Shown: positions 1 to 64,000 of the stretch, one piece after another
Position numbering within the stretch: position 1 is the first letter of the stretch
Layout of the letters: every line of letters begins with the position of its first letter
IMG/VR virus record: IMGVR_UViG_3300003323_001324
Location: 1-64,000 of that record
Direction: 5' to 3' (one strand)
Length of the DNA stretch: 64,000 nucleotides
Origin: a virus
Made by a program: the position numbers and the translations under genes
Notes under the pieces: generated by a model
Database searches by the model: none
Seen by the model: the letters and a program-made list of their open reading frames with translations, nothing else
What the model was told of the DNA's origin: nothing

Positions 1-1
1 C

Positions 2-469
2 TTCGACGCCGACACCGCCGAGGAGGACCTGACCAAGAAGTACGAGGTCGCCCTCCGCCCCTCGGACGTCCGCATGTTCAAGGCCCTGACGGGGGACCAC
101 TCCGACAAGATCCCGGGGGTCCCCCGCCTCCGCAAGAAGGTCGCCGCCCCCCTCTGCCGGCACCGGAGCGTCGACGACCTGATCGCGACCGGTCTGCCGG
201 GCTTCTCGAAGGTTGAGAAGCAGAAGACGGAGGACCTCAGGGACCGGATCGCCCTGAACCTACTTTTGATTACCCTCGACTCCACCGTAGACTACGGCGC
301 CTGCCGGATGCGCGCTCTTGCCGACTACGAGATGGCCGGAAGGGTCCTCCGGGAGGACCTCGGGATAGGCTACGTGTCTCCCCGCTCCTTTGCCTTCGCC
401 CCCTCCGGCAGGCGCGTCGGGGCCCCGGTCGAGTTCAACTCTCTGCCCGACTTTCTTCGCGACATCTGA
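2..469 (+). CDS. 5'-3' exonuclease (FEN/T4 RNase H-like), C-terminal part
   Basis: The open frame enters from the left edge, so the N-terminal catalytic half is outside the window. About 23 residues in, it shows LTGDHSDKIPGV, the helix-hairpin-helix (H3TH) DNA-binding signature of flap/5'-3' exonucleases (family form: LxGDxSDNIPGV). The following helical residues and the conserved NLLLI segment fit the same C-terminal domain. The family removes RNA primers and flaps during phage DNA replication. Only about 155 residues are visible. It is followed by 126 bases without a recognised gene before the sigma-like protein. The family call is fairly firm; the exact subtype cannot be decided from this fragment. 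Confidence 0.75.
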   Translation, partial: FDADTAEEDLTKKYEVALRPSDVRMFKALTGDHSDKIPGVPRLRKKVAAPLCRHRSVDDLIATGLPGFSKVEKQKTEDLRDRIALNLLLITLDSTVDYGACRMRALADYEMAGRVLREDLGIGYVSPRSFAFAPSGRRVGAPVEFNSLPDFLRDI

Positions 470-595
470 TCTCGGTAGTGTTTCAACGGGCCCTCCAGCC
501 CAGACGTATACCGATACTAAGACCGCCGGTCCTGCGATCTATACGAATACGCATATGGAAACTACCGCGGCGGGGCCGCGCTGGCTGGAGAGTGC
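470..595 (+). promoter_or_regulatory. intergenic leader before the sigma-like gene
   Basis: This 126-base gap is AT-richer than its surroundings and holds several TATA-like steps (tataccgatact near 508-519, atctatacg near 538-546 and catatgg near 552-558). It probably contains the promoter of the sigma-like gene. No single element can be chosen by eye. Confidence 0.3.
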
Positions 596-1372
596 TTGTC
601 CCACATAGTAATTTCCGATCCGCAGGATATCTCTTCTCGTTTTAGCAACAAGCAGCGCCTCGGGGGAGACGGCGAGTCCGCCTTCGAGATGGACGACCTC
701 GCCAACATCATCGAGAGGTCGCTCGCGCCCGCCCCGGAGGAGGAGCTCCTCACCGAGGGCGTCATCCTCGACTTCGGGTCCATCGAGCGCCACCTGGAGC
801 GGATCCCGCCCCGCGAGGCTGACCTGATCGAGATGTACTACCGGGACTCCCTGAAGCAGGAGCAGATCGCCCGGTACTTCAACATCACCCAGGCGGCCGT
901 CTCCTACCGCCTCCATCGCGGCATACGCCGTATCCAGTTCCTGCGCACCATCCCGGAGCTGGACCGCGACGAGTTCGAGGCAGAGCTCGGCTCGAAGTTC
1001 TCGGACCAGGACCGCGAGATCCTCTGGCTCATGTACGAGACGACCTGTCAGTCCGAGATCGCGAAGCGCCTCGGCCTCACCCAGGGCCGCGTCCGCCATC
1101 GCTTCTTCAGGGCCCTGACCAAGATCAAGGAGCTCATCGCCGACGAGGCGCGCCTGGTCGAGGAGGTCATCCGCCGGGAGCAGAAGCGCGGCACGCGCGA
1201 CGGCGGGGAGGAAGAGGTCCTCCGCGAGGTCGAGGAGGCGACCAGGACGTCCTGTTACGCCAAGTACTGGACCGTGTACTACGCCATCTCGGACAAGCAC
1301 TTCAACATCCTACACGAGGTCTCCCTCCCGCAATTCCGGGACCGCGGCGTCGCGCAGATACTCGCCGTCTGA
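596..1372 (+). CDS. protein with two sigma-70 region-4-like HTH domains
   Basis: A 258-residue protein on a TTG start (GGAG lies just upstream; a later ATG at about residue 31 is the alternative). Two helix-turn-helix units of the sigma-70 region 4 type lie in tandem. The first is around residues 80-120 (LIEMYYRD, EQIARYFNITQAAVSYRLHRG) and the second around residues 140-180 (EILWLMYETT, SEIAKRLGLTQGRVRHRFFRA). No region 2 (-10 binding, core-binding) sequence is apparent, so it is not a standard sigma factor. It may be a phage transcription regulator that binds promoters or RNA polymerase. The C-terminal 80 residues are unrecognised. It stands alone with its own leader. Confidence 0.7.
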   Translation: MSHIVISDPQDISSRFSNKQRLGGDGESAFEMDDLANIIERSLAPAPEEELLTEGVILDFGSIERHLERIPPREADLIEMYYRDSLKQEQIARYFNITQAAVSYRLHRGIRRIQFLRTIPELDRDEFEAELGSKFSDQDREILWLMYETTCQSEIAKRLGLTQGRVRHRFFRALTKIKELIADEARLVEEVIRREQKRGTRDGGEEEVLREVEEATRTSCYAKYWTVYYAISDKHFNILHEVSLPQFRDRGVAQILAV

Positions 1373-1399
1373 TTAGGCCTGCTATCCCCGGACCCCGTC

Positions 1400-1804
1400 A
1401 TGAGCCCCGAGTCTGTAGCCTCGCGCCTCCGCGCCATCGCTGAGGGAATCCGTCGCTCCAAGAGCCCGAGCGTCTCCAAGGTCGCCGCGGCCCTCCGCGA
1501 GGTCTTGGCTGCCGTCGACGTCCCCGAGCCTGCGGTCGCGGCCCCGGCCACCAAGGTCGTGATCAGCGACCACTGGACCGCCGAGGACCTCCCGACCCTC
1601 GTGTCGGAGCACAAGGGGACCGCGGTCCGCCAGGGCTACTTCGGCGAGTACGGCATCGAGATGCCGGCCGACGAGGCCGCCCAGTTCGAGGCCGACGTCG
1701 GCGAAGGCGCGCACGTCTTCAACTCCTGGGAGGACGCCTCGAAGGCCGCCACGGACCCCGCCGACCCGGAGCCCTACGAGTTCGAGCCCGTCCCAGGCTT
1801 CTAG
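1400..1804 (+). CDS. hypothetical protein with N-terminal SxxxPS helical motif
   Basis: 134 residues, not recognised. The first 40 residues form two amphipathic helices around the motif IRRSKSPSVSKV, which resembles the C-terminus of the protein at 49229-49633 and a stretch of the protein at 14079-15350. This suggests a shared virion or assembly segment. The middle is a compact acidic domain (VISDHWTAEDLP, YFGEYGIEMP) and the tail is Asp/Glu/Pro-rich. Its end overlaps by four bases the end of the convergent gene at 1801-2151. Confidence 0.55.
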   Translation: MSPESVASRLRAIAEGIRRSKSPSVSKVAAALREVLAAVDVPEPAVAAPATKVVISDHWTAEDLPTLVSEHKGTAVRQGYFGEYGIEMPADEAAQFEADVGEGAHVFNSWEDASKAATDPADPEPYEFEPVPGF

Positions 1805-2151
1805 CGCCGGAAGGCCGTCTTCACCAGGGCGAGGGTCATCGCCAGGGCGAACACGATTATCCCGACGATGAGCCACCCGAGGGGGTTGTTGGGGACGATG
1901 ACCCTGATGGCCCCGCGCGGCGGTATGGACTCCTTGCTGACCTCGATGCTGGCCCTCTCCATGCGCGCCTCGAGGTCCCGGAGGACCTTGCTGTCCTCCT
2001 CCCACTCCTCCTCCTCGGTCTTCTCCCGGATGACGGGGTCGGAGAACTTCGGCTCCGTCCCCGTGTAGGGCTTACGGCAGAGAGAGCACCGCTTGCTGCC
2101 GATGGTGTTGGCCGCCTGACAGAGCGGGCACCTCCACTGCGTTTCCGGCAT
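1801..2151 (-). CDS. zinc-ribbon membrane protein
   Basis: 116 residues. The N-terminus holds a four-cysteine zinc ribbon (CPLC, then CSLC about 13 residues later, each CxxC). A Glu-rich, probably coiled segment follows, then a single C-terminal membrane helix (LGWLIVGIIVFALAMTLAL) with a short basic tail. The predicted topology is a soluble zinc domain anchored from its C-terminus. The start is supported by TAAAGT six bases upstream of the ATG on the minus strand, the spacing seen throughout this genome. Function unknown. Confidence 0.65.
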   Translation of the reverse strand: MPETQWRCPLCQAANTIGSKRCSLCRKPYTGTEPKFSDPVIREKTEEEEWEEDSKVLRDLEARMERASIEVSKESIPPRGAIRVIVPNNPLGWLIVGIIVFALAMTLALVKTAFRR

Positions 2152-2163
2152 GCGGAGACTTTA
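2152..2163 (-). promoter_or_regulatory. leaderless-type -10 element for the zinc-ribbon membrane protein
   Basis: On the minus strand GTAAAGT sits six bases before the ATG at 2151. It matches the GTANNNT rule shared with many genes here. Confidence 0.5.
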
Positions 2164-2196
2164 CGCTAATCAGCTTCTTTTCGGACGCCATGTCCG

Positions 2197-3099
2197 ATGG
2201 CCTCCGTCTCAGGAAGCGCGTTCGAGTTCTCCGTCGAGTCCACCGGCGGCCTCTGGAGATGGAAGGTCGTGTCCCGCAACGCCGGCGCCGGCGTCGAGTA
2301 CGACGTCGAGGACGTCTGCACCCCGTGGGGGTCCCTCTACCAGACCGCCATCCCGATCCCCGACGCCGTGGTGACGGAGATGGCCGCCGGAATCGTCGCG
2401 ATGAAGCAGCAGCTCTCCCCGCTTCTCGTCCTCGACGACCCGGGGAACGTCTCCTTTGTCGTGGTCATCACCGAGGGCGACCCGAACCTGGTGGTCGCGG
2501 ACCTCCCCTTCCACAACGGCGGGGCCTTCGGTTCCTCCTTGACCGCCACCGCGACCCCGAGCGCCCCCTGGCTCAAGGCCGAGCCGGGGCAGCTCTCCGG
2601 CATCGGGAAGAACGAGGCCGGCCGCTTCACCGTGACCCTGCTCACTGGGTCGCTCCTGGCCTCCGGCGCCCCGTACCTGGCCGTCGTGAACCTCCAGGAC
2701 AACCGGGTGCCCTCCACCATCATCCCGGTCGCCTTCTCGGTCTCCGTGCTCCCGAAGCCCGTCATCGCCGTCGACCAGCCGTCGCTCGACTTCGTCTGGT
2801 ATCAGTCGACCTCCACCGGCACCGGGCCCTTCACGGTCCACGTCTCCAACGCCGGCCCTGCCAACTCGACCCTGGACTGGACGGCGGGTCGCCTGCACGG
2901 GACCTCCCCCTGGCTTAGCTTCTCCCCCGCCTCGGGCGGCCCCCTCGCCTCCGGGGACGACGAGGCCGTCCAGCTCTCCCTGGTCTCTGGCTCCATCCCG
3001 TCCATCCCGGGCACCTACGCGGACTCCGTCCGCTTCTCCTGCCCGAACTCCGCCAACGGTTACGTCGACGTCCCGGTGACCCTGAACGTCATCCCATAG
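2197..3099 (+). CDS. BACON-like beta-sandwich protein, probably virion-associated
   Basis: 300 residues, almost entirely short hydrophobic beta strands with Thr/Ser/Pro. The middle and C-terminal parts each look like a BACON or Ig-like domain: a W-L near a 'PSAPWLKAEPGQLSG' or 'TSPWLSFSPASGGPL' turn, then a long strand ending in a pattern such as VPVTLNVIP. In the family such domains bind carbohydrate or protein surfaces and are common in phage tail and capsid decorations. No signal peptide. The start at 2197 is chosen because the frame at 2190 gives an Arg-rich shadow. A small TGCCTC/GAGGCA hairpin (3112-3128) follows the gene. Confidence 0.55.
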   Translation: MASVSGSAFEFSVESTGGLWRWKVVSRNAGAGVEYDVEDVCTPWGSLYQTAIPIPDAVVTEMAAGIVAMKQQLSPLLVLDDPGNVSFVVVITEGDPNLVVADLPFHNGGAFGSSLTATATPSAPWLKAEPGQLSGIGKNEAGRFTVTLLTGSLLASGAPYLAVVNLQDNRVPSTIIPVAFSVSVLPKPVIAVDQPSLDFVWYQSTSTGTGPFTVHVSNAGPANSTLDWTAGRLHGTSPWLSFSPASGGPLASGDDEAVQLSLVSGSIPSIPGTYADSVRFSCPNSANGYVDVPVTLNVIP

Positions 3100-3133
3100 C
3101 CTTGTTGTCCCTGCCTCCTTTTGAGGCACAGGC

Positions 3134-3412
3134 ATGAGCAAGCGCGATATCACCGACCTCCGCTATTCCTCGTCGTCGTTCGACGACTTCTTCGCCCCGA
3201 AGGCCGCCCCGGCGCCTTCGGTCAGGTCGGCTTCCTCGGGCCCCGTCCGCCACAGGGTGGCCAACCTCCGTCAGCTCGCCGGGTTCCACCTCGCGGACTC
3301 CGACACCCTCGTCAGGGTCTCCCAGAACGACTTCTGGAAGCTCGGCCAGGACGGCGAGGGCTACTTCATCGAGCGCCTGGTGTCGGACGACGACGGGCCG
3401 GTCAAGGGCTGA
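3134..3412 (+). CDS. hypothetical protein
   Basis: 92 residues, unrecognised. The N-terminus is Ser/Asp/Phe-rich and probably disordered (SSSSFDDFF); the C-terminal half looks folded (NLRQLAGFHLADSD, EGYFIERLV). It is directly followed by the next gene with a one-base gap and is probably co-transcribed with it. Nothing indicates a function. Confidence 0.5.
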   Translation: MSKRDITDLRYSSSSFDDFFAPKAAPAPSVRSASSGPVRHRVANLRQLAGFHLADSDTLVRVSQNDFWKLGQDGEGYFIERLVSDDDGPVKG

Positions 3413-3413
3413 C

Positions 3414-4169
3414 ATGACCTCTCTCCAGGGCCAGCCGACCCCGGTCGCCAACTTCGTGGAGCTCGTGGAGCTCTACCGGACCGCGGCCATCGCCCTGGAC
3501 ACGTACTTCTGCAAGGACGAGAAGGGCCGGGATAAGAAGGATCCGGTCTATCAGTACGTCGTCGAGAAGCGCGACATCCCTCCGACGTACGAGCACTACT
3601 CCTCCTGCGGCGACCGCGCCCACGCCCGCCTCTGGCGCCTCGGTTGCCGCCTCCCGTTCGTGAACCGCGAGGAGCGCACTCCCTCCCCCAACGACTGGAA
3701 GCAGGGCTGGAACATCTCCCTACTCCACGACGTGGGGCGCGGCTCTCCCTGCCTGACCAGCACGGGCATGAACGGCCAGCGCTACGCCTGCCCTCCCGGG
3801 GCTGGCTGGAAGCCCGCTCCCGCGACCGAGATGCTCATCTGGAACTCGCCCACCGGCGGCGACGCCCATAGCCTCTCCATCCTCGACTTCGACGGGAAGA
3901 AGGCCAAGACCTTCAACTACGGGGCCGCGGGAATGTCCTCTTCCTCCTTCCCGGGCGCCAAGATATCCGAGGCCCCGCTTACCTGGGACGGCAGGTTCTG
4001 GCGCTACGGCCCTCCCGGCCACGTCCGTATCGTGCAGCGCATCATGACCATCGAGGCGGTCGTGCCGACGCTCACCCTTCTCCCGGACCTGACCTACATC
4101 GACGGCGACATGCTTCCCGGCATGTCCGAGGTCTACGACAGGATCGTCCGGCTCCGGGCGGCCGCTTGA
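3414..4169 (+). CDS. hypothetical protein
   Basis: 251 residues, unrecognised. It is rich in Trp, Tyr, Gly and Pro in the middle (WNISLLHDV, CPPGAGWKP) and has a helical N-terminus (FVELVELYRTAAIALDTYF). No signal peptide or membrane segment. The start follows the upstream stop by one base. Its position before the packaging genes suggests a structural or virion-associated role; this is inference only. Confidence 0.55.
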   Translation: MTSLQGQPTPVANFVELVELYRTAAIALDTYFCKDEKGRDKKDPVYQYVVEKRDIPPTYEHYSSCGDRAHARLWRLGCRLPFVNREERTPSPNDWKQGWNISLLHDVGRGSPCLTSTGMNGQRYACPPGAGWKPAPATEMLIWNSPTGGDAHSLSILDFDGKKAKTFNYGAAGMSSSSFPGAKISEAPLTWDGRFWRYGPPGHVRIVQRIMTIEAVVPTLTLLPDLTYIDGDMLPGMSEVYDRIVRLRAAA

Positions 4170-4193
4170 CCCCGCACCCTCGCTCTTTGATGC

Positions 4194-4207
4194 CGCCTCC
4201 GGAGGCG
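4194..4207 (+). promoter_or_regulatory. palindromic Shine-Dalgarno region of the next gene
   Basis: CGCCTCCGGAGGCG is a 14-base perfect palindrome containing the GGAGG ribosome site of the gene that starts at 4210. As RNA it could form a five-pair stem with a CCGG loop that hides the site. Confidence 0.4.
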
Positions 4208-4209
4208 AC

Positions 4210-5505
4210 ATGAAGGACCACGATCTTCAGAGTATGGCCGCGCGCGTTGCCGGCGTTGCCGCCAGGGTCCGGACCGCGGGCAAGATCGAGTTCATCCGCG
4301 ACCAGGGCCCCCTTCGCCGCGACATCCGCGTGCAGGGCTTCCGCTGGGACCCCGAGATCCACCGTAACCTCGCCAAGACCCTCTGGGCCGTCGACCGCGC
4401 CCACAGCTACGGGATGGCCGCCCTGCGCCTCTTCTCGAAGATGTCGTCCTCCGACTTTTCTCCGGACGGCCTCCTCGGCGGCGTCGGCTACATCCAGAAG
4501 GTGAAGGACATGCGCTCCGGCCTCTCCCAGGCCGTCGAGGTCCTCTCCGCGTGCGCCGACACCATGCACGACGAGGTCAACGCCGACCACTGGCACTCCG
4601 CGATGGAGGAGGACCCGACCACCAAGGACATCGTCCAGGAGGCCAACGAGGCCAACCCGGAGCAGTACGTCCAGCAGACCTTCCGCGAGGAGGTCCCCTC
4701 CGCGGAGGAGGGCCTCGACGCCTTCAGGAACCCCGAGGCGGACGACTTCAACCCGTTCGTCGAGGGCGAGGAGGACGAGGACGAGGAAGAGGACCAGTGG
4801 TGGAGCACGCCGGACTCCGGCGGGCAGGTGGCCACCGAGGTCCCGCTCCCCGGACCCAAGTCCGCCGTCCCGACGGACGACTCTCTCCAGGAGGAGGGCG
4901 TCTCCCAGGTCGAGATGACCATGAACACGACGGGCGAGGCGCCGCGCGGCAACTACGCCTCCGCCGTCGAGCGCCTGATCGAGCGTGAGCCGCGCCTGGC
5001 GGCCTTCCGCCGCTCGGGCGACGCCGTCCGTATCGCCGACTCGTCCGTGGACCCGGCCACCCTCCCCGGGCCGCGCATCATGCACATCGGCCCCGCGGAG
5101 TCCCCGGAGGCCATGGGTGGCTACACCGACGGCGGGGCCGTCCCGTCGGACGACCCAGCCTACGAGGGCTTCATCGAGCTCGACCGCATCTACCAGGGCC
5201 AGGACTCCAACAACGATGGCGTCACCGGCTACTCCGACCCGACCGACGGCGACGTGACCTCCTTCAAGGCCTCGGCCATGGCCGCCCGCGTGGCGGACGG
5301 GACCTACTCCTGGCTCCCCGGGTCCCGGAACGAGAAGCTGATGCCGTACTACGACCTCTCGGCCACCGACGAGGACGTCCAGTGGATGGCCGCACACGAC
5401 TCCCCCCAGCCTCCGGCGGGGATGGTCCCTCACCCCGTCAAGCCGCGCGAGGACCCCCTATGGGAGGCCGTGAGGAAGAACATTGCCGAGCTCTCTTCCG
5501 ACTGA
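4210..5505 (+). CDS. acidic hypothetical protein, probably virion-associated
   Basis: 431 residues. The N-terminal 140 residues are helical and look folded; the rest is acidic and Pro/Ser-rich with a run of Glu/Asp around residues 190-200 (EGEEDEDEEEDQWW). Such long acidic, partly disordered proteins are frequent among phage head-core and internal proteins. A strong GGAGG ribosome site lies four bases before the ATG. Its end overlaps the start of the next gene, suggesting translational coupling. Not recognised by family. Confidence 0.55.
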   Translation: MKDHDLQSMAARVAGVAARVRTAGKIEFIRDQGPLRRDIRVQGFRWDPEIHRNLAKTLWAVDRAHSYGMAALRLFSKMSSSDFSPDGLLGGVGYIQKVKDMRSGLSQAVEVLSACADTMHDEVNADHWHSAMEEDPTTKDIVQEANEANPEQYVQQTFREEVPSAEEGLDAFRNPEADDFNPFVEGEEDEDEEEDQWWSTPDSGGQVATEVPLPGPKSAVPTDDSLQEEGVSQVEMTMNTTGEAPRGNYASAVERLIEREPRLAAFRRSGDAVRIADSSVDPATLPGPRIMHIGPAESPEAMGGYTDGGAVPSDDPAYEGFIELDRIYQGQDSNNDGVTGYSDPTDGDVTSFKASAMAARVADGTYSWLPGSRNEKLMPYYDLSATDEDVQWMAAHDSPQPPAGMVPHPVKPREDPLWEAVRKNIAELSSD

Positions 5506-6664
5506 GGACGCCCTCACGAAGTCCGTGGACACCTTCGGACTCGGAACCTACGACGGGCTCTCCGACGGGTCCCTTCACGGCGAGGACGACGAGCAGCGCG
5601 AGCCCGTCGGCGACTCCCTGCCGACCGAGGTGACCGACGAGTTCGACGTCGAGTACTACCTGAGCTACCCTCAGGAGAAGGCCCTCGGCGGCCCGAAGCA
5701 CGCGTCCCTCGACTGGTTCTTGGCCTCCATCCTTCCCGGGGACGGGGACCGCCCCGCGCGCGCTCCGAAGCCGGCGGAGAAGGTCCTGGACGACCTGGCC
5801 GCCCCTCCCTCCGACGTCCGCACCTCCGAGTCGGAGCTCCCGAGCGACTCCGACAACCCCTCCGCCCGGTCCGACTACTACGACCGCATGACAATGGGGA
5901 AGGTCCTCCGGTCCCTGGACGAGGGACGGTTCTGGCCCTCCGAGGACTCTGGCTCCTACGTCACGCAGGAGCAGAAGGACGTCGAGCCCGCCCCATCCGA
6001 CGACGTGGCCCCCTGGAAGGACGGGGACGGCCACTACGTGGACGACGACGGGGCCATCGAGAGCACGCCTACCCCGGAGTTCAACGACAACGTCATGGAC
6101 AACTCGCTCGGCGCCCTCGGCAACTCCGACTCCGGGTACGTCGTCGAGGACCTGTCGAACCCGCGCGGCTTCCCGAACCAGGACTTCATGGAGGAGGCCG
6201 ACTTTCTCGACGAGAACCCCATCCTCCCCGAGCTCTGGCATCTTCAGCCTTTTGGGTACGCCGCAGAACAGAGGAAAACTATGTCAACCAGGGTGTCAAC
6301 CGACATCGACAAGGTTCGGGACCTGACGAAGGCCTTCCTGAAGGAGCACGGCCGCAAGAGCATTGTGCGCCGCAGCGTCCTGGCCTTCCTCCAGTCCAAG
6401 GGCCTTCCTCAGTACCTCGCGTCGGACGTCATCCGCTGCATGAAGCATGACCATGACATCCTCGTCCCGGACGTCATGGACGCCTTCCCCATCGCCCAGG
6501 ACGCGCCGGACGACCTGCGCCGCCTGGCCTCCATCCACGGCCGCCTTCTCGAGCTCAGCCTCACCGTCCCGGACCGGGAGACGGCCTCGAGGCTCAACCG
6601 CTGTGCCGCCAGCGTCGCCGGGGCCATCATGAAGCTCGAGCGCGCTGCCCTCGGTAACATTTGA
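5483..6664 (+). CDS. acidic hypothetical protein with helical C-terminal domain
   Basis: 393 residues if the TTG at 5483 is used; a GTG at 5524 is the main alternative, so the start is uncertain. Residues 1-260 are acidic and low-complexity, like the preceding gene. The last 130 residues are a compact helical domain beginning near MSTRVSTDIDKVRDLTKAF, with no acidic bias. The two-part layout matches the preceding protein, and the pair may have arisen by duplication. Unrecognised; a head-core or internal protein is a reasonable guess. Confidence 0.5.
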   Translation: MPSSLPTEDALTKSVDTFGLGTYDGLSDGSLHGEDDEQREPVGDSLPTEVTDEFDVEYYLSYPQEKALGGPKHASLDWFLASILPGDGDRPARAPKPAEKVLDDLAAPPSDVRTSESELPSDSDNPSARSDYYDRMTMGKVLRSLDEGRFWPSEDSGSYVTQEQKDVEPAPSDDVAPWKDGDGHYVDDDGAIESTPTPEFNDNVMDNSLGALGNSDSGYVVEDLSNPRGFPNQDFMEEADFLDENPILPELWHLQPFGYAAEQRKTMSTRVSTDIDKVRDLTKAFLKEHGRKSIVRRSVLAFLQSKGLPQYLASDVIRCMKHDHDILVPDVMDAFPIAQDAPDDLRRLASIHGRLLELSLTVPDRETASRLNRCAASVAGAIMKLERAALGNI

Positions 6665-6686
6665 TCTTTCATCGCGTGTGAGGACG

Positions 6687-8663
6687 ATGTCCAGCAGGAT
6701 ACCTGACAACTTCGAGTCCGGAATCGGAGACATCACCGAGGTGATGAGCAGCCAGGGCGTGTCCGACCTGTCGTGGCTCAACGTGGACGAGGAGATGTAC
6801 AGGGAGGCCGAGGCTCTTCCGAAGCAGAACCTCGACATCATCCCCGAGCTCCAGTCTGCCCTCTCCTGGGACGGCAAGGACGACCGCGTGCCTGTCGTCA
6901 CCCCGCTGCGCCCGCACGCGGTCGTGAACCGCAACCCGCTGGACAACCCCGAGGCGACCCTCCGCTCGAACTCCTCGGTCCCGAACCGCCTCGCCGCCTA
7001 TGTCATCGCGGGCCTCCCCGACGCGACGATCGCGAGCCGCCTTTCGCTCGAGTTCAGCCCCGCCCAGCTCTCCGCCTCTCACGCCGAGGCCTCCAAGGTC
7101 CTGGACGAGAAGGGGCTGCTCGGGAACGTCTACGTCGACGCCTCCCACTTCCCGCGTTGCGCCCAGGAGGGCCCGCACCGGGAGTTCGTCGCCAAGAGCG
7201 CGAAGCGCGCCCTGTACGTCCTCGCCAAGACCGCCTGCGGCGGGTGCGTCTGCAACAAGTCCGGTACCTGCTCCTCCTTCAAGAAGAGGCTGGTCACCGA
7301 GGTCCCGTACGACCACAAGACCGCCGCGCACTACGTCCCGCAGCTGACCTCGGAGAACCGCATCGCCCCCGGCGAGCTCAAGGCGGCCCTCGCCTCCGGC
7401 CCGTCCGGCGTCAAGGCCCTCCTCCGACAGTCCTTCCTGCGGCCCGTCGCCACCCGCTTCGAGTCCCCGCAGACCATCCAGCAGCGCGCGATCCCGAAGC
7501 CCGCGGAGTTCACCGAGGCCGACGTCCGCTCCTTCTGGGAGCGCCGCATGGCGTCCTCCGACGCCGAGGCGATGCCGGGGACGATGCACCTCCTGGCCGC
7601 CCGCCGCATCATGCAGGGCCGCGCCGACGCCCGCTCCCTCGTGGCGTCCTCCGACGCCGGCCTCCGCGCCCTGGCCCGGGAGAACGGCCTCCTCGGCCAC
7701 ACGTACGTCGACGCCGACGCTCTCGGCGGCGTCCACGAGGCCCTCAAGCACGTGCAGGCCGGGATCAAGTCCGGACGCGGCGCCCCAGACTTCGTCCTCC
7801 TCCGTAACCCGACCCAGGCCGACGCCACCTCCCCGGACATGGCCCAGCTCGTGCAGCTGTCCTCCGTCGTCCGCAAGCGCCCGGAGCTCGGGATCTCGCA
7901 CTTCGCGTCCGCCCTCGAGCGCGCCGTCGCCTCCGGGCGCATCACGCCCGAGATGGCCGCCGCGGCCTCCTCCAAGGTCGCCGCCGCGCCCTTCGCCCCC
8001 GCCGACTGGCCTTCGGCCATCGCCCACGTGAACCTCGCCTCCGCCCCGGCCCCCGAGGCCCGCCAGGTGGACGTCCAGACCACCATCGGGACGACGGTCC
8101 ACCACGGGACCGCGCCGACGGAGACTCCGGTCGCCGTCATGGACCCCGAGGAGGTCCGCCGGACCATCTCGCACCTGATGAACACCGGCTTCTCCGGCCG
8201 GAAGCTCCAGGCCGTCATCCTCCAGAGGTACTCCAGGTCGGACCTCGCCCAGGTCCCGGAGGTCGGCGCCGCCCTGTCCCGGGATGACGGCGTCCAGGGC
8301 CATTACTTCATCGATCCGACCGCCTACAAGGACTACGGGCGCGGCTGCCAGACCGGCGGCGACAAGTTCCGCAAGCTCAACCCCGTCCCGAACGTCCTCG
8401 CGGCCTCCGGGTGCACCGGCTGCCGGAGCCAGACCCGCCCCGGATGGTGCTCGCGCTACGCCAAGACCCTCATCCGCCAGGTTCCCGAGGCTGTCCGGAC
8501 CGAGGCTGCCGAGCGTCGCCGCCTCCCCGTCGTCCGCGAGACCGCCCCGATGACGAACCCCGTCACGGAGTTCGGCCTCACCGCCTCCCTGGAGGTGGAG
8601 ATCGCCGCTCCCCCGAAGGCGAGGCCCGACGTGGTGGTCTCCTCCCAGTCAATCCCGGACTGA
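6687..8663 (+). CDS. large repeat protein with two cysteine clusters
   Basis: About 658 residues. The ATG at 6687 is preferred because GTGAGGA lies just upstream; an in-frame GTG at 6678 would add three residues. A degenerate unit occurs three times, each with a helical part followed by a GxxYhDxxxh signature: LLGNVYVDASHF, LLGHTYVDADAL and VQGHYFIDPTAY. The first and third are followed by cysteine clusters (CGGCVCNKSGTC and CTGCRSQTRPGWC) that could bind metal. It ends 18 bases before the candidate small terminase gene. Not recognised; structural or DNA-binding roles are both possible. Confidence 0.6.
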   Translation: MSSRIPDNFESGIGDITEVMSSQGVSDLSWLNVDEEMYREAEALPKQNLDIIPELQSALSWDGKDDRVPVVTPLRPHAVVNRNPLDNPEATLRSNSSVPNRLAAYVIAGLPDATIASRLSLEFSPAQLSASHAEASKVLDEKGLLGNVYVDASHFPRCAQEGPHREFVAKSAKRALYVLAKTACGGCVCNKSGTCSSFKKRLVTEVPYDHKTAAHYVPQLTSENRIAPGELKAALASGPSGVKALLRQSFLRPVATRFESPQTIQQRAIPKPAEFTEADVRSFWERRMASSDAEAMPGTMHLLAARRIMQGRADARSLVASSDAGLRALARENGLLGHTYVDADALGGVHEALKHVQAGIKSGRGAPDFVLLRNPTQADATSPDMAQLVQLSSVVRKRPELGISHFASALERAVASGRITPEMAAAASSKVAAAPFAPADWPSAIAHVNLASAPAPEARQVDVQTTIGTTVHHGTAPTETPVAVMDPEEVRRTISHLMNTGFSGRKLQAVILQRYSRSDLAQVPEVGAALSRDDGVQGHYFIDPTAYKDYGRGCQTGGDKFRKLNPVPNVLAASGCTGCRSQTRPGWCSRYAKTLIRQVPEAVRTEAAERRRLPVVRETAPMTNPVTEFGLTASLEVEIAAPPKARPDVVVSSQSIPD

Positions 8664-8670
8664 ACGCCGG

Positions 8671-8676
8671 TAGAGT
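8671..8676 (+). promoter_or_regulatory. leaderless-type -10 element (TAGAGT)
   Basis: CCGGTAGAGT ends five bases before the ATG at 8682. The same CCGGTANNNT form recurs before the genes at 17817, 19485, 52773 and 58101. Confidence 0.5.
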
Positions 8677-8681
8677 CCGTC

Positions 8682-9326
8682 ATGGATGATGACGGCCCCA
8701 TCGACGGGGACGACGACGATCTCGGCGACGACAGGCCGCCGAAGCCGTCCCGCGGCACCCTGGTGGTCCTGCCCGGCGGGAAGGTCCACGACCCGCGGCC
8801 CGACGTCGGCGCCGACTACGTCGTCGGGCAGTCCAAGGCCAACAATGCCGTGACTCCCGAGGTCCTGGACCCGATGGTCATCGACCGGGCCCTCAAGGAG
8901 CGGGAGGACTTCGTCGAGAAGTCGCGCCTCGTGGAGGCCGTCAAGGACACGAAGAAGGGCGGGAACTTCTCCGTCGTCGAGGACGCCGCCCTCCTGGAGA
9001 TAGCCGAGGAGCTCGCCCACATAAAGTACGAGCGCCGCCGCGCCGCCAAGGACGGGAAGAACACGTCCCCGTTCAGCCTCGGGAGGATAGCGGGGCTGAA
9101 GACCCTCGCCGACCTTCTCCTGAAGCGCCGCGAGGCCGCCCGCGGCGAGCGCATGGACCTGAAGTCCCCGCGCTTCCAGGCCGTCTTCAAGATCTGGATG
9201 GAGTTCTTCTACGAGGCGATGGAGAAGTCCGGGGTTGAGTCCCACATCATCGACCTCGTCTTTCAGCAGATGAAGGCCGACATGGTCAACTGGGAGAGGC
9301 GCATGGACGGCCTCGAGGACACCTGA
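8682..9326 (+). CDS. candidate terminase small subunit
   Basis: 214 residues directly upstream of the large terminase, with stop and start fused as TGATG. The N-terminus is acidic and disordered (MDDDGPIDGDDDD). The remainder is all-helical with basic patches (ELAHIKYERRRAAKDG, LLLKRREAARGER), consistent with a DNA-recognition helper. No HTH motif can be named with confidence, so the call rests on position, size and composition. It could also be an unrelated packaging accessory. Confidence 0.45.
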   Translation: MDDDGPIDGDDDDLGDDRPPKPSRGTLVVLPGGKVHDPRPDVGADYVVGQSKANNAVTPEVLDPMVIDRALKEREDFVEKSRLVEAVKDTKKGGNFSVVEDAALLEIAEELAHIKYERRRAAKDGKNTSPFSLGRIAGLKTLADLLLKRREAARGERMDLKSPRFQAVFKIWMEFFYEAMEKSGVESHIIDLVFQQMKADMVNWERRMDGLEDT

Positions 9327-11305
9327 TGCCCAGCATTGAGAAGGCGGACAAGAGCCACCTGACCGGGGCGGTCGAGGAGATCATCGCCAAGAAGCGGCGC
9401 CAAAAGCACATAGACTCCGGCTCCTCCGACATATACGACCCCGGGTTCCTGAACATCCTGGAGTTCATCGACAGGTACAAGCTGCTCCCGAACGGGCTCT
9501 TCCCCGTCCAGCGCTTCATCCTCAAGATGTACTACAACATCCCCCTGGACTCGGTTCTCCCGCCGAACCCCCAGGACCGGATCGTCATAAGCAAGACTTT
9601 CCGGAAGGCCAAGAGCGTCGAGCTGACCGAGGTCGAGTACCTCAAGTACCTCTACGACAACGGTCGCTGCAACATCGCGGTCCAGGACTTCAAGCCGCGC
9701 CGGGAGCTCATCCTCGTCCTCGGCCGCCGCTCCGGCAAGAGCATGATGTCCTCCATCATCTCGGCCTACGAGCTCTACAAGCTCATCGCCCGCGGACATC
9801 CTCAGGCCTACTACGGGATGCTCCCGACCTCGAAGATCCAGATCATCTGCATCGCGAACGACAAGTCGCAGGCCGAGATCGTCTACGGCGAGATCTCGAA
9901 CCACGTCCAGCAGGTCGACTACTTCCAGAGCGCCCTGAAGCGCGCGACCTCGACCTTCATGCACTTCCGGACCGAGAGCGACAACCAGCGCTTCAAGTCG
10001 GATCCGAAGAAGTCGTCCATCGTCGCCACCTTCAAGAGCTCGAACGCCGGCTCCATCCGCGGCCGCGCCTGCATCGCCTGCATCCTGGACGAGCTCGCGT
10101 TCTTCATCCACGAGGGGAAGGGCTCCGACGGGGAGGTCTACAGGGCCGTCAACCCCGCCCTCAAGCAGTTCTCCCCCAAGGACCCGAAGAACCGCCGCAG
10201 GTCGCTCGGCCCCTCTGAGGGCCGCATGATATCCATCTCCTCGCCGAACGCGAAGGAGGGCCTCTTCTACAAGCTCTACGAGCTCTCGAAGTCCGGCGGC
10301 ATCGCCTCCTCCCAGATGCTGATGATCCAGGCCCCGACCTGGGAGGTCAACCCGACCATGGACGAGGCGGAGTACGAGGTCGAGCGCGCCAAGGACCCGC
10401 GCGCCTTCGAGACCGAGTTCGGGGCCCAGTTCTCGGACCGCGTCCGCGGCTGGATCGAGAACGCCCAGGACCTCCTCGACTGCTGTATCAAGGACCTGAG
10501 GCCCCTCGTGCGCGGCGCTCCCCGGGAGCCTTTCTTCGCCGGGGCGGACCTCGCCATCTCGGGAGACGGGACCTGCATATCCCTCTCCCACATCGTGGAC
10601 GGCCGCATTCAGCTCGGCTATCATGAGACCTGGTGCGCCGGCGTCCCCTGGGAGGAGTCGAACCCCCATCTCTCGAGCCCGCCCGTCCCCTATGCCACGA
10701 CCCTCGCTAGTCAGAAGAGGCTGGACGTCGACGAGATCGTCGACTGGTTCTACGCCCTGACGAGGCGCTTCTACATAGTCGGGGGTCTCCTCGACCAGGC
10801 CTTCGGCGTCATCTTCGAGCAGAAGCTGCACAAGAAGGGCCTTACGCAGTTCGAGTGCCGGCGCTTCAGCACCTCCGACAGCTCGGACACCTACCAGAAC
10901 GCCAAGATGCTCATGTTCATGGGGCAGCTCGGCATCTACGACTACCCCGTTCCGGCGGCCGACGAGGAGTCCCTCCTCACGACCGCCCGTCACTCGCCCC
11001 ACATCGAGGAGCTCCTCGAGCTCCAGGCCACCTCGGGCGGCAAGAACATCGTCATCGTCACGAAGCCGAACATCATCGGCAAGAAGGACGACTTTTCCGA
11101 CAGCCTGGTCCGGAGCCTCTCTCTGGCGGCGGACTACGTGAAGGCGAACCCGGCCGTCCTGGAGCTCTCCAAGGTGTCGGCCGGCCTCGCCCCTCCTCGC
11201 CGTCCGGTCGCCCCGAGCCCCTACACGCAGCGCCTCCAGAAGATCCGGATGCACGGCCCTCCCCCGAAGGAGAGGCGGATCCCCGCCTCCATGCGCCGTA
11301 GGTAG
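9326..11305 (+). CDS. terL: terminase large subunit (packaging ATPase and nuclease)
   Basis: 659 residues. The N-terminal ATPase has the P-loop GRRSGKS at residues 133-139 and the Walker B motif ACILDELAFF with Asp255-Glu256. A coupling-type segment (MISISSPNAKEG) lies near residue 305. The C-terminal RNase H-fold nuclease shows the first catalytic Asp in FFAGADLAISGDG and a later acidic position in GGLLDQAFG. It translocates and cuts concatemeric DNA at the portal. The ATG overlaps the upstream stop (TGATG), so the two are translationally coupled. Confidence 0.93.
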   Translation: MPSIEKADKSHLTGAVEEIIAKKRRQKHIDSGSSDIYDPGFLNILEFIDRYKLLPNGLFPVQRFILKMYYNIPLDSVLPPNPQDRIVISKTFRKAKSVELTEVEYLKYLYDNGRCNIAVQDFKPRRELILVLGRRSGKSMMSSIISAYELYKLIARGHPQAYYGMLPTSKIQIICIANDKSQAEIVYGEISNHVQQVDYFQSALKRATSTFMHFRTESDNQRFKSDPKKSSIVATFKSSNAGSIRGRACIACILDELAFFIHEGKGSDGEVYRAVNPALKQFSPKDPKNRRRSLGPSEGRMISISSPNAKEGLFYKLYELSKSGGIASSQMLMIQAPTWEVNPTMDEAEYEVERAKDPRAFETEFGAQFSDRVRGWIENAQDLLDCCIKDLRPLVRGAPREPFFAGADLAISGDGTCISLSHIVDGRIQLGYHETWCAGVPWEESNPHLSSPPVPYATTLASQKRLDVDEIVDWFYALTRRFYIVGGLLDQAFGVIFEQKLHKKGLTQFECRRFSTSDSSDTYQNAKMLMFMGQLGIYDYPVPAADEESLLTTARHSPHIEELLELQATSGGKNIVIVTKPNIIGKKDDFSDSLVRSLSLAADYVKANPAVLELSKVSAGLAPPRRPVAPSPYTQRLQKIRMHGPPPKERRIPASMRRR

Positions 11306-11327
11306 GCTTGTTGTCCTGAGTCAACCC

Positions 11328-11576
11328 ATGGACGCCGGAGTCAAGGACACCGCTGCCTACCGGATAATCCGGCAGATCACGGACCACACCTGGGGGTCCG
11401 ACGTCGAGTACTCGGACGACGACATCGTCCTCCTCTGCCGCTCCTTCACCGCCAAGGGCGGCTCGTGGGAGACCCTGATGTCGGGCGACATGGGCAGCAT
11501 CGTCCGCCTCGAGGAGGCCATCGACTCCCTGGTCGCGCCGCGCAAGGTGGAAGAGGCACGGGCGGAAGGACGGTAG
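11328..11576 (+). CDS. small hypothetical protein
   Basis: 82 residues, helical and mildly acidic (YRIIRQITDHTWGSD, IVRLEEAIDSLVAPRK). Not recognised. It lies between terminase and portal in a compact run of head genes, so it is likely co-transcribed with them. The sequence CTTGTTGTCC after the terminase stop (11307-11316) also occurs at 3101-3110. Confidence 0.5.
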   Translation: MDAGVKDTAAYRIIRQITDHTWGSDVEYSDDDIVLLCRSFTAKGGSWETLMSGDMGSIVRLEEAIDSLVAPRKVEEARAEGR

Positions 11577-11585
11577 GGTTCCGGC

Positions 11586-12218
11586 TTGGCAGCCAGGAAG
11601 TCCCCGAAGGATCCGGGCGTCGACAAGGACGTCGAGGCGCGCCGTGCCCGGGAGCGCGAGTCTAGGAAGCGCGAGTCGTCCGCCTCCAGGCGCCGGGAGG
11701 AGACTGCCCAGCTCTCCTCCTCCGTCTCCGCGTTCAACTCCGCGCTCAGCACCATCGAGGGGGCTACCCGCTCCCTCGCCCGGGGGTCGAAGGCCCTCGC
11801 CTCCGCCGCCAGGCAGGCCTCCTCCCCCTCCCTCGTCCAGTACGGGGTGGCCGGCCGCCTCCGTCCGGCCGTCCTCCAGCGCGCCGTCGCCTCCGTCCAC
11901 CGGGACCTTCAGGCCAAGATCCGGTATGTCCGCCTCCACGGGGTGACGGTCCCGGACGGCCGGGAGAAGCCCTACGAGGACCTCCTCGCCGGTCTGGCCG
12001 CCGTCTCCGACGCCTTCGGGAAGGTCCTCTCCGACTTCGAGAAGGCCATGCCCGAGCGCTCCGAGGACGGTCCGAAGCAGGTCCGGGAGCTCGTCATCGC
12101 CGCCGCCAAAGCGTCCGTCTTCCTGAATCGCCTGACCAGGAGGGGCAAGGCGTCGTCTTCCGTCCACTCGGCCGCCGTGGCCTCCGAGATCGCCGGCGGG
12201 GACGTGTCCTTCTATTGA
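11586..12218 (+). CDS. hypothetical coiled protein
   Basis: 210 residues on a TTG start. The first 50 residues are highly charged (RRARERESRKRESS) and probably disordered or coiled. The rest is helical (SSVSAFNSALSTIEGA, LKAAKASVFLNRL-type segments). It ends 16 bases before the portal gene. Position suggests a head-assembly or connector role, but no family can be named. Confidence 0.5.
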   Translation: MAARKSPKDPGVDKDVEARRARERESRKRESSASRRREETAQLSSSVSAFNSALSTIEGATRSLARGSKALASAARQASSPSLVQYGVAGRLRPAVLQRAVASVHRDLQAKIRYVRLHGVTVPDGREKPYEDLLAGLAAVSDAFGKVLSDFEKAMPERSEDGPKQVRELVIAAAKASVFLNRLTRRGKASSSVHSAAVASEIAGGDVSFY

Positions 12219-12234
12219 GAGATGACCACCGCGC

Positions 12235-14046
12235 ATGGCACAGCGAAAGAACGATAGGCCGCGCTTCGGCGTGAAGACCCAGTCCGGGGAGCAGGACGCC
12301 TCGCGCCAGCAGCTCACCAAGCTGGAGCGCCAGGCGCGCCGCGAGGCCCGTCAGTCCATCCGCGTCGCCCACTACGGGGGCGGAGGCGGGTACGGCGGCG
12401 GCTTCTCCGGGTACGGGAGCTCTCCGACAAACATCGCCGACGCCCACTCGCAGTTCTACAGCCCGCAGCTCTCGACCGACTTCCTCGAGCTCCCGCAGTC
12501 CGAGCGCGAGAAGCGCGAGCTCTTCCGGTTCTGGTACACGACGCACCCCATCGTCGGCGCGGCCATCGACTTCCACACCGACGTCCCGATGTCCAAGATC
12601 CGCCTCTCCCTCCCTAAGGGGAAGGACCGGAAGCGGAACAAGCAGATCTTGCACTTCTACGAGGAGATGTGCAAGCGCGTCAAGATGTTCCAGGTCCTCT
12701 ACGACGCGACGCACGAGTACTGGCTCCAGGGGAACGTCTTCATCTTCGCCGAGGACCAGGACATGCAGCCCGAGATCCCCCAGGACCTCACGATGAACGT
12801 GAGGGAGGAGGAGATCGGGGAGGTGGACTACGTCGGGCGCCCGAGGAAGAAGAGGGTCCGCCGCCTCGAGCCGAAGCCGGCCGAGCAGCAGCAGAAGGCC
12901 ATCACGGACTACGTGGCGAAGCACTACCGGGGCTGGGAGCAGCTCCGGATCCTTCCTCCGGAGCAGGTGAAGCTGGAGGTTTTCCAGTTCACCAACATGA
13001 CGAAGATGGAGCTCATCCCGTCCGAGAAGGACCGCCTGATGGTGCTCCGGGCCCAGAACACCGCGGACCCTGAGGCCGCCCGCATCGCGGCCGACATTCC
13101 GGACATGATCCGGGACCGTCTCCTGAACGGTCAGCCGATCCCGCTCGCCACCTCCCCGTACGACGACTTCCTCTGCTCGTCCTTCTGCTACCACCTGGCC
13201 CACAAGAAGGCCGCCTACGACGACCGCGGGACCTCCATCCTCGAGCGCTGCCTCCGGACCCTCCTGTTCCAGGACAAGCTCCGTCAGGCCCAGACCTCCA
13301 TCGCCTCCCGCGCGATGACCCCGAAGCGCGTCGTCTGGGCCGACAAGATGTCCGAGACGGACGTCGACGGCATCCGCGACCAGATCGACCAGGCCCTCCA
13401 GGACCCGGACTTCGCCATCGTCGCGAACTTCGAGCTCCACTGGGACGAGATCGGCTCCCGGGACCGTCTCCTCGACCTGTCGACGGAGTACGAGATAACC
13501 AACAAGCTTCTGTTCATCGGCCTCCGCATCACTGAGTCGATGCTCACGGGCGACGCCACCTACGCCGGCGAGCGCATCCACCTCGACGTCATGAACACCA
13601 TGTACCTCCTCTACCGGGAGACGATGGCCCAGTTCGTCGAGGAGCAGCTCTTCGCCCCGGTCGCCGAGAAGAAGCAGTTCTTCGAGATCGACGAGGACGG
13701 CAACCGGGTCCTCCTCTACCCGAAGCTCCAGTTCACCCGCCTGGCCCTCCGCGACAACACGGAGCTCCAGGACTTCATGTACAACCTGTACCAGAAGGGC
13801 TCCATGCCCATCGCGTACATCTACGACCTTCTGAACATCGACGTGGACGACGCCCACGACCTGCTCCAGAAGGACGCGTTCACCCTCAAGGACGCGAACA
13901 TGAACGAGCTCGTCCGGGCCGCCCTGACCGCCATCGGCGACTCCCTGGCGGACGAGACGGACGTGAAGGACAAGGTCTACAAGAACCTCGGCCTGAAGAA
14001 GCAGGGTAAGGACGGGGACCGCTTCGGCAGCGGCAAGGGTGAATAA
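12235..14046 (+). CDS. portal vertex protein
   Basis: 603 residues, directly downstream of the terminase block. A Gly/Tyr-rich linker (residues 45-65) precedes the fold. The segment FRFWYTTHPIVGAAIDFHTDVPM is characteristic of T4/SPO1-type portals, where the polypeptide enters the portal core. Further matching features are the long helix around LRTLLFQDKLRQAQTSIASRAMTPKRVVW and the later LLFIGLRITESMLTGD. Size and position also fit. The portal forms the dodecameric ring through which TerL packages DNA. No clear Shine-Dalgarno site precedes the ATG. Confidence 0.85.
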   Translation: MAQRKNDRPRFGVKTQSGEQDASRQQLTKLERQARREARQSIRVAHYGGGGGYGGGFSGYGSSPTNIADAHSQFYSPQLSTDFLELPQSEREKRELFRFWYTTHPIVGAAIDFHTDVPMSKIRLSLPKGKDRKRNKQILHFYEEMCKRVKMFQVLYDATHEYWLQGNVFIFAEDQDMQPEIPQDLTMNVREEEIGEVDYVGRPRKKRVRRLEPKPAEQQQKAITDYVAKHYRGWEQLRILPPEQVKLEVFQFTNMTKMELIPSEKDRLMVLRAQNTADPEAARIAADIPDMIRDRLLNGQPIPLATSPYDDFLCSSFCYHLAHKKAAYDDRGTSILERCLRTLLFQDKLRQAQTSIASRAMTPKRVVWADKMSETDVDGIRDQIDQALQDPDFAIVANFELHWDEIGSRDRLLDLSTEYEITNKLLFIGLRITESMLTGDATYAGERIHLDVMNTMYLLYRETMAQFVEEQLFAPVAEKKQFFEIDEDGNRVLLYPKLQFTRLALRDNTELQDFMYNLYQKGSMPIAYIYDLLNIDVDDAHDLLQKDAFTLKDANMNELVRAALTAIGDSLADETDVKDKVYKNLGLKKQGKDGDRFGSGKGE

Positions 14047-14078
14047 GCTTCCTGTCCCTCGCCCAGCTCGAGCCCGAG

Positions 14079-15350
14079 ATGGCCACTGACCTGACCCCTG
14101 CCGAGCGCGACGACCGGGAGGCCGAGCGCCTCCTGGACCATAAGCCAGCCCCCTCCCGGAAGTACCGGGAGCGGCGCTCTCCGCGCCCGTACCAGCGCCG
14201 GCGCCGCGTCCGGGACGAGGACACGAAGACCAGCGCTCTCTCCGACCGGGAGCTCGACAAGTACCTGGCGGACATGGAGAGCGTCACCCGGGAGACGGAG
14301 GAGGACCTGGACGACTTCGACTTCGACGGGGTCATCGACGCCCTCTCGGACGGCGAAGACATCCCGCCCGAGGTCGTCAAGCGGGTGGTCGAGGAGTCCG
14401 GGGCGGACTCGGTCGCCGACCTTCTCAGGGGCACGGAGAAGACTCTCGACTTCGACCAGGCCAAGCTCGACGAGCTCGACCGGGCCCTCGGCCTATCAGC
14501 GGCTTCTTATGGGAGATCACCCCTGATGAGCGCGAGGACTGGAACGTATCATGGCGTCCGCGACGTCCGGGGTAACCCGACGGACTCCCCGAACACCGTC
14601 TCGCTCCCCGACCGCCGCTATTTCACGGACAAGGACTACGACGTCATCGTCAAGTTCGCCGGGAAGCTTCTCGAGCAGGACGACTGGCTGAAGTACGGGT
14701 GGGACGGCGGCGCCGAGGACGCGCCCCTCCGCGCCGCCCTGGACCTCGCCATCCAGACCGCCAACGGTAACGCCTACCAGTCGAAGATCGACCCCGAGAC
14801 CTACGACCTCCTGCTGAACCGTCTGGCGAAGTGGGGGTACGACACGTTTTCCGACACAGTCCTTCCCATGAAGGCCCTCAGGAGCGCTTCCGCCATGAAG
14901 AACACCGAGTCATATCAGCAGATCCTCAAGGTCGCCAGCGACCTCCGCACCACCAATCCCGCCGCCTCTCTGAGCATCCTCAAGAACCTCCGCGCTCTCG
15001 TCAGCTCGGACGCCGAGCCTGCTCAGACCATCTCCGAGGCCGCCGCCGTCGGGGCCCCGAAGGCCGCCGTGGCCGCCGCCCCCGCCCAGCCCGCCGTGCC
15101 GGCGGTCGCCGCCGAGACGGACGCGGACCTGGCCGAAGTTCCCCTCAACGTCCTCATGCGCGCCGCGGCCTCAAGCCCCGACGTGAAGGCCGCCCTGGGC
15201 CCGTACATCCTGGCCGCCGCCAAGAAGAAGAGCAAGAAGAAGGGCAAGGTCCCCCCGCAGTTCCTCAAGAACATGAAGGGGAAGGGCGACGCCCCGCCGA
15301 AGGGCAAGAGCAAGAAGGCTTCCATCGCCGCGGAGGACGCCTCCTGGTGA
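14079..15350 (+). CDS. hypothetical head-module protein with lysine-rich tail
   Basis: 423 residues. The N-terminus is very basic and Arg-rich, followed by an acidic patch (EEDLDDFDFDGVIDALSDGED), a folded middle (YFTDKDYDVIVKFAGKLL) and an Ala/Pro linker. The C-terminus has histone-like lysine runs (KKKSKKKGK, KGKSKK). Around residues 280-305 the stretch ILKVASDLRTTNPAASLSIL resembles the SxxxPS helical motif of two other proteins here. It lies between portal and protease, so an internal head or DNA-associated role is likely. Family unknown. Confidence 0.55.
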   Translation: MATDLTPAERDDREAERLLDHKPAPSRKYRERRSPRPYQRRRRVRDEDTKTSALSDRELDKYLADMESVTRETEEDLDDFDFDGVIDALSDGEDIPPEVVKRVVEESGADSVADLLRGTEKTLDFDQAKLDELDRALGLSAASYGRSPLMSARTGTYHGVRDVRGNPTDSPNTVSLPDRRYFTDKDYDVIVKFAGKLLEQDDWLKYGWDGGAEDAPLRAALDLAIQTANGNAYQSKIDPETYDLLLNRLAKWGYDTFSDTVLPMKALRSASAMKNTESYQQILKVASDLRTTNPAASLSILKNLRALVSSDAEPAQTISEAAAVGAPKAAVAAAPAQPAVPAVAAETDADLAEVPLNVLMRAAASSPDVKAALGPYILAAAKKKSKKKGKVPPQFLKNMKGKGDAPPKGKSKKASIAAEDASW

Positions 15351-15407
15351 GGTGATCCCGAACTAGGCCATTAATCGTCGTCCCCGACTGCTGGAGTCCA
15401 CACCCTC

Positions 15408-15929
15408 ATGACCATCGACAAGAAGATCGCCGCCCAGGTCCTCGACACCCTCGACGCGACGGGTAACGAGATCGCCGCCCTCGCCGCCTCTGGCTTCCTG
15501 AGCCCCGAGGTGACCGGCGAGCTCCTCCACAACATCGACTCCTCCGCCGACCGCCTGCAGCTGGCGGCCTTCGGCCCCGAGGCCTTCGCCGCGTACAAGG
15601 CGAAGATTGCGAAGGTCATCAAGCAGGACTCGGACGAGCCCTACATGAAGACGTTCGACAACGTCAACGCCCCCGAGAAGGTCGAGGCGGACGAGCCGTA
15701 CATGCACAAGACGGAGCCGAGCTTCAACTCGAAGTCGATCCCGACCTTCGACCAGGACAACTCCGCCGCCGTCTCCGAGCGCAGCGAGTACGACGTCCGG
15801 GACCTCTCGGAGTACGCGGACAAGACCACGAAGCAGCCGAGCTGGCCCGGCGGCTCCTCGGGCAAGAGCACGAAGCAGGGCGCGACGCGCCAGGCCTCCG
15901 CTCCCGCCCGCAAGACCTGGTCTCGCTGA
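15408..15929 (+). CDS. hypothetical protein
   Basis: 173 residues. The N-terminal 75 residues are helical (KIAAQVLDTLDATGNEIAAL); the rest is polar, repeats the phrase 'DEPYM' twice (DSDEPYMKTF, EADEPYMHKT), and ends Ser/Thr/Arg-rich. It is preceded by a 57-base gap containing ATTAATCG, a possible promoter remnant. Unrecognised; part of the head-gene run. Confidence 0.5.
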   Translation: MTIDKKIAAQVLDTLDATGNEIAALAASGFLSPEVTGELLHNIDSSADRLQLAAFGPEAFAAYKAKIAKVIKQDSDEPYMKTFDNVNAPEKVEADEPYMHKTEPSFNSKSIPTFDQDNSAAVSERSEYDVRDLSEYADKTTKQPSWPGGSSGKSTKQGATRQASAPARKTWSR

Positions 15930-15966
15930 ACCGACAACCCGAACTCCCGTTAGGGGCTACTCCAGC

Positions 15967-17799
15967 ATGCTCCGCACCGCGTTCGTAGACGACGTCGCCG
16001 CCGCGAAGGACTTCGCGTCCGGCGACGTGGTCCGTAAGACCGACTTCCGAGGGTTCTTCCCCAGCCCGTACGCGGGCAGGGTGGTGTTCGTCGACTACCG
16101 GAACGGGACCGTCCAGGTGCAGTGGCCCTGGGGCTCCGAGCAGGAGTACCCGACGGAGCTCATCCGCGACACGTCCGGCGACGTGATGCCCCCGGACTCC
16201 CTCGACCAGACCTACTCCAGCTGGGCGGAGTCCCGGTTCAGGAACGACGAGGCGACCGTCAAGGCCGACCAGAAGTGGCGGAAGAAGCTCGCCTCCGCGG
16301 TCGTCGCCCGCTACGAGGACGCCACGATGCCCGTCTGGAGGGCCGCCTGCAAGGCGCACCACTCCGGCATGGACGAGGTCTCCGCGTACCTCTCCGTGTG
16401 CGCCTCCCACGCCGACGAGTTCGGCGACGACGCCGTGCGCCTGACCGTCGCCAACCTCTACGAGGCCGGACGCTCCGTCCCGGCGAGGCTCGCCCTGTAC
16501 TGGAAGGACAAGGGCCGCCGCTACAAGGTCACGCAGCGCGAGAAGAGCGTCGGCAAGATCCGCTGCCCCCGCTGCTCGACCGAGGGCATGAAGCCCATGA
16601 CCTACCGGGCCGGCAAGAAGGTCCTGAACTGCCGCAGCTGCGGGTTCTCGATCTCGCCGAAGGACCTCATCTGGGACGACTCCGGGGAGGCCCAGGCCCC
16701 CGATCCCGCCCCCGAGCAGGTCAAGGCCGCCTCTCCGAAGCGCCGCGCCCAGGCGGCCGCCGAGGCCCTCCTCTGCATCGCCGCCTCCGTGGCCTCCGCC
16801 TCCCCCGCGGCCGCGGCCGCCCTCCACGCCGCCGTGGCCGGCCGCATCGCGGTCGTGAACCCCGGCGTCAAGGGCTGGGAGCGCTACATCGACGAGATGC
16901 TGGCGGTCCTCAAGTCCCTCGACCAGGAGCTCGACCAGGCCCTCTCGGATTACGAGACGGCCGAGGAGTTCTCCAAGTTCTTCGAGGACGGCATCGCGGA
17001 GGAGGACGAGCTCCGCAAGATCCTCGACAGCACCAAGAAGCTCGGGAAGGTGGCCTCCGCGGTCGCCGCCGACGACCAGACCTCCGGGTTCAAGGACTTC
17101 TTCAAGACGATGAAGAAGAAGTTCTTGAAGGACTGGGATGGCGCCCCCGACGACCCCGACTCGACCTCCGTCCCCGCCCAGTACCACATGGACGAGAAGG
17201 CGATGGACGACTTCGTCGAGGGGTCCCGCGACTGGCTCGACGCCTCGCAGTACGTCGAGATGGAGTACTCGGAGAACCGCGACTTCTTCGACTCCGCCCG
17301 CGCCCTCCTCGCCGACATGGACGACGTCCGCATCGAGCCCTCGAGGGAGAAGATCCGGGCCATCCGCGACCGCATTCCCGCCATCGTCAAGCGAGGCCAG
17401 GACATCCTCGGCCGCGCCCGCGAGCACCTGCGCGCCGAGTCCGTCGAGACCGAGGACCAGGACGAGGCCTCCGGCGACGACGTGAACCCGAGCAGCAAGT
17501 CGATTCAGATCGAGGACGACGACGGGCCGAAGCCCCACGGCGACTCGCACGGCGAGAAGGACCCGAAGCACCTTCAGTGGACCGTCAAGCACTACGTGGA
17601 CATGCTCCGCGAGAGCCTCGACGACCCCGAGAAGATGAAGAAGTACCTCAAGGAGCTCTACAACGAGGTCGGTCCGCAGCTGAAGGCCGCGTCCGACGCC
17701 CGCAGGCTCCTGACCCCTCGCCTCATCAAGCTCGCCCGCGCCCGGCAGGACCTTCGCCCCGTCATCCTCCCGGCCGTCCGCGCCTACGCCGGCCGCTGA
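15967..17799 (+). CDS. hypothetical protein with zinc ribbon
   Basis: 610 residues. Residues about 20-60 look like a small SH3/KOW-type beta barrel (GRVVFVDYRNGTVQVQWPWG). A four-cysteine zinc ribbon follows around residues 199-222 (CPRCSTEG ... NCRSCGF). The C-terminal half is helical and acidic. Zinc ribbons with SH3-like barrels often contact nucleic acid, but in this position a virion protein is equally likely. The last codons run into the promoter-like element of the next gene. Confidence 0.55.
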   Translation: MLRTAFVDDVAAAKDFASGDVVRKTDFRGFFPSPYAGRVVFVDYRNGTVQVQWPWGSEQEYPTELIRDTSGDVMPPDSLDQTYSSWAESRFRNDEATVKADQKWRKKLASAVVARYEDATMPVWRAACKAHHSGMDEVSAYLSVCASHADEFGDDAVRLTVANLYEAGRSVPARLALYWKDKGRRYKVTQREKSVGKIRCPRCSTEGMKPMTYRAGKKVLNCRSCGFSISPKDLIWDDSGEAQAPDPAPEQVKAASPKRRAQAAAEALLCIAASVASASPAAAAALHAAVAGRIAVVNPGVKGWERYIDEMLAVLKSLDQELDQALSDYETAEEFSKFFEDGIAEEDELRKILDSTKKLGKVASAVAADDQTSGFKDFFKTMKKKFLKDWDGAPDDPDSTSVPAQYHMDEKAMDDFVEGSRDWLDASQYVEMEYSENRDFFDSARALLADMDDVRIEPSREKIRAIRDRIPAIVKRGQDILGRAREHLRAESVETEDQDEASGDDVNPSSKSIQIEDDDGPKPHGDSHGEKDPKHLQWTVKHYVDMLRESLDDPEKMKKYLKELYNEVGPQLKAASDARRLLTPRLIKLARARQDLRPVILPAVRAYAGR

Positions 17800-17804
17800 C
17801 CCGG

Positions 17805-17810
17805 TAGCGT
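17805..17810 (+). promoter_or_regulatory. leaderless-type -10 element (TAGCGT)
   Basis: CCGGTAGCGT ends six bases before the ATG at 17817, immediately after the upstream stop codon. Confidence 0.5.
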
Positions 17811-17816
17811 GCGGGG

Positions 17817-18344
17817 ATGCGAATCCCCAACGCCCACGAGCTCTCCGCCGACCAGATCGCCTCCCTCGCGGAGGCGGTCGAGACGGCGCACGCCGGCCTC
17901 TCCGCCCTCCACCCGGAGCTGGAGGCCCAGCGCCTGGAGCAGCTCGACCTCGTCCTCGACGCCGTCCGCGCCGCCCTCGTCCCCTCCCATCCGACGAACA
18001 AGGACCTGGACTCCATGGTCCGGGAGATCCTCGGATTCGTCCAGAAGGCCCGCGACAGCGGCTTTTCCCCGACGGTCCTTTCGGCGGACACTCCGGAGAC
18101 CCTCTGCGTCGGCTACGCCGCCTTCTACGTCGCGGACGGGAAGGAGACCCATATCCTCCGCAACGTGAAGATCACGGCGATGAAGGAAGCCGGGATCAAA
18201 TACCCGCACCTCATGGCCCTCGAGCTCTTCAACTCCGGGAAGGGGAGGAAGAAGTGCGCCGCCCTCCTGACCGCCGGGGTAGACATCCTGGATCCCGCTG
18301 CCGTGGCCGCCGCTCCTCAGTTCCTGGTGGAAGCAATCCTTTAA
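17817..18344 (+). CDS. hypothetical protein
   Basis: 175 residues. The N-terminal half is helical (DQIASLAEAVETAHAGLSAL); the C-terminal half is a mixed domain with the stretch CVGYAAFYVADGKETHILRN. It resembles no family I recognise. It has its own leaderless-type promoter and is followed 15 bases later by the putative metallopeptidase gene. Confidence 0.5.
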   Translation: MRIPNAHELSADQIASLAEAVETAHAGLSALHPELEAQRLEQLDLVLDAVRAALVPSHPTNKDLDSMVREILGFVQKARDSGFSPTVLSADTPETLCVGYAAFYVADGKETHILRNVKITAMKEAGIKYPHLMALELFNSGKGRKKCAALLTAGVDILDPAAVAAAPQFLVEAIL

Positions 18345-18359
18345 TCGGCGGACTCCCGT

Positions 18360-18920
18360 ATGGCCGACGACCCCACCGACAAGCTGTTCCGCGAACTGGA
18401 CCGAGAGTTCCCGAAGTTCAGGTTCGTCTACAAGGACGAGAGCTGGCTGATGAGGGCCATCGACGTCTTCCTGAAGGTGGTCTCGCTCGGGATGATGCGG
18501 ACCTTCATGACGAAGTTCACGACGGTCGTCGGCTACACCATGTACGTCTCGAGGAAGGGCTGGTACGACCTTCCTCCGGTGGGGAGGGCCATCGTGATGC
18601 GCCACGAGCGCGTCCACATGCGCCAGCGCCGCAAGTACGGGATGCTCCTGTACTCGCTGCTCTACCTCTTCGTGCCCCTTCCCATGTTCCTCTCGTACTT
18701 CCGGATGAGGTTCGAGCGCGAGGCCTATGAGGAGAGCATCCTGGCGGCGGTCGAGCTCGGCCTCGACTCGAAGGACGGGAAGTTCCGGGCCGGCGTCATC
18801 CGGGCCTTTGTGAGCCCCTCCTACCTCTGGATGTGGCCCTTCCGAAAGTCGACCGAGGCCTGGTACGACGAGGCGGCCGTCCGCGCGATGGCGAAGGCCT
18901 TCGCCGCTAGGACTCCATGA
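18360..18920 (+). CDS. putative HExxH zinc metallopeptidase with membrane segment
   Basis: 186 residues. The core motif is HERVH at residues 82-86 (HExxH), where the two His would bind zinc and Glu83 would be catalytic. Glu121 or Glu124 in FEREAYEES, about 40 residues on, is a possible third ligand, as in gluzincins. A hydrophobic stretch (LLYSLLYLFVPLPMFLSYF) lies between motif and ligand and may be a membrane helix, with a second near VSLGMMRTFM. The layout recalls small membrane-associated metallopeptidases. Substrate unknown. Its end overlaps the convergent gene at 18907 by 14 bases. Confidence 0.5.
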   Translation: MADDPTDKLFRELDREFPKFRFVYKDESWLMRAIDVFLKVVSLGMMRTFMTKFTTVVGYTMYVSRKGWYDLPPVGRAIVMRHERVHMRQRRKYGMLLYSLLYLFVPLPMFLSYFRMRFEREAYEESILAAVELGLDSKDGKFRAGVIRAFVSPSYLWMWPFRKSTEAWYDEAAVRAMAKAFAARTP

Positions 18921-19452
18921 CGTCCTCGACGATCTGCATTCTCATCGCCTCCGCGTGAGCTTCCGCGGTCTTCTTCCAGAAGCTCTCCCTACCCCAGAAG
19001 CCCGGCTCCCTTAGCCTTTTCACCGCAGACTTCGGGACGTCCCCGCCCGTGCAGAGCTTGACGGCCGCCTCCGCTGCGGCCGTCCTCAGTCCGACGGGCC
19101 CTCCTTTTCCGTCCCAGTCTATTGTCCCCCTTCTCGTTATCCAGTACGGCCTCGTCCTCCCGTTCTGGTATTCCCTGAACCTGTAGACAAGCCCGTACCT
19201 CTTGTCGTGCTTCCCGACATGGAGGCACTCTTCCGGGTCGAAGACGTGGGCTTTCCCTCCTCCCGGGAGGCCTATCTCGTATCTTCTCTCCTTCTTCCCC
19301 TCCTTTATCCGGGCCGCCATCGTCCCTCCTAACAGGGACTCGACCCTCTCTATCGACCCGGGGCTCGTCTTCTCTCTCGGGACCCTGACCTTCCTCTTCT
19401 TGCCGTCCCTGAGGCGCTTCTCCTTCACGCCGGAGAGTACGCCTTCGGCCAT
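18907..19452 (-). CDS. hypothetical basic protein
   Basis: 181 residues, one of few minus-strand genes in the head region. It is basic at the N-terminus (KEKRLRDGKKRKVRV) and has a beta-rich middle (RRYEIGLPGGGKAHVF, YGLVYRFREYQNG, YWITRRGTIDW). Its G+C and codon use look slightly lower than the flanking genes, which may indicate later insertion between head genes. No recognised family. It diverges from the protease gene at 19485. Confidence 0.5.
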   Translation of the reverse strand: MAEGVLSGVKEKRLRDGKKRKVRVPREKTSPGSIERVESLLGGTMAARIKEGKKERRYEIGLPGGGKAHVFDPEECLHVGKHDKRYGLVYRFREYQNGRTRPYWITRRGTIDWDGKGGPVGLRTAAAEAAVKLCTGGDVPKSAVKRLREPGFWGRESFWKKTAEAHAEAMRMQIVEDVMES

Positions 19453-19473
19453 CGGACTTTTGTGGGGCGCCGG

Positions 19474-19479
19474 TAGAGC
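19474..19479 (+). promoter_or_regulatory. leaderless-type -10 element (TAGAGC)
   Basis: CCGGTAGAGC ends five bases before the ATG of the protease gene at 19485. Confidence 0.45.
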
Positions 19480-19484
19480 AGCTC

Positions 19485-21047
19485 ATGGCCTTCCGACGTA
19501 CTGCCAACGCGCTTGTCTCCAAGAACGTCATCGACTTCGACGAGTGGATGGACGAGATGCGCCAGCAGCACGAGGGCGCGGTCTCCAAGGACCACGTCGG
19601 GAGGGTCGCGAAGGAGGTCCTTCGGAAGTGCGACCCCAAGCAGTACCTGCTGTCGCACGCGACCATCGTGGCCTCGGTCGACACCTACAACCCGAAGGGC
19701 GCGGTAACCGGGAAGCGGATGGAGCGGGGCGTCCAGATCGACGTCCGCCACCCCGACTTCCGCGTGAAGCCCGCCTGCCAGGAGATCATCAACAACAACG
19801 GCGACGCCTGGGAGCGCTCGCTGCTGCTGACGACCTACCGGACCTTCATCGGCGCCCCGAACTACCTGGAGCACATCCAGATCCCCGAGCTGTCGAAGGG
19901 CTTCATCGTCGACGCCATCGCCCGCGACCTGGGCGAGACCTGCTACATCGACATCCTCGTCGCGACGGACCGGAAGCACCAGATCCTCGTCCGCGACATC
20001 ATGGCCGGCAACATCAAGGCCATGTCGATGGGCTGCATCAGCCTCTTCACGATCTGCAACAAGTGCGGGAACGTCGCCTCCGACGACACCCAGCTCTGCC
20101 CCTGCATCATGTACGACGGCAAGGGCAACAAGTTCGCGGACGACGACGGCGTGGAGCATCGCCTCGGCGAGCTCATCGGCCACGTCTCCGTCCCGAACAG
20201 CAACACCTTCATCGAGGCGTCCTGGGTCCGCAACCCCGCCTTCGCCGGCGCCGAGCGCCGTAACTTCCTCAACGAGGACATGTCGTCCTCCGTCGCCTTC
20301 TCGGACGCGCTGTCCCGCGGCGAGCAGGTCTCCATCCGCCGGTCCATGGACCCGCTCCCGATGGGGAACGCCAAGGCCGCCTCCACGAGGGTCGCCGAGG
20401 GCCAGGACCAGGGCGGCCAGGGTCAGTCCCAGGCCCCGTCCGACGACGCCGAGGGCGACTCCGGCGATGCCATGGACGACGCGGCGTCCGAGAAGGACTC
20501 CCCGCCCCCTCCTCCCGCCCCCGAGCCCGACTCGGGCGAGAAGATCCAGAAGATGGTCGACCAGGCCCAGGAGATGCTCATGGAGGGCATCGTGAAGGGC
20601 CTCGCGGACAAGCTCGCCCCGAAGCCCGACGACGTCCCGGCGGCGACCCCGTCGTTCGAGGACGCCAACCTGAACGAGACCCTCCTGACCGGCTCCTCCC
20701 GCTGGTCCTCCGAGCTCCGCCGCAAGTTCGCCGGCAACGACTCGCTCGTCGCCTGGTCGCTGCGCGTGGCCTCCCTCGTCCGCAAGGGCCGCGCCGCCGT
20801 CCGCGCCGCCGGCCTCACGCCGCGCGACCTCGTAGTCTTTTCATGGATTGACGACACCGTCAAGTCCGCGGCGAAGCCCGCGGCCATGTACCAGGCAGCG
20901 ATGAGAGCAGGCGCCTCCTCAGACTTCCCCAGCGAGCGGTCCTACGTCGCCGCGTGCGGGGCGAGGCTCGGCCGCAGGCTCACCGCGGCCGACCAGACTT
21001 TCTTCGCTAGGATCGGCAGGATCGCCTCTGCTTCCTGCAGTATTTAA
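19485..21047 (+). CDS. prohead maturation protease with cysteine-rich insertion
   Basis: 520 residues. The N-terminal 250 residues fit a phage head-maturation serine protease: beta strands around SHATIVASVDTY, a candidate catalytic His130 (NYLEHIQIPE), and candidate Ser181 in NIKAMSMGC. Right after this comes a probable zinc knuckle (Cys191, Cys194, Cys205, Cys207), seen in several large-phage prohead proteases. The C-terminal half has an acidic Pro/Asp-rich linker and a helical domain and may act as a scaffold-like tail. It sits between the portal block and the scaffold and capsid genes. Catalytic residues are assigned by eye. Confidence 0.7.
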   Translation: MAFRRTANALVSKNVIDFDEWMDEMRQQHEGAVSKDHVGRVAKEVLRKCDPKQYLLSHATIVASVDTYNPKGAVTGKRMERGVQIDVRHPDFRVKPACQEIINNNGDAWERSLLLTTYRTFIGAPNYLEHIQIPELSKGFIVDAIARDLGETCYIDILVATDRKHQILVRDIMAGNIKAMSMGCISLFTICNKCGNVASDDTQLCPCIMYDGKGNKFADDDGVEHRLGELIGHVSVPNSNTFIEASWVRNPAFAGAERRNFLNEDMSSSVAFSDALSRGEQVSIRRSMDPLPMGNAKAASTRVAEGQDQGGQGQSQAPSDDAEGDSGDAMDDAASEKDSPPPPPAPEPDSGEKIQKMVDQAQEMLMEGIVKGLADKLAPKPDDVPAATPSFEDANLNETLLTGSSRWSSELRRKFAGNDSLVAWSLRVASLVRKGRAAVRAAGLTPRDLVVFSWIDDTVKSAAKPAAMYQAAMRAGASSDFPSERSYVAACGARLGRRLTAADQTFFARIGRIASASCSI

Positions 21048-21089
21048 GACATTGATGAACAGCAGCCCGAGTAGGAGACAGAGTAAGCC

Positions 21090-22370
21090 ATGAACCGTCA
21101 GCGCAGCACTTGGTCGAAGCCTGGAAGCGTAGCAGCGGCCCCGCGACAGGCGGCGACGTCTCGCCGCGCGGACGTTTACACCATGAACCAGGAGCACCCG
21201 CAGCCGGGCGTCCTCGAGTACGAGAACGGCGACCCCGACAAGTGGGCCGAGACTCCCACCACGAACAAGAACGTGGAGATGGACTACGAGGGCGATCACG
21301 TCCGTCGTAACGAGGTCGGCTTCGGCGAGATCCGCAAGGACACCTTCGACCACAAGGACTCGAAGGAGTGGGGCGGCTCGGGCAAGTACGACAACGCTCG
21401 CGAGGCCGCCGCGGTCCGCAAGGCGAACTACGCGCTCGACCTCTCCCGCGAGCTGCTCCGCACGGACGACGCCGAGGCCCTCATGAGCCAGGCCTCGGAC
21501 CTGATGGCCCTCCCGGCCCGCGCGATCGCCTCGACCCTGAAGAGGATCGAGTCGCTGTCGCCCGACGCCCTCCCCCGCGACCGCAAGATCCGCCGCGCCA
21601 CCGCGTGCTGCAAGCTCGCCTCGCGCGTCCTCCCCGAGGGCGCCCCCGAGCAGGCCGTCGAGCGCCTCGCCTCGCTCTTCATGCGCGTCGACGACCCGAC
21701 CCTCCGCGCCATGCTGAATGTCGTGGCCTCCGTCCACGTCGCCAAGGACGAGGAAGAGAAGCCCGAGGGCCAGCAGGCGGGCGAGAAGAAGGAAGAGAAG
21801 CCCGAGGGTCAGCAGGCCCAGGCTCAGAAGGACGAGAAGCCCGAGGGTCAGCAGGCCCAGCAGGCGCCGCAGGCCCCCCAGGGCCAGCAGGCCCAGGGCG
21901 ACGCGGCTTGCATGACCGCCGAGGACATGCAGGCGCTCGACCAGATGTTGGCGGAGGAGGGCTGCGGCCCCGCCGTCGCGCCGGCCCCGGCCGTCGCCCC
22001 CGAGCTCACCACGATCTTCCAGCCGCCCGTCGCCGCCCCGGCGATGGCCTCGGAGACCCCCGCGGTCGCCTCGGACGAGTCCTCGGACATCACGTTCGAC
22101 GACGGCGACGAGGAGGAGGCCCACGTGGCCGGCGAGTCCGCGGAGCTCGCCTCGCTCTTCGACGAGCACCCCGAGGTGGTCGCGCAGCGCGAGATCCAGG
22201 CCGCCGAGCACCAGATCGCCGCCCAGCAGGGCGGGTACGGCGCCTCCCCGGCGACCCGCACGGCCTCGACCTCCGCCAAGCGGATCGGCAACGTCCGTCC
22301 CGAGCCGGCCCAGCGCCGCAGCGGCGACGACGACCTGGCGAACCTCTGGGAGCGCCCTCCGGCGATGTGA
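21090..22370 (+). CDS. scaffold or prohead-core-like protein with PEGQQA repeats
   Basis: 426 residues between the protease and the capsid genes, the usual place of the scaffold. The N-terminus is disordered. The middle is helical (residues about 105-210). A low-complexity region around residues 215-270 carries repeated KPEGQQA units separated by Lys/Glu runs, and the C-terminal third is Ala/Pro/Glu-rich and acidic. The upstream GTAGGAGACAG gives it a Shine-Dalgarno site. The role is inferred from position and composition. Confidence 0.5.
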   Translation: MNRQRSTWSKPGSVAAAPRQAATSRRADVYTMNQEHPQPGVLEYENGDPDKWAETPTTNKNVEMDYEGDHVRRNEVGFGEIRKDTFDHKDSKEWGGSGKYDNAREAAAVRKANYALDLSRELLRTDDAEALMSQASDLMALPARAIASTLKRIESLSPDALPRDRKIRRATACCKLASRVLPEGAPEQAVERLASLFMRVDDPTLRAMLNVVASVHVAKDEEEKPEGQQAGEKKEEKPEGQQAQAQKDEKPEGQQAQQAPQAPQGQQAQGDAACMTAEDMQALDQMLAEEGCGPAVAPAPAVAPELTTIFQPPVAAPAMASETPAVASDESSDITFDDGDEEEAHVAGESAELASLFDEHPEVVAQREIQAAEHQIAAQQGGYGASPATRTASTSAKRIGNVRPEPAQRRSGDDDLANLWERPPAM

Positions 22371-22376
22371 CTACGT

Positions 22377-22396
22377 CCGGGCCCTCCGGGGCCCGG
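22377..22396 (+). terminator. strong GC hairpin after the scaffold-like gene
   Basis: CCGGGCCC-TCCG-GGGCCCGG is a perfect eight-pair stem with a four-base loop, seven bases after the stop codon. No U-tract follows, so it may be a pause or RNA-processing site rather than a full intrinsic terminator. The remaining 180 bases to the next gene are AT-richer (tactgaataaagg near 22400) and probably hold the promoter and long leader of the decoration-like gene. Confidence 0.5.
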
Positions 22397-22576
22397 TCCA
22401 TACTGAATAAAGGATACGCACACAGGCTTCCAACGAAGGTGACGAGAGAGACGGACGAGCGACACGACCTCCTGAGATCGACGGCTTCGCGGCCACGCCG
22501 GACTGAAGCCCGGCCTCAGTGAGGGGATGAAGCGCGGACGAGGATTTCGGGCTCCGACGCAACTGGAGAAATCATC

Positions 22577-23272
22577 ATGGGATCTATTGGCGGACAAGAA
22601 TCAGGCCCCGGCCTGAGCCAGGGAGCCCTGCGAATCCTCTACTCCTTGATCAAGGACACCATCGCGGTCCTGAGCTCGGACGGGTTCACGCAGGCCAACC
22701 CTAGCGTGGTTACCACGCCGTCTGCAGTGTCTACGACGCTGCCGGCGAACGTGAAGCGTGGCGTGCTCGGCGGCTCGGTGGCGTTCACTCGCCCGGACGT
22801 CGGCGAGAACACCATCGGCGGCGCGGCGCTCGTGAGCGCGGCGTACGTCGCGAAGACTCGGCCCCTCGGCCTCTTCATCAACGACGCGGCCGGCAACGCG
22901 TACGAGAACCTGCCGGCGGTCGCGTCGGGCAAGTGCCCGTACCTGCGCGGCGGCGCGGTCGGCGTGAAGATCTACGAGACGGCCAAGCAAACTGCGGCCT
23001 CGGTCTCCGCGGGCGCCTTCTCGGCCTCCGGCGGCACCGTCGGCACGGCCCTCACCTACAGCGTGGGCGACAAGCTCTACGCGTCGGTCAACGGCCTCCT
23101 CACCAACGACTGGACCGACTCGTACGAGGCCCAGTGGATTCACGCCGGCCTCTCCGGCAGCGCGTCCAGCGGTGAGCCCATCGAACCGAACGTGTCCCGT
23201 CTCGGGACCGTCCTCGCTCCCCCGGACTCCGAGAGTTCGGAGATGTTCGTCTCCCTGGCCTTCGTAGGCTGA
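22577..23272 (+). CDS. putative head decoration or minor capsid protein
   Basis: 231 residues, Ala/Gly/Ser/Thr/Val-rich, with short beta strands and no charge clusters (GVLGGSVAFTRPDVGENTIGG, TALTYSVGDKLYASVNGLL). It lies immediately before the major capsid gene and shares its atypical codon use (more GCG and CGT), as expected for abundant virion proteins. It has a roughly 200-base leader and GGAG eight bases before the ATG. Decoration proteins stabilise the expanded capsid. The call rests on place, composition and inferred expression. Confidence 0.5.
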   Translation: MGSIGGQESGPGLSQGALRILYSLIKDTIAVLSSDGFTQANPSVVTTPSAVSTTLPANVKRGVLGGSVAFTRPDVGENTIGGAALVSAAYVAKTRPLGLFINDAAGNAYENLPAVASGKCPYLRGGAVGVKIYETAKQTAASVSAGAFSASGGTVGTALTYSVGDKLYASVNGLLTNDWTDSYEAQWIHAGLSGSASSGEPIEPNVSRLGTVLAPPDSESSEMFVSLAFVG

Positions 23273-23299
23273 GCTGAACGGAAAGAAAGGAAGAAGAAA

Positions 23300-24202
23300 A
23301 TGAACGCTTCTATGAATCCGTTTGGCGTGCAGGTCGTCGACAACTCCATCAGGGAGTCGATCGTCGACAAGCACATCGGGACCTCGCGCGGCCGTGCACG
23401 CCTCGCAGCCTCGATGATTCAGCCGCTGCGCGAGCGCCGCGACTACTCGTCCGTCGGTCGCAAGACCTTCCTGGTCGAGCAGATCCCGGACGGCGCGCTG
23501 GCGATCTACGACAAGGACCCGAACGTCACGGCGTACGTGATCGGCGAAGAGGGCGAGAGCATCACCGCGGTCATGAAGCCGCGGCGCGTGATCTTCCCGC
23601 TGTTCGAGATCGCGGCCCTGCCGAAGGCCCCGCTGACGCAGATCAAGGAGCGTCGCTACGACCTCCTGAAGCGCATGCAGGACCTGGGCAAGGCTCAGAT
23701 CCAGGCGGCGGAAGACGACCGCGTCTTCTCGATCATGGACGCGATCGCGGTCAACGGCTTCGACGAGCTGGCTGGCGGCACGAACCCGGACATCCCGGTG
23801 GTCGCGCCGATCTCGCCCGCCGTCCTCGCCGACGCGTTCGCCGAGATCGAGTACCACGACCTGCGCGTGGCTCGCGTCTACATGAACGCCCGTGACTACG
23901 CGGACATCCGCAAGTTCGGTCGTGACGTGCTGGACATCGAGTCGCAAGCCTCGCTGTGGAAGACGGGCATGATGGCTACCGGTTGGAACGCGCAGTTCAT
24001 CGTCAGCAGGCTCGTTCCTGCCGGCGTCGTGTACTGCTGCTGCGAGCCGGAGATGTTCGGTCGCATTCCGGTGCGCACCGAGCTCACGGTCCTCTCGGCG
24101 GACAACCCCGAGGAGCGCACAATTGGTTTTTCAATGTTCGAGAATCTGGGCATCGGCGCGTACAACCCGCGCGGTCTCGTCCGGTTGATCGTCACTCGCT
24201 GA
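23300..24202 (+). CDS. major capsid protein (HK97 fold)
   Basis: 300 residues. An N-terminal arm and a helix (residues 15-45) lead to an extended E-loop-like segment (residues 54-100), then a long spine helix (residues 114-145: IKERRYDLLKRMQDLGKAQIQ) and A/P domain segments (VYMNARDYADIRKFG, FSMFENLGIGAYNPRGLV). These elements and the position after protease, scaffold and decoration genes fit the HK97 major capsid fold. A very strong ribosome site (AAAGGAAGAAGAAA) precedes the ATG, and a strong terminator follows. Residues 79-100 recur in the protein at 28339-29454. Confidence 0.85.
   Translation: MNASMNPFGVQVVDNSIRESIVDKHIGTSRGRARLAASMIQPLRERRDYSSVGRKTFLVEQIPDGALAIYDKDPNVTAYVIGEEGESITAVMKPRRVIFPLFEIAALPKAPLTQIKERRYDLLKRMQDLGKAQIQAAEDDRVFSIMDAIAVNGFDELAGGTNPDIPVVAPISPAVLADAFAEIEYHDLRVARVYMNARDYADIRKFGRDVLDIESQASLWKTGMMATGWNAQFIVSRLVPAGVVYCCCEPEMFGRIPVRTELTVLSADNPEERTIGFSMFENLGIGAYNPRGLVRLIVTR
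23532..23563 (+). repeat. 32-base exact repeat in the capsid gene (copy 1)
   Basis: Starts CGTACGTGATCGGCGAAGAG and encodes YVIGEEGESI. The second copy is at 28823-28854. Confidence 0.9.
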
Positions 24203-24225
24203 ACCAATCCTGAGCTTAACGGCTC

Positions 24226-24267
24226 CTGAGCCCCGGCGGCGTAAGTCTCCGGGGCTCAGTCGTATTT
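24226..24267 (+). terminator. intrinsic terminator after the capsid gene
   Basis: An 11-pair perfect stem (CTGAGCCCCGG / CCGGGGCTCAG, 24226-24236 with 24249-24259) with a 12-base loop is followed by TCGTATTT. It closes the capsid operon. Confidence 0.8.
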
Positions 24268-24273
24268 GAAATC

Positions 24274-25030
24274 GTGGTGCCGAAGAGAATCTGCAAGGGT
24301 CCGTGCGGTCTTGAGCTCGACGCGACGGAGGATTATTTCTACTTCCGCGTCTCCTCCAAAAACGGGAAGTCTTATCCGTCGACCTACTGTCGGACTTGCG
24401 AGAAGGACAAGTCGTCGAAAAAACGGCGTGACATCTATGCCACCGACGAGGGGAAAGAGAATCCTTTCCCAGAACCAGACTTGGAGAGATGCTAATCCTG
24501 ATTACGCCGAGCGAAAAAGGATAAAGCAAAACGAGCGGTATGCTCTGGACGAGGACTTCCGGGAGCGGAGGAAGGCTCTCTCCAAAAACTGGAGAGAGCT
24601 GAACCCCGAACGGAAAAGGGTCCTTGGGGCCGCTTGGTTCTTGAAGAACCGCTCTCGTCTTCGTGAAGAGTGGAACGAGCGCTTCCGTACGGACCCTGCT
24701 TTCCGTCTTCGGAGCAACCTCCGTCACGCCATCTGGGAAGCTCTAACCGTTCATGGGGGTCGAAAGGGAGGTCGTTCTATCCTGAAATATCTTCCTTACA
24801 CGATGGAGGAACTGGTCACTCATCTCGAGTCTCTCTGGGAGCCTTGGATGTCCTGGGACAACTATGGGGTCTTGGACCTGGAGCGAAGGACGTGGCAGAT
24901 CGACTATGTCGTCCCCCAAGCAAACTTTCCGTATTCTGACTTCGACGATCCGAACTTCCTGAAATGCTGGTCTCTCTCGAACCTCCGTCCGCTCGAGTCC
25001 TCGAAGAACGTGTCGAAGGGTTGCCGCTGA
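24274..25030 (+). pseudogene. HNH homing endonuclease, frameshifted and missing first His
   Basis: The first frame (24274-24495, GTG start) encodes a typical HNH N-terminal zinc part (ICKGPCGLELDA, YCRTCEKDK) and then stops. The following frame, shifted by one base, continues the family pattern from about 24460 (NQTWRDANPDYAERKRIKQ) to the C-terminal HNH core near 24890-25030. There the family's IDHIIPQ reads IDYVVPQ, so the general-base His is Tyr; SNLRPLESSKN with the Asn is retained. The lower G+C and T-rich codons contrast with the neighbours. Both changes point to a decaying homing endonuclease next to the capsid gene. A programmed shift or sequencing error is the alternative. Confidence 0.75.
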
Positions 25031-25045
25031 GTGTAACTATGCGTG

Positions 25046-25441
25046 ATGCCGTCCATTGACGAACTTGCCGCCCTCAGGAAGAAGGCCGAAGAAGAGAGAG
25101 CCTCATCCCAGTCCCGGAAAGACGAAGAGAAGGCGGTAGATATCGCACGTTTCCGGAACCTTTATGGTACTTTTCCAGCCCGTCTCGAGGACTTTGCCCG
25201 GAGATGCAAAGTTAAGGGTCTTCGAGCTCGCTGGGATCCCAATAATATGCTTTCTGTGTCCGCTGATGGAGCGCGCTTGACCTTCAGTCTGTCCTGGTCT
25301 GGCATCCCTGGGCAGTGTGGATTTGAAGTGAAGGACTCCGTCGCTAGGAATAGTCGTCGCCAACGTGTCGCCATCGACGTACTTGAGGACGATTCGAAGC
25401 TCGAGGAGTTCTTGGTCGGGGTCTTAGAGCTCTACCTGTGA
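25046..25441 (+). CDS. hypothetical protein
   Basis: 131 residues (an in-frame GTG at 25043 is possible). It has a charged N-terminal helix (LRKKAEEERASSQSRKDEEK), a mixed middle and a beta-like segment (ADGARLTFSLSWSGIPGQ). G+C is lower than average, like the HNH gene beside it. The general layout resembles the protein at 27051-27431: charged helix, then RF-N-LYGTFPARLEDFA versus KFRDDLPMALADLASLL. TAACTA lies six bases before the ATG. Function unknown. Confidence 0.5.
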   Translation: MPSIDELAALRKKAEEERASSQSRKDEEKAVDIARFRNLYGTFPARLEDFARRCKVKGLRARWDPNNMLSVSADGARLTFSLSWSGIPGQCGFEVKDSVARNSRRQRVAIDVLEDDSKLEEFLVGVLELYL

Positions 25442-26346
25442 TCTCTCCCGTGATCCCCGTCCACTTCGATATGGAGACGCAGGATCCGGACGACGTGATG
25501 ACGCTCGCCCTCCTGGCGACTCATCCGCGCGTTCGCCTCGTCGGCGTCACGCTCACTCCGGGCGGACGGGAGCAGCACGACCTCGTCCGGCACGTCCTGG
25601 GCCTTCTCGGCCGCCCCGACGTCCCCGTCGGCTCCGGCGACCCCGCGAGGACGAAGCCCGCGGTTTCGGACTTCCACTATTTCTGGCTCGGACGCCCACC
25701 AGCCTCCGAGGGTTACTTCCCCTCCGCCCTGCAGGTCCTCCATGAGGTCCTCGGCGACTACCCCGACGCCGTCCTCCTCACCGGCGGACCGTTAAAGAAC
25801 TTCCGGGTTCGCGACTTCCCGGACTTCTTCCGGACCTGGGTCGGCCAGGGAGGGTTCGCCGGGGACTCCGTCGTCCCTCCCGAGCACCGCCTCCCGAAGT
25901 TCGCCGGGCGCGAGACCTGCCCGTCCTTCAACCCTAACGGGGATGTGAAGGCCTTCCTCGGCATGCTCTCGGAGCCTCGCCTCCACGAGCGCGTTCTCGT
26001 CTCCAAGAACGTCTGCCACGGCGTTGCCTGGGACCGGGACTTCCACGAGCGCGTGAAGGCCCTCCCTCGGCGGACGGCGGGCCTCGAGCTTGTCCTCGGA
26101 GGGATGGAGCTCTACCTCCAGAAGAACCCCCTGGGGAAGCTCCTGCACGACCCTCTCGCCGCTTGCGTGGCCATCGACCGCTCCGTCTGCGGGCTCGCGC
26201 GCGTGGAGGCCTACCGCGAGAAGGGCGAGTGGGGCTCCCGCGTCCCCGAGCTCCCTTCCCTCGGCGACCCCGACGGCGGCGCCAACGCCTGGATAACGAC
26301 CTCCGTCGACCGGGAGCGCTTCTTCTCCGTCCTCACGGAGTGCTGA
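25438..26346 (+). CDS. nucleoside hydrolase-like protein
   Basis: 302 residues on a GTG start that overlaps the upstream stop (GTGA). The N-terminus carries the calcium-binding signature of inosine/uridine-preferring nucleoside hydrolases: DMETQDPDDVMTLALLATHP against the family DxDxxxDDxxAxxxA. Next comes VRLVGVTLTPGG, where the family has its second strand, then VLLTGGPLKNF (family: LxxGPLTNxA) near residue 118, and a late PLAACVAID, where the family has the metal-binding D-x-x-A. It would split nucleosides into base and ribose. Substrate not predictable; nicotinamide riboside is one possibility given the NAD genes. Confidence 0.7.
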   Translation: MISPVIPVHFDMETQDPDDVMTLALLATHPRVRLVGVTLTPGGREQHDLVRHVLGLLGRPDVPVGSGDPARTKPAVSDFHYFWLGRPPASEGYFPSALQVLHEVLGDYPDAVLLTGGPLKNFRVRDFPDFFRTWVGQGGFAGDSVVPPEHRLPKFAGRETCPSFNPNGDVKAFLGMLSEPRLHERVLVSKNVCHGVAWDRDFHERVKALPRRTAGLELVLGGMELYLQKNPLGKLLHDPLAACVAIDRSVCGLARVEAYREKGEWGSRVPELPSLGDPDGGANAWITTSVDRERFFSVLTEC

Positions 26347-26358
26347 CCGAGAGCCCCG

Positions 26359-26940
26359 GTGCTCTGTGTACTCTTCCTTGTGTCTCGCAAGAGCCCTGCC
26401 GCGCCCTCCGTGGACTGGACAGAGCACCCCCTCTGCCTTGCCTTTTACTCTGACGCTCCGCCGATCGGAGCCCCGATCTACGACACTGTGCTCGGGGAGT
26501 GGAACCTTGTGGAGAGGTCCGGATCCCGCGTCTGGGTCGCGTCCCCGCCGCACCGCTCCACGACGCGCGTTGACTATTGCGTCGATGACCTGCACGACGT
26601 GTGCGGGAGCCTCCTGAAGCTGGCATCGGCCCTCGGGAGCTTCTTCGTCGTCCCTGGGAAGGACTTCCTGAAGGTTGGGGAAGTCCACTTTGGGAGCTCC
26701 CCCGAGTTCAGGCTTTCCCTCGTTCATCCTGGCGAGAGGAGGTTTCTGCACTGTGGTAAGAATGTCGAGTGTGCGGGCGTGCCTCCCGGGCACGCCGTCT
26801 CTTTCCATCTCGACGCGGACCGCGCTGGCCGTATCTCCTTCGACGTCTCGAGGAAGCGCTATGGCATCACGGTCTTCGACCGGTTCTTCGTCTTCCGCGT
26901 CCGCGAGGACGTTGGCGAGATGGGTCCGGTCCCTGCCTAG
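26359..26940 (+). CDS. hypothetical protein
   Basis: 193 residues on a GTG start. It is beta-rich with several hydrophobic strands (VWVASPPHRSTTRVDYCV, YGITVFDRFFVFRV). It lies 12 bases after the nucleoside hydrolase gene and is probably in the same transcript. No signal peptide is convincing, although the first 10 residues are hydrophobic. No family recognised. Confidence 0.45.
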   Translation: MLCVLFLVSRKSPAAPSVDWTEHPLCLAFYSDAPPIGAPIYDTVLGEWNLVERSGSRVWVASPPHRSTTRVDYCVDDLHDVCGSLLKLASALGSFFVVPGKDFLKVGEVHFGSSPEFRLSLVHPGERRFLHCGKNVECAGVPPGHAVSFHLDADRAGRISFDVSRKRYGITVFDRFFVFRVREDVGEMGPVPA

Positions 26941-27050
26941 CTGTACTTCCCTCCCGTGCACTCCGAGCCGTCGACTCTTGACGCCCAGCGTTTCCTGAAG
27001 CTTCAGGACCTCTGCCGGAGGTGGGTAGGTCCCTGTCTGTAACTTCGGGT

Positions 27051-27431
27051 ATGCATAACATCATCGACGAGTGCCGTGACTTTCTGGACAGACTTCGCTC
27101 CCTGGATGCCGTCAAGGCCAGGAAGGCGGCCGAGGAGGCCAGGGCCCGGGAGTTCAGGGACAACCGTGTCAAGAAGTTTCGAGACGACCTACCGATGGCG
27201 CTCGCCGACCTGGCCTCGCTCCTCGCGGAACGGAACGCCTCCAGCGACGACTCCTCCATCACCATCGACGGGCTCACCCTGGCGTTCCTCGTCCGGATCG
27301 ACGACTCGATGCGCATCCAGTACGACATGATGGAGGAGAGGGGTGAGGTCGATGTTTCCTCCCTTGACTCTCCCGAGAAGATCCAGTCTTTCGTGTTGAG
27401 GGTCTTCCGGGCTCCTCTCGGCATCGCCTGA
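27051..27431 (+). CDS. hypothetical protein
   Basis: 126 residues, with a helical, charged N-terminal half (FLDRLRSLDAVKARKAAEEARARE) and a small C-terminal mixed domain (SSITIDGLTLAFLVRIDDS). The start at 27051 is chosen because TAACTT sits five bases upstream; a GTG at 27021 would add ten residues. It may be a distant relative of the protein at 25046-25441. Function unknown. Confidence 0.5.
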   Translation: MHNIIDECRDFLDRLRSLDAVKARKAAEEARAREFRDNRVKKFRDDLPMALADLASLLAERNASSDDSSITIDGLTLAFLVRIDDSMRIQYDMMEERGEVDVSSLDSPEKIQSFVLRVFRAPLGIA

Positions 27432-27467
27432 TTGCGGCGCGCCTAGGCTCGGCTGTATCTCTCCTCC

Positions 27468-27728
27468 ATGGCATCTGCCAAGAAGAAACCCGCGTCCTAC
27501 GAGGACTCCTTCCGCCCTCTCTCCTGGATAGTCAGGAACGCCCCGAAGTTCGTCCGCCGGGACTCGGGCGGGCAGGACGCCCGCCTCGCGGCGGCTTCTG
27601 CTATAACGGAGGCCGGGGTCGTCGACCTCGTCGACGCCTACCTCCTCGGCGCGAAGAGGACGCGCCAGACCATCGACAGGTACCTGGAGCCGGTCTGGGC
27701 CAGCCTCAGGACCATCGTCGGGAAGTGA
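27468..27728 (+). CDS. small hypothetical protein
   Basis: 86 residues, basic at the N-terminus and helical at the C-terminus (ASAITEAGVVDLVDAYLLGA, TRQTIDRYLEPVWASL). The ATG is preceded by GTATCTC with a six-base spacer. Unrecognised. Confidence 0.5.
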   Translation: MASAKKKPASYEDSFRPLSWIVRNAPKFVRRDSGGQDARLAAASAITEAGVVDLVDAYLLGAKRTRQTIDRYLEPVWASLRTIVGK

Positions 27729-27752
27729 CGGCCTCCCCTCCGTATCCCGCCC

Positions 27753-28043
27753 GTGCCCCGTCCCGCCCTCTTCCTTCTCCTTCTCGCGGTCGTCGGCTGC
27801 AGGCGCCCCTTCCTCGACTGGGTCGTGGTCCGCCCTCCCGAGCGCCCTCCGCTCGTCCTCCTTCAGTGCAGCCTGCGCGAGGACTGCCTCTCTGCCGCGG
27901 ACCGTATCTGCCGCTATGGCTTCGACGTGGCCGACGGCGGCTTCGAGGTGAGGAGCAGCGACGACTCCCGAGCCCTGGAGGCCGCCCTCGACCAGGCGTG
28001 GAACCGAGGCGCTTCGTCGCGCGTCTCGACTCCTCGATGGTAG
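27753..28043 (+). CDS. small predicted lipoprotein
   Basis: 96 residues on a GTG start with TATCCC four bases upstream. The first 16 residues form a lipoprotein signal (FLLLLLAVVG-type hydrophobic core ending AVVGC), so the cysteine at position 16 would be lipidated and the protein exported. The remaining 80 residues contain more cysteines (CSLREDC, RICRYGF) and no known domain. In phages, small lipoproteins can be outer-membrane spanins or superinfection-exclusion proteins; neither is proven here. It suggests a host with lipoprotein export. Confidence 0.5.
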   Translation: MPRPALFLLLLAVVGCRRPFLDWVVVRPPERPPLVLLQCSLREDCLSAADRICRYGFDVADGGFEVRSSDDSRALEAALDQAWNRGASSRVSTPRW

Positions 28044-28338
28044 CCCGCTGTCGCGAGCCCGGCCCTCCTCCCACGCCGCCGAGGGTGACCGTGACGAGGA
28101 GCGTCCCGGCCGTGATACCCTCGACGGCCTCCGACCCCGGGTTCTAGCGCCTTTCTCCGTACGCTCGCGGTAGGGTTGGCTTACGGCCCTCCCTCGGGCC
28201 GGCACCGCAAGGGCCAGCCCTCACCGGCCCGCAGGAGCGGCAGAGCGAGTACGAGCTCGCGCAGGGGCTGACACGGTCCTTCCCGGACCGGACGGCGAGT
28301 GAGGGTCGCGCGGATCCGGTCCGAGCAAGAAGGTCCGC
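28044..28338. other. 295-base intergenic stretch
   Basis: No convincing gene. It contains GGTAGGGT near 28170 and GC-rich inverted repeats (for example GGGCC-rich arms around 28180-28245). It may be a promoter and a structured leader for the capsid-fragment protein, whose ATG is preceded by AAGAAGG. I found no tRNA fold in it. Confidence 0.35.
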
Positions 28339-29454
28339 ATGTCACGCAAGTTCAAGAAGCTCGTGCGCTCTGTCTCCGAGAAGTCCGGCGTCTCCCACGC
28401 CGGGGCCGTCAACCTCCTTCGCCGCGGGAACCCCGCCCCTGTCAGGGCGCTCGACCCCGTCCTCATCCGCTCGGGCGCGAAGGCCCTCGCCGGGAAGCAC
28501 ACGCACGAGGCCGGCGTCGTCTCCGCCGTCCTCGACGACGGGGACGTCATGGTCACCCCGGCCGAGCCCCGGTCCACGCAGGGCGGCATCTCCTTCTGGA
28601 GGCACGAGGAGCCCGCCCGCTACTCGGCCGCGGACGTCCGGCACTTTCCCCTCAAGAAGGGGGAGAGGTTCGCCCGGTTCGTGGAGGACGTGTTCGACGT
28701 CCGCCTTTGCTTCTCCCAGTCCTCGGACGAGCCCGTCCTCTACGGGCACAACCGTCCGGCCATGTACGAGAATGGGACTCCTCTCCACTATGTGATCATG
28801 GATAAGCCCGTCGGGAAGACGTCGTACGTGATCGGCGAAGAGGGCGAGAGCATCCTCGCGATAGCGAAGCCGCGCCGTGTTATCATCCCCCTCTGGAAGA
28901 CCTCGGCGGACTTTCTCGACAATGATAGGATAGTCGGCTTCGACGCGGTGAAGATCCGCCGCGCTGTCCGCGATCGGATGCTCGCCCTCATCGACGCCTC
29001 GAACTTCGTGCACGACCTGCTCGCGGCCGGCCCCGACTGCGGCCCGCGGGGCGAGCCTGTCCACCTCTCCTCCCCTCCGGACGGGGCCGAATGGTACGTC
29101 GCCGACCTCGACGACCACCTCTCCCCGGACTGCGGTATGCTCCTCGACGCTCCTCCGCTTCACTCGCCGTTCCGCTACGGATGCGGTCGCGGGAAGATCG
29201 GGAGGTGGGTGTCCGGCCCGACCTTCTCCGGCCTCTATCTCTGCGAGGGCGAGACCTCGGTCGTCTCCCCGAGGACATGCCGGGCCTGCCGCTCTCCCCT
29301 CCGTCCGGAGAACCTCCGGATTGCGGACGGTTGCCCGTGTAACTCCCCGCGCGGGGTGAACCACGGCCTCGTGCCGACGGACACCTGCACCTGCCCGGAG
29401 TGCGATCCTGCGCAGACCGGGAGCACTCGCTATTCCGCCGTCAGCGGACCCTGA
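28339..29454 (+). CDS. protein carrying a fragment of the major capsid protein
   Basis: 371 residues with three parts. Residues 1-130 are unrecognised. Residues about 145-215 are homologous to the major capsid protein residues 64-125: YVIGEEGESI (163-172) is identical and KPRRVIIPLW matches KPRRVIFPLF, followed by a similar helix (IRRAVRDRMLALIDA versus ERRYDLLKRMQDLGK). Residues 300-371 are cysteine-rich (CRAC, CPC, CTCPEC) and probably bind metal. A 32-base DNA stretch is identical to the capsid gene. It could be a minor capsid, vertex or assembly factor that docks through the shared E-loop-like piece, or a recombination product. No matching family is known to me. Confidence 0.65.
   Translation: MSRKFKKLVRSVSEKSGVSHAGAVNLLRRGNPAPVRALDPVLIRSGAKALAGKHTHEAGVVSAVLDDGDVMVTPAEPRSTQGGISFWRHEEPARYSAADVRHFPLKKGERFARFVEDVFDVRLCFSQSSDEPVLYGHNRPAMYENGTPLHYVIMDKPVGKTSYVIGEEGESILAIAKPRRVIIPLWKTSADFLDNDRIVGFDAVKIRRAVRDRMLALIDASNFVHDLLAAGPDCGPRGEPVHLSSPPDGAEWYVADLDDHLSPDCGMLLDAPPLHSPFRYGCGRGKIGRWVSGPTFSGLYLCEGETSVVSPRTCRACRSPLRPENLRIADGCPCNSPRGVNHGLVPTDTCTCPECDPAQTGSTRYSAVSGP
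28823..28854 (+). repeat. 32-base exact repeat of the capsid gene (copy 2)
   Basis: The bases are identical to 23532-23563 inside the major capsid gene, in the same reading frame. Ten consecutive codons are the same, including synonymous positions. Confidence 0.9.
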
Positions 29455-29629
29455 TCGTCGGGCCTCCCGTCAGGAGCCCGAGCCCCTGAAGGACCCAGAG
29501 CAGGAGGCAGACCACGACGACCACGGACAGGAGGGTCTTTATCCTCGCGTCCATGGGGATGAACGTCTGGATCGCCCAGACGAGGAAGCCGACGAGGGCG
29601 AGGACCAGGATCAGGGTTACGAGGCTCAT
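29441..29629 (-). CDS. two-helix small membrane protein (Thivi_2564-like)
   Basis: 62 residues with two membrane helices (SLVTLILVLALVGFLVWAI and LLSVVVVVCLLLWVLQGLG) joined by a short loop, FIPMDARIK. The pattern MSLVxLILxLxxVGxLxW...IPMD..IK matches the small Thivi_2564-type membrane family as I remember it. The start is the ATG at 29629; upstream in-frame sequence looks non-coding. Size and topology also allow a holin-like role, but there is no lysis gene beside it. Confidence 0.6.
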   Translation of the reverse strand: MSLVTLILVLALVGFLVWAIQTFIPMDARIKTLLSVVVVVCLLLWVLQGLGLLTGGPTIRVR

Positions 29630-29745
29630 GGTAACCCTGACTGTGCAATGAGCGTTCCATCCCCCTCTCGGGGGATCCGGGGGTCTCCCCCGTTGCGCGG
29701 TCGCCCCGCCGTTCACCTCCGCCACGTTCCTGGGCACCTCGGGCG

Positions 29746-29751
29746 TAAGCT
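29746..29751 (+). promoter_or_regulatory. leaderless-type -10 element (TAAGCT)
   Basis: GTAAGCT ends six bases before the GTG start at 29758. Confidence 0.45.
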
Positions 29752-29757
29752 CGCCCC

Positions 29758-30048
29758 GTGACGGACCATGACTGGGAGGAGGTGCCCCTCGAGCCCACGA
29801 CGCGCTCGACGTCCGAGTTCGAGGTTCCGTCCCGGGAGGACCCCTCTCTGCTCCAGCGCGTGAGCGTGAACCTCGAGCTCAACTGGGTCTACGCCCGGAA
29901 GGTCGGGGAGAGCGAGGACGGCTCGGCCGTGCTCGGCCGGATCACGAGCCTCCGCAGGTGCCGCGCCTGCCTCCAGGAGTCGACGAACGGCGAGGAGCCG
30001 GAGGAGGGTTGCGGGGCCCGGCAGGTCCGGAGGGTGATGGAGGAATGA
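29758..30048 (+). CDS. small hypothetical protein
   Basis: 96 residues on a GTG start. The N-terminus is acidic. A beta-like middle (QRVSVNLELNWVYARKV) is followed by CRAC and a later Cys. The stop overlaps the next start as ATGA, so the two genes are coupled. Unrecognised. Confidence 0.5.
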   Translation: MTDHDWEEVPLEPTTRSTSEFEVPSREDPSLLQRVSVNLELNWVYARKVGESEDGSAVLGRITSLRRCRACLQESTNGEEPEEGCGARQVRRVMEE

Positions 30049-30449
30049 CCTGCCGGCACCGCTTCGTGGCCGTCGGCCCCTACGTCCAGTGCGACCTGTG
30101 CAAGGGCGGCAGGGAGCTCCGCGGATGGAAGGCCGCCTGCAGGCGCCTCCTCGGGCCGCGTCCGGCGGAGCGCACCGCCATCATCGTCAACGACCGGGGA
30201 GAGGTCTTCGTCGGATGGCGATCCGCCGTCTCGCTCTCCGAGAGCGGCTACGAGACCTATTACTCCGTCCCGTGCTTCGCGAGGGTCAAGAGGGTCGTCG
30301 TGGAGCCGGGCCACCTCCGCCCGATGGGGACGGAGGTCGGGGACGTCTACTACCTGAACTCCCCTAAGGTCTACGGCTCCGTGCGGGCGGCCGAGCGCGC
30401 GGCGAGGCGCATCGGGGGCTTCCCTAGCCGCCTCGCCGTGGTCTACTGA
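30045..30449 (+). CDS. hypothetical protein with N-terminal zinc-binding motif
   Basis: 134 residues. The N-terminus has TCRHRFVAVGPYVQCDLCKGG (CxH ... CxxC), a likely zinc knuckle. The rest is a mixed domain with strands RTAIIVNDRGEVFVGW and GDVYYLNSP. It is translationally coupled to the preceding gene (ATGA). Function unknown. Confidence 0.5.
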   Translation: MTCRHRFVAVGPYVQCDLCKGGRELRGWKAACRRLLGPRPAERTAIIVNDRGEVFVGWRSAVSLSESGYETYYSVPCFARVKRVVVEPGHLRPMGTEVGDVYYLNSPKVYGSVRAAERAARRIGGFPSRLAVVY

Positions 30450-30682
30450 GTCGGCCTTTCCGCCATTGCCCTCTCTATCGCCTCCCGGAACTCTTCCCTG
30501 AACCCTGGCCGCTCCTCGAACGCCCTGTTGACGGCGGCCTCCATCGCGTGGGCGACGGGCCCGCAGTGCGCGCACCAGTGCATGACGGCCCCGCCCTTCA
30601 CGTCCGTGTAGTCCATCCGGTAGCGCGGGTCGGCCTCCTTCAGGCACGCGGGGTTGTCCCCGTAGTCGTGGCAGAGCTCCAT
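30443..30682 (-). CDS. small hypothetical protein, convergent
   Basis: 79 residues starting at the ATG at 30682. The longer reading frame upstream is rejected because the leaderless-type element TACGCT lies exactly six bases before this ATG. Cys and His residues (CHDYGDNPACL, WCAHCG) could bind zinc. A helical C-terminus follows (RPGFREEFREAIERAM). It overlaps the end of the + strand gene at 30045 by seven bases. Confidence 0.5.
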   Translation of the reverse strand: MELCHDYGDNPACLKEADPRYRMDYTDVKGGAVMHWCAHCGPVAHAMEAAVNRAFEERPGFREEFREAIERAMAERPTQ

Positions 30683-30688
30683 GAGCGG

Positions 30689-30698
30689 AGCGTACGCT
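30689..30698. promoter_or_regulatory. palindromic bidirectional promoter element AGCGTACGCT
   Basis: The 10-base perfect palindrome gives TACGCT on both strands. On the minus strand it is six bases before the ATG at 30682; on the plus strand it is five bases before the GTG at 30704. One site therefore appears to drive two leaderless divergent genes. Confidence 0.6.
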
Positions 30699-30703
30699 CG
30701 GCC

Positions 30704-31222
30704 GTGGACGAACCCTGTAACTGCTACGACTGCCAGCTTGTGAGGGCCGGGTGCGCCCCTCCGGACCTTCACGCCATGGGGGCCCTAAGCGTGTGGCAGA
30801 GGCACTACCCCGAGGGCGCGAAGGTCGCCGCCCTCCCGGCGGTCGTCCGCGGCTCCCCTGGCGAGGGCGGCGCGTTCTCGATGGAGAGGGCCAACGTGAT
30901 CCTCCGGGCCGCGAGGGCGAGGAGGAGGTTCGAGCGCGGGGTCCCCGTCGTCCCCCTGGAGAGGGCCGACCTGCTGGCGACGCTCCAGCGCCGGCGCGCC
31001 CAGTACATGCAGACCGCTCCCCCTCCGGAGCTCCCCGACTGGATGACGACGGAGCCCGAGGTCCTCCGCATCGCCTCCCCCGGGACCTCCTTCCCCTGCC
31101 AGTGCGGGAGGCCCGCCGTCGCCCGCCTACGCCACAAGGGGGCCGGGATCTTCACCATCTCCGCCGTGACCGGGAGCATGTGCTGCTCTCACGTCGTCCC
31201 CGAGCTGGAGGAGACCGAGTAG
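30704..31222 (+). CDS. hypothetical protein with cysteine pairs
   Basis: 172 residues from the GTG at 30704. Cysteines occur in pairs at the N-terminus (CNCYDCQLVRAGC) and near the C-terminus (CQCGRP, MCCSH), suggesting one or two metal sites. The middle is helical and basic. The start is chosen because of the palindromic promoter five bases upstream. No family recognised. Confidence 0.5.
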   Translation: MDEPCNCYDCQLVRAGCAPPDLHAMGALSVWQRHYPEGAKVAALPAVVRGSPGEGGAFSMERANVILRAARARRRFERGVPVVPLERADLLATLQRRRAQYMQTAPPPELPDWMTTEPEVLRIASPGTSFPCQCGRPAVARLRHKGAGIFTISAVTGSMCCSHVVPELEETE

Positions 31223-31252
31223 GTCCTCGGGACGGCGGCTGTAACGTCGGCC

Positions 31253-31465
31253 GTGCCCAAGACCAAGTCCTCCCCGTCCCCGTCCTCCAAGGCGGGGATC
31301 ACCAGGAAGCGCGGCTTCGTCAAGCCTCCGTCCGCCCGGACCCCGGCGGCCTCCCTGCCTCCCCTCTCCCAGACGGAGGCCCTTCACGAGCGGCTGGAGG
31401 AGCGCGCCCTCAACAAGGCCTGGGAGGAGAACCGCCTGACGGCGCCGCTCAAGGGCATGCACTGA
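31253..31465 (+). CDS. small basic hypothetical protein
   Basis: 70 residues on a GTG start with TAACGT five bases upstream. The first half is Lys/Ser/Pro-rich and probably disordered; the C-terminus is a short helix (ALHERLEERALNKAWEENRL). Function unknown. Confidence 0.45.
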   Translation: MPKTKSSPSPSSKAGITRKRGFVKPPSARTPAASLPPLSQTEALHERLEERALNKAWEENRLTAPLKGMH

Positions 31466-31502
31466 CCCCGTAGGTCTCCCCTCCGCCCCCGTAGTCTCGG
31501 GC

Positions 31503-31823
31503 ATGCGGTTCTACATCCTCACCCGTCAGCCCGGCGAGGGCTGCGACTACACCATCGGCTGCGGCATGCGCTGGGCACTCATCGAGGCCGGCACTGTCGA
31601 GGAGGCGGCGATCATGGCCGCCCAGAAGGTCCGGGACCGAGGCTGGCGCGGGGAGGGTGCCGACAAGGCCATCCTCGTCCCGGCCGACTCCGCCGTCGAC
31701 CTGGCTCCCCTCCTCGACGCGGACGTCGCCCGGGAGGCGGCCGAGCGGGACTTCGCGGAGCGGCAGAAGACCGAGGCCTCCGAGCGCGCGGAGTACGAGC
31801 GCCTCCACAAGAAGTATGGCTGA
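31503..31823 (+). CDS. hypothetical protein
   Basis: 106 residues with TAGTCT five bases before the ATG. A beta-alpha N-terminal half (RFYILTRQPGEGCDYTIG) is followed by a helical half ending in a charged coil (REAAERDFAERQKTEAS). It overlaps the next gene by eight bases. Not recognised. Confidence 0.5.
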   Translation: MRFYILTRQPGEGCDYTIGCGMRWALIEAGTVEEAAIMAAQKVRDRGWRGEGADKAILVPADSAVDLAPLLDADVAREAAERDFAERQKTEASERAEYERLHKKYG

Positions 31824-32241
31824 GGTCGTCCACGTCCGACAGCCCGCCGGGAAGCCGTACTGCGGCCAGTCCGTGCTCGCCATGGTCCTCGGCCTCGACC
31901 TCTGCGCCGGCATCGTCAGGATGGAGCACGCCCGGAGCACCAGGACCCGCGAGCTCGTGGACGCCCTGGGCGACCACGCCCTCGACACGCGGCTTCGGCT
32001 CGTGAACAAGACCCATCTCCTGGACCTCCCCGACCCCTGCGTCCTGAAGGTCCGGTGGAAGAAGGGGAGCCACTACGTCCTGCGCGTCGGCCTGACGGTC
32101 CACGACCCCATCATGCCGCGGGGCCTGGACGTCCTCTACTGGGCGGAGTGGCTGGCGACGGTCGGCGGCCGCGTCACGAGCTACCTCCGCGTCCGCCTCG
32201 CCGAAGGTCCGCCCTCCATCGTCGTAACGCCGGGCGCATGA
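31816..32241 (+). CDS. papain-like (C39-type) cysteine peptidase-like protein
   Basis: 141 residues. YCGQSVLAMVLG near residue 16 resembles the C39 peptidase start (family form: DCGxxxLAMVL), placing the nucleophile at Cys16 or nearby. SHYVLRVGL about 85 residues later, followed by VHDP, matches the family's His strand and Asp (HFVVLxG ... xDP). Such domains cleave double-glycine leaders or other peptides, but no transporter is fused or adjacent. The family call is based on three short motifs, so a pseudo-enzyme is possible. The stop overlaps the next start (ATGA). Confidence 0.45.
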   Translation: MAEVVHVRQPAGKPYCGQSVLAMVLGLDLCAGIVRMEHARSTRTRELVDALGDHALDTRLRLVNKTHLLDLPDPCVLKVRWKKGSHYVLRVGLTVHDPIMPRGLDVLYWAEWLATVGGRVTSYLRVRLAEGPPSIVVTPGA

Positions 32242-32660
32242 GGCTCTACATCCCTGCCTGCGGCGACCGCCTGACCCTCTCCGCCCCCTGGACCTTCCAC
32301 CTCTACCTCGAGCACCGGAACGCCGAGTTCGCGAAGATCAGGGGCGTCTGGCCCGACGGGGCGAAGGGCTGGTCCCTGTATACCGCGGGGGACCTCCGCC
32401 GCGAGGAGGTGACCCTCCCGGCCGGCACTGTCCTTTGCTGCGACCGCGTCTACATCCGCACCCAGAACAAGTCTCGCGTCCACGCTGAGGACGACTACGA
32501 CAGCGTCACGTGGAAGGTCCTCGGCCCGAACGGCAAGCAGCTCAAGAAGCAGCGCTTCTGGGCGAAGCTCCACCAGGTCATCGAGATCGAGTACGACCCC
32601 GAGAGCCTGATGACCTACCGGGACATGGTGAAGCTCCCGAAGCTGATCATGGAGTCGTGA
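32238..32660 (+). CDS. hypothetical protein
   Basis: 140 residues, coupled to the upstream peptidase-like gene by ATGA. The beta-rich N-terminus includes TFHLYLEHRN and the middle has VTLPAGTVLCCDRVYIR. The C-terminal part (KQRFWAKLHQVIEIEYD) suggests a compact globular protein. The same type occurs in other large phages as far as I remember, without known function. Confidence 0.5.
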   Translation: MRLYIPACGDRLTLSAPWTFHLYLEHRNAEFAKIRGVWPDGAKGWSLYTAGDLRREEVTLPAGTVLCCDRVYIRTQNKSRVHAEDDYDSVTWKVLGPNGKQLKKQRFWAKLHQVIEIEYDPESLMTYRDMVKLPKLIMES

Positions 32661-32673
32661 GGCTCCCCGACCG

Positions 32674-32679
32674 TAAGGT
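32674..32679 (+). promoter_or_regulatory. leaderless-type -10 element (TAAGGT)
   Basis: CCGTAAGGT ends five bases before the ATG at 32685. It also forms the left arm of the small repeat CCCGACCGTAAGGTCGGG. Confidence 0.5.
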
Positions 32680-32684
32680 CGGGC

Positions 32685-32972
32685 ATGACGTCAAGAGACT
32701 TCTGCTACTGGCTGCAGGGCGCCATGGAGCTCGGCCAGGTCAAGAGCCTGAGCGAGGAGCAGACCACGGTCCTACGGAACCACCTGAACATGGTGTTCGT
32801 CCACGAGATAGACCCGTCCCTCGGCGACGAGGCCCACAAGGAGGAGGTCCGGAGGGCGCACGAGGGGCCGGAGGCCTCCACGGCAACCCCCGCCGGCCGC
32901 CCTGGCCTCGTCCGCCCCGGCCTCCCTGGAGGAGGGTCCTTCGACCCCCACACGACCAGGATCATGTGCTAG
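32685..32972 (+). CDS. conserved small phage protein
   Basis: 95 residues. The first 55 residues (MTSRDFCYWLQGAMELG, then EEQTTVLRNHLNMVFVHEID) match a small protein common in many tailed phages (pattern: DFCYWLQG ... LxxxQxxxIxxHLxxVFxHEID). Its function is not known to me. The C-terminal 40 residues are Pro/Gly-rich and disordered. Its end overlaps the convergent gene at 32969 by four bases. Confidence 0.6.
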   Translation: MTSRDFCYWLQGAMELGQVKSLSEEQTTVLRNHLNMVFVHEIDPSLGDEAHKEEVRRAHEGPEASTATPAGRPGLVRPGLPGGGSFDPHTTRIMC

Positions 32973-33421
32973 GACTCGAGGACCGACCGGACCACCGCCG
33001 CGTCCACGAGCTGCATAAGCTCCTCCCTCGTGACCCCGACGTCCAGCAGATAGACGAGGAGATCCTCTATCTCCGTGGCGAGCTTTCTCGGCTCGTTCTT
33101 GAGCCTGGCGATGACCACCTCGGCCTTCGCCTTGTCGCCCTTCACCGCCATCTCGAACTCCACGAGGGCGCCTTGCGGCCTCACCTCCTCGATGAGGACC
33201 TCCGTCATCGCCCCGTCCTTCTCCTTGAAGGAGACCTTCGACCGGCGGACGGGCTCCCTCCCCGGCGCCGACGGGAGGACGTGGTAGACGTGGGTCGCCG
33301 CGGCGGACCTTATCCGCCTCCCGCCCCTCGCGGACGGCCAGCCGTCCCTCAGGTGCTCCAGGGCGCGGCCGACCTCCCGGTCCACCTGTTCTCTCATCGC
33401 GCGGTCGAGCGGGGACGTCAT
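32969..33421 (-). CDS. hypothetical protein
   Basis: 150 residues from the ATG at 33421, which has GAGGAGG just upstream; longer upstream extension is possible but would run into the divergent gene. The middle is beta-rich (THVYHVLPSAP, SKVSFKEKDGAMTEVLIEEV), and the C-terminus is helical (ELMQLVDAAVVRSVLE). Unrecognised. Confidence 0.5.
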   Translation of the reverse strand: MTSPLDRAMREQVDREVGRALEHLRDGWPSARGGRRIRSAAATHVYHVLPSAPGREPVRRSKVSFKEKDGAMTEVLIEEVRPQGALVEFEMAVKGDKAKAEVVIARLKNEPRKLATEIEDLLVYLLDVGVTREELMQLVDAAVVRSVLES

Positions 33422-33467
33422 CCCCTCCTCTATCCCGGGCGACCCCGGACCTCCGTAGCGTTTCCTT

Positions 33468-33698
33468 ATGGATTCCACCTGCATGCGCGTCGTGTCGACG
33501 GGCGACGTCAACATCACCTCGAGCTCTCCTCCCGCCGTCGTCGGGACCTGCTCCCAGTGCGGGGGCCGCGTCTGCGTCCCCACCTTCGTGCAGGTCGGCG
33601 TGACCGACGAGACCCCGACCTGCGCCGACTGCGGCGCCCGGAAGGTCTTGCCGGCGCACGGGCCCGTCGTCGAGACCCGCGGCGGGCGTAAGGGATAG
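33468..33698 (+). CDS. small zinc-ribbon protein
   Basis: 76 residues with TAGCGT six bases before the ATG. Two CxxC pairs (CSQCGGRVC and CADCGARK) about 30 residues apart form a zinc ribbon. The next gene starts two bases after its stop. Possible DNA, RNA or protein adapter; function unknown. Confidence 0.5.
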   Translation: MDSTCMRVVSTGDVNITSSSPPAVVGTCSQCGGRVCVPTFVQVGVTDETPTCADCGARKVLPAHGPVVETRGGRKG

Positions 33699-33700
33699 GG

Positions 33701-33874
33701 ATGCCGAGGTGCGTCGACTGCGGGGACAAGGACCTTCCTGAGAGCGCCTTCTACCGGGCTACCGGGAAGAGGCTCGGGAAGAGGTGCAAGGTGCACGAGA
33801 GGGCCCGGAAGGACCGGGTCGCCGCGGAGAAGGTCGACCGGCAGAACCGGCAAGAGCACGGGAGGCCCGCGTGA
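33701..33874 (+). CDS. tiny zinc-finger protein like an HNH N-terminal domain
   Basis: 57 residues. CVDCGDKDLPESAFYRAT followed by RCKVHERARKDR resembles the treble-clef-like zinc part found at the N-terminus of HNH endonucleases (CxxC ... FYR ... CxxH). It is similar in style to the broken HNH gene at 24274. No catalytic HNH core follows. It may be a free-standing DNA-binding adapter. The end overlaps the next gene by four bases (GTGA). Confidence 0.5.
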   Translation: MPRCVDCGDKDLPESAFYRATGKRLGKRCKVHERARKDRVAAEKVDRQNRQEHGRPA

Positions 33875-34173
33875 GCAAGCCATGGGCCCAGGTCGCGGCC
33901 GTCGCCTTCTACGCGCTGGCCCTCGGGTTCACCGGGTGGGCAGCCTTCATCCGCGAGGACTACGTGGCCTCGGCCGACCCGGAGGTGGTCGCCCAGCTCC
34001 AGGAGGCCGACCCGTCCGGCGCCCGCGCCAAGGCCTACGAGGCCGGCCTCGCCCAGCTCACCGAAAGCGCCAAGAAGAGGCAGGACCTGGCCTACCAGAG
34101 CTTCTCTTTGCTCCTCGGGGCCGCCATCGGGTACGTCGCCGGCCAGGCCTCCCGGCGTAACGTCGCGCGATGA
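33871..34173 (+). CDS. small protein with two predicted membrane helices
   Basis: 100 residues from the GTG at 33871. The N-terminal hydrophobic helix (VAAVAFYALALGFTGWAAF) and the C-terminal hydrophobic helix (SFSLLLGAAIGYVAGQA) flank a charged, helical middle. Both termini are likely on the same side. It overlaps the flanking genes by four bases each (GTGA and ATGA), so it is in one operon with the tiny zinc-finger gene and pyrE. Function unknown. Confidence 0.5.
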   Translation: MSKPWAQVAAVAFYALALGFTGWAAFIREDYVASADPEVVAQLQEADPSGARAKAYEAGLAQLTESAKKRQDLAYQSFSLLLGAAIGYVAGQASRRNVAR

Positions 34174-34751
34174 CAAGCCCCGACTACGACGCCGAGTGCC
34201 GCGACTACCTCAAGTCTCTGATCCGCCAGTACTCCATCCGGGTCTCGGAGAGCGAGTTCACCCTCTCCTCGGGCGAGAAGAGCAAGGTCTACTGTGACCT
34301 GAAGAAGAGCGTCCTCCGTCACGACGCGGCGGAGGCCCTGGCGAGGCTGATCCATCGAGCGTCCGAGCCCTTCGGCCCCGTCGACGCCTACGCGGGCGTC
34401 GCCCTCGGCGGGTGCCACCTTGCCTCCGTGGCCTCCACCCTCTCGGACCGGGCCGCCGCCCTTCACGTCCGCAAGGAGGCCAAGGACCACGGGACGAAGA
34501 ACCTGGTCGAGGCCCCCGAGCTCCCTCCGGACTCGAGGGTCGTCCTGGTCGAGGACGTCACCACGACCGCCGGCTCCGCCCTCCGCGCCCTCGAGGCCCT
34601 GAAGGCCGGCGGCCACAACGTCGTGGCCGTCGTCACCGTGGTCGACCGCCGCGGCGCCTGGACCTTGGAGGAGCCCGCGCCCGAGGTCGGCGGCGTCCCG
34701 ATCGTCGCTCTCTACAGGCTCGAGGAGTTCTTCGACTCCAAGCCCGTCTAG
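34170..34751 (+). CDS. pyrE: orotate phosphoribosyltransferase
   Basis: 193 residues. It converts orotate and PRPP to OMP. The PRPP-binding signature VVLVEDVTTTAGSAL is at about residues 124-138 (family VVxVEDVxTTGxS). HVRKEAKDHGTKN matches the catalytic-loop motif RKxxKxHGxxN. The N-terminal part YLKSLIRQYSIR...FTLSSGEKSKVYCDLK fits the PyrE substrate-binding start (SG-KS--Y-D). The length is normal for bacterial PyrE. It overlaps the upstream gene by four bases. A bidirectional terminator follows. The adjacent pyrD and pyrC are transcribed from a separate promoter beyond the minus-strand gene. Confidence 0.9.
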   Translation: MTSPDYDAECRDYLKSLIRQYSIRVSESEFTLSSGEKSKVYCDLKKSVLRHDAAEALARLIHRASEPFGPVDAYAGVALGGCHLASVASTLSDRAAALHVRKEAKDHGTKNLVEAPELPPDSRVVLVEDVTTTAGSALRALEALKAGGHNVVAVVTVVDRRGAWTLEEPAPEVGGVPIVALYRLEEFFDSKPV

Positions 34752-34766
34752 AAGACGGCCTCGTTC

Positions 34767-34803
34767 GAGAGGCCGACCTTTCCCGGAAGAAAGTCGGCCT
34801 CTC
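34767..34803. terminator. bidirectional hairpin terminator
   Basis: GAGAGGCCGAC pairs with GTCGGCCTCTC over 11 bases, with four further pairs after a one-base bulge. It lies between convergent pyrE and the gene at 34819. The TTTC/GAAA pairs at the top of the stem do not form a U-tract, so strength is uncertain. Confidence 0.65.
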
Positions 34804-34818
34804 CGTGCATCCCGGGCC

Positions 34819-36771
34819 TCAGTCTTGCTCGTCCTCCTCTCCGAGGGCGCTGCTCGTTCTGCGTACCTTCCGGTTCCCGGCCTTATACTCCTCGGCCTCG
34901 AGGAGGAGCGGTGCCCACTTCAGGTACTCCGCCCGTGTCCTCGGGTCGTTGAAGAACTGTCTGAAGTCCCCGGGCTGATAGGCGTCGACGTTCAGCACGG
35001 CCGAGGAGTGGATGGTGATGGTCGTGAGGATCCGGGGCTCTCGCTCTCTCCAGTCCGAGACCCTTCTCCTCCACCACTTGTACGTGAGCTTTCCCGTCTT
35101 GGTCGCCGCGGCGATCCGGGCGAACTGGCCCGGCCCGGGGTTCCCGTACGGCTCGTGCTCCTCCGGGAGGTACGTCCTGTCCCGCGTCCTGTAGTCGGCC
35201 TGGAGCCTCTTTCTCTCCTTCTCGCCCTCGTGCCTGCGCCAGGCCTTCTGCTGGCCGACCGTGACCGTCCCGGCCCTGATCGACGCGTTCAGCCTCGCCC
35301 GGTACGCCTCGAAGTCCGGCCTCTCTCCTCCGACCAGGGCGCGCGACTCATCGTACTCGAGCTCGAGGGCGGCCTGGAACCCCTCGGGCGTCCAGATCTT
35401 CCATCCGGGGTGCGGGTGCAGGACCTCCGAGCGGTCGAGCAGGCCCTGCAGGACGAGCACTATCCGGTTGTGGTGCTCGATCTCCTTGTGCCTCTTCCTC
35501 AGGATGTCGTCGTACAGGACGTTGGTCTGGTCGAAGGGGACGTACTCCTTGTGCGGCGCCCTCTCCTCCCAGCGGTTCGCCATTATCCCGCTCTCGTCCT
35601 TCGCCCTCTTCGCCGCCCTGAGGTCCTCCTTCCTCTTCTTCTCCCTCTTCTCCCACTCCTTCTTCATCTGGAGGTACTCCCCCTCCGTGATCATCGGGTC
35701 TTTCGTCAGCCCGACGAAGGTCTTGGCCCACATCCTCTCCGTCCCCTTGAGCGAGACGTCCATGTCGGGGAAGAGCTTTTCCCCGAAGTCGATGGCCGTC
35801 CTCATGCGGTATAGGCGCTCCCCGTTCCGGATGTAGAGGAACGTCGTCTCGTCGGCCTTGCTCTCGTCGTTCATCAGCATGCTGATGAACCCTTGCAGGC
35901 TCGTGGCGGCTCGCTCCTTCCTGTCCCTCCGGACCCTGAACGCCGTGACGCACCGGGGGTGCGGGAGGAGCCTGGACAGGTTGGCCTCCCTGGCTATCCA
36001 CTCGTCGAAGTCCCCGATGTCCTTGAACTCCATGCCTCCGACCTCGTACTGGGCCAGGCACTCTTCGTCCATGTAGCACCGGCGCTGCATGAGGTGGACC
36101 TTCTCCGCCACCCCCGCGGGCTCGCCCTCCCTCACTACCTTGACCTGCTCCGAGAGGCCGGCGTAGAGGTCGACGTTGAAGATCCTCCCCTCGATGAGGT
36201 CTATCGTCCCCTTCAGGCTCTCGGCCTCCGCCCGTAGCGGGATGAGCTTCGCCTTCATCCAGAGGGACGTCGTCTTGTTCGAGTCCTTGATCTCGTCGAA
36301 CAGCTTGGGGAGGGTCTCCTTCTTTGCCCTCACCAGGGCCGCCTTGTGCTCCTCGGCCGAGACCGACGAGTCCATCCTCGCCAGGGCCTGCCCCTCGCTC
36401 CCGGTCCCGAGCCCGGGCGCGCTGGTGAGGGCGAGGCGGGCCGTGATGTCCCGGACCTGCTCCATGAGCTGGTTCGTCCGCCGCTGCGAGGACTCGATGC
36501 CCTGCGCGATGACCGGGTCCGGGTCCGGCTCCGGGCGACACCTCTCGTCCCAGTGGTCGAAGTGGATGCGCTCGGTCTCGCGCCCGACGACCGGGTCGAC
36601 CTCGGCGTAGTTGGACCCGACCTTCACGATGCAGGACAGGAACTCTTCCTCCTCTCCCTCCCGGTTCTGGAACTTCGTCCAGAACCACTGCCCGACCTCC
36701 AGGTCCCGCCCTCCGTCCTCGAGGGACTGCCTCCCCGCCGCCTTGGGGACGACCTGGATCTTCTTCGTCAT
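34819..36771 (-). CDS. large unrecognised protein
   Basis: 650 residues from the ATG at 36771, preceded by both GGGGAGGA and TACGGG five bases upstream. A beta-barrel-like N-terminal part (GQWFWTKFQNR, GSNYAEVDPV, RIHFDHWDERCR) resembles a module I recall from other large-phage proteins. Long coiled-coil stretches (residues about 110-300 and 415-460) and a C-terminal mixed domain follow. No signal or membrane segments. It could be structural or bind nucleic acid. It is transcribed against pyrE and away from pyrD. Confidence 0.55.
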   Translation of the reverse strand: MTKKIQVVPKAAGRQSLEDGGRDLEVGQWFWTKFQNREGEEEEFLSCIVKVGSNYAEVDPVVGRETERIHFDHWDERCRPEPDPDPVIAQGIESSQRRTNQLMEQVRDITARLALTSAPGLGTGSEGQALARMDSSVSAEEHKAALVRAKKETLPKLFDEIKDSNKTTSLWMKAKLIPLRAEAESLKGTIDLIEGRIFNVDLYAGLSEQVKVVREGEPAGVAEKVHLMQRRCYMDEECLAQYEVGGMEFKDIGDFDEWIAREANLSRLLPHPRCVTAFRVRRDRKERAATSLQGFISMLMNDESKADETTFLYIRNGERLYRMRTAIDFGEKLFPDMDVSLKGTERMWAKTFVGLTKDPMITEGEYLQMKKEWEKREKKRKEDLRAAKRAKDESGIMANRWEERAPHKEYVPFDQTNVLYDDILRKRHKEIEHHNRIVLVLQGLLDRSEVLHPHPGWKIWTPEGFQAALELEYDESRALVGGERPDFEAYRARLNASIRAGTVTVGQQKAWRRHEGEKERKRLQADYRTRDRTYLPEEHEPYGNPGPGQFARIAAATKTGKLTYKWWRRRVSDWREREPRILTTITIHSSAVLNVDAYQPGDFRQFFNDPRTRAEYLKWAPLLLEAEEYKAGNRKVRRTSSALGEEDEQD

Positions 36772-36814
36772 TCCTCCCCGTACGCTCGGAGTCCCCCGGT
36801 TTCCGGTTGTACCG

Positions 36815-37804
36815 ATGTCCTCGATGATCGTGCGCGGAATCGACTTTGGCCGTGTCCTCAACTCCTCCGGCGCCCGCGGGTTCTTCGGGGAGGGCTACTG
36901 GTTCCACCGGCTCTTTCCCGGGCTCGACTATCGCGGCTCCACCTTCGTGGCGAAGACCACCACCCTGGAGGCCCGCGCCGGGAACATGCCGCTGCGCGGC
37001 GACTACACCCCGGCGGAGGTCTCCCCGAAGTGCATCGTCGTGAAGCCGTGGAAGGGCGTGGTCCTAAACTCGGTCGGCCTTTCGGGCCCCGGCATCGCCC
37101 CTCTCCTCAGGCGATGGTCGGGCTATCACGGCTTCCCGGACTCCCCGGGAGGGAAGATGATCTCGGTCATGTCGGTCCTCCCGGACTCGAAGGACCGGGC
37201 CGACGAGATGCGAAAGATCGCGGACGCCGTCCACGCCTCTGACCTCCCTCGCGATGTCGGCGTCCAGCTGAACCTTTCCTGCCCCAACGTGGGCCTCAAC
37301 CCGTCCTACCTCGTCCAGGACGCCCAGGCCCAGCTTGACGCGCTTCGCCCTCTCGGCCGCCCTATCTTCCTGAAGGTGAACGTTCTCTTCCCGGTGGAGG
37401 CGGCCCTCGAGCTCTCGAAGCAGCCGGGCTGCGACGGGTTCGTCGTGTCCAACACGATCCCCTGGGGGAAGCTCCCGGAGCGCATAGACTGGCGCCGCCT
37501 TTTCGGCTCCGACGTCTCCCCGCTCGCCTCCATCGGCGGCGGTGGCCTCTCCGGCAAGCCGCTCCTTCCCCTGGTGACCGAGTGGGTCCGCTCTGCCCGC
37601 GCGGCCGGCGTCCATCACTTCGCCAAGATCGTGGGCGGAGGGGGCATTCTCTCCGTCCGCGACGCGGCCGAGATGGTCTCCTCGGGCGTGGACGCCATCG
37701 AGCTCGGCTCCATCTCCATCCTCCGCCCCTGGCGCGTCGCCTCCGTCATCCGGTACGCCAACGACATGATCCCCCGCTCTATGCCGCTGAGGGCCCTGAC
37801 TTGA
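36815..37804 (+). CDS. pyrD: dihydroorotate dehydrogenase
   Basis: 329 residues from the ATG at 36815 (an ATG at 36824, eight bases after TACCGA, is an alternative). It oxidises dihydroorotate to orotate using FMN. Family features in order: VVLNSVGLSGPG near residue 85, QLNLSCPNVGLN (flavin/substrate Asn), FLKVNVLF (Lys), VVSNTIPWG, SIGGGGLSG and VGGGGILSVRDAAEMVSSGVDAIELG (FMN-phosphate loop). The pattern fits a class 1 enzyme or a class 2 core without membrane extension. The stop overlaps the TTG start of pyrC (TTGA). Confidence 0.88.
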   Translation: MSSMIVRGIDFGRVLNSSGARGFFGEGYWFHRLFPGLDYRGSTFVAKTTTLEARAGNMPLRGDYTPAEVSPKCIVVKPWKGVVLNSVGLSGPGIAPLLRRWSGYHGFPDSPGGKMISVMSVLPDSKDRADEMRKIADAVHASDLPRDVGVQLNLSCPNVGLNPSYLVQDAQAQLDALRPLGRPIFLKVNVLFPVEAALELSKQPGCDGFVVSNTIPWGKLPERIDWRRLFGSDVSPLASIGGGGLSGKPLLPLVTEWVRSARAAGVHHFAKIVGGGGILSVRDAAEMVSSGVDAIELGSISILRPWRVASVIRYANDMIPRSMPLRALT

Positions 37805-38892
37805 CCGACAAGATAACCATCCGAGTCCCCGACGACATGCACGTCCACTTTCGGGAGGGCGACATGCTCCGGAAGGTCGTGCCGTGCACGTCGTCCGTGT
37901 TCGGCCGCGCCCTGGTGATGCCGAACACGGCCCACCCGATGCTGGGCGGGGCGGACGTCTGCGCCTATGCCGAGGAGATCAACCTCGCGGCCAACAGGCT
38001 GAACCCCTCCGTCCCCGAGGGCTGTCCTCCCTTCCGTCCCCTGACGACCGTGAAGCTCCTAAGGAGCTCCACGCCGGACGTCCTGCACGACGCCGCGGCC
38101 GGCGGGGCGGTGGCCGCGAAGTTCTACCCCGAGGGCGTGACCACGAACTCGCACGACGGGGTGGCGGACCTCCGCGAGCTCGCGGTGTCCCTGGCCGCGC
38201 TCGAGAGGCTCGACATGGTCCTCTGCCTGCACGGCGAGGTCCCGGGCGCCTTCTGCATGGACCGCGAGGCCCTCTTCCTCGACTCGCTCCGCTGGGCGGC
38301 CTCCTCCTTCCCGAACCTGCGCATCGTCCTCGAGCACGTGACGACGGCCGCGGCCGTCCGCGAGGTCCGGGCGCTCCGCCCTGGCGTCGCCGCGACCATC
38401 ACGGCCCACCATCTCTTTCACACCCTGGACGACGTCGTGGGAGGGATGCTGAACCCCCACGCCTTCTGCAAGCCCATAGCGAAGACCCGGGATGACCGTG
38501 CCGCCCTGCGCTCCGCGGCGGTCTCGGGAGACCCGAAGTTCTTTTTCGGGTCCGACACCGCCCCTCACCTGCGGGGCAAGAAGGAGTGCGCCAGCGGCTG
38601 CGCCGGGGTCTTCTCCGCGCCATGCGCCATCGAGTCCCTCGCGACGGCGTTCGACGAGTGCGGCGCCCTGGATAGGCTCGAGGACTTCGTCTCCCACTTC
38701 GGGGCGGACTTCTACGCCGTTCCTCGCAACCCCGGGACCATAACCCTTGCCCGCGAGGACTGGCGCGTCCCCGACGAGGTCCACGGCGTGGTCCCGTTCA
38801 TGGCCGGGAAGTCCTTGCCCTGGCGCGTGACCTCCGATCGTCATATGTCGTTCGTCGCCTCGCGCCCGACTGTAGAATCTGGCCATGTCTAG
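37801..38892 (+). CDS. pyrC: dihydroorotase
   Basis: 363 residues on a TTG start fused to the pyrD stop (TTGA). It cyclises carbamoyl-aspartate to dihydroorotate. It matches the E. coli-type enzyme: the first zinc motif DMHVHFREGDML (residues 11-22), the carboxylated lysine in AAKFYPEGVTTNS, CLHGEV, LEHVTT, then FFFGSDTAPH followed by CGCAG-like SGCAGVFSAP. All metal ligands expected by eye are present. Length is normal (E. coli 348). Its end overlaps the start of the next gene by eight bases, with that gene's promoter inside it. Confidence 0.92.
   Translation: MTDKITIRVPDDMHVHFREGDMLRKVVPCTSSVFGRALVMPNTAHPMLGGADVCAYAEEINLAANRLNPSVPEGCPPFRPLTTVKLLRSSTPDVLHDAAAGGAVAAKFYPEGVTTNSHDGVADLRELAVSLAALERLDMVLCLHGEVPGAFCMDREALFLDSLRWAASSFPNLRIVLEHVTTAAAVREVRALRPGVAATITAHHLFHTLDDVVGGMLNPHAFCKPIAKTRDDRAALRSAAVSGDPKFFFGSDTAPHLRGKKECASGCAGVFSAPCAIESLATAFDECGALDRLEDFVSHFGADFYAVPRNPGTITLAREDWRVPDEVHGVVPFMAGKSLPWRVTSDRHMSFVASRPTVESGHV
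38873..38878 (+). promoter_or_regulatory. leaderless-type -10 element (TAGAAT)
   Basis: TGTAGAAT, close to an extended -10 consensus, ends six bases before the ATG at 38885, inside the end of pyrC. Confidence 0.6.
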
Positions 38893-39394
38893 CCTGACCA
38901 TTTCCCAGGGCCTTCGGCAGGTCGCCCGCCTCAAGGGCAAGATCGCCGAGTCCAAGACGCGCCTGGCCGGCTCGGTCTTCCATCGCGACGACCAGCCTCC
39001 GGCCTTCCAGTTCTCCGCCACCGTGGAGCGCCTGAAGGTGGACAAGGCCGAGCTCATTAAGCTCGAGTCGCGCATCGCCCTCACCAACGCCTCCACGAAG
39101 GTCGAGTTCGAGGGCCGGCAGATCACCCTGTCCGAGGGCATCAAGCGCCTTCAGGAGGCAAAGGACGACATCGCCTGGCTCAAGGCCATCCCCTGTCAGG
39201 CTGCCTCCACCGGCTTCATCCTGGAGCACGTCCGCCTCCCGAACGGGGAGTACGGGCACCAGAAGGCCTCGACGACCTGCCACTTCACGGAGCAGCAGCG
39301 CTCGGACGAGGTCGACAAGGTTCAGGCCGCGTTCGACGCCCTGAACGACCTCATCGAGAAGAAAAACCACGAGACGGAGCTCGTCGCTCTGTAG
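38885..39394 (+). CDS. conserved coiled hypothetical protein
   Basis: 169 residues, mostly helical. The N-terminal LTISQGLRQVARLKGKIAES and middle TLSEGIKRLQEAKDDIAWL resemble a conserved phage and bacterial protein I recall without function (DIP1984/DUF6847-like by memory, unverified). It has its own promoter inside pyrC and is followed by the structured intergenic region. Confidence 0.55.
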   Translation: MSSLTISQGLRQVARLKGKIAESKTRLAGSVFHRDDQPPAFQFSATVERLKVDKAELIKLESRIALTNASTKVEFEGRQITLSEGIKRLQEAKDDIAWLKAIPCQAASTGFILEHVRLPNGEYGHQKASTTCHFTEQQRSDEVDKVQAAFDALNDLIEKKNHETELVAL

Positions 39395-39674
39395 CGTGCA
39401 GCCTGCCTAGGGCAGGAGGAAACGAACAGAGGTGCCCGGCGTGCGACCCGCCCTTCGGGAGCGGGAAGCCAAAGTAATCTTCGGATTACAACCCTCTAAA
39501 ATCGTCACGGTTCTGGTATCCCAGCATTCAGCTTTCCGACCAGAAGTAAGCTCTAAGCCCCGAGCCTCGAGCGACGAACCGTGAGCCCTCCTCAAACCGA
39601 GCACATCCGTCACGACCTCCTGCCCTTCGCAACGTTCCCCGGTAACGTCATCCCGCAAGGAGCTACGAAATCAA
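39395..39674. ncRNA. candidate structured RNA with UUCG hairpins
   Basis: 280 bases without a convincing gene, lower in G+C. The first part has three stems in a row: CCTGC-CCTA-GGGCAGG-like pairing near 39402-39418, CCCGCCC-TTCG-GG(A)GCGGG at 39447-39465, and GTAATC-TTCG-GATTAC at 39474-39489. Two consecutive stems capped by the stable UUCG tetraloop are unlikely by chance in so short a stretch. It may be a leader of the lysine-rich peptide gene or a separate small RNA. AAGGAG (39658-39663) is that gene's ribosome site. I tested a tRNA reading and rejected it. Confidence 0.4.
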
Positions 39675-39761
39675 ATGGCAGACAAGAAGACCTCGAAGAA
39701 GACCGCGAAGAAGACCCCCGCCAAGAAGGCGGCCAAGAAGGCTCCCTCCAAGAAGAAGTGA
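39675..39761 (+). CDS. 28-residue lysine/alanine-rich histone-tail-like peptide
   Basis: A 28-residue peptide (begins MADKKTSKKTAKKTPAKKAA, ends KAPSKKK) with 14 Lys and no acidic residue beyond the third position. It resembles H1-type histone tails and could bind or compact DNA or RNA. It has an AAGGAG ribosome site 11 bases upstream and a 280-base structured leader, unlike the leaderless genes around it, which suggests strong or regulated translation. The stop is followed two bases later by the end of the convergent membrane-protein gene. Confidence 0.6.
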   Translation: MADKKTSKKTAKKTPAKKAAKKAPSKKK

Positions 39762-39763
39762 GC

Positions 39764-40384
39764 CTATCGTCCGGGCGCGCCGAGGGACCTGCCCAGTGCG
39801 GTCGACCTCGCCGTGCTCCGGACGATCGCCCTGGTCGTGAGCACTCCTCCCACGAGGACGGCCGCGGCCAGGGCGAGGACCAGGAGCCCCCAGTTCCCGT
39901 CAGAGTCGTCCGAGTCTGAGCTGAAGATGGAGCTCACGTTGCCGGCGGCCTCGGGGACGTATCGCATCGCCCCTCTCATGTTGTATACCTGCGCCCAGGT
40001 GTCGTAGGCGGCCACCGCGGCGGAGCCGAGGTTCCTCTCGCGGTACGCGACTCCCCACGCGTGGACGGTGATGGCGATGCCCGATCCCAGGACCGGAAGG
40101 ATTATTGCTAGGTAGACGAGCGACGTGACCCCGTCCGCGACGACGGGCGGAAGGAGCGCGTGCGCGGGCGCGCCGTTCTCCCCGTCGACGGTGATCGCGG
40201 CCGCGGCGTTCGCGATGACGACCATGTAGCACCAGCTGAACCCGCAGGCCGACATGATCGCGCCCATCCAGTTCATGAAGTGCGGGACCCCTCCCGAGTG
40301 CCTCGTCTCGTTCCAGGTCTTACCGCAGCCCCACGCGTTCGCCCAGGAGATGGCGAAGTTCAGGATCCACATTAGCACTATCAT
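39764..40384 (-). CDS. multi-pass membrane protein
   Basis: Up to 206 residues with about four predicted membrane helices: residues 3-15, 38-65 (WMGAIMSACGFSWCYMVVI), 82-108 (GVTSLVYLAIILPVLGSGIAI) and 165-185 (GLLVLALAAAVLVGGVL). The first two ATGs and a GTG five bases after TACCCA are all possible starts. The C-terminus is basic. Function unknown; candidates are an exclusion or lysis-related membrane protein. It diverges from the gene at 40402. Confidence 0.55.
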   Translation of the reverse strand: MIVLMWILNFAISWANAWGCGKTWNETRHSGGVPHFMNWMGAIMSACGFSWCYMVVIANAAAAITVDGENGAPAHALLPPVVADGVTSLVYLAIILPVLGSGIAITVHAWGVAYRERNLGSAAVAAYDTWAQVYNMRGAMRYVPEAAGNVSSIFSSDSDDSDGNWGLLVLALAAAVLVGGVLTTRAIVRSTARSTALGRSLGAPGR

Positions 40385-40401
40385 GGGTACCGTCCCTCGT
40401 T

Positions 40402-40755
40402 GTGATCGGGTTCTACGGTACCGCCACGTCGAGCTACGACAACGGCCCCTATGACGTGGGGACGACGTCCTCCTCCGTCCTGTCCCTGAACGGCCAGACC
40501 GCCGTCTCCGTCCCCGTCATCTACGTCTACGAGTATCGCCGCTCTGAGGAGCTCGTCGTCGAGGAGAGGGTCCGTGACAAGGCCCAGGTCGCTCGGGAGA
40601 AGATGGCCTTCCACGTCGCCTCGCTCTCCCCCTCCTGGTCCAGGGAGAGGCCTCCCTCGCACCGGCCTGCCCCTCCCTCCCAAGCCCCCCAGATGGTCCA
40701 CCGGAAGCGTTGTTTCGCCCGCTGTGGGACCAGGCGCGAGCGCGTCTCCGGGTAG
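40402..40755 (+). CDS. hypothetical protein
   Basis: 117 residues on a GTG start with TACCGT eight bases upstream. The N-terminal half is a beta-rich domain (FYGTATSSYDNGPYDV, QTAVSVPVIYVYEYRR). The C-terminal half is Pro/Ser/Arg-rich and probably disordered. Unrecognised. Confidence 0.4.
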   Translation: MIGFYGTATSSYDNGPYDVGTTSSSVLSLNGQTAVSVPVIYVYEYRRSEELVVEERVRDKAQVAREKMAFHVASLSPSWSRERPPSHRPAPPSQAPQMVHRKRCFARCGTRRERVSG

Positions 40756-40768
40756 CCCTTCCGATGTA

Positions 40769-40789
40769 ATATCTCCTCTAAGGAGATAT
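40769..40789 (+). promoter_or_regulatory. hairpin hiding the Shine-Dalgarno site of the VWA gene
   Basis: ATATCTCCT-CTA-AGGAGATAT is a perfect nine-pair inverted repeat. Its right arm contains AGGAG eight bases before the ATG at 40794, so the ribosome site would be buried when the stem forms. At DNA level it is also a possible operator. Confidence 0.7.
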
Positions 40790-40793
40790 CCTC

Positions 40794-43082
40794 ATGCAGG
40801 CTACGACGTACCCGGTCTCGAGCAACCTTCATCTCGTCCATCTTCCGGTCTCGAAGGCCCCGCCGGCGAAGCCTAAGGAGGTGCCGACGAACCACGTCGT
40901 AATCATCGACTGCTCGGGCTCCATGAGCTGGGAGCTCCCGAAGATCCGCGAGCAGCTGAAGAGGAAGCTCCCGAAGCTCCTGAAGGAGAAGGACACCATC
41001 TCCATCGTCTGGTTCAGCGGCCGCGGCCAGCACGGGGTGCTGCTCGAGGGCGAGCCCGTCGCCACCCTGGCTGACCTGAAGGACGTGGAGAACGCCATCG
41101 ACCGGTGGCTCAAGCCGGTCGGCCTCACCGGCTTCAAGGAGCCTCTCGAGTCCGTCCCGGCCCTGGCGGAGAAGGTCGCCAAGAAGACCCCCGGCAGCAC
41201 CTTCTCCCTGTTCTTCATGTCCGACGGCTGCGACAATTGCTGGCCGCGCGGGGACGTCCTGAAGGCCGTCGAGAAGGCCGGATCCGTCGTCTCCGCCGCC
41301 ACCTTCGTGGAGTACGGGTACTACTCGGACCGCCCCCTCCTGACCCAGATGGCCGAGAAGTGCGGCGGCGCCGTCATCCACGCCGCGGACTTCGACGCCT
41401 TCGCCCCCACCTTCGAGGCCGCGATGCAGCGCCGGCTCTCCGGCGCCCCGCGCGTGGAGGTCAAGATCCCGGACGACGTCGTCGGCGGCTTTGCCTACGC
41501 CGTGGTCGGCGACGAGGTCCTGACCTTCGCCGTCGAGTCCGGGGCCGTGCAGGTTCCGGAGGACCTCTCGGGCGTCTACTATCTCGCCCCGGGCCTGGCC
41601 TCCGGCAAGGCCGTCCCCGACCCGTTCCCCCTCTACGCCGCGCTCTCGCTCTACGCACAGCGCATGAAGTCCGACGTCGTCCTCTCGCTCCTCAAGGTCA
41701 CCGGGGACGTCCGCTTCATCAAGAAGTTCTCCGGTCTCTTCGGGAAGCAGAAGTACTCGGAGTTCGTGGACGACGCCCGCCTGGCGACGTTCGACCCGTC
41801 CCTCCGCCTCATCGAGGGCTGCAACCCGAACCTCGTCCCTCCGGACGACGCGTTCACCGTCCTGGACCTGCTCCACGTCCTGTCCGAGGACGACGGCAAC
41901 CGCCTGCTCCTCGAGTCGCCCGACTTCAAGTACTCGCGCATCGGCCGCTCCACCATCGACGCCTCCGAGGTCCTGACCCTCGAGGAGCAGGCCGAGGTGG
42001 ACGAGCTGACCGCCAAGATGTCGGGCGAGAAGAACGCGAAGAAGGTCGCCGAGCACGCGGCCCGGATCGCCGCCATCACGGCCGGGAAGGAGGCCCTGAA
42101 GTTCGAGGCCTACCCGGCCCCGGACGGCTACTCCGTCTCCAACCTCGTGTTCAACGAGGACCGCCCAAACGTCTCCGTCCAGGTCCGCAAGCCCGGGAAG
42201 GTCGACATCTCGTCGCGCGTCCCGTCGGAGCTCAAGGACCAGCTTCCGAAGGAGGTCGACACCGCGATCACGCGCAACTACGCGATCGTCAAGGACGGCC
42301 TGGTGAACGTGAAGATCCTCCCGGTCCGCCTGACCAAGGAGACCCTGAAGAAGCTCGAGGACAAGGGTTTCTCTCTCAAGGAGACCTCCGTCGCCGCCGA
42401 CGGCACTTGCCTCCTCGACCTCTCGGCCCTCCCGGTCATCAACCGCAAGATGGTCAAGGCGGTCTCGGCCAAGGAGTTCTTCGAGCTCAGCTACGAGCTG
42501 ACCCGCGCTCAGGCGGCCCAGAAGGTCTACAACTCCTACGCCAAGGAGCTCCTCCCGGCGAAGAAGCAGGACGGCCTGGCCGACAAGTACGGCCCTGCGG
42601 CCGCCGCGTGGCTCGACGAGCAGGGCTTCAAGGACTACGGGTTCAACCCCAAGCGCGTCGTCGCGCCCCCGACGGACGTCTACCTCAGCAAGGAGCTCAA
42701 GGTCTCGCTCAAGGGCCTCTCCAAGCTCCCGTCCCTCAAGGAGTACCGGGAGGCGGCCGCGAAGGGCAAGCTCAACGCGGGGGCCCAGCTGATGAAGAAG
42801 ACCGTGGACGAGGTCGAGGCCTTCCTGGCCTCGGACATCTACTCGAAGGCGGCCGCGAAGGAGAAGGTCCTGGAGGCGTGGCTCGAGGGGCAGCAGAAGG
42901 CCTCCAAGGTCCGTGCGCGCGAGCTCCTCTATTTCGTCTCCCAGACCACGTTCGTCGTCATCGTGGGCCAGGTCTGGTTCTCCGAGTTCTCGAGCCTGGA
43001 CGAGAACACCATGACCATCACCGTCGACGGGGTCTCCGTCGAGTGCAAGGTGGAGCAGCTCGAGAAGGAGGTCAAGATCTGA
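40794..43082 (+). CDS. von Willebrand factor A (VWA) domain protein
   Basis: 762 residues. The VWA domain (residues about 33-230) has an intact metal-ion-dependent adhesion site: DCSGS at residues 39-43, Thr112 (GLTGF) and Asp144 (MSDGCDN). A long multi-domain region without recognised signature follows, rich in Lys and beta strands (residues 250-520), then a helical part with many Lys/Glu. No signal peptide, so it is probably intracellular. VWA domains mediate protein-protein contacts, often with AAA+ ATPases, but none is visible beside it. Expression is probably controlled by the hairpin at 40769-40789. Confidence 0.7.
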   Translation: MQATTYPVSSNLHLVHLPVSKAPPAKPKEVPTNHVVIIDCSGSMSWELPKIREQLKRKLPKLLKEKDTISIVWFSGRGQHGVLLEGEPVATLADLKDVENAIDRWLKPVGLTGFKEPLESVPALAEKVAKKTPGSTFSLFFMSDGCDNCWPRGDVLKAVEKAGSVVSAATFVEYGYYSDRPLLTQMAEKCGGAVIHAADFDAFAPTFEAAMQRRLSGAPRVEVKIPDDVVGGFAYAVVGDEVLTFAVESGAVQVPEDLSGVYYLAPGLASGKAVPDPFPLYAALSLYAQRMKSDVVLSLLKVTGDVRFIKKFSGLFGKQKYSEFVDDARLATFDPSLRLIEGCNPNLVPPDDAFTVLDLLHVLSEDDGNRLLLESPDFKYSRIGRSTIDASEVLTLEEQAEVDELTAKMSGEKNAKKVAEHAARIAAITAGKEALKFEAYPAPDGYSVSNLVFNEDRPNVSVQVRKPGKVDISSRVPSELKDQLPKEVDTAITRNYAIVKDGLVNVKILPVRLTKETLKKLEDKGFSLKETSVAADGTCLLDLSALPVINRKMVKAVSAKEFFELSYELTRAQAAQKVYNSYAKELLPAKKQDGLADKYGPAAAAWLDEQGFKDYGFNPKRVVAPPTDVYLSKELKVSLKGLSKLPSLKEYREAAAKGKLNAGAQLMKKTVDEVEAFLASDIYSKAAAKEKVLEAWLEGQQKASKVRARELLYFVSQTTFVVIVGQVWFSEFSSLDENTMTITVDGVSVECKVEQLEKEVKI

Positions 43083-43101
43083 CCCGGTGTAAGGCCGTCC
43101 T

Positions 43102-43302
43102 ATGTCGATGGCCAAGTACATGAAGAAGAAGCAGCTCCAGGAGTACGTGGTGCTCCTGGAGTCCGCTCTCGACGCCGTGTCTCCCGTCCGGAACGAGGCT
43201 ATGCTGCGATCCGGGGACTCTCCGAACGCCGAGGCCGCTATTAGGCGGTTCGACGCCGCGAACCTCGCGAGGCTCGAGTATGTCACAAAGATCCCGGTCT
43301 GA
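43102..43302 (+). CDS. small hypothetical protein
   Basis: 66 residues with TAAGGC six bases before the ATG. Helical (KKKQLQEYVVLLESALDAV, AAIRRFDAANLARLEYV). The gene overlaps the next by 23 bases. Function unknown. Confidence 0.5.
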   Translation: MSMAKYMKKKQLQEYVVLLESALDAVSPVRNEAMLRSGDSPNAEAAIRRFDAANLARLEYVTKIPV

Positions 43303-43603
43303 CAGGCACTCCTCCCCCTGCGTGCACGCCCTGGGCTCGGCCTCCTCGCGCCCGACCTTCCTCTACCTCCGGGACGGCTCGAGGGTCGTCATCCGGAGGG
43401 ACGAGGACTCCTGCTGGCTCGAGGTCGTCCCCCAGGCCACCCTGTCCACGGCCTCCCCTTCGCGCGCCTCCAGGCCGTACCTCTTGGGGACGCTGGCCTT
43501 CGGCATGACCGGCGCCGCCGTGGCCGGCTTTTGGGGCCTCCTGGCCGGCGCCGCCATCGGCCTCCTCGTCGCCCACAGGGCCACTCCCTCCGGCTCCCTC
43601 TGA
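43280..43603 (+). CDS. small membrane protein
   Basis: 107 residues. The N-terminal 70 residues are a polar, beta-like domain (TFLYLRDGSRVVIRRDE). A hydrophobic, Gly-rich pair of segments follows (LLGTLAFGMTGAAVAGFWGLLAGAAIGLLVAH, quoted here only as its character: two closely spaced helices). The start is uncertain since it lies inside the previous gene. Function unknown. Confidence 0.45.
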   Translation: MSQRSRSDRHSSPCVHALGSASSRPTFLYLRDGSRVVIRRDEDSCWLEVVPQATLSTASPSRASRPYLLGTLAFGMTGAAVAGFWGLLAGAAIGLLVAHRATPSGSL

Positions 43604-43626
43604 CCCTTTGATGGGCCCGGGCCGGT

Positions 43627-43962
43627 ATGGCGAAGTCGTCGAAGGCTCACGCGGACGGTTCGGTCCCCGCGCAGGACCAGTCCCTGGAGTCTCTCCTGAA
43701 GGCAGAGCTCTCGGAGCTCCACAAGGAGATCGACTCCCTCGTCTCCGGCGGGATGTCGGAGGAGGAGGCCCGGGCCATCCTCGACTGGGCGGCCGCGCTC
43801 GAGGCCCGCGTCAAGCACGTGGCTGCCGTCCTTCGCGACCCGACCCCCGCGACCGTCTCCGCCTACCTCCGCACCGTGGCTGCCGAGATCGGGACCGTGG
43901 GGAGCCGCCGCCACACGACGGCGAGCCTCAGGCTCCTCCAGGCCGCCATCGCCCGCGGCTGA
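43627..43962 (+). CDS. hypothetical helical protein
   Basis: 111 residues, helical and mildly acidic (SLLKAELSELHKEIDSLVSG, MSEEEARAILDWAAALEARV). It ends exactly where the convergent coaD-like gene ends. Unrecognised. Confidence 0.5.
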   Translation: MAKSSKAHADGSVPAQDQSLESLLKAELSELHKEIDSLVSGGMSEEEARAILDWAAALEARVKHVAAVLRDPTPATVSAYLRTVAAEIGTVGSRRHTTASLRLLQAAIARG

Positions 43963-44505
43963 TCAGCGACGGCGCGCCGTCGTCCGCATTCCTGGCGGCC
44001 TCATCTGCTCGGAAATCTCGTGCCGGAGCATCTCCGCCACCTCGTCGTTCACGTACTCGAGGAGCGGCTGCTTCGACCGCGCGTAGGTCGCTATCTCCTT
44101 CACGACGCTCGACGAGACGAAGGCCACGTCGGGGAGAGTGGGGATGAACACCGTCTGGATGCCGGAGAGCTTCCTGTTGGCGGCAGCGATGGTCATCTCG
44201 GACTCGAAGTCCGACACCATCCGGAGCCCCCGGATGATCACGGCGTCCTCTCGGCCGGCCCACGCCTCCGCGAAGTCCGTCAGCAGCCCTGAGAAGGACG
44301 TGAACCTGAGGTCCTTCGGCTTCCTCGGCCAGTAGCTCCGCGCCGCCTCCAGCCTCTGCTCGGTCTTGAAGAGACCGGCCTTCTTCGAGTTCTTTCCGAC
44401 GGCGATGACGGTCTTCCGCGCGATCCGCCTGGCCGCCTCGGCGATCGCGAAGTGTCCGAAGGTGAACGGGTCGAACGATCCGGCGTAGATGGCCCACCCG
44501 ATCAA
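43963..44505 (-). CDS. coaD: phosphopantetheine adenylyltransferase
   Basis: 180 residues on a TTG start fused to the upstream stop (TTGA). It adenylates 4'-phosphopantetheine in coenzyme A synthesis. The family motif AIYAGSFDPFTFGHFAI holds the nucleotidyltransferase T/HxGH site (TFGH, residues 15-18). The CoaD-specific helix IIRGLRMVSDFESEMTIA (family: RGLRxxxDFExExxxA) and the C-terminal VSSSVVKEIA (family: SSSxVREIA) are intact. Length is slightly more than bacterial CoaD (about 160) owing to a basic tail. It is translationally coupled to the conserved gene at 44502. Confidence 0.88.
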   Translation of the reverse strand: MIGWAIYAGSFDPFTFGHFAIAEAARRIARKTVIAVGKNSKKAGLFKTEQRLEAARSYWPRKPKDLRFTSFSGLLTDFAEAWAGREDAVIIRGLRMVSDFESEMTIAAANRKLSGIQTVFIPTLPDVAFVSSSVVKEIATYARSKQPLLEYVNDEVAEMLRHEISEQMRPPGMRTTARRR

Positions 44506-44879
44506 TGGACCGTCCCCGGCTGAACGGACCCTGAGACCCCCAGGATGGAGGCGGCCTTCATATACCCTCGGGCGGTCGGCGTGACGATGGCCGGGAGCCC
44601 CTGGTTCTGGAGCGCCGAGCTGACGACGTTGCAGGTCCACTCGACTTCCAGCTCGAAGCACCGGATCTCCCAGTAGTTTTCGGCCCGCTCCATCTGTGCC
44701 TCCGCGCTCTTCTTTCGCGAGCTCTGGAGCAGGCCGGCCAGCTCGGCAGGGCTCTTGCCGCGGCAGGCCTCGAAGCCCTCGACCGAGCCCTTCAGCTTGT
44801 CGGCCTTCCCCTCGTAGTCGCGCCGCGCGGCCTCGATGCCGTCGTCCACGACGCGTGACAGGAACGTCATGTAGTCCAT
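44502..44879 (-). CDS. conserved phage hypothetical protein upstream of coaD
   Basis: 125 residues. The N-terminal MTFLSRVVDDGIEAARRDY, the middle GFEACRGKSPAELAGLL and the C-terminal LPAIVTPTARGYMKAASIL match a protein family I recall from many tailed phages, function unknown. TAGGCT lies six bases before the ATG on the minus strand. It forms a two-gene operon with coaD and diverges from the NAD+ operon. Confidence 0.6.
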   Translation of the reverse strand: MDYMTFLSRVVDDGIEAARRDYEGKADKLKGSVEGFEACRGKSPAELAGLLQSSRKKSAEAQMERAENYWEIRCFELEVEWTCNVVSSALQNQGLPAIVTPTARGYMKAASILGVSGSVQPGTVH

Positions 44880-44935
44880 GGGCCGAGCCTACAGTCCGTA
44901 CGTTCGCGTTTTCGCCTTTTAATTAACGTATGAAG

Positions 44936-44966
44936 TACGTAACGTTTTGACGTTCCAAATACGTAA
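44936..44966. promoter_or_regulatory. palindromic operator candidate of the NAD+ operon
   Basis: Between the divergent genes lies AACGT-TTTG-ACGTT (44941-44954), an inverted repeat flanked on both sides by TACGTA (44937-44942 and 44960-44965). A further AACGTA is at 44925-44930. A regulator such as the NrtR-like product just downstream could bind here. TAAGAT (44976-44981) then lies six bases before the ATG at 44988. Confidence 0.55.
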
Positions 44967-44987
44967 TTCGGAGTGTAAGATCCCGAC

Positions 44988-45806
44988 ATGGCTAAGCCGA
45001 TCCCCAACGACCCGCCTCCCGTCTTCTTAGTCAAGGACTGCGAGAAGGTCCCTCCCGGATATCCGGGCTACTACGTCAACGAGGTCCCGCACTACGTCTA
45101 CCGCTACAGGCGCGCTGCCCTCACGGTCGACGCCGTCGTCTTCGGGGTCGACCGGGACGGCCTGAAGATCCTCCTCATCAAGCGCAAGGAGGCCGACCCG
45201 TCCGTCCCGAAGGAGGAGCAGGCCTACCCCGGGCACTGGGCACTGCCGGGCGGTTTCGTGGACGTCGGCGAGAGCCTGGACGACGCCGTGAAGCGCGAGC
45301 TCCGGGAGGAGACGGGCATGACGGACGTCTACCTCGAGCAGCTCTACACGTTCGGCGACCCCGGCCGCGACCCGCGCGAGCACGTCGTCGACGTCTCCTA
45401 CCTCGCCCTCGTGAGGCCGGACAAGCACCCTGTCTCGGCCGACTCGGACGCCTCCGACGTCCGCTGGTTCCCGGTCTCCGCCCTGCCCGACAAGATGGCG
45501 TTCGACCATCGGAAGATCTTCGACGTCGGATTCCGGCGCCTGCAGGCGAAGGTCCGCTACGCGCCCATCGGCTTCGAGCTCCTCCCCGAGGCCTTCACGA
45601 TCGGCGAGCTCCAGCGCATCTACGAGGACGTCCTCCAGCGCGAGCTCGACAGCCGCAATTTCCGCAAGAGGATCCTCCTGACCGGGCTTCTCCAGGACAC
45701 CGGCAGGAAGAAGGCCTCGGGCTCGGGGCCGAAGGCCTCGCTCTACCGCTTCAACAAGGACGAGTACGAGAGGCAGACGCGCCTCGGCATCAATTTCGAG
45801 ATCTGA
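44988..45806 (+). CDS. NrtR-like Nudix protein with C-terminal winged helix
   Basis: 272 residues. The N-terminal Nudix domain (residues about 38-180) has a complete Nudix box, from GGFVDVGES to RELREETG (residues 88-110; GX5EX7REUXEEXGU satisfied). This suggests it may still hydrolyse ADP-ribose. The C-terminal 90 residues (FTIGELQRIYEDVLQ, then FRKRILLTGLLQDTG) match the winged-helix DNA-binding domain of NrtR, the ADP-ribose-sensing repressor of NAD genes. It heads the operon with nadV. It may sense NAD+ breakdown products and control this operon, or clear ADP-ribose; both are inference. Confidence 0.82.
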   Translation: MAKPIPNDPPPVFLVKDCEKVPPGYPGYYVNEVPHYVYRYRRAALTVDAVVFGVDRDGLKILLIKRKEADPSVPKEEQAYPGHWALPGGFVDVGESLDDAVKRELREETGMTDVYLEQLYTFGDPGRDPREHVVDVSYLALVRPDKHPVSADSDASDVRWFPVSALPDKMAFDHRKIFDVGFRRLQAKVRYAPIGFELLPEAFTIGELQRIYEDVLQRELDSRNFRKRILLTGLLQDTGRKKASGSGPKASLYRFNKDEYERQTRLGINFEI

Positions 45807-45817
45807 AAGGAAAGACC

Positions 45818-47230
45818 ATGAAGACCGACTCTGTTCTCCGCATGCACCGACTCGTCGGGAACATCCTCGACACCGACAGTTACAAGTTCAGCCACTGGCT
45901 CCAGGACCCTCCCGGGACCACAAACTCGGGTTTCTACCTCTCCTCGAGGGGCGGGAAGTTCGCGAACACGATCTTCTTCGGCCTTCAGCGCTTCTGCAAG
46001 GAGGAGCTGGCGGAGCCTGTCACCCTCGAGCAGATCGACTATGCCTCGGCGAACCTGCCGAAGCATGGGACGCCCTTCAACCGCGAGGGGTGGCTCCGCG
46101 TCCTGGAGAAGCACCGCGGCTACCTCCCTATCCGCATCCGCGCCGTGAGGGAGGGGACCGTCGTCCCCTCCGGGAACGTCCTCCTCGACGTCCGTTCCAC
46201 CGACCCTGATCTCCCCTGGGTCTCTGGCTACGTCGAGACCCAGATGGTCCGCGGCTGGGCGCCGATCACCATCTCCACGAAGAGCTATTACGGCAAGAAG
46301 ATCATCTTCAAGCACCTCCTGAGGTCCTCGGACGACCCGCTCGGGGAGCTCCCCTTCAAGCTCCACGACTTCGGCGGCCGCGGCGTCACGAGCCGCCAGC
46401 ACGCCGGCATTGGCGGCATGGCCCACCTCGTCAACTTCATGGGGACGGACACGTACATGGGCGTCCTCTATGCAGAGGGCTACTACGGGGAGCCCATGGC
46501 CGGCTTCAGCGTCCCGGCCGCCGAGCACTCGACTGCCTGCAAGTGGGGCAAGGCCCGCCATGGCGAGTTCTATCGCCACATGTTCAAGGCGTTCGGGAAG
46601 AAGGGGTGCGTCTGGGCCTGCGTCTCGGACACCTACGACTACTACGACACGGTCGAGAACGAGTGGGGCGGCTCCCTCGGCCGCGAGATCGCCGAGAGCG
46701 GCTCGACCGTGGTCTGCCGCCCTGACTCCGGCGTCCCCGTCGACGTCGTCCTCAAGACCCTCGAGATCCTGGACCGGAAGGTCGGGACCGTGAAGAACAA
46801 GAAGGGCTACAAGGTCCTCCCGCCCTGGATCCGCATCATCCAGGGCGACGGGGTTGGCCTCGACCCTATCGACGAGATCTACGAGGCCATCGAGGCCCGC
46901 GGGTTCTCCTCGACGAACGTCGGGTTCGGGATGGGCGGCGAGCTCCAGCAGAAGGGCATCGACCGCGACACCAACAAGTTCGCCTACAAGTGCTGGGACG
47001 CGACCATCGACGGCGAGGTCCACGAGATCTTCAAGGACCCGGCCACCGACCCCGGGAAGCGAAGCCTCGCCGGGCAGCACTCTCTCATCCTCGAGCGCGG
47101 CCAACTCAGCACCGTGAAGGGCGAGCTCCCCGGCAACCTCCTGGAGCCCGTGTGGGACACCGGGGACGTCCTCCGCGACCAGAGCTTCTCCGAGGTCCGC
47201 AAGTTGGCCGGCGCGGAGTTTACCCTCTGA
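45818..47230 (+). CDS. nadV: nicotinamide phosphoribosyltransferase (Nampt)
   Basis: 470 residues (human enzyme 491). It makes NMN from nicotinamide and PRPP. The N-terminal ILDTDSYKFSHW matches the family start (xxDSYKxxH). The catalytic His lies in VPAAEHST near residue 236, the substrate Arg/Asp in VCRPDSG, the phosphate site in IQGDGV and the conserved glycines in VGFGMGGEL. All key residues expected by eye are present. It has a good AAAGGA ribosome site and lies 11 bases after the Nudix gene and one base before the fusion adenylyltransferase, so the three form one operon. Confidence 0.95.
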   Translation: MKTDSVLRMHRLVGNILDTDSYKFSHWLQDPPGTTNSGFYLSSRGGKFANTIFFGLQRFCKEELAEPVTLEQIDYASANLPKHGTPFNREGWLRVLEKHRGYLPIRIRAVREGTVVPSGNVLLDVRSTDPDLPWVSGYVETQMVRGWAPITISTKSYYGKKIIFKHLLRSSDDPLGELPFKLHDFGGRGVTSRQHAGIGGMAHLVNFMGTDTYMGVLYAEGYYGEPMAGFSVPAAEHSTACKWGKARHGEFYRHMFKAFGKKGCVWACVSDTYDYYDTVENEWGGSLGREIAESGSTVVCRPDSGVPVDVVLKTLEILDRKVGTVKNKKGYKVLPPWIRIIQGDGVGLDPIDEIYEAIEARGFSSTNVGFGMGGELQQKGIDRDTNKFAYKCWDATIDGEVHEIFKDPATDPGKRSLAGQHSLILERGQLSTVKGELPGNLLEPVWDTGDVLRDQSFSEVRKLAGAEFTL

Positions 47231-47231
47231 C

Positions 47232-48365
47232 ATGTTCCCTCACGCCCCGATGTTCCGGTCCGCCGGAGTAAGCATTCACGTCATCTGCGCCGGAGCGGGC
47301 GCCGGCCTGCAGAAGCGCCTCTGGGAGGTCCCCGGGTCCTCGGACTACCTGTCCGGGGCCTCCCTTCCCTACCGGGCGAAGGAGACGAACCGGACCCTCG
47401 GCTTCGTCCCCGGGAGCTACGTCTCCCAGGCCACGGCCGTCGACTTCGCCTGCGTCGCGTACGGCCGAGCCTACGACTTCGGGGAGAAGAGGCCGATCGG
47501 CCTCGGCCTCACCGCCTCGGTCGCCAGCGAGCACGAGCACCGGGGCGACCACCGCATCCACGCCTGCGTCATCTCCGACGAGAAGGTCATCGTCGTGAAC
47601 ATGACGCTGGCAAAGGGGGTCGGGTTCGATGCGAGGGAGGCGGACGGGGAGATCGCCGACGCCCTGGGCCTCTCCCTCCTCTGCGCCGTCATCGACCCCG
47701 GGTGGCACGACGCGATGGTGAAGATCGGGGTCGGCGACGAGACCGAGTACTCGGTGCAGATGGAGGACGGGACATCCTACGCCCTGGAGAGATTCTACGA
47801 GCGCCCCTTCTTCGGGACGAACGGGTCCCGCTCCTCAACCCTCCCGGAGAAAGGGTGCGTCCTCTATCCCGGCTCCTACAACCCTCCCCATCCCGGCCAC
47901 CACGAGGTCGCGAGGGCGGTCGAGCTCGCCTCCGGCAAGCCCGTCGTCTTCCACGTCACCGCGGACGGCCCCCACAAGGCCCCGCTCGGCCTCCAGGACC
48001 TGCTGAAGCGCGCCCGGGGCCTGAGGGGGCACGACCGGTTTTTCACCCGGGGCGACGCCCTCTACGTCGACAAGGCCCGCCGTTTCCCGGGGACCCCCAT
48101 CGCCATGGGGGCCGACGCCATGGCGAACATGCTGGACCCGAAGTGGGGCCCCTCGGTCATGCCCATCCTCTACGAGATGGCGCAGCTCGGGACGCGCTTC
48201 TACGTCTCGGACCGGCCGGTCGCGGGCGAGCTTCTGACGATGCAGAAGGTCCTCGAGAGGTCCGGGGTCTCCGACGTCGACCTCGTCCACCAGCTGTTCG
48301 TCCGCGTCGAGGGGAACTGGGACTTCTCCTCCACCCGGGAGCGCGCCTTGGTCTCCCGGACGTAA
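47232..48365 (+). CDS. CinA-like domain fused to NMN adenylyltransferase-like domain
   Basis: 377 residues. The N-terminal half (1-195) resembles the CinA C-terminal family: a Gly-rich turn (GAGAGLQKRLWEVPGSSDYL), then GLGLTASVASEHEHRGDHRIH (family: GVGxTAxLAtd...RGDHRxHV). The C-terminal half (208-377) is a nucleotidyltransferase: LYPGSYNPPHPGHH (family: GxFxPxHxGH, HPGH at 220-223) and the late FSSTRER (family: ISSTxxR), which binds ATP phosphates. It would complete NAD+ synthesis from NMN. The CinA-like half could be an NMN amidase or a binding domain. A fused arrangement also exists in some bacteria and plants, as far as I recall. Confidence 0.75.
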   Translation: MFPHAPMFRSAGVSIHVICAGAGAGLQKRLWEVPGSSDYLSGASLPYRAKETNRTLGFVPGSYVSQATAVDFACVAYGRAYDFGEKRPIGLGLTASVASEHEHRGDHRIHACVISDEKVIVVNMTLAKGVGFDAREADGEIADALGLSLLCAVIDPGWHDAMVKIGVGDETEYSVQMEDGTSYALERFYERPFFGTNGSRSSTLPEKGCVLYPGSYNPPHPGHHEVARAVELASGKPVVFHVTADGPHKAPLGLQDLLKRARGLRGHDRFFTRGDALYVDKARRFPGTPIAMGADAMANMLDPKWGPSVMPILYEMAQLGTRFYVSDRPVAGELLTMQKVLERSGVSDVDLVHQLFVRVEGNWDFSSTRERALVSRT

Positions 48366-48377
48366 TCTCCCGCCGCG

Positions 48378-48593
48378 ATGGCGACGGAGAGGATCGGAGA
48401 CTGGGTGTGCACCGACGAGAATGGCTTCAGGGCCGCCTACTGCATGCGCGGTCCTGAGGCCATGAGCGTCAGCTACGACGTCAGGGACCCCCACCTCCTC
48501 GCCTACGGCCGGATCCCGCGGGAGGTCGTCCTCTGGATGATCAGGGACCCCGAGCCGGCCAAGGAGCCTTTGGTCGAGCCGGCCCCGGGCTGA
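48378..48593 (+). CDS. small hypothetical protein
   Basis: 71 residues, 12 bases after the NAD+ operon and possibly its last gene. Mixed secondary structure (WVCTDENGFRAAYCMRG, REVVLWMIRDPEPAK). Two Cys, no motif. Function unknown. Confidence 0.5.
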   Translation: MATERIGDWVCTDENGFRAAYCMRGPEAMSVSYDVRDPHLLAYGRIPREVVLWMIRDPEPAKEPLVEPAPG

Positions 48594-48637
48594 CCATGTC
48601 CTGCAGAGGCCTCGGATGTAGGGGAGCCGGAGAACAG

Positions 48638-48931
48638 ATGCCCGAGAACAAGGAGATCCGGAGCGTGCTCTCGAAGTGCCGGGCCCGGCACATGGAGGCA
48701 GAGCGCCAGCTCATGGCCGAGAGCCCCCACGCGCTTGGCGACAGGCGCTACCTCGTCGCCGGCACAGCCGAGCGCGGCTGCTATCAGGCCGGCTATCTCG
48801 CCGCCCTGAGGGACGTGATGTCCCTCCTGGAGGTAGGCGGGGACTTCCCGTCCCTCAGGCCGTCATCACCCAGTGCGTCAGCAGCTTCTCTCGGTGCTGG
48901 AAATGCCAGTCCCACTCGATCGTCAGGCTGA
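48638..48931 (+). CDS. small hypothetical protein
   Basis: 97 residues if the ATG at 48638 is used, which has GGAG six bases upstream; the frame also opens at 48596. The helical first 70 residues (EIRSVLSKCRARHMEAERQL, GYLAALRDVMSLLEV) look real, while the Ser/Ala-rich tail that overlaps the minus-strand gene is less convincing. Not recognised. Confidence 0.45.
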   Translation: MPENKEIRSVLSKCRARHMEAERQLMAESPHALGDRRYLVAGTAERGCYQAGYLAALRDVMSLLEVGGDFPSLRPSSPSASAASLGAGNASPTRSSG

Positions 48932-49169
48932 CGACCGTGTCCGACCCGATGGTCGCCCGGGCGGGGATGGCGAGCACTCGCTTCGCCCCCACGAGGCCCG
49001 AGCTCTTGAACGCCTCCCTCGCCCCCTCGTCGGGGAACTCGTACCATCTTCCGGCGACGTTCCCCTTTCTCTCCTTGTAGTCCTTCTCCGATATCATCCG
49101 AAGGCGAACGGAGCCTGGGAAGATGAGAGCTACCTCCCTGATCCGGACCCGAGTAGTATCCGTCTCCAC
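48855..49169 (-). CDS. hypothetical protein
   Basis: 104 residues on a GTG start with TAGGGC five bases upstream on the minus strand. Beta-rich (TTRVRIREVALIFPGSVRLR, VVSLTIEWDWHF), apparently compact. It overlaps the end of the gene at 48638 by 77 bases, so one of the two tails may be shorter in reality. Function unknown. Confidence 0.5.
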   Translation of the reverse strand: METDTTRVRIREVALIFPGSVRLRMISEKDYKERKGNVAGRWYEFPDEGAREAFKSSGLVGAKRVLAIPARATIGSDTVVSLTIEWDWHFQHREKLLTHWVMTA

Positions 49170-49228
49170 TCCTGGCCCTACGCCGCCCGGCTCCCGACCT
49201 CCGCGGCCTTTTATCGCCCCGGCCTGGC

Positions 49229-49633
49229 ATGCGCAGGGTAGCTAGCGGTGACGCCGTGTTCGAGGCCTTCGACAAGGCGATCGAGTCCTATCTCGCCAAG
49301 AACCGCGCGGCGATAGAGAAGGAGTACAAGGCCGCGGCCGGGAGGCCCGTCCAGGACTCCGAGATCGACTCCTTCATCTCCGGGCTCGGCGACTCCGTCT
49401 ACTCCGGTATCTCCATCGACCCTGGTCACCTGAAGCGCTTCGTCGACTTCTACGTCGGCGACGACAAGATGCAGAAGGTCGTCTCGGCCGCCATCGAGCA
49501 GGCGACCCAGTACCCTCCCGCCCGCGCGGCCTCGGACATCTCGGCCATCGCGGCCGCCCTCGACTCCTCCAGGAGCCCGAGCCTCTCCAAGCTCTCTTCC
49601 GCGATCTCCTCGGTCCTCCGCCGCCTCGGCTGA
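49229..49633 (+). CDS. hypothetical protein with C-terminal SxxxPS helical motif
   Basis: 134 residues. The folded N-terminal 95 residues are helical (VFEAFDKAIESYLAKNRAAI). The C-terminal 35 residues (ISAIAAALDSSRSPSLSKLS...VLRR) repeat the motif at the N-terminus of the protein at 1400-1804. Shared short helical motifs of this kind may be assembly or docking segments. Its stop lies one base before the end of the convergent gene at 49635. Confidence 0.5.
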   Translation: MRRVASGDAVFEAFDKAIESYLAKNRAAIEKEYKAAAGRPVQDSEIDSFISGLGDSVYSGISIDPGHLKRFVDFYVGDDKMQKVVSAAIEQATQYPPARAASDISAIAAALDSSRSPSLSKLSSAISSVLRRLG

Positions 49634-49634
49634 C

Positions 49635-50165
49635 TCAGAACGGCGCGACGCACACGACCGCGTCCTCGGTCGTGTCCCTGCCCGTCTCCACGCGCTCGAC
49701 CCACTCGGCGGCGGCGTCGAGAAAGCGCTTCGCCCGCCCCTCCATCTCCTTCCCGGAGAGCTCTCCGGCCTGTATCTTCCGGACCCCGGACCCGAGCTCG
49801 TAGAGCGCGGCCAGGAGGTTCCTCGGCATGTACGCCATACCCCTCTCCATCCTCTCTGCCAGGAGGTCCTTCAGGTCGTCCGGCCGCTCCGCCAGGTCTG
49901 CTTTCCACTTGAGCCTCATGGAGGTCGCAGCCAGCAGGTTCGCGGTCTTGTTGTGCCCGGCGTCCGCCGCCCAGTCGTCGAGGGAGAACTCGGCCGTCCC
50001 CGCCGCCGTGCACAGGGCGGACACCGCCCTGTCGCCGGCCTCTCCGGCCGCCCTTCGGATGGCCCGGACGAGCTTTACCCTATAGGTGACGTCCGTGACT
50101 TCCCGAACGGCCTCGGCGACCTCCTGCAGCGCCCTCGAGGCCTCTCTTGTTTCCGGGATGTTCAT
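49635..50165 (-). CDS. helical hypothetical protein
   Basis: 176 residues, almost all helical (LQEVAEAVREVTDVTYRVKL, NLLAATSMRLKWKADLAERP). TACAGG lies nine bases before the ATG on the minus strand. The middle contains FSLDDWAADAGHN. No family recognised. Confidence 0.5.
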   Translation of the reverse strand: MNIPETREASRALQEVAEAVREVTDVTYRVKLVRAIRRAAGEAGDRAVSALCTAAGTAEFSLDDWAADAGHNKTANLLAATSMRLKWKADLAERPDDLKDLLAERMERGMAYMPRNLLAALYELGSGVRKIQAGELSGKEMEGRAKRFLDAAAEWVERVETGRDTTEDAVVCVAPF

Positions 50166-50210
50166 GTCGTTCTGCCTGTAAGTGCGACCTTCCTCGTTTT
50201 ACGCCCGAGA

Positions 50211-50417
50211 GTGAGAGCCATCGTATTGCTCGCCGCCCTGCTCTCCTCTCCGTCAGACCGGTACGAGGTTCACAGGCAGTGCCACGACTGCCTGAGCGCC
50301 TGTCGTCGCTCGCAGGACCGCACGTCCTGCGAGACGGCCTGTCGGATCTCCAAGGCCTCCTCCTGCCGGTCTCGCGGCCTCGGGCCCGGCCCCACCAACA
50401 CCTGTGATTGCACCTAA
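50211..50417 (+). CDS. cysteine-rich small exported peptide
   Basis: 68 residues from the GTG at 50211. A short N-terminal hydrophobic signal (VRAIVLLAALLSS) is followed by a 50-residue mature part with eight cysteines in regular spacing (CHDCLSAC, TSCETAC, SSC, CDC). The arrangement suggests up to four disulphides in the periplasm or medium. It overlaps the next gene (TAATG). Function unknown; toxin-like, exclusion or sensing roles are conceivable. Confidence 0.5.
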   Translation: MRAIVLLAALLSSPSDRYEVHRQCHDCLSACRRSQDRTSCETACRISKASSCRSRGLGPGPTNTCDCT

Positions 50418-50974
50418 TGGAAATCAGACCCCACCGCCGTCTCGTTGTCGCCTATGAGCCTCCGCGCTTCACCGACCTCGTCTCCGTCTCCGAGTCCGTC
50501 TCCGACCTCTCCGACCACGTCGGGGTGGCGAAGTTCAACCACTCCATGTTCGCGTTCACGGACGTCTCCGTCCTTCGTCGCATGTGCGACAGCATCGCCC
50601 TGAAGCTCATGATCGAGTGCTCCGGGAATCCGTCCGCGGCCCTAGGCGCGCTCGAGGGCGGGGCGAACCTCGTCGTGGTCCGTTCCTCGGACCTGCCCCA
50701 TCTTCCCGACAAGAGTAAGGTCCTCGTGCGCGTCGACGCCCCGGAGGACGCCGTCTTCGCCTCCTCCTGCGCCGGCGTGGCGTGCGGTGGGTCGTTCGTC
50801 CAGGGGGTCCGCGTTGCCTACCCGGACGCCGTCATCTTCGCGACCTCCGGCGACGCCGTCACGGCGGTGAAGAACGGCGCCAACTACGTGGTCGTCGGGG
50901 ACTCTGTCCTGGACGCCGAGGATCCCGGGGAGGCCGCCCGCGACCTCGCCGAGGCCTTCCGCCCCTACACGTAA
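50417..50974 (+). CDS. orotidine-5'-phosphate decarboxylase-like protein
   Basis: 185 residues. It looks like a small TIM barrel related to OMP decarboxylase: strands LVVAYEPP, GVAKFNHSMFA, IALKLMIECS, GANLVVV, KVLVRVDA, and the typical last part DAVTAVKNGANYVVVGDS...AEDPGEAARDLAEAF (family: AxxxGAxxxVVGRxIxxAxDPxxA). The catalytic DxKxxD tetrad is not evident where it should be (KLMIECSGN), so activity is doubtful. If active it would complete pyrE-D-C to UMP. Alternative: another phosphate-binding TIM barrel. Confidence 0.45.
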   Translation: MEIRPHRRLVVAYEPPRFTDLVSVSESVSDLSDHVGVAKFNHSMFAFTDVSVLRRMCDSIALKLMIECSGNPSAALGALEGGANLVVVRSSDLPHLPDKSKVLVRVDAPEDAVFASSCAGVACGGSFVQGVRVAYPDAVIFATSGDAVTAVKNGANYVVVGDSVLDAEDPGEAARDLAEAFRPYT

Positions 50975-50982
50975 AGTGGAGG

Positions 50983-51336
50983 GTGGTCCGGATTCTCCCC
51001 TTTCCCATAGACGTGGTCCGGACCATCGACGAGATGGTCGACGGCCTCGCCGAATACGAGGTGGTCGACGCCCTGAACCGCCTGGACTACCTCTTCGACT
51101 TCAAGCACGTCGGCTTTCGGGGATCCTCCATCGACGAGGCCCGTAAGGCCGACGCGATCGCCAAGGCCGCCCCCGGAGAGAGCGTCTACGAGTATGCCCG
51201 CATCCTGAACCGCTCCTCGAACGTCGAGGCCGAGGCGGCCCGGAAGGGCCGCAACGGCTTCTTCGGGTTCGTCGTCGCGTCGTCCGAGGAGGAGCTCCGG
51301 AACCGCCTGGCGGTCTACACGGTCATGACCTCCTAA
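50983..51336 (+). CDS. hypothetical protein
   Basis: 117 residues from the GTG at 50983, five bases after TAAAGT. Helical first half (DVVRTIDEMVDGLAEYEVVD, ALNRLDYLFDFKHVGFR) and helical C-terminus. The segment ARILNRSSNVEAEAARKG may be a nucleic-acid binding helix. Unrecognised. Confidence 0.5.
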   Translation: MVRILPFPIDVVRTIDEMVDGLAEYEVVDALNRLDYLFDFKHVGFRGSSIDEARKADAIAKAAPGESVYEYARILNRSSNVEAEAARKGRNGFFGFVVASSEEELRNRLAVYTVMTS

Positions 51337-51341
51337 TTTTG

Positions 51342-51347
51342 TAAGGT
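51342..51347 (+). promoter_or_regulatory. leaderless-type -10 element (TAAGGT)
   Basis: TTGTAAGGT ends six bases before the ATG at 51354. Confidence 0.55.
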
Positions 51348-51353
51348 GGGCGC

Positions 51354-51920
51354 ATGGCTTTCATAGGCCTTCGCGTCCCGCACGACGCCGCCCGTCTCTT
51401 GGAGGGGGTCGAGGTCCCCGGGGACCGCCTGTCCGCCTCGGACATGCACGTCACCATCCTCTACCTCGGCAAGAGCGTCCCCATCGTGGAGCTGGCGAAG
51501 GCCATGGTCGCGGCCTTCTCGGTCGCCCGGTCCACCAGTCCCCTCACCCTCACCCTCACCTCTGCCTCGAGCTTCCCGGCCGGGAACGACGGCGTGCCCG
51601 TCATTTGTCGCATTGAGTCCCCGGAGCTCCAGAGGCTCAACGCGGACCTGAAGGCGGAGTTCGGCCGCCTCGGCCTCCCCTTCTCCGACAAGTGGCCTGA
51701 CTACAAGCCCCACGTGACCCTCTCCTACGTGAAGGAGCAGGTCCCCGAGGGCTACTCCGTGGACGTCCCCTTCGGGCCCCTCGTCTTCTCCGCGCACGAG
51801 CTGACCATCTGGGGAGGGGACGACGGCGACGGCCGTGTGAGCATGAGCCTCCCTTTCGTCCTGACTCCGGCCGAGAGGATGGCCTCCAGGGTGGTGGACA
51901 GCTTGTACGGTCCCGCCTGA
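51354..51920 (+). CDS. 2H phosphoesterase (LigT / 2'-5' RNA ligase-like)
   Basis: 188 residues. Two HxTx motifs, HVTI at residues 32-35 and HVTL at 120-123, are 88 residues apart, as in the 2H superfamily (2'-5' RNA ligase-like, cyclic phosphodiesterases). They form the paired catalytic His/Thr pocket. In phages, 2H enzymes serve tRNA repair or destroy cyclic oligonucleotide signals (the anti-CBASS protein Acb1 is one). The exact substrate cannot be inferred. It has its own leaderless-type promoter. Confidence 0.8.
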   Translation: MAFIGLRVPHDAARLLEGVEVPGDRLSASDMHVTILYLGKSVPIVELAKAMVAAFSVARSTSPLTLTLTSASSFPAGNDGVPVICRIESPELQRLNADLKAEFGRLGLPFSDKWPDYKPHVTLSYVKEQVPEGYSVDVPFGPLVFSAHELTIWGGDDGDGRVSMSLPFVLTPAERMASRVVDSLYGPA

Positions 51921-51939
51921 GGGACACCTGGTCGACACG

Positions 51940-52377
51940 ATGAGCAAGCGGGCCCGGTCCCGCCTGATGTCCAAGATCCGGAGCTCGGGCACGAAGCCCG
52001 AGAAGCTCCTCCGCCGGCTCGTCCGGGAGGCCTCCGGCCTCTCGCTGCGATACAACGTCCCGACCCTCCCCGGGAGTCCCGACGTGGTCGTCCACTCCCT
52101 CCGGATAGCCATCTTCGCCGAGGGCTGCCTCTGGCATCGCTGCCCGACGCACTTCCGGATGCCCAAGTCGAACGTCGAGTTCTGGGAGGACAAGATCCGC
52201 AAGAACGTCCGCCGGGACCGGAGGAACCGGGCCGCGCTCCGGGAGCTCGGGTGGACGGTCTGGCGGATATGGGAGCACGACCTCCGGGTCTCCACCGCTC
52301 CCCGGACTCTCCGGAACCTCCGAAAGCGCTTCCGGAGGTTAGCCCTTCTTTCGGAGGCCCTCTCTCGTGAGGCCTAG
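51940..52377 (+). CDS. very-short-patch-repair (Vsr)-like endonuclease
   Basis: 145 residues. The order of motifs fits Vsr and related PD-(D/E)XK-like nucleases: RSRLMSKIRSSGTKPEKLL, then LPGSPDVVV (catalytic Asp), IAIFAEGCLWHRC (family: aiFVdGCFWHGC), FWEDKIRKNVRRDRR and LRELGWTVWRIWEHDL. Vsr nicks T:G mismatches made by Dcm-type methylation, but no cytosine methyltransferase is in the window. It may instead act in phage DNA repair or against host DNA. An E-H change (WEH instead of WEC) at the end is of no obvious effect. Confidence 0.85.
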   Translation: MSKRARSRLMSKIRSSGTKPEKLLRRLVREASGLSLRYNVPTLPGSPDVVVHSLRIAIFAEGCLWHRCPTHFRMPKSNVEFWEDKIRKNVRRDRRNRAALRELGWTVWRIWEHDLRVSTAPRTLRNLRKRFRRLALLSEALSREA

Positions 52378-52579
52378 ATCCAGGAAGACCCGCCCCGCCG
52401 GCCGCCGCATGGCCCCGGCCGAGGTCGAGTTCGACGTCACGGACGCCGCCCAGGTCTCCGCCCTCGCGGCCTCCATCGACGGGCCCGTCCTCGCCCGGCG
52501 GGAGGACCTCCGCGCGGGCCCGGACTTCGACCCGGCCACGTTCGTCGAGTCCCTCGGGTCCCTCCGCGTCCGGATGTAG
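52367..52579 (+). CDS. small hypothetical protein, uncertain
   Basis: 70 residues on a GTG start that overlaps the Vsr stop by 11 bases. The basic first 15 residues are followed by an acidic, mixed part (VEFDVTDAAQVSALAASIDG). It may be a real small gene coupled to vsr or a chance frame. Function unknown. Confidence 0.35.
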   Translation: MRPRSRKTRPAGRRMAPAEVEFDVTDAAQVSALAASIDGPVLARREDLRAGPDFDPATFVESLGSLRVRM

Positions 52580-52582
52580 TCT
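52577..52582 (+). promoter_or_regulatory. leaderless-type -10 element (TAGTCT)
   Basis: TGTAGTCT ends six bases before the ATG of the tiny membrane-protein gene at 52589. Confidence 0.5.
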
Positions 52583-52588
52583 CCCTCC

Positions 52589-52747
52589 ATGGGACTCTTC
52601 GAGTACATGAACCAGAACCCCCTTGGGACGTTCCTGATCGCGTCAAGCGCCGTCGCCGGTATCATCTCCGTCTTGAACAACGTGGTGAAGGTCTGGGGGG
52701 CCCGGCACAGGGTCGACCCGGACGAGCTCGAGGACACCGAGGACTGA
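52589..52747 (+). CDS. 52-residue single-pass membrane protein
   Basis: MGLFEYMNQNPLG followed by a membrane helix (TFLIASSAVAGIISVLNNVV), a short basic stretch and an acidic tail (DPDELEDTED). The start is supported by TAGTCT six bases upstream. The size and single helix recall small inner-membrane phage proteins; no function can be given. Confidence 0.5.
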   Translation: MGLFEYMNQNPLGTFLIASSAVAGIISVLNNVVKVWGARHRVDPDELEDTED

Positions 52748-52759
52748 GCCGTTCCCCGG

Positions 52760-52765
52760 TATCGT
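52760..52765 (+). promoter_or_regulatory. leaderless-type -10 element (TATCGT) of the glycan operon
   Basis: CCGTTCCCCGGTATCGTC is shared exactly with the site before the methyltransferase gene at 58101. TATCGT ends seven bases before the ATG at 52773. Confidence 0.6.
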
Positions 52766-52772
52766 CCGCACG

Positions 52773-55256
52773 ATGACCGCCCCCGTCTCCTGCTGCTTGA
52801 TCGTCAAGAACGAGAAAGGGCAGATAGAGTCCTGCCTCCAGTCCCTGCGCCCGCACGTCCGGGAGATCGTCGTCGTCGACACCGGCTCGACGGACGGGAC
52901 CTTCGAGATCTGCGCGAAGTACGCCGACGTCCACGAGCGCTACTCCGGGTGCAACGACGAGCAAGGGCGCATCGTCGACTTCTCGGACGCGCGCCAGCGC
53001 AGCTTCTCTCTCGCCCGCCAGCCGTGGGCGATGTGGGTGGACGGGGACGACGAGGTGGTCGGCGCTGAGAAGATCGGCGCCCTCATCGAGGGCTTCGAAA
53101 AGTCCGGGAGCTCTGGCTCGAAGCTCATCATGCTCCCGTACGACTACTCCCGCGACGCCGCCGGGAACACGACCTGCCTGCACTATCGCGAGCGCATCTG
53201 CTCCCCGAAGGACGCCTTCAAATGGGTGAACCCCGTCCATGAGGTCCTTACCCCCACCGGGCACATGGAGGTCCTGAAGACGGACGACGTCCGCATCGTC
53301 CACCGTCGGCAGGAGTCGGGGAAGGTCATCGAGCCGGGGCGCAACCTCCGCATCCTGGAGGCCTACTACAAGCGTGTCGGGGACAGCGACACCCGCCAGC
53401 TCTACTACCTCGGCCTCGAGTACGCGAACGCCGGCGACATCCGCAAGTCCATCGAGTTCCACAAGAAGTACGTAGAGCGCTCCGGGTGGGACGACGAGAA
53501 GTGCCTCTCCTGCCTCGAGGTCGCCAAGCACTACCAGGGCTTCGGCGAGTATGATGAGGCCATCAGCTGGGCCCTGAAGGCCACGACCGTGAAGGAGGGG
53601 TGGGGCGAGCCCTATTTCTCCCTCGGAAAGAGCTACTACTTCAAGGCCCAGGCCGGCGGCGGCCCCGACGCCAGGCGCAATTGGGAGAGGGCTGTCGGCT
53701 TCTTCCGCCTTGGCCTTAGCATGCCGCCGACCGAGACCATCCTCTTTGTCAACCCGATGGAGAGGAACCTCGAGGTCCACAAGTTCCTCAACCTCGCCCT
53801 GAACCACATCGGCGACGTCCAGGGCGCCCTCGAGAGCGCCATGGCCGGACTCCGCGCGGATCCCGAGGAGGGCGGCCTTAGGGGCAACGCCAGCCTCTAC
53901 GTGGAGCACTTGGCGAAGAAGACCATCGAGGAGAAGCTGAACGTCCTGCTCGGTATGGGAAGGCTCTCCGCCGACATGGCCGGGTTCGTCATGGACGCCA
54001 TTCACGGCCGGGTCCAGGTGAAGTCTACTCCGATAAGGTCTGTCCCGACCGCCCCGGTAGCCCCGGCTCTTCCGTCCCCGGCCGTCGAGGCTCCGCAGAC
54101 CCCCGCCCGCCTTGTGTTCGAGCAGACCCAGAACCCGCTCGACATCGTCCTGTACGTGGGCTACGGAGTGGAGCCCTGGACCCCCGCCACCTTCAGCCGG
54201 ACCGGGCTCGGGGGGTCGGAGACCATGGCCTGGGAGATGGCGCGCCGCCTTGCCGCCATCGGCAACCGCGTTCGGTTCTACGGCGACTGTCAGAACATGG
54301 AGGGGACCTTCGAGGGCGTGGAGTTCCTCCACTACGACAGGTTCAGGGACGTCAGCTGTGACGTCCTCGTCTCCTCGCGCCGCCCTCACATGGTCGACGA
54401 CTCCTTCAACGTCCGGGCGCGCGCCCGCATCTGCTGGGTTCACGACGTCACCTGCGGGGACGCCCTGAGCCACTCCCGCGCCCTGCGCCTCGACCGTATC
54501 CTCTGCCTCAGCCAGTGGCACAGGGACACGTTCCTGTCGGCCTACCCCTTCGTCCACCCCGACCAGGTCCTGGTCACTAGGAACGGCATCGACCTCTCCC
54601 GCTTTTCGAAGCAGGTCGTCCGCAACCCGCACCGGATGATCTTCAGCTCGTCCCCGGACCGAGGCCTGCAGACGGCCATGACGGCGATGCCCCACATCCG
54701 CAAGCGCGTCCCCGACGCCGAGCTCCACGTCTTCTACGGCTTCAAGAACTGGGAGACCGTCGCCCAGAGCTCCGGCAACCACGACCAGCTCGCCATCATC
54801 CGCCTGCTGCGCGGCATGATCGAGGAGGGGAAGCAGCACGGCGTGCACTTCCACGACCGCGTCGACCAGGACCGCCTCGCCCACGAGTTCCTTCAGAGCG
54901 GCGTCTGGGGCTACCCTACCTGGTTCACCGAGACCTCCTGCATCACCGCCATGGAGGCGCAGGCCGCCGGCCTGCGCATCGTGACGTCCCCCGTCGCCGC
55001 CCTCAACGAGACGGTCGGCCCGAGGGGCCGGATGATCCCGGGAGACTGGCTCTCCCCCGACTACCTCTCCCAGTACGTCGACGCCGTCGTGGACGCCATG
55101 CAGAGGCCCGGGGATCAGGACCGGGCGGACCAGGCCGCCTACGCCGCCGCAAACTTCGGCCTGGACTCGCTTGCCCTCGACTGGGACGCCATGCTCCATC
55201 GCGTGATCTCCGAGGTCGAGCGCGACATCGTCGTCCCCTACAAGGTCGTGGCCTGA
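52773..55256 (+). CDS. fused glycosyltransferase: GT2 domain, TPR region, GT4 domain
   Basis: 827 residues. The N-terminal GT2-type domain (residues 1-180) starts VSCCLIVKNEKGQIESCLQS, followed by VVVDTGSTDGT and the metal-binding MWVDGDDEV (DxD). The middle (about 185-420) has helical TPR-like repeats (YYLGLEYANAGDIRKSIEFH, VAKHYQGFGEYDEAISWAL). The C-terminal half (445-827) is a GT-B/GT4 transferase (YVGYGVEPW, LGGSETMAWEMARRLAAIG, ISSPDRGLQTA-like segment, EFLQSGVWGYPTWFTETSC). Two transferases in one chain suggest consecutive sugar additions. It is the first gene of the glycan operon and overlaps the next by one base (TGATG). Confidence 0.85.
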   Translation: MTAPVSCCLIVKNEKGQIESCLQSLRPHVREIVVVDTGSTDGTFEICAKYADVHERYSGCNDEQGRIVDFSDARQRSFSLARQPWAMWVDGDDEVVGAEKIGALIEGFEKSGSSGSKLIMLPYDYSRDAAGNTTCLHYRERICSPKDAFKWVNPVHEVLTPTGHMEVLKTDDVRIVHRRQESGKVIEPGRNLRILEAYYKRVGDSDTRQLYYLGLEYANAGDIRKSIEFHKKYVERSGWDDEKCLSCLEVAKHYQGFGEYDEAISWALKATTVKEGWGEPYFSLGKSYYFKAQAGGGPDARRNWERAVGFFRLGLSMPPTETILFVNPMERNLEVHKFLNLALNHIGDVQGALESAMAGLRADPEEGGLRGNASLYVEHLAKKTIEEKLNVLLGMGRLSADMAGFVMDAIHGRVQVKSTPIRSVPTAPVAPALPSPAVEAPQTPARLVFEQTQNPLDIVLYVGYGVEPWTPATFSRTGLGGSETMAWEMARRLAAIGNRVRFYGDCQNMEGTFEGVEFLHYDRFRDVSCDVLVSSRRPHMVDDSFNVRARARICWVHDVTCGDALSHSRALRLDRILCLSQWHRDTFLSAYPFVHPDQVLVTRNGIDLSRFSKQVVRNPHRMIFSSSPDRGLQTAMTAMPHIRKRVPDAELHVFYGFKNWETVAQSSGNHDQLAIIRLLRGMIEEGKQHGVHFHDRVDQDRLAHEFLQSGVWGYPTWFTETSCITAMEAQAAGLRIVTSPVAALNETVGPRGRMIPGDWLSPDYLSQYVDAVVDAMQRPGDQDRADQAAYAAANFGLDSLALDWDAMLHRVISEVERDIVVPYKVVA

Positions 55257-56383
55257 TGCGCGTCGCGTTCTTCTATCCCAGCGGGTCCATGAGGCTCCCG
55301 GTGGACATCGGGAACCTCTGGACCGCCGACCGTGGCCTGACCGGGTCCGAGATCGCCTTCTTCATGTACGCGATCGGGCTCGCGGAGCGCGGCCATGGCG
55401 TCACCATCTTCACGAAGACCGGTCGCCCCGCGGACCTCGGCCGCGTCACCTGCCTCCCCTACGAGGAGTGGGCCTCCACCTACCACTCGCAGCCGTGGGA
55501 CGCCCTCTGTTCTTGGATGACGCCGGAGCCCCTGAGGCTGGCGAGCCACGGGGCCCTCCGCCTCTTCAACCAGCAGGTCTCCGACTTCGGGCAGTGCGAC
55601 CCTGGGTGGGAGCAGTGGGTCGACCTCGTCGGCCCCCTCTCGCACTCCCACGCCCGGCACCTCGCGAGCATCTCCTCCGTCCCGAGGGAGAAGTGGCGCG
55701 TCATGTACAACGGCGTCGACACGTCCGCGTTCAAGCCCGCCCCCAAGGTCCCGGGCAAGATGGTCTGGGCGTCCTCGCACGACCGCGGCCTGCACTGGCT
55801 GCTCGAGGCCTTCCCGAAGGTGAGGGCGCGGGTCCCGCACGCGGAGCTCCACGTCTTCTACGACTTCGACGGCATCGAGAAGTTCTCGGGCATCCCCGAC
55901 CGCGAGGTGGTCCCCCTCATGCGCGAGCTCGGCGCGCGCTCCCGCTACAGCCGGGAGGCGCTCGCCCGCCTGGCCGGGAAGGGCGTCCACGTGCACCGCT
56001 CGGTGTCCAGGGCCCGCATTCAGGAGGAGATGGCCTCGGCCGAGGTCCTGGCCTACCCGTGCGACCCCGTCCGGTACACCGAGACCTTCGGCGTCACGGT
56101 CCTCGAGGCCCTTGCCTGCGGGACCGTCCCCGTGCTCTGCACGGCCGACTCCTTCGCCGAGCTCTGGTCGGGGAGCCCGCACGTCCCCGCCCCCTACGCC
56201 GCGCACAAGGACGAGTACGTCGACCTCCTCGTGCGCGCCCTCACCGACGGCCCCTGGCGCGAGGCCCACTCCCGGGCCGGCGTCCTCCGCGCCGCGACCT
56301 TCGACTGGCGGGGCCTCGTCCCCGGGCTCGAGATGGCCTTGCAGACCCGCGGGGCCTCCGGCCTCCCGACGGTGGAGTGGTGA
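55256..56383 (+). CDS. GT4-family glycosyltransferase
   Basis: 375 residues, GT-B fold. N-terminal LTGSEIAFFMYAIGLAERGHG is the family's acceptor-domain helix (LGGxE). In the C-terminal domain SSHDRGLHWLLEAFPKVR and the donor-sugar loop CDPVRYTETFGVTVLEALACG (ExFGxxxxEAxAxG) are intact. It overlaps both neighbours by one base. It is a close relative of the next gene, suggesting duplication. Substrates unknown. Confidence 0.82.
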   Translation: MRVAFFYPSGSMRLPVDIGNLWTADRGLTGSEIAFFMYAIGLAERGHGVTIFTKTGRPADLGRVTCLPYEEWASTYHSQPWDALCSWMTPEPLRLASHGALRLFNQQVSDFGQCDPGWEQWVDLVGPLSHSHARHLASISSVPREKWRVMYNGVDTSAFKPAPKVPGKMVWASSHDRGLHWLLEAFPKVRARVPHAELHVFYDFDGIEKFSGIPDREVVPLMRELGARSRYSREALARLAGKGVHVHRSVSRARIQEEMASAEVLAYPCDPVRYTETFGVTVLEALACGTVPVLCTADSFAELWSGSPHVPAPYAAHKDEYVDLLVRALTDGPWREAHSRAGVLRAATFDWRGLVPGLEMALQTRGASGLPTVEW

Positions 56384-57609
56384 TGAGGATAGCCTTCGTA
56401 TACGGACCCTTCTGCCTCGGCGGGAGCGACACCTCCGGCAACCACGTCAAGGGCTTCGACTTCTCCGACATGTGGGGGAACCCGCGGGGCCTCACCGGCT
56501 CCGAGATCTCGTTCTTCCGCATCGCCCAGGAGATGCGCAAGCGGGGCCACGAGGTCGTGGCCTTCACGTTCGGCCTCAACGGCGACCCTCCCGCGACTTG
56601 GGAGGGCATCCAGGTCCGCCCGTTCCCGCAGCTCTACGGCGAGGGCGTGGCCTCGTCCTTCGACGCCGTCTACTCCTGGAACGAGGCCGAGGTCCTTCGC
56701 CCGCTTCCGGGAGGCCCGAAGGGCCCCCTCCGGATGTGCAACCTGCAGATCAATGACTTCGTCCACTGCCGCCCTGGCTTTGGCGAGATCGTCGACCTCT
56801 GGACGAGCCCCTCGGAGTCGCACCGTCAGATGGTGCTGTCGAAGCCTGCCCATCCGGTCCACCTGTACCAGGGTGACGAGCCCTACGCTTACGCCCCCGA
56901 CCCCTCTCGCTGGGAGGTCCTGACCAACGGCTGCGACCCCCAGAACTACGACGCCCTCTACGGCTCTGGCGTGAAGAAGGTCCCGGGCCGCGTCATCTGG
57001 GGCTCCTCCCCCGACCGCGGCCTGCACTGGCTCCTTCAGGAGTGGCCCAAGATCCGCCGCGCCGCCCCGCACGCGCACCTCAAGATCTTCTACAAGGTCA
57101 TGAAGTGGGCGGACAACATCATCGCCCACCCGGGCTGGGACCCGACCATCAAGGAGCAGATCCGGAGGGCCCACTACATTAAGGAGGCGCTCTCCCGCCT
57201 GGCCGCCCACGGAGTCGAGCTCGTCGACTCCGTGTCGCGCCGCGAGATCGACCGCCAGATGGCCGAGGCCGAGGTCCTGGCCTACTGCTGCGACCCTGTC
57301 TCCTGGACCGAGGGGTTCTCCGTCACCCTCATGGAGGGCTGCGCGGCCGGCTCCTTCCCCGTCACCACCGCGGTCGACGCCCTCCCCGAGATCTACGGCG
57401 AGTGCGTCCCGATGGTCCCGGTCCCCGTCCACGCGCACGTTGGCGCCTTCTCGGACCACGTCATTCGCGGCCTGACGGACCCCGTCCACCGTCACGAGGT
57501 GAACGAGAGGGTCCGCAATCTGGCCTGGCGCTATACCTGGTCCTCCCTCGCCGCCAGGCTCGACGGTATTCTGTCCAAGCACATCGCGCGCAAGCGCTCC
57601 GGAGCATGA
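56383..57609 (+). CDS. GT4-family glycosyltransferase
   Basis: 408 residues. Same architecture as the previous gene: LTGSEISFFRIAQEMRKRGH, GSSPDRGLHWLLQEWPKIRR, EVLAYCCDPVSWTEGFSVTL(M)EGCAAG. The nucleotide-binding glutamates are present in TEGFSVTLMEG. The start is fused to the upstream stop (TGATG). Substrate unknown; the pair probably adds similar sugars in sequence. Confidence 0.82.
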   Translation: MRIAFVYGPFCLGGSDTSGNHVKGFDFSDMWGNPRGLTGSEISFFRIAQEMRKRGHEVVAFTFGLNGDPPATWEGIQVRPFPQLYGEGVASSFDAVYSWNEAEVLRPLPGGPKGPLRMCNLQINDFVHCRPGFGEIVDLWTSPSESHRQMVLSKPAHPVHLYQGDEPYAYAPDPSRWEVLTNGCDPQNYDALYGSGVKKVPGRVIWGSSPDRGLHWLLQEWPKIRRAAPHAHLKIFYKVMKWADNIIAHPGWDPTIKEQIRRAHYIKEALSRLAAHGVELVDSVSRREIDRQMAEAEVLAYCCDPVSWTEGFSVTLMEGCAAGSFPVTTAVDALPEIYGECVPMVPVPVHAHVGAFSDHVIRGLTDPVHRHEVNERVRNLAWRYTWSSLAARLDGILSKHIARKRSGA

Positions 57610-57610
57610 T

Positions 57611-58075
57611 ATGAACAACGAAGAGTACACGTCTGCAGTGGACCGCGGCGAGTGGCCGTCGGACCCGACCGTCCCCCTTCCCGCCCCGTTCGTGAACCAC
57701 AACGGGAGCATCCAGAACCTGGTCCTCAAGCCCATGCGGTCCGTCACCGCCCTCACGTCGGTGAAGGGGGCCGTCCGGGCGAACCACTACCACAAGACGG
57801 ACTGGCACTACACGTACGTCGCCTCCGGCCGCGTCGCCTACTACGAGCGCGCCATCGGGGCCGAGGACGTCCCGGAGCCGACGGTCTACGGGCCAGGGCA
57901 GATGTTCTTCACGCCGCCCTTGCGCGAGCACACGATGGTCTTCCTGGAGGACTCGCTCATCATCACGATGGCGAAGAACGTCCGGAGCCACGAGGAGCAC
58001 GAGGCCGACCTCGTCCGCGTCCAGGTCATCGACCCGGCCCTCGTCCCCGGTATCATCTCCGTCCTGGCGAAGTGA
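57611..58075 (+). CDS. cupin-fold sugar-modifying protein
   Basis: 154 residues. A cupin-like barrel with HYHKTDWHYTYVASG (motif 1, HxH-type) near residue 58 and PLREHTMVFLED (motif 2) about 45 residues later. Proteins of this kind in sugar operons act as isomerases or epimerases of dTDP-linked keto sugars or as small-molecule binders. The metal/catalytic His residues in motif 1 are present. It directly follows the glycosyltransferases. Confidence 0.65.
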   Translation: MNNEEYTSAVDRGEWPSDPTVPLPAPFVNHNGSIQNLVLKPMRSVTALTSVKGAVRANHYHKTDWHYTYVASGRVAYYERAIGAEDVPEPTVYGPGQMFFTPPLREHTMVFLEDSLIITMAKNVRSHEEHEADLVRVQVIDPALVPGIISVLAK

Positions 58076-58086
58076 CCGTTCCCCGG

Positions 58087-58092
58087 TATCGT
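58087..58092 (+). promoter_or_regulatory. internal leaderless-type -10 element (TATCGT)
   Basis: TATCGT ends eight bases before the ATG at 58101. The 18 bases CCGTTCCCCGGTATCGTC are identical to those upstream of 52773. Confidence 0.6.
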
Positions 58093-58100
58093 CGGGCCTG

Positions 58101-59390
58101 ATGGAGAAGATCTCCCCCGACTGCCGGGTCCGGAGCGACTGCCGACTTTGCGGCGGCCGCCTCTCGAAGGCCCTCGACCTCGGCTCGACCCCGCCCGCGA
58201 ACGAGTTCGTGACCCGGGAGACGGTCGAGTCGGGGGTCGTGCAGGACACCTTCCCGCTCTTCCTGAGCGCCTGCCACACCTGCGGGCACGTCCAGCTCCC
58301 GGTGGTGGTGGACCCCCGTCGCCTTTTCTCTAACTACGTCTACGTCTCGGGGACCTCGAAGGTCTTCGTGGAGCACTTCCGCCGCTATGCCGAGTCGATG
58401 ATCGCGCAGCTCGGGCTCGTACCGGGCGACCTCGTCGTCGACGTGGGCAGCAACGACGGCACTCTCCTCTCGTTCTTCAGGGACGCCGGCATGCGCGTCC
58501 TCGGCATCGACCCGGCCCGCGCCATCGCGGCCGAGGCGACCTCCCGCGGCATCCCGACCGTCCCGGACTTCCTGACCGTGAAGCTTGCCCGCGAGCTCCG
58601 CGGCGAGCACGGCCCGGCGAAGCTCGTGACCGCCAACAACGTGTTCGCGCACGCGGACGACCTCAAGGAGGTCGCCGACGCCTGCTGCGCGCTCCTGGAC
58701 GAGAGCGGGACCTTCTCGTTCGAGGTCTCCTACCTCCCCTCGGTGGTGAGGGGCACGCTCTTCGACACCGTCTATCACGAGCACACGTCCTATCACCACC
58801 TCGGCCCGCTCTTTGGCTTCCTCGAGCGCTCGGGGCTCGGCCTCTACGACGCGGAGCTCGTGGACACGCACGGCGGGTCCGTCCGCGTCCTCTCCTCCCC
58901 CGTCCTCCGGCGCGCCACGGACCGGGCGCGCGCCATCCTCGCCGACGAGCAGGCCGCCGGGTACGTCCCGGACGTCCTCGTCTCGGGCGGGAGCGGCGGC
59001 CAGTCCGGGCCCCTCGAGGTCCTCGCCCGCGACGTCGAGCTCCTCGGCCTCCGCCTCAAGCGCCTGCTCATCGACATTAGGATGGCGGGCAAGACCGTGG
59101 CCGGCTTCGGCGCCCCCGCCAAGGTGACGACCCTGATGCACAGGTTCGGCCTCGGCCGCGACGACGTCTCCTTCATCGTCGACGACTCGCCGCTCAAGCA
59201 GGGCCTTTACACGCCTGGCAAGTACGTCCCCGTCCTCCCCTCGTCCGCGCTCTACGAGCGCCGGCCTGACTACGTCCTCGTCCTCGCCTGGAACTTCGCG
59301 GAGCCCATCATGCGCTCCCACAAGAGGTTCTCGGACGAGGGCGGGAGCTTCATCGTCCCAATCCCCGAGCTCAAGGTCTACCCGCAATGA
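58101..59390 (+). CDS. sugar C-methyltransferase (SAM-dependent, zinc-binding)
   Basis: 429 residues. The N-terminal zinc-binding part is CRLCGGRLSKALDLG followed by ACHTCGHVQL (CxxC ... CxxC). The SAM-binding motif VVDVGSNDGTLLSFF is at about residue 117. Then come the family-typical FEVSYLPSVV, YHEHTSYHH (catalytic region in TylCIII/TcaB9-type C-methyltransferases) and the C-terminal GFGAPAKVTTLM and IVDDSPLKQG parts, another methyltransferase-family hallmark. It would methylate a carbon of an NDP-keto sugar. The end overlaps the next start (ATGA). Confidence 0.88.
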   Translation: MEKISPDCRVRSDCRLCGGRLSKALDLGSTPPANEFVTRETVESGVVQDTFPLFLSACHTCGHVQLPVVVDPRRLFSNYVYVSGTSKVFVEHFRRYAESMIAQLGLVPGDLVVDVGSNDGTLLSFFRDAGMRVLGIDPARAIAAEATSRGIPTVPDFLTVKLARELRGEHGPAKLVTANNVFAHADDLKEVADACCALLDESGTFSFEVSYLPSVVRGTLFDTVYHEHTSYHHLGPLFGFLERSGLGLYDAELVDTHGGSVRVLSSPVLRRATDRARAILADEQAAGYVPDVLVSGGSGGQSGPLEVLARDVELLGLRLKRLLIDIRMAGKTVAGFGAPAKVTTLMHRFGLGRDDVSFIVDDSPLKQGLYTPGKYVPVLPSSALYERRPDYVLVLAWNFAEPIMRSHKRFSDEGGSFIVPIPELKVYPQ

Positions 59391-60469
59391 ACGACAGCAA
59401 TCACGGCTTCCTGCTCCAGAGCGACATCGAGGACATCGTCGACAAGCTCCCCGCCTCCGTCGTGGAGCGCTTCTACGGCAGCCGCGTCCTCATCACGGGC
59501 GGCATGGGCTTCCTCGGCCGCTACTTCACGGCCTTCTTCACCCAGCTAAACCGCATCCGCCCGGCGCGCTTCATGCCGTGCGAGCTCGTGGTCCTGGACA
59601 ACTTCATCACGGCCGGCGAGCACGGGCGCCTCGCCTCCAAGTCTCGCGAGTTCGCCTTCGTCGAGCACGATATCATCAACCCGTTCTACCCCGAGCGCCC
59701 CGTGGACTACATCATCCACGCCGCCGGCATCGCCTCCCCCTTCTGGTACCGGAAGTACCCGGTCGAGACCCTCAAGGTCTCCACGGTCGGCACCGAGAAC
59801 ATCCTGAAGCTCGCGGCGAAGCATAAGGGCAGCAAGACCATCGTCTTCTCGTCCAGCGAGATCTACGGCGACCCCGACGCCAAGCACGTCCCGACCGCCG
59901 AGAGCTACCGCGGAAACATCTCCTGCCTCGGCGCCCGAGCCTGCTACGACGAGGGGAAGCGCGTGGGCGAGACCTACTGCCGCGTCTTCCACGAGACCTT
60001 CGGGGTCGACGTGAAGATGATCCGCCCCTTCAACGTCTACGGGCCGGGCATGCAGAAGACGGACTACCGCGTCCTGCCGAACTTCGGCGCCAAGATCATG
60101 GACGGCAAGCCCCTCCACATCTACGGCGACGGGAGCCAGACCCGGACGTTCTGCTACGTGACGGACGCCATCCGCGGCTTCCTCCAGGTGCTGATGGACG
60201 GCGTCCCCGGCGAGCCCTACAATGTGGGGACCCCGGACCCGGAGATCTCGATGGTGAACCTGGCCAAGGAGATCGGGAAGGTCCTCGGCAAGGAGCCACA
60301 GTACGAGCTCGTGGAGTACCCGGACAGCTATCCCGGCGACGAGCCTATGCGCCGCTGCCCCGACATCACGAAGGCCCGCACGCAATGCGGGTACGAGCCG
60401 CAGGTCACGCTCCAGGACGGCCTGAAGAGGTTCTTCGGCTGGGCGCAGGAGACCTACGCCCGGGTCTGA
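59387..60469 (+). CDS. NAD-dependent NDP-sugar epimerase/dehydratase
   Basis: 360 residues, extended short-chain dehydrogenase. The NAD-binding VLITGGMGFLGRYF (GxxGxxG) is near residue 33, and catalytic FSSSEIYGD precedes the YDEGKR site (YxxxK). Conserved RPFNVYGPGM and YVTDAIRGF, and VGTPDPEISMVNLAKEI follow. The pattern is closest to UDP-glucuronate decarboxylase/ epimerase type enzymes by eye. It probably makes the sugar modified and transferred by its neighbours. Confidence 0.85.
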   Translation: MNDSNHGFLLQSDIEDIVDKLPASVVERFYGSRVLITGGMGFLGRYFTAFFTQLNRIRPARFMPCELVVLDNFITAGEHGRLASKSREFAFVEHDIINPFYPERPVDYIIHAAGIASPFWYRKYPVETLKVSTVGTENILKLAAKHKGSKTIVFSSSEIYGDPDAKHVPTAESYRGNISCLGARACYDEGKRVGETYCRVFHETFGVDVKMIRPFNVYGPGMQKTDYRVLPNFGAKIMDGKPLHIYGDGSQTRTFCYVTDAIRGFLQVLMDGVPGEPYNVGTPDPEISMVNLAKEIGKVLGKEPQYELVEYPDSYPGDEPMRRCPDITKARTQCGYEPQVTLQDGLKRFFGWAQETYARV

Positions 60470-60470
60470 G

Positions 60471-61654
<1,184 letters not shown>

Positions 61655-63557
61655 CCCCCGATACGTCCTCGCCCTCGTAGGCGGACGGCTCCCCGAACAC
61701 CGGCCGCTCCTTGACACCCTGCTCGTACTGGGCCTGCGTGATGCTGCCCCGGTCGAGCATCATCTTCATAATCTTGCGCAGGAACCCGAGCCGGCCCTCC
61801 CCGACCTTCTTCCCCTCCTCGAAGCCCGCGGACTTCGGGCTCGGGAGGAGCGAGGCCAGGAACAGGGACTGGCTGAGCGTGAGGGCCGCCGGATCCTTCG
61901 AGAAGTAGCGCTTCGCCGCCGGCCCTATCCCGTAGAGGTCGGGGCCGAACTCGACGACGTTCAGGTAGAGCTCCATCTCCTCCGTCTTCGTCAGCCTCTG
62001 CTCCAGGTACGTCGTGAGGAAGAACTCCTGGATCTTCCGGGAGATCGTCTTCTCCCTCGCGAGCCAAAGGTTCTTGGCCAGCTGCATGGAGATGGTGCTC
62101 CCTCCCCGGACGAACCTCCCGGCCGAGATGTTCTGCTCCATCGAGTTCTCGAGGGCCTGGACGAGGATGCCCCGGTGCGACATGAAGCTCGGGTCCTCGG
62201 TCGCCATGACCGCCAAGGGCATGTAGGGGGAAACCATTCCGAGAGGAACCCAGTCGGGCCCTCCCGGGCCTGTCGTGTCCGTGACCCTCTTCCCCTTCGA
62301 GGAGTAGACCTCGCGGGCGAACGGCCTGCGGAGCCTCGAGACGCGGAGCTCCTCCGGCACCTCCTTCACCCTGCAGCGGTTCTGGAGCCATATGGAGACG
62401 TCCGGCTTCTTCCTCTCCGGGAGGTCCACCTGGACGCTCGCCCGCCACGAGATGGTCCCCTCCACGGCCGATCCCCTGATCCTGGGGACCATGTTGTTCG
62501 GCAGGGACTCGAGCAGGCTCTGGCAGTCGACCTCCGGCATCTCCGCGTCGGCCCGGAACTCCGCCGGGCTAAGGAGGGCCGTCAGGTTCACCTCGGCTCC
62601 CCCGACCTTCACGTTCGCGCGCTCGAGGGACAGGGTCTCCCCGTCCCTCTTGACCTCCGCCTTCAGCCGGACCTTCTCCACGGAGAATTCCCCGTTCGAG
62701 AGCTTCTCGTTCGCGGTCTCTATGCTCTCTGCCAGGAGCTCTACCTCGGCGGTTTCCGCCTCGCCCTTGTCCCTGCGCACCCGCAGGACAATCTGGGACG
62801 CGGCGCTCCCCTCCGCCTCCGCCTTCCTTGCCTCGAGCCCGACGAGCGTGCTCTCTCGGCTCACCTTCACGTCGACGGTCGCCGACTCGGCCCTGGCCGT
62901 CCGTCCTCCCATCTCCACGGAGATGGACTCGGCCTTGAGGCTCCCCTCGATCTCCCGTCCTCCTGTTCCCGCTCCCCCTCCTTTCCTCTCCGCCCTCCCG
63001 ACCTTCACCTTCACGGTCCTGGCGCTCGCGTCCACCCTCTTCCCCGGGTCCACGTCCTTCATCGTCACCTTCTCGGCGACCGCGGAAGAGCCTCCGGACT
63101 TGACCTCCGCGTCCCCCTGGAACGACACGAGCCCCTCGGGGCTCAGGCTCGCCTGCCGTGCCTTTGCGTATATCTCCAGGCTCCCCTTCTTGATCGCCAC
63201 CTCGGACTCGAGCACCTCCACCGGGGGCCTCCTTGACGCCCTCCCCTCCCGGGGCTCCTCCGAGAGCTCGGCCGTTACCTTGGCCCCCGTCACCAGGACC
63301 TTCAGCACTTCAAGGCTGGCGTCGACGAGGACGACGACCTTCTTGGCCTCGACGTCCTTCTTCCTTCCCGACGCCCTGACGTCCAGGAGCTCCACCCTCC
63401 AGGGGCGGACTCTCGTCTCCCCGACCTCGAGCTTGAGCCCTGCCCGCGCGGCCTCCTTGACGGCCGTGGCCTCCGCGGCCGCGGCCAGCGTCCAGGGCGC
63501 CGTCGCAGCGGCCAGCGCCATCGCGGCCAGCGCCGCCTTCTTCCATGTGATCCTCAT

Positions 63558-63674
63558 GCGTCCCTGCCTACCTCTTCCTCTCCCTGACTTCCGCATCCGC
63601 CGGCCATTCGGTTGTCTTTTTATAACCGTCGCCGCGACCGGCTCGTAGGATCGCCCTCGGAGGATACGACCAAC
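63558..63674. promoter_or_regulatory. divergent intergenic region with late-type leader
   Basis: 117 bases between the GT51 gene and the last gene. It contains TTTTTATAACC near 63617-63627, a likely -10 for the rightward gene, and GGAGGA 10 bases before its ATG. On the minus strand TAGGCA serves the GT51 gene. Confidence 0.45.
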
Positions 63675-64000
63675 ATGCCGCCATCAGCAGCCCGCCCGCA
63701 GACCGCCCCGAACAACATTCCCTGGAAGCGGGGAGAGTTCCTGACCTTCTTCGCCAAGATGAAGATGCGCGTCGGCGGCCACAACGGGAACGAGACCGTC
63801 GAGATCTACGCCGGGGACGAGTTCGAGTACGACGGTAGCATCGTCAAGTACGCCGGCCGCGAGTTCCCGCAGCCCAACATCCGGGCGGCCATTCGCGACG
63901 GCTGGGCGACCATGAGCCAGGAGGACAGCGGCACCCCGGCCCCCTTCGTCGCCTCTCGCGACGTCGCCAAGTCCCAGTCGAAGACTACGGACCTCAGCCG
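63675..64000 (+). CDS. hypothetical virion-associated protein, N-terminal part
   Basis: 108 residues visible; the gene continues past the right edge. A disordered start (PPSAARPQTAPNN) is followed by beta-like segments (MKMRVGGHNGNETVEIYAGDEFEYDG, here described by character: short strands with conserved Gly and Asp), and then RAAIRDGWAT. A strong GGAGGA ribosome site at about 63659-63664 gives it a leader, in contrast to the leaderless genes. Not recognised by family; a structural protein is plausible. Confidence 0.5.
   Translation, partial: MPPSAARPQTAPNNIPWKRGEFLTFFAKMKMRVGGHNGNETVEIYAGDEFEYDGSIVKYAGREFPQPNIRAAIRDGWATMSQEDSGTPAPFVASRDVAKSQSKTTDLS

Follow-up and report, generated by a model that had tools for sequence, protein, structure and literature searches.

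The window analysed here, a 64,000-nt stretch of a 157,577-bp viral record, opens with the 3' part of an exonuclease gene, a promoter-like motif, a structured leader, and a gene whose product carries two sigma-region-4 domains in tandem. The features considered below are as follows (positions are those of the window).

1-469, plus strand: 3' part of a 5'-3' exonuclease gene, the upstream neighbour (Pfam 5_3_exonuc, E 1.4e-7, under the curated cut-off; gene order kept in relatives)
474-482, plus strand: promoter-like GGTAGTGTT, with a GTANNNT core at 475-481 (by eye, most of 29 homologs have a similar motif upstream)
489-595, plus strand: structured 5' leader of the tandem sigma-4 gene, about 107 nt (R1 model, RNAalifold)
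493-500, plus strand: 5' arm of helix P1, CTCCAGCC, the anti-Shine-Dalgarno arm (covariation in 24 leaders)
502-523, plus strand: repeat cluster 1, AGAC NN ATAC NN ATAC NN AGAC, at a 6-nt period (pattern scan, period-6 count)
521-531, plus strand: small hairpin GACC/GGTC between the repeat clusters (by eye; similar in some relatives, none in, for example, L018 and L025)
541-562, plus strand: repeat cluster 2, ATAC NN ATAC NN ATAT NN AAAC (pattern scan, period-6 count)
567-579, plus strand: hairpin GCGGC/GCCGC before the Shine-Dalgarno arm (by eye; its counterparts in relatives vary)
583-590, plus strand: 3' arm of helix P1, GGCTGGAG, which contains the Shine-Dalgarno GGAG and pairs with 493-500
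596-1372, plus strand: open reading frame of the tandem sigma-region-4 protein, 258 aa, TTG start
773-943, plus strand: sigma-4 unit 1, residues 60-116, recognition helix in ITQAAVSYRL (Pfam match at residues 67-113, model, VIA-align Z up to 10.2)
965-1150, plus strand: sigma-4 unit 2, residues 124-185, recognition helix in LTQGRVRHRF (PF04545 at 1001-1132, model)
1286-1360, plus strand: conserved C-terminal motif ISDKHFNILHEVSLPQFRDRG.AQI, residues 231-255, without a known domain (homolog alignment; low model confidence here)
9326-11305: terminase-like ATPase, downstream in the window (below the Pfam cut-off)

The initial annotation described the 258-aa product as two helix-turn-helix (HTH) domains of the sigma-4 type without region 2, and Pfam, NCBIfam and the predicted fold bear this description out. 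Sigma70_r4 (PF04545) matched two stretches of the protein (E 1.5e-18, 66.5 bits against a cut-off of 24.1), as did Sigma70_r4_2 (PF08281; 62.9 bits against a cut-off of 25.7) and the NCBIfam model sigma70-ECF. Across the 157,577-bp parent record, PF04545 matched only at 794-934 and 1001-1132, both within this gene. The absence of region 2 was likewise confirmed, with no match to Sigma70_r2 (PF04542) in the protein or over the entire parent record. A sigma-70 factor is characterized by a region 2 that binds the core enzyme and the -10 element, and the tandem protein has none. The TTG start at position 596 is supported by homology that spans residue 1-2 to residue 258 in three relatives (L001, L002 and L003).

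In the AlphaFold2 model (pLDDT 77.9, pTM 0.70), a short linker connects two four-helix units (about residues 60-116 and 124-185), and there are a long helix at 163-198 and a poorly predicted C-terminus. The VIA-align fold neighbours of unit 1 were sigma region 4 (Z 7.5-10) and YlxM-type chains (Z up to 10.2), with KorA and ArdK chains also among them; unit 2 was hardly covered by this search, and its fold rests on the model and the profile. YlxM/UPF0122, a bacterial SRP-linked protein that was among the best unit 1 matches (1xsv and 1s7o, Z 10.2 and 9.7), carries one such unit, whereas the tandem protein carries two. For the full-length protein, Foldseek returned no match at E <=0.001 in the PDB or BFVD. 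We aligned 30 homologs (alignment A4: 29 of the 36 loci described below plus the window, leaving out the duplicated or truncated L009, L013, L014, L020, L022, L034 and L037). The recognition-helix residues of both units proved largely invariant, and the C-terminal region held 15 invariant positions between 224 and 251.

These observations must be weighed against a simpler account, in which the protein is a plain DNA-binding late-gene regulator, similar to T5 D5, KorA/ArdK or RinA/ArpU, whose HTHs act on promoters without polymerase contact. Largely invariant recognition helices and the KorA and ArdK neighbours of unit 1 would suit such a regulator, as would two PHROG matches: phrog_323, 'transcriptional regulator, D5-like', across both units (residues 70-229, E 1.2e-6), and phrog_36, 'transcriptional regulator' (E 7.1e-9). 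T5 D5 binds DNA, is 255 aa long and, according to its annotation, is required for late transcription. It has several HTH matches, including Sigma70_r4_2 at 204-230, and none to region 2. Unlike the tandem protein, D5 lacks a pair of above-cut-off sigma-4 domains. A profile comparison of the two proteins with hhalign gave no relation (probability 0.1, E 0.4), and the phrog_323 match may reflect shared HTHs only. Since the best matches of the tandem protein, in both sequence and fold, are to region 4 of true sigma factors, we regard a regulator without polymerase contact as unlikely and favour a sigma-4-based transcription cofactor.

Scans of IMG/VR for relatives of the tandem protein recovered three loci at first and then 36 viral loci, 13 of which lie on contigs of 182-436 kb; the carriers form a lineage of very large phages. 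Among 50,697 phage records, the single match was LR745208.1 (L005), an unannotated record of 485 kb with 48.7% identity over 43% of the query. This version is 197 aa long and has, by eye, a counterpart of the C-terminal motif. A pattern-seeded scan of one genome per species, covering 84,980 bacterial and archaeal species, yielded no relative among 95 candidate stretches.

The gene neighbourhood is well kept. The tandem sigma-4 gene comes after clamp-loader-like, NusG/Spt5-like and exonuclease genes, and we searched for each of these by tblastn in 37 loci (L005-L041, which include near-duplicates as well as L006, the query contig). The exonuclease neighbour was found in 36 of the 37 (absent from L005) and the clamp-loader-like neighbour in 34 (absent from L013, L016 and L022, all short contigs). 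The L001 query detected the NusG-like neighbour in 35 (absent from L005 and L013), and the NusG-like gene of L005 was detected with that locus's own query. The clamp-loader (DnaX-like) name comes from reading the sequence by eye. The NusG/Spt5-like identity is modest (KOW and NusG Pfam matches below cut-offs, SPT5 chains at E 5.4e-7, an antiterminator PHROG at E 0.002), and these modest matches lend support to a transcription-related setting of the gene.

Two further features of the loci were noticed by eye. In L001, the closest relative, the gene directly downstream of the tandem sigma-4 gene (5840-7342) contains repeated Cys-rich and AP2/HNH-like segments and is possibly a homing endonuclease. 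The DnaX-like gene of LR745208.1 (L005 2451-4337) has a seeming intein-like insert between CFTEDAQL and VSNCH.

The leader RNA, about which the initial annotation said nothing, is the most unusual feature of the locus and more novel than the tandem protein. No Rfam family matched positions 400-700 of the window at E up to 1. The gene's own promoter, GGTAGTGT (474-481), carries the GTANNNT core, placing the probable transcription start near 488-490. A model of the leader (R1) matched the window leader, a member of its training set, in its own record at E 3.5e-17, and failed to detect the sigma-4 leaders in G009 and G011, both outside the training set. The L005 locus is without such a leader, and there the NusG-like gene overlaps the start of the tandem-family gene.

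We assembled 30 leaders (29 of the 36 loci plus the window), of which 24 entered alignment A3, leaving out L026, L028, L031, L035, L036 and L038. A scan for the best complementary pair in the 30 leaders chose the P1 arms used in 23, with a 3' arm that spans the Shine-Dalgarno site; in seven leaders (L008, L018, L021, L026, L031, L036 and L038) the arms were set by eye, and three of these were retained in A3. Because the arms were chosen by complementarity, P1 was favoured in advance. Moreover, considering single leaders, only 12 of the 30 had pairing that was equalled or exceeded in no more than 0-1 of 60 shuffles, and for the window leader alone 6 of 60 shuffles were as good as P1. The evidence for the helix therefore has to come from comparing leaders with one another.

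This comparison was clear. Across the 24 leaders of A3, 89.9% of the cells of a 9-bp helix were paired, versus 75.7% in shuffled sets and 30-48% in slid controls. The covariation score was 0.514 versus 0.280 in shuffles (0/500), and double-change cells numbered 38 versus 14.3. Eight pairs had double changes, versus 5.5 in shuffles (4/500), and further pair types numbered 20 versus 16.6 (11/500). Run unaided on A3, RNAalifold recovered P1 as the closing helix, with double changes at seven of its eight pairs. Similarly, when arms were swapped between the sigma-4 leaders, own arms paired at 21.9 versus 15.3 for swapped arms, and in 17 of the 30 leaders the own arm ranked within the best tenth. 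The covariation suggests that P1 masks the Shine-Dalgarno site of the tandem sigma-4 gene, with a predicted effect on translation.

Between the arms of P1 lie the two clusters of repeats, with units of the form A(U/G)A(C/U). In the 64-kb window, three A(T/G/A)A(C/T) units at a 6-nt period occur in this leader only (four overlapping placements, with 0.0 expected per strand), and just one of 75 other window genes has a period-6 pair. The 30 sigma-4 leaders averaged 3.10 period-6 pairs, versus 0.05 in shuffles that preserve base composition only (58-fold), and 28 of them had at least one. Enrichment over shuffles was 34-fold at period 12 and 2- to 10-fold at other periods. The letters of the two-base spacers between units are near random.

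The long covarying helix over the Shine-Dalgarno site would also be expected of an RNA-only device, namely a thermometer, a riboswitch or an sRNA target, operating without a protein partner. Short repeats with near-random two-base spacers, however, are not typical of aptamers or thermometers, and the number and spacing of hairpins vary among the leaders, which makes such a device improbable. Our preferred reading of the leader is a translational switch, with repeats recognized by a factor that could come from the phage or the host or could be the tandem protein. The nearest counterpart of the leader in logic would seem to be the (NAG)9-11 leaders bound by TRAP, which, in the sections of PMC4347634 devoted to them, share short repeats, non-conserved spacers and a location in an mRNA leader, and control access to the Shine-Dalgarno site, as P1 is predicted to do here. 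Unlike the TRAP leaders, those described here are built from an A(U/G)AC unit at period 6, in two clusters and before phage genes, and they do not carry the 9-11 NAG repeats.

We then considered how the promoters of this phage might be read. GTANNNT stands 11-16 nt before the start in 23 of the 78 called genes of the window, versus 0-8 for ten control patterns, counts that are approximate since gene calling was a simple codon-position scan that tried as many as six starts for each gene. When the 23 sites were aligned, no column of the preceding 40 nt exceeded 60%, and no conserved -35 was found. The class of -10-only promoters reported in the initial annotation accordingly exists. Since the usual distance from a -10 element to the transcription start is 6-7 nt, many GTANNNT mRNAs would be leaderless. 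Example sites of this near-leaderless class, GTANNNT(C), are at 8670, 17804, 32673, 34157 and 51341.

The tandem protein had been put forward as a candidate for the factor that recognizes or excludes these promoters, a proposal that our results do not support. In known sigma factors region 4 normally reads -35 DNA, an element absent from these promoters, and a partner bearing region 2 is a more natural reader of -10-only sites, with the tandem protein as a cofactor that binds the flap or upstream DNA. Region-2 matches (PF04542) were found in seven of 13 phage records, each with a region-2+4 frame plus a second frame, about 220-250 aa long, that has region 2 and no detected region-4 match. One region-2+4 protein (L042) is RpoD-like, its matches to regions 2 and 4 exceeding the cut-offs and those to regions 1.2 and 3 being weak, and two of the second region-2 proteins (P0002 and P0003) match region 2 alone in Pfam, with no Sigma70_r4. 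The second region-2 protein occurs at 14 viral loci, six of which share a contig with the tandem protein, and has a relative in LR745208.1 (E 4e-5). In its model (pTM 0.47), region 2 aligns with sigmaE region 2 (Z 7.6), and the alignment with T4 gp55 reached Z 5.5 at 6.1 A. Its C-terminal four-helix part aligns with a sigma-H chain (3mzy, residues 148-221; Z 6.6, 3.4 A over 65 residues) and with small-terminase HTHs. Given these alignments, this protein may be a complete sigma with a divergent region 4. No region-2 protein was found in the window's own record or in five others of the 13, perhaps because these records are fragments. The co-occurrence of tandem and region-2 proteins falls within one lineage and their genes lie far apart, so that it is compatible with a partnership without showing one.

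The 13 records also gave no match to the RNA polymerase beta' domain PF04998, the one domain model searched, which was detected in 14 of 14 controls. With no phage polymerase domain found by that model, the host polymerase is probably redirected. This, together with GTANNNT promoters that have no conserved -35, would fit an appropriator or anti-sigma that ousts host sigma region 4 from the beta flap, silencing -35 promoters while -10-only promoters stay active. Both units of the tandem protein retain a DNA-reading helix, which a pure flap blocker would not need, and we therefore consider that role distinctly improbable. A cofactor that combines flap binding with DNA contacts remains our preferred reading of the protein.

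Several known systems resemble such a cofactor in part. T4 late promoters lack a -35. In the portion of PMC7892883 concerned with T4 gp33 and gp55, flap binding and -10 reading are split between polypeptides on the host polymerase, as we suggest here. That portion describes gp33 as structurally unrelated to sigma region 4 and as not binding DNA by itself, whereas the phage protein at our locus has two true sigma-4 domains. T4 further uses the clamp gp45, while the bacterial-type sliding clamp PF02767, the one clamp family searched, was found in none of the 13 records, which are possibly fragments (controls 10 of 14). The C-terminal EVSLPQF of the tandem protein was considered as a clamp-binding motif and dropped, as a clamp was not found and EVSLPQF is not kept in the L005 relative.

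In a two-subunit sigma of the SigO-RsoA type, region 4 and region 2 sit on different proteins that function jointly. SigO of Bacillus subtilis has one region-4 domain. Together with RsoA it forms a two-subunit sigma that, as characterized in the pertinent part of PMC8103513, is a precedent in logic. Unlike SigO and RsoA, the tandem and region-2 proteins are encoded far apart and are putative partners. The minimal sigma of group 2 jumbo phages, in the passages of PMC7824862 that cover it, is a stand-alone, phage-encoded, region-4-like protein in phages without a phage polymerase, likewise resembling our case. It consists of one HTH, whereas here there are two in tandem and a conserved C-terminal motif. 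Our search of the open-access literature turned up no paper about tandem region-4 domains; this speaks only weakly for novelty, and the leader or the protein may still have been published.

The leader is not confined to the tandem sigma-4 gene. Searching the 13 records at E up to 1, the R1 model, trained on sigma-4 leaders alone, gave 23 hits: 11 training-set sigma-4 leaders, eight hits directly before a sheath-like gene, and four elsewhere. It is striking that eight of the 12 non-training hits fall on one gene family. These sheath-leader hits come from eight of the 13 records, two of them at E <0.001 (2.3e-8 and 4.8e-5). The encoded protein starts MGIGPFTTYAPPGVYTQT or nearly so. The name 'tail sheath' is a guess that rests on an N-terminal PPGVY motif and on length, which we take to indicate a tail sheath; the first 501 residues matched no family in Pfam, PHROGs or PDB sequences (best DUF2460, E 0.0013, below cut-off).

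A scan for the sheath-like gene recovered 40 loci. Removal of L142 and of identical leaders left 28 for the repeat count, the further exclusion of L123, L130 and L146 left 26 for arm swaps, and alignment A8 contains 23. The repeats were again enriched, with 2.39 period-6 pairs per leader versus 0.06 in shuffles (41-fold) and at least one pair in 24 of the 28. As for the helix, RNAalifold found no consensus in the 23 aligned sheath leaders, and own arms paired only weakly better than swapped ones (18.9 versus 16.6; own arm in the best tenth in 10 of 26). A GGCTCYYTATG motif before the sheath gene, considered as a late promoter, was dropped because it was not found in the window; it may be an anti-Shine-Dalgarno arm, in leaders for which RNAalifold gave no consensus helix.

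Within the 157-kb record, all four matches to AKAYNNAKAYNNAKAC lie in the tandem sigma-4 leader and the sheath leader, against one match for the reversed control. The bare repeat pattern is not specific in several records, where the reversed control equals or exceeds it (G004, G005, G009 and G010 among others; G004, G005 and G010 for the AKAYNNAKAYNNAKAC-type scan). That the three-unit pattern occurs in its own record only before these two genes, and that two tandem HTH units could read repeated sites, might suggest DNA operators for autoregulation and sheath control by the tandem protein, but the repeats keep one orientation, lie downstream of the -10 and between the arms of a covarying RNA helix, and at a 6-bp period, a spacing that alternates DNA faces, would put successive sites on opposite faces, making operators highly improbable.

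We consider the best explanation of the locus to be a two-unit sigma-4 phage transcription cofactor whose synthesis is set by a repeat-bearing, masking leader, and give it a probability of roughly 0.47. In the mechanism that we envisage, one unit would bind the beta flap of host RNA polymerase and the other upstream DNA or a second site. The tandem protein would probably act with a separate region-2 protein, or with the phage region-2+4 sigma, to steer host polymerase to phage genes; the time at which it would act is likewise our inference. Its synthesis would probably be set by its own mRNA leader, through the helix over the Shine-Dalgarno site. A factor that reads the A(U/G)AC repeats, and that may be multimeric, probably binds them and either opens P1 or locks it.

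As the same repeats stand before both genes, one factor may set the output of the tandem and sheath-like genes. We tentatively propose an RNA regulon in which a repeat-reading factor couples translation of the tandem-sigma-4 factor to that of the tail-sheath-like protein through a Shine-Dalgarno-masking helix, in genomes where many promoters look leaderless. If this is true, it becomes testable how phages seemingly without their own polymerase read -10-only promoters, and a repeat leader that couples a transcription factor to a virion protein would be a new form of timing of late phage genes. The repeat register should, in that case, permit affinity capture of the binder.

Outside both leaders, AKACNNAKACNNAKAC matches (L062, L063, L065, L066, L067, L068 and L071) were judged by eye to be coding or isolated and were set aside, although L062 and L068 could be further leaders. 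In L068 (G007:132000-132800, minus strand), AGAC NN ATAC NN AGAC is flanked by CATTTGGG and CCCAAATG, arms that would hide a start codon, and this is a possible third leader of the set. In L062 (G001:247600-248400, minus strand), a GGAGG is preceded by four A(U/G)AC units spaced 6-7 nt apart. In L065 (G003:376400-377200, minus strand), ATACGGAGACCAATACGGAGAC immediately precedes an ATG, and the repeat units double as a Shine-Dalgarno-like GGAGA.
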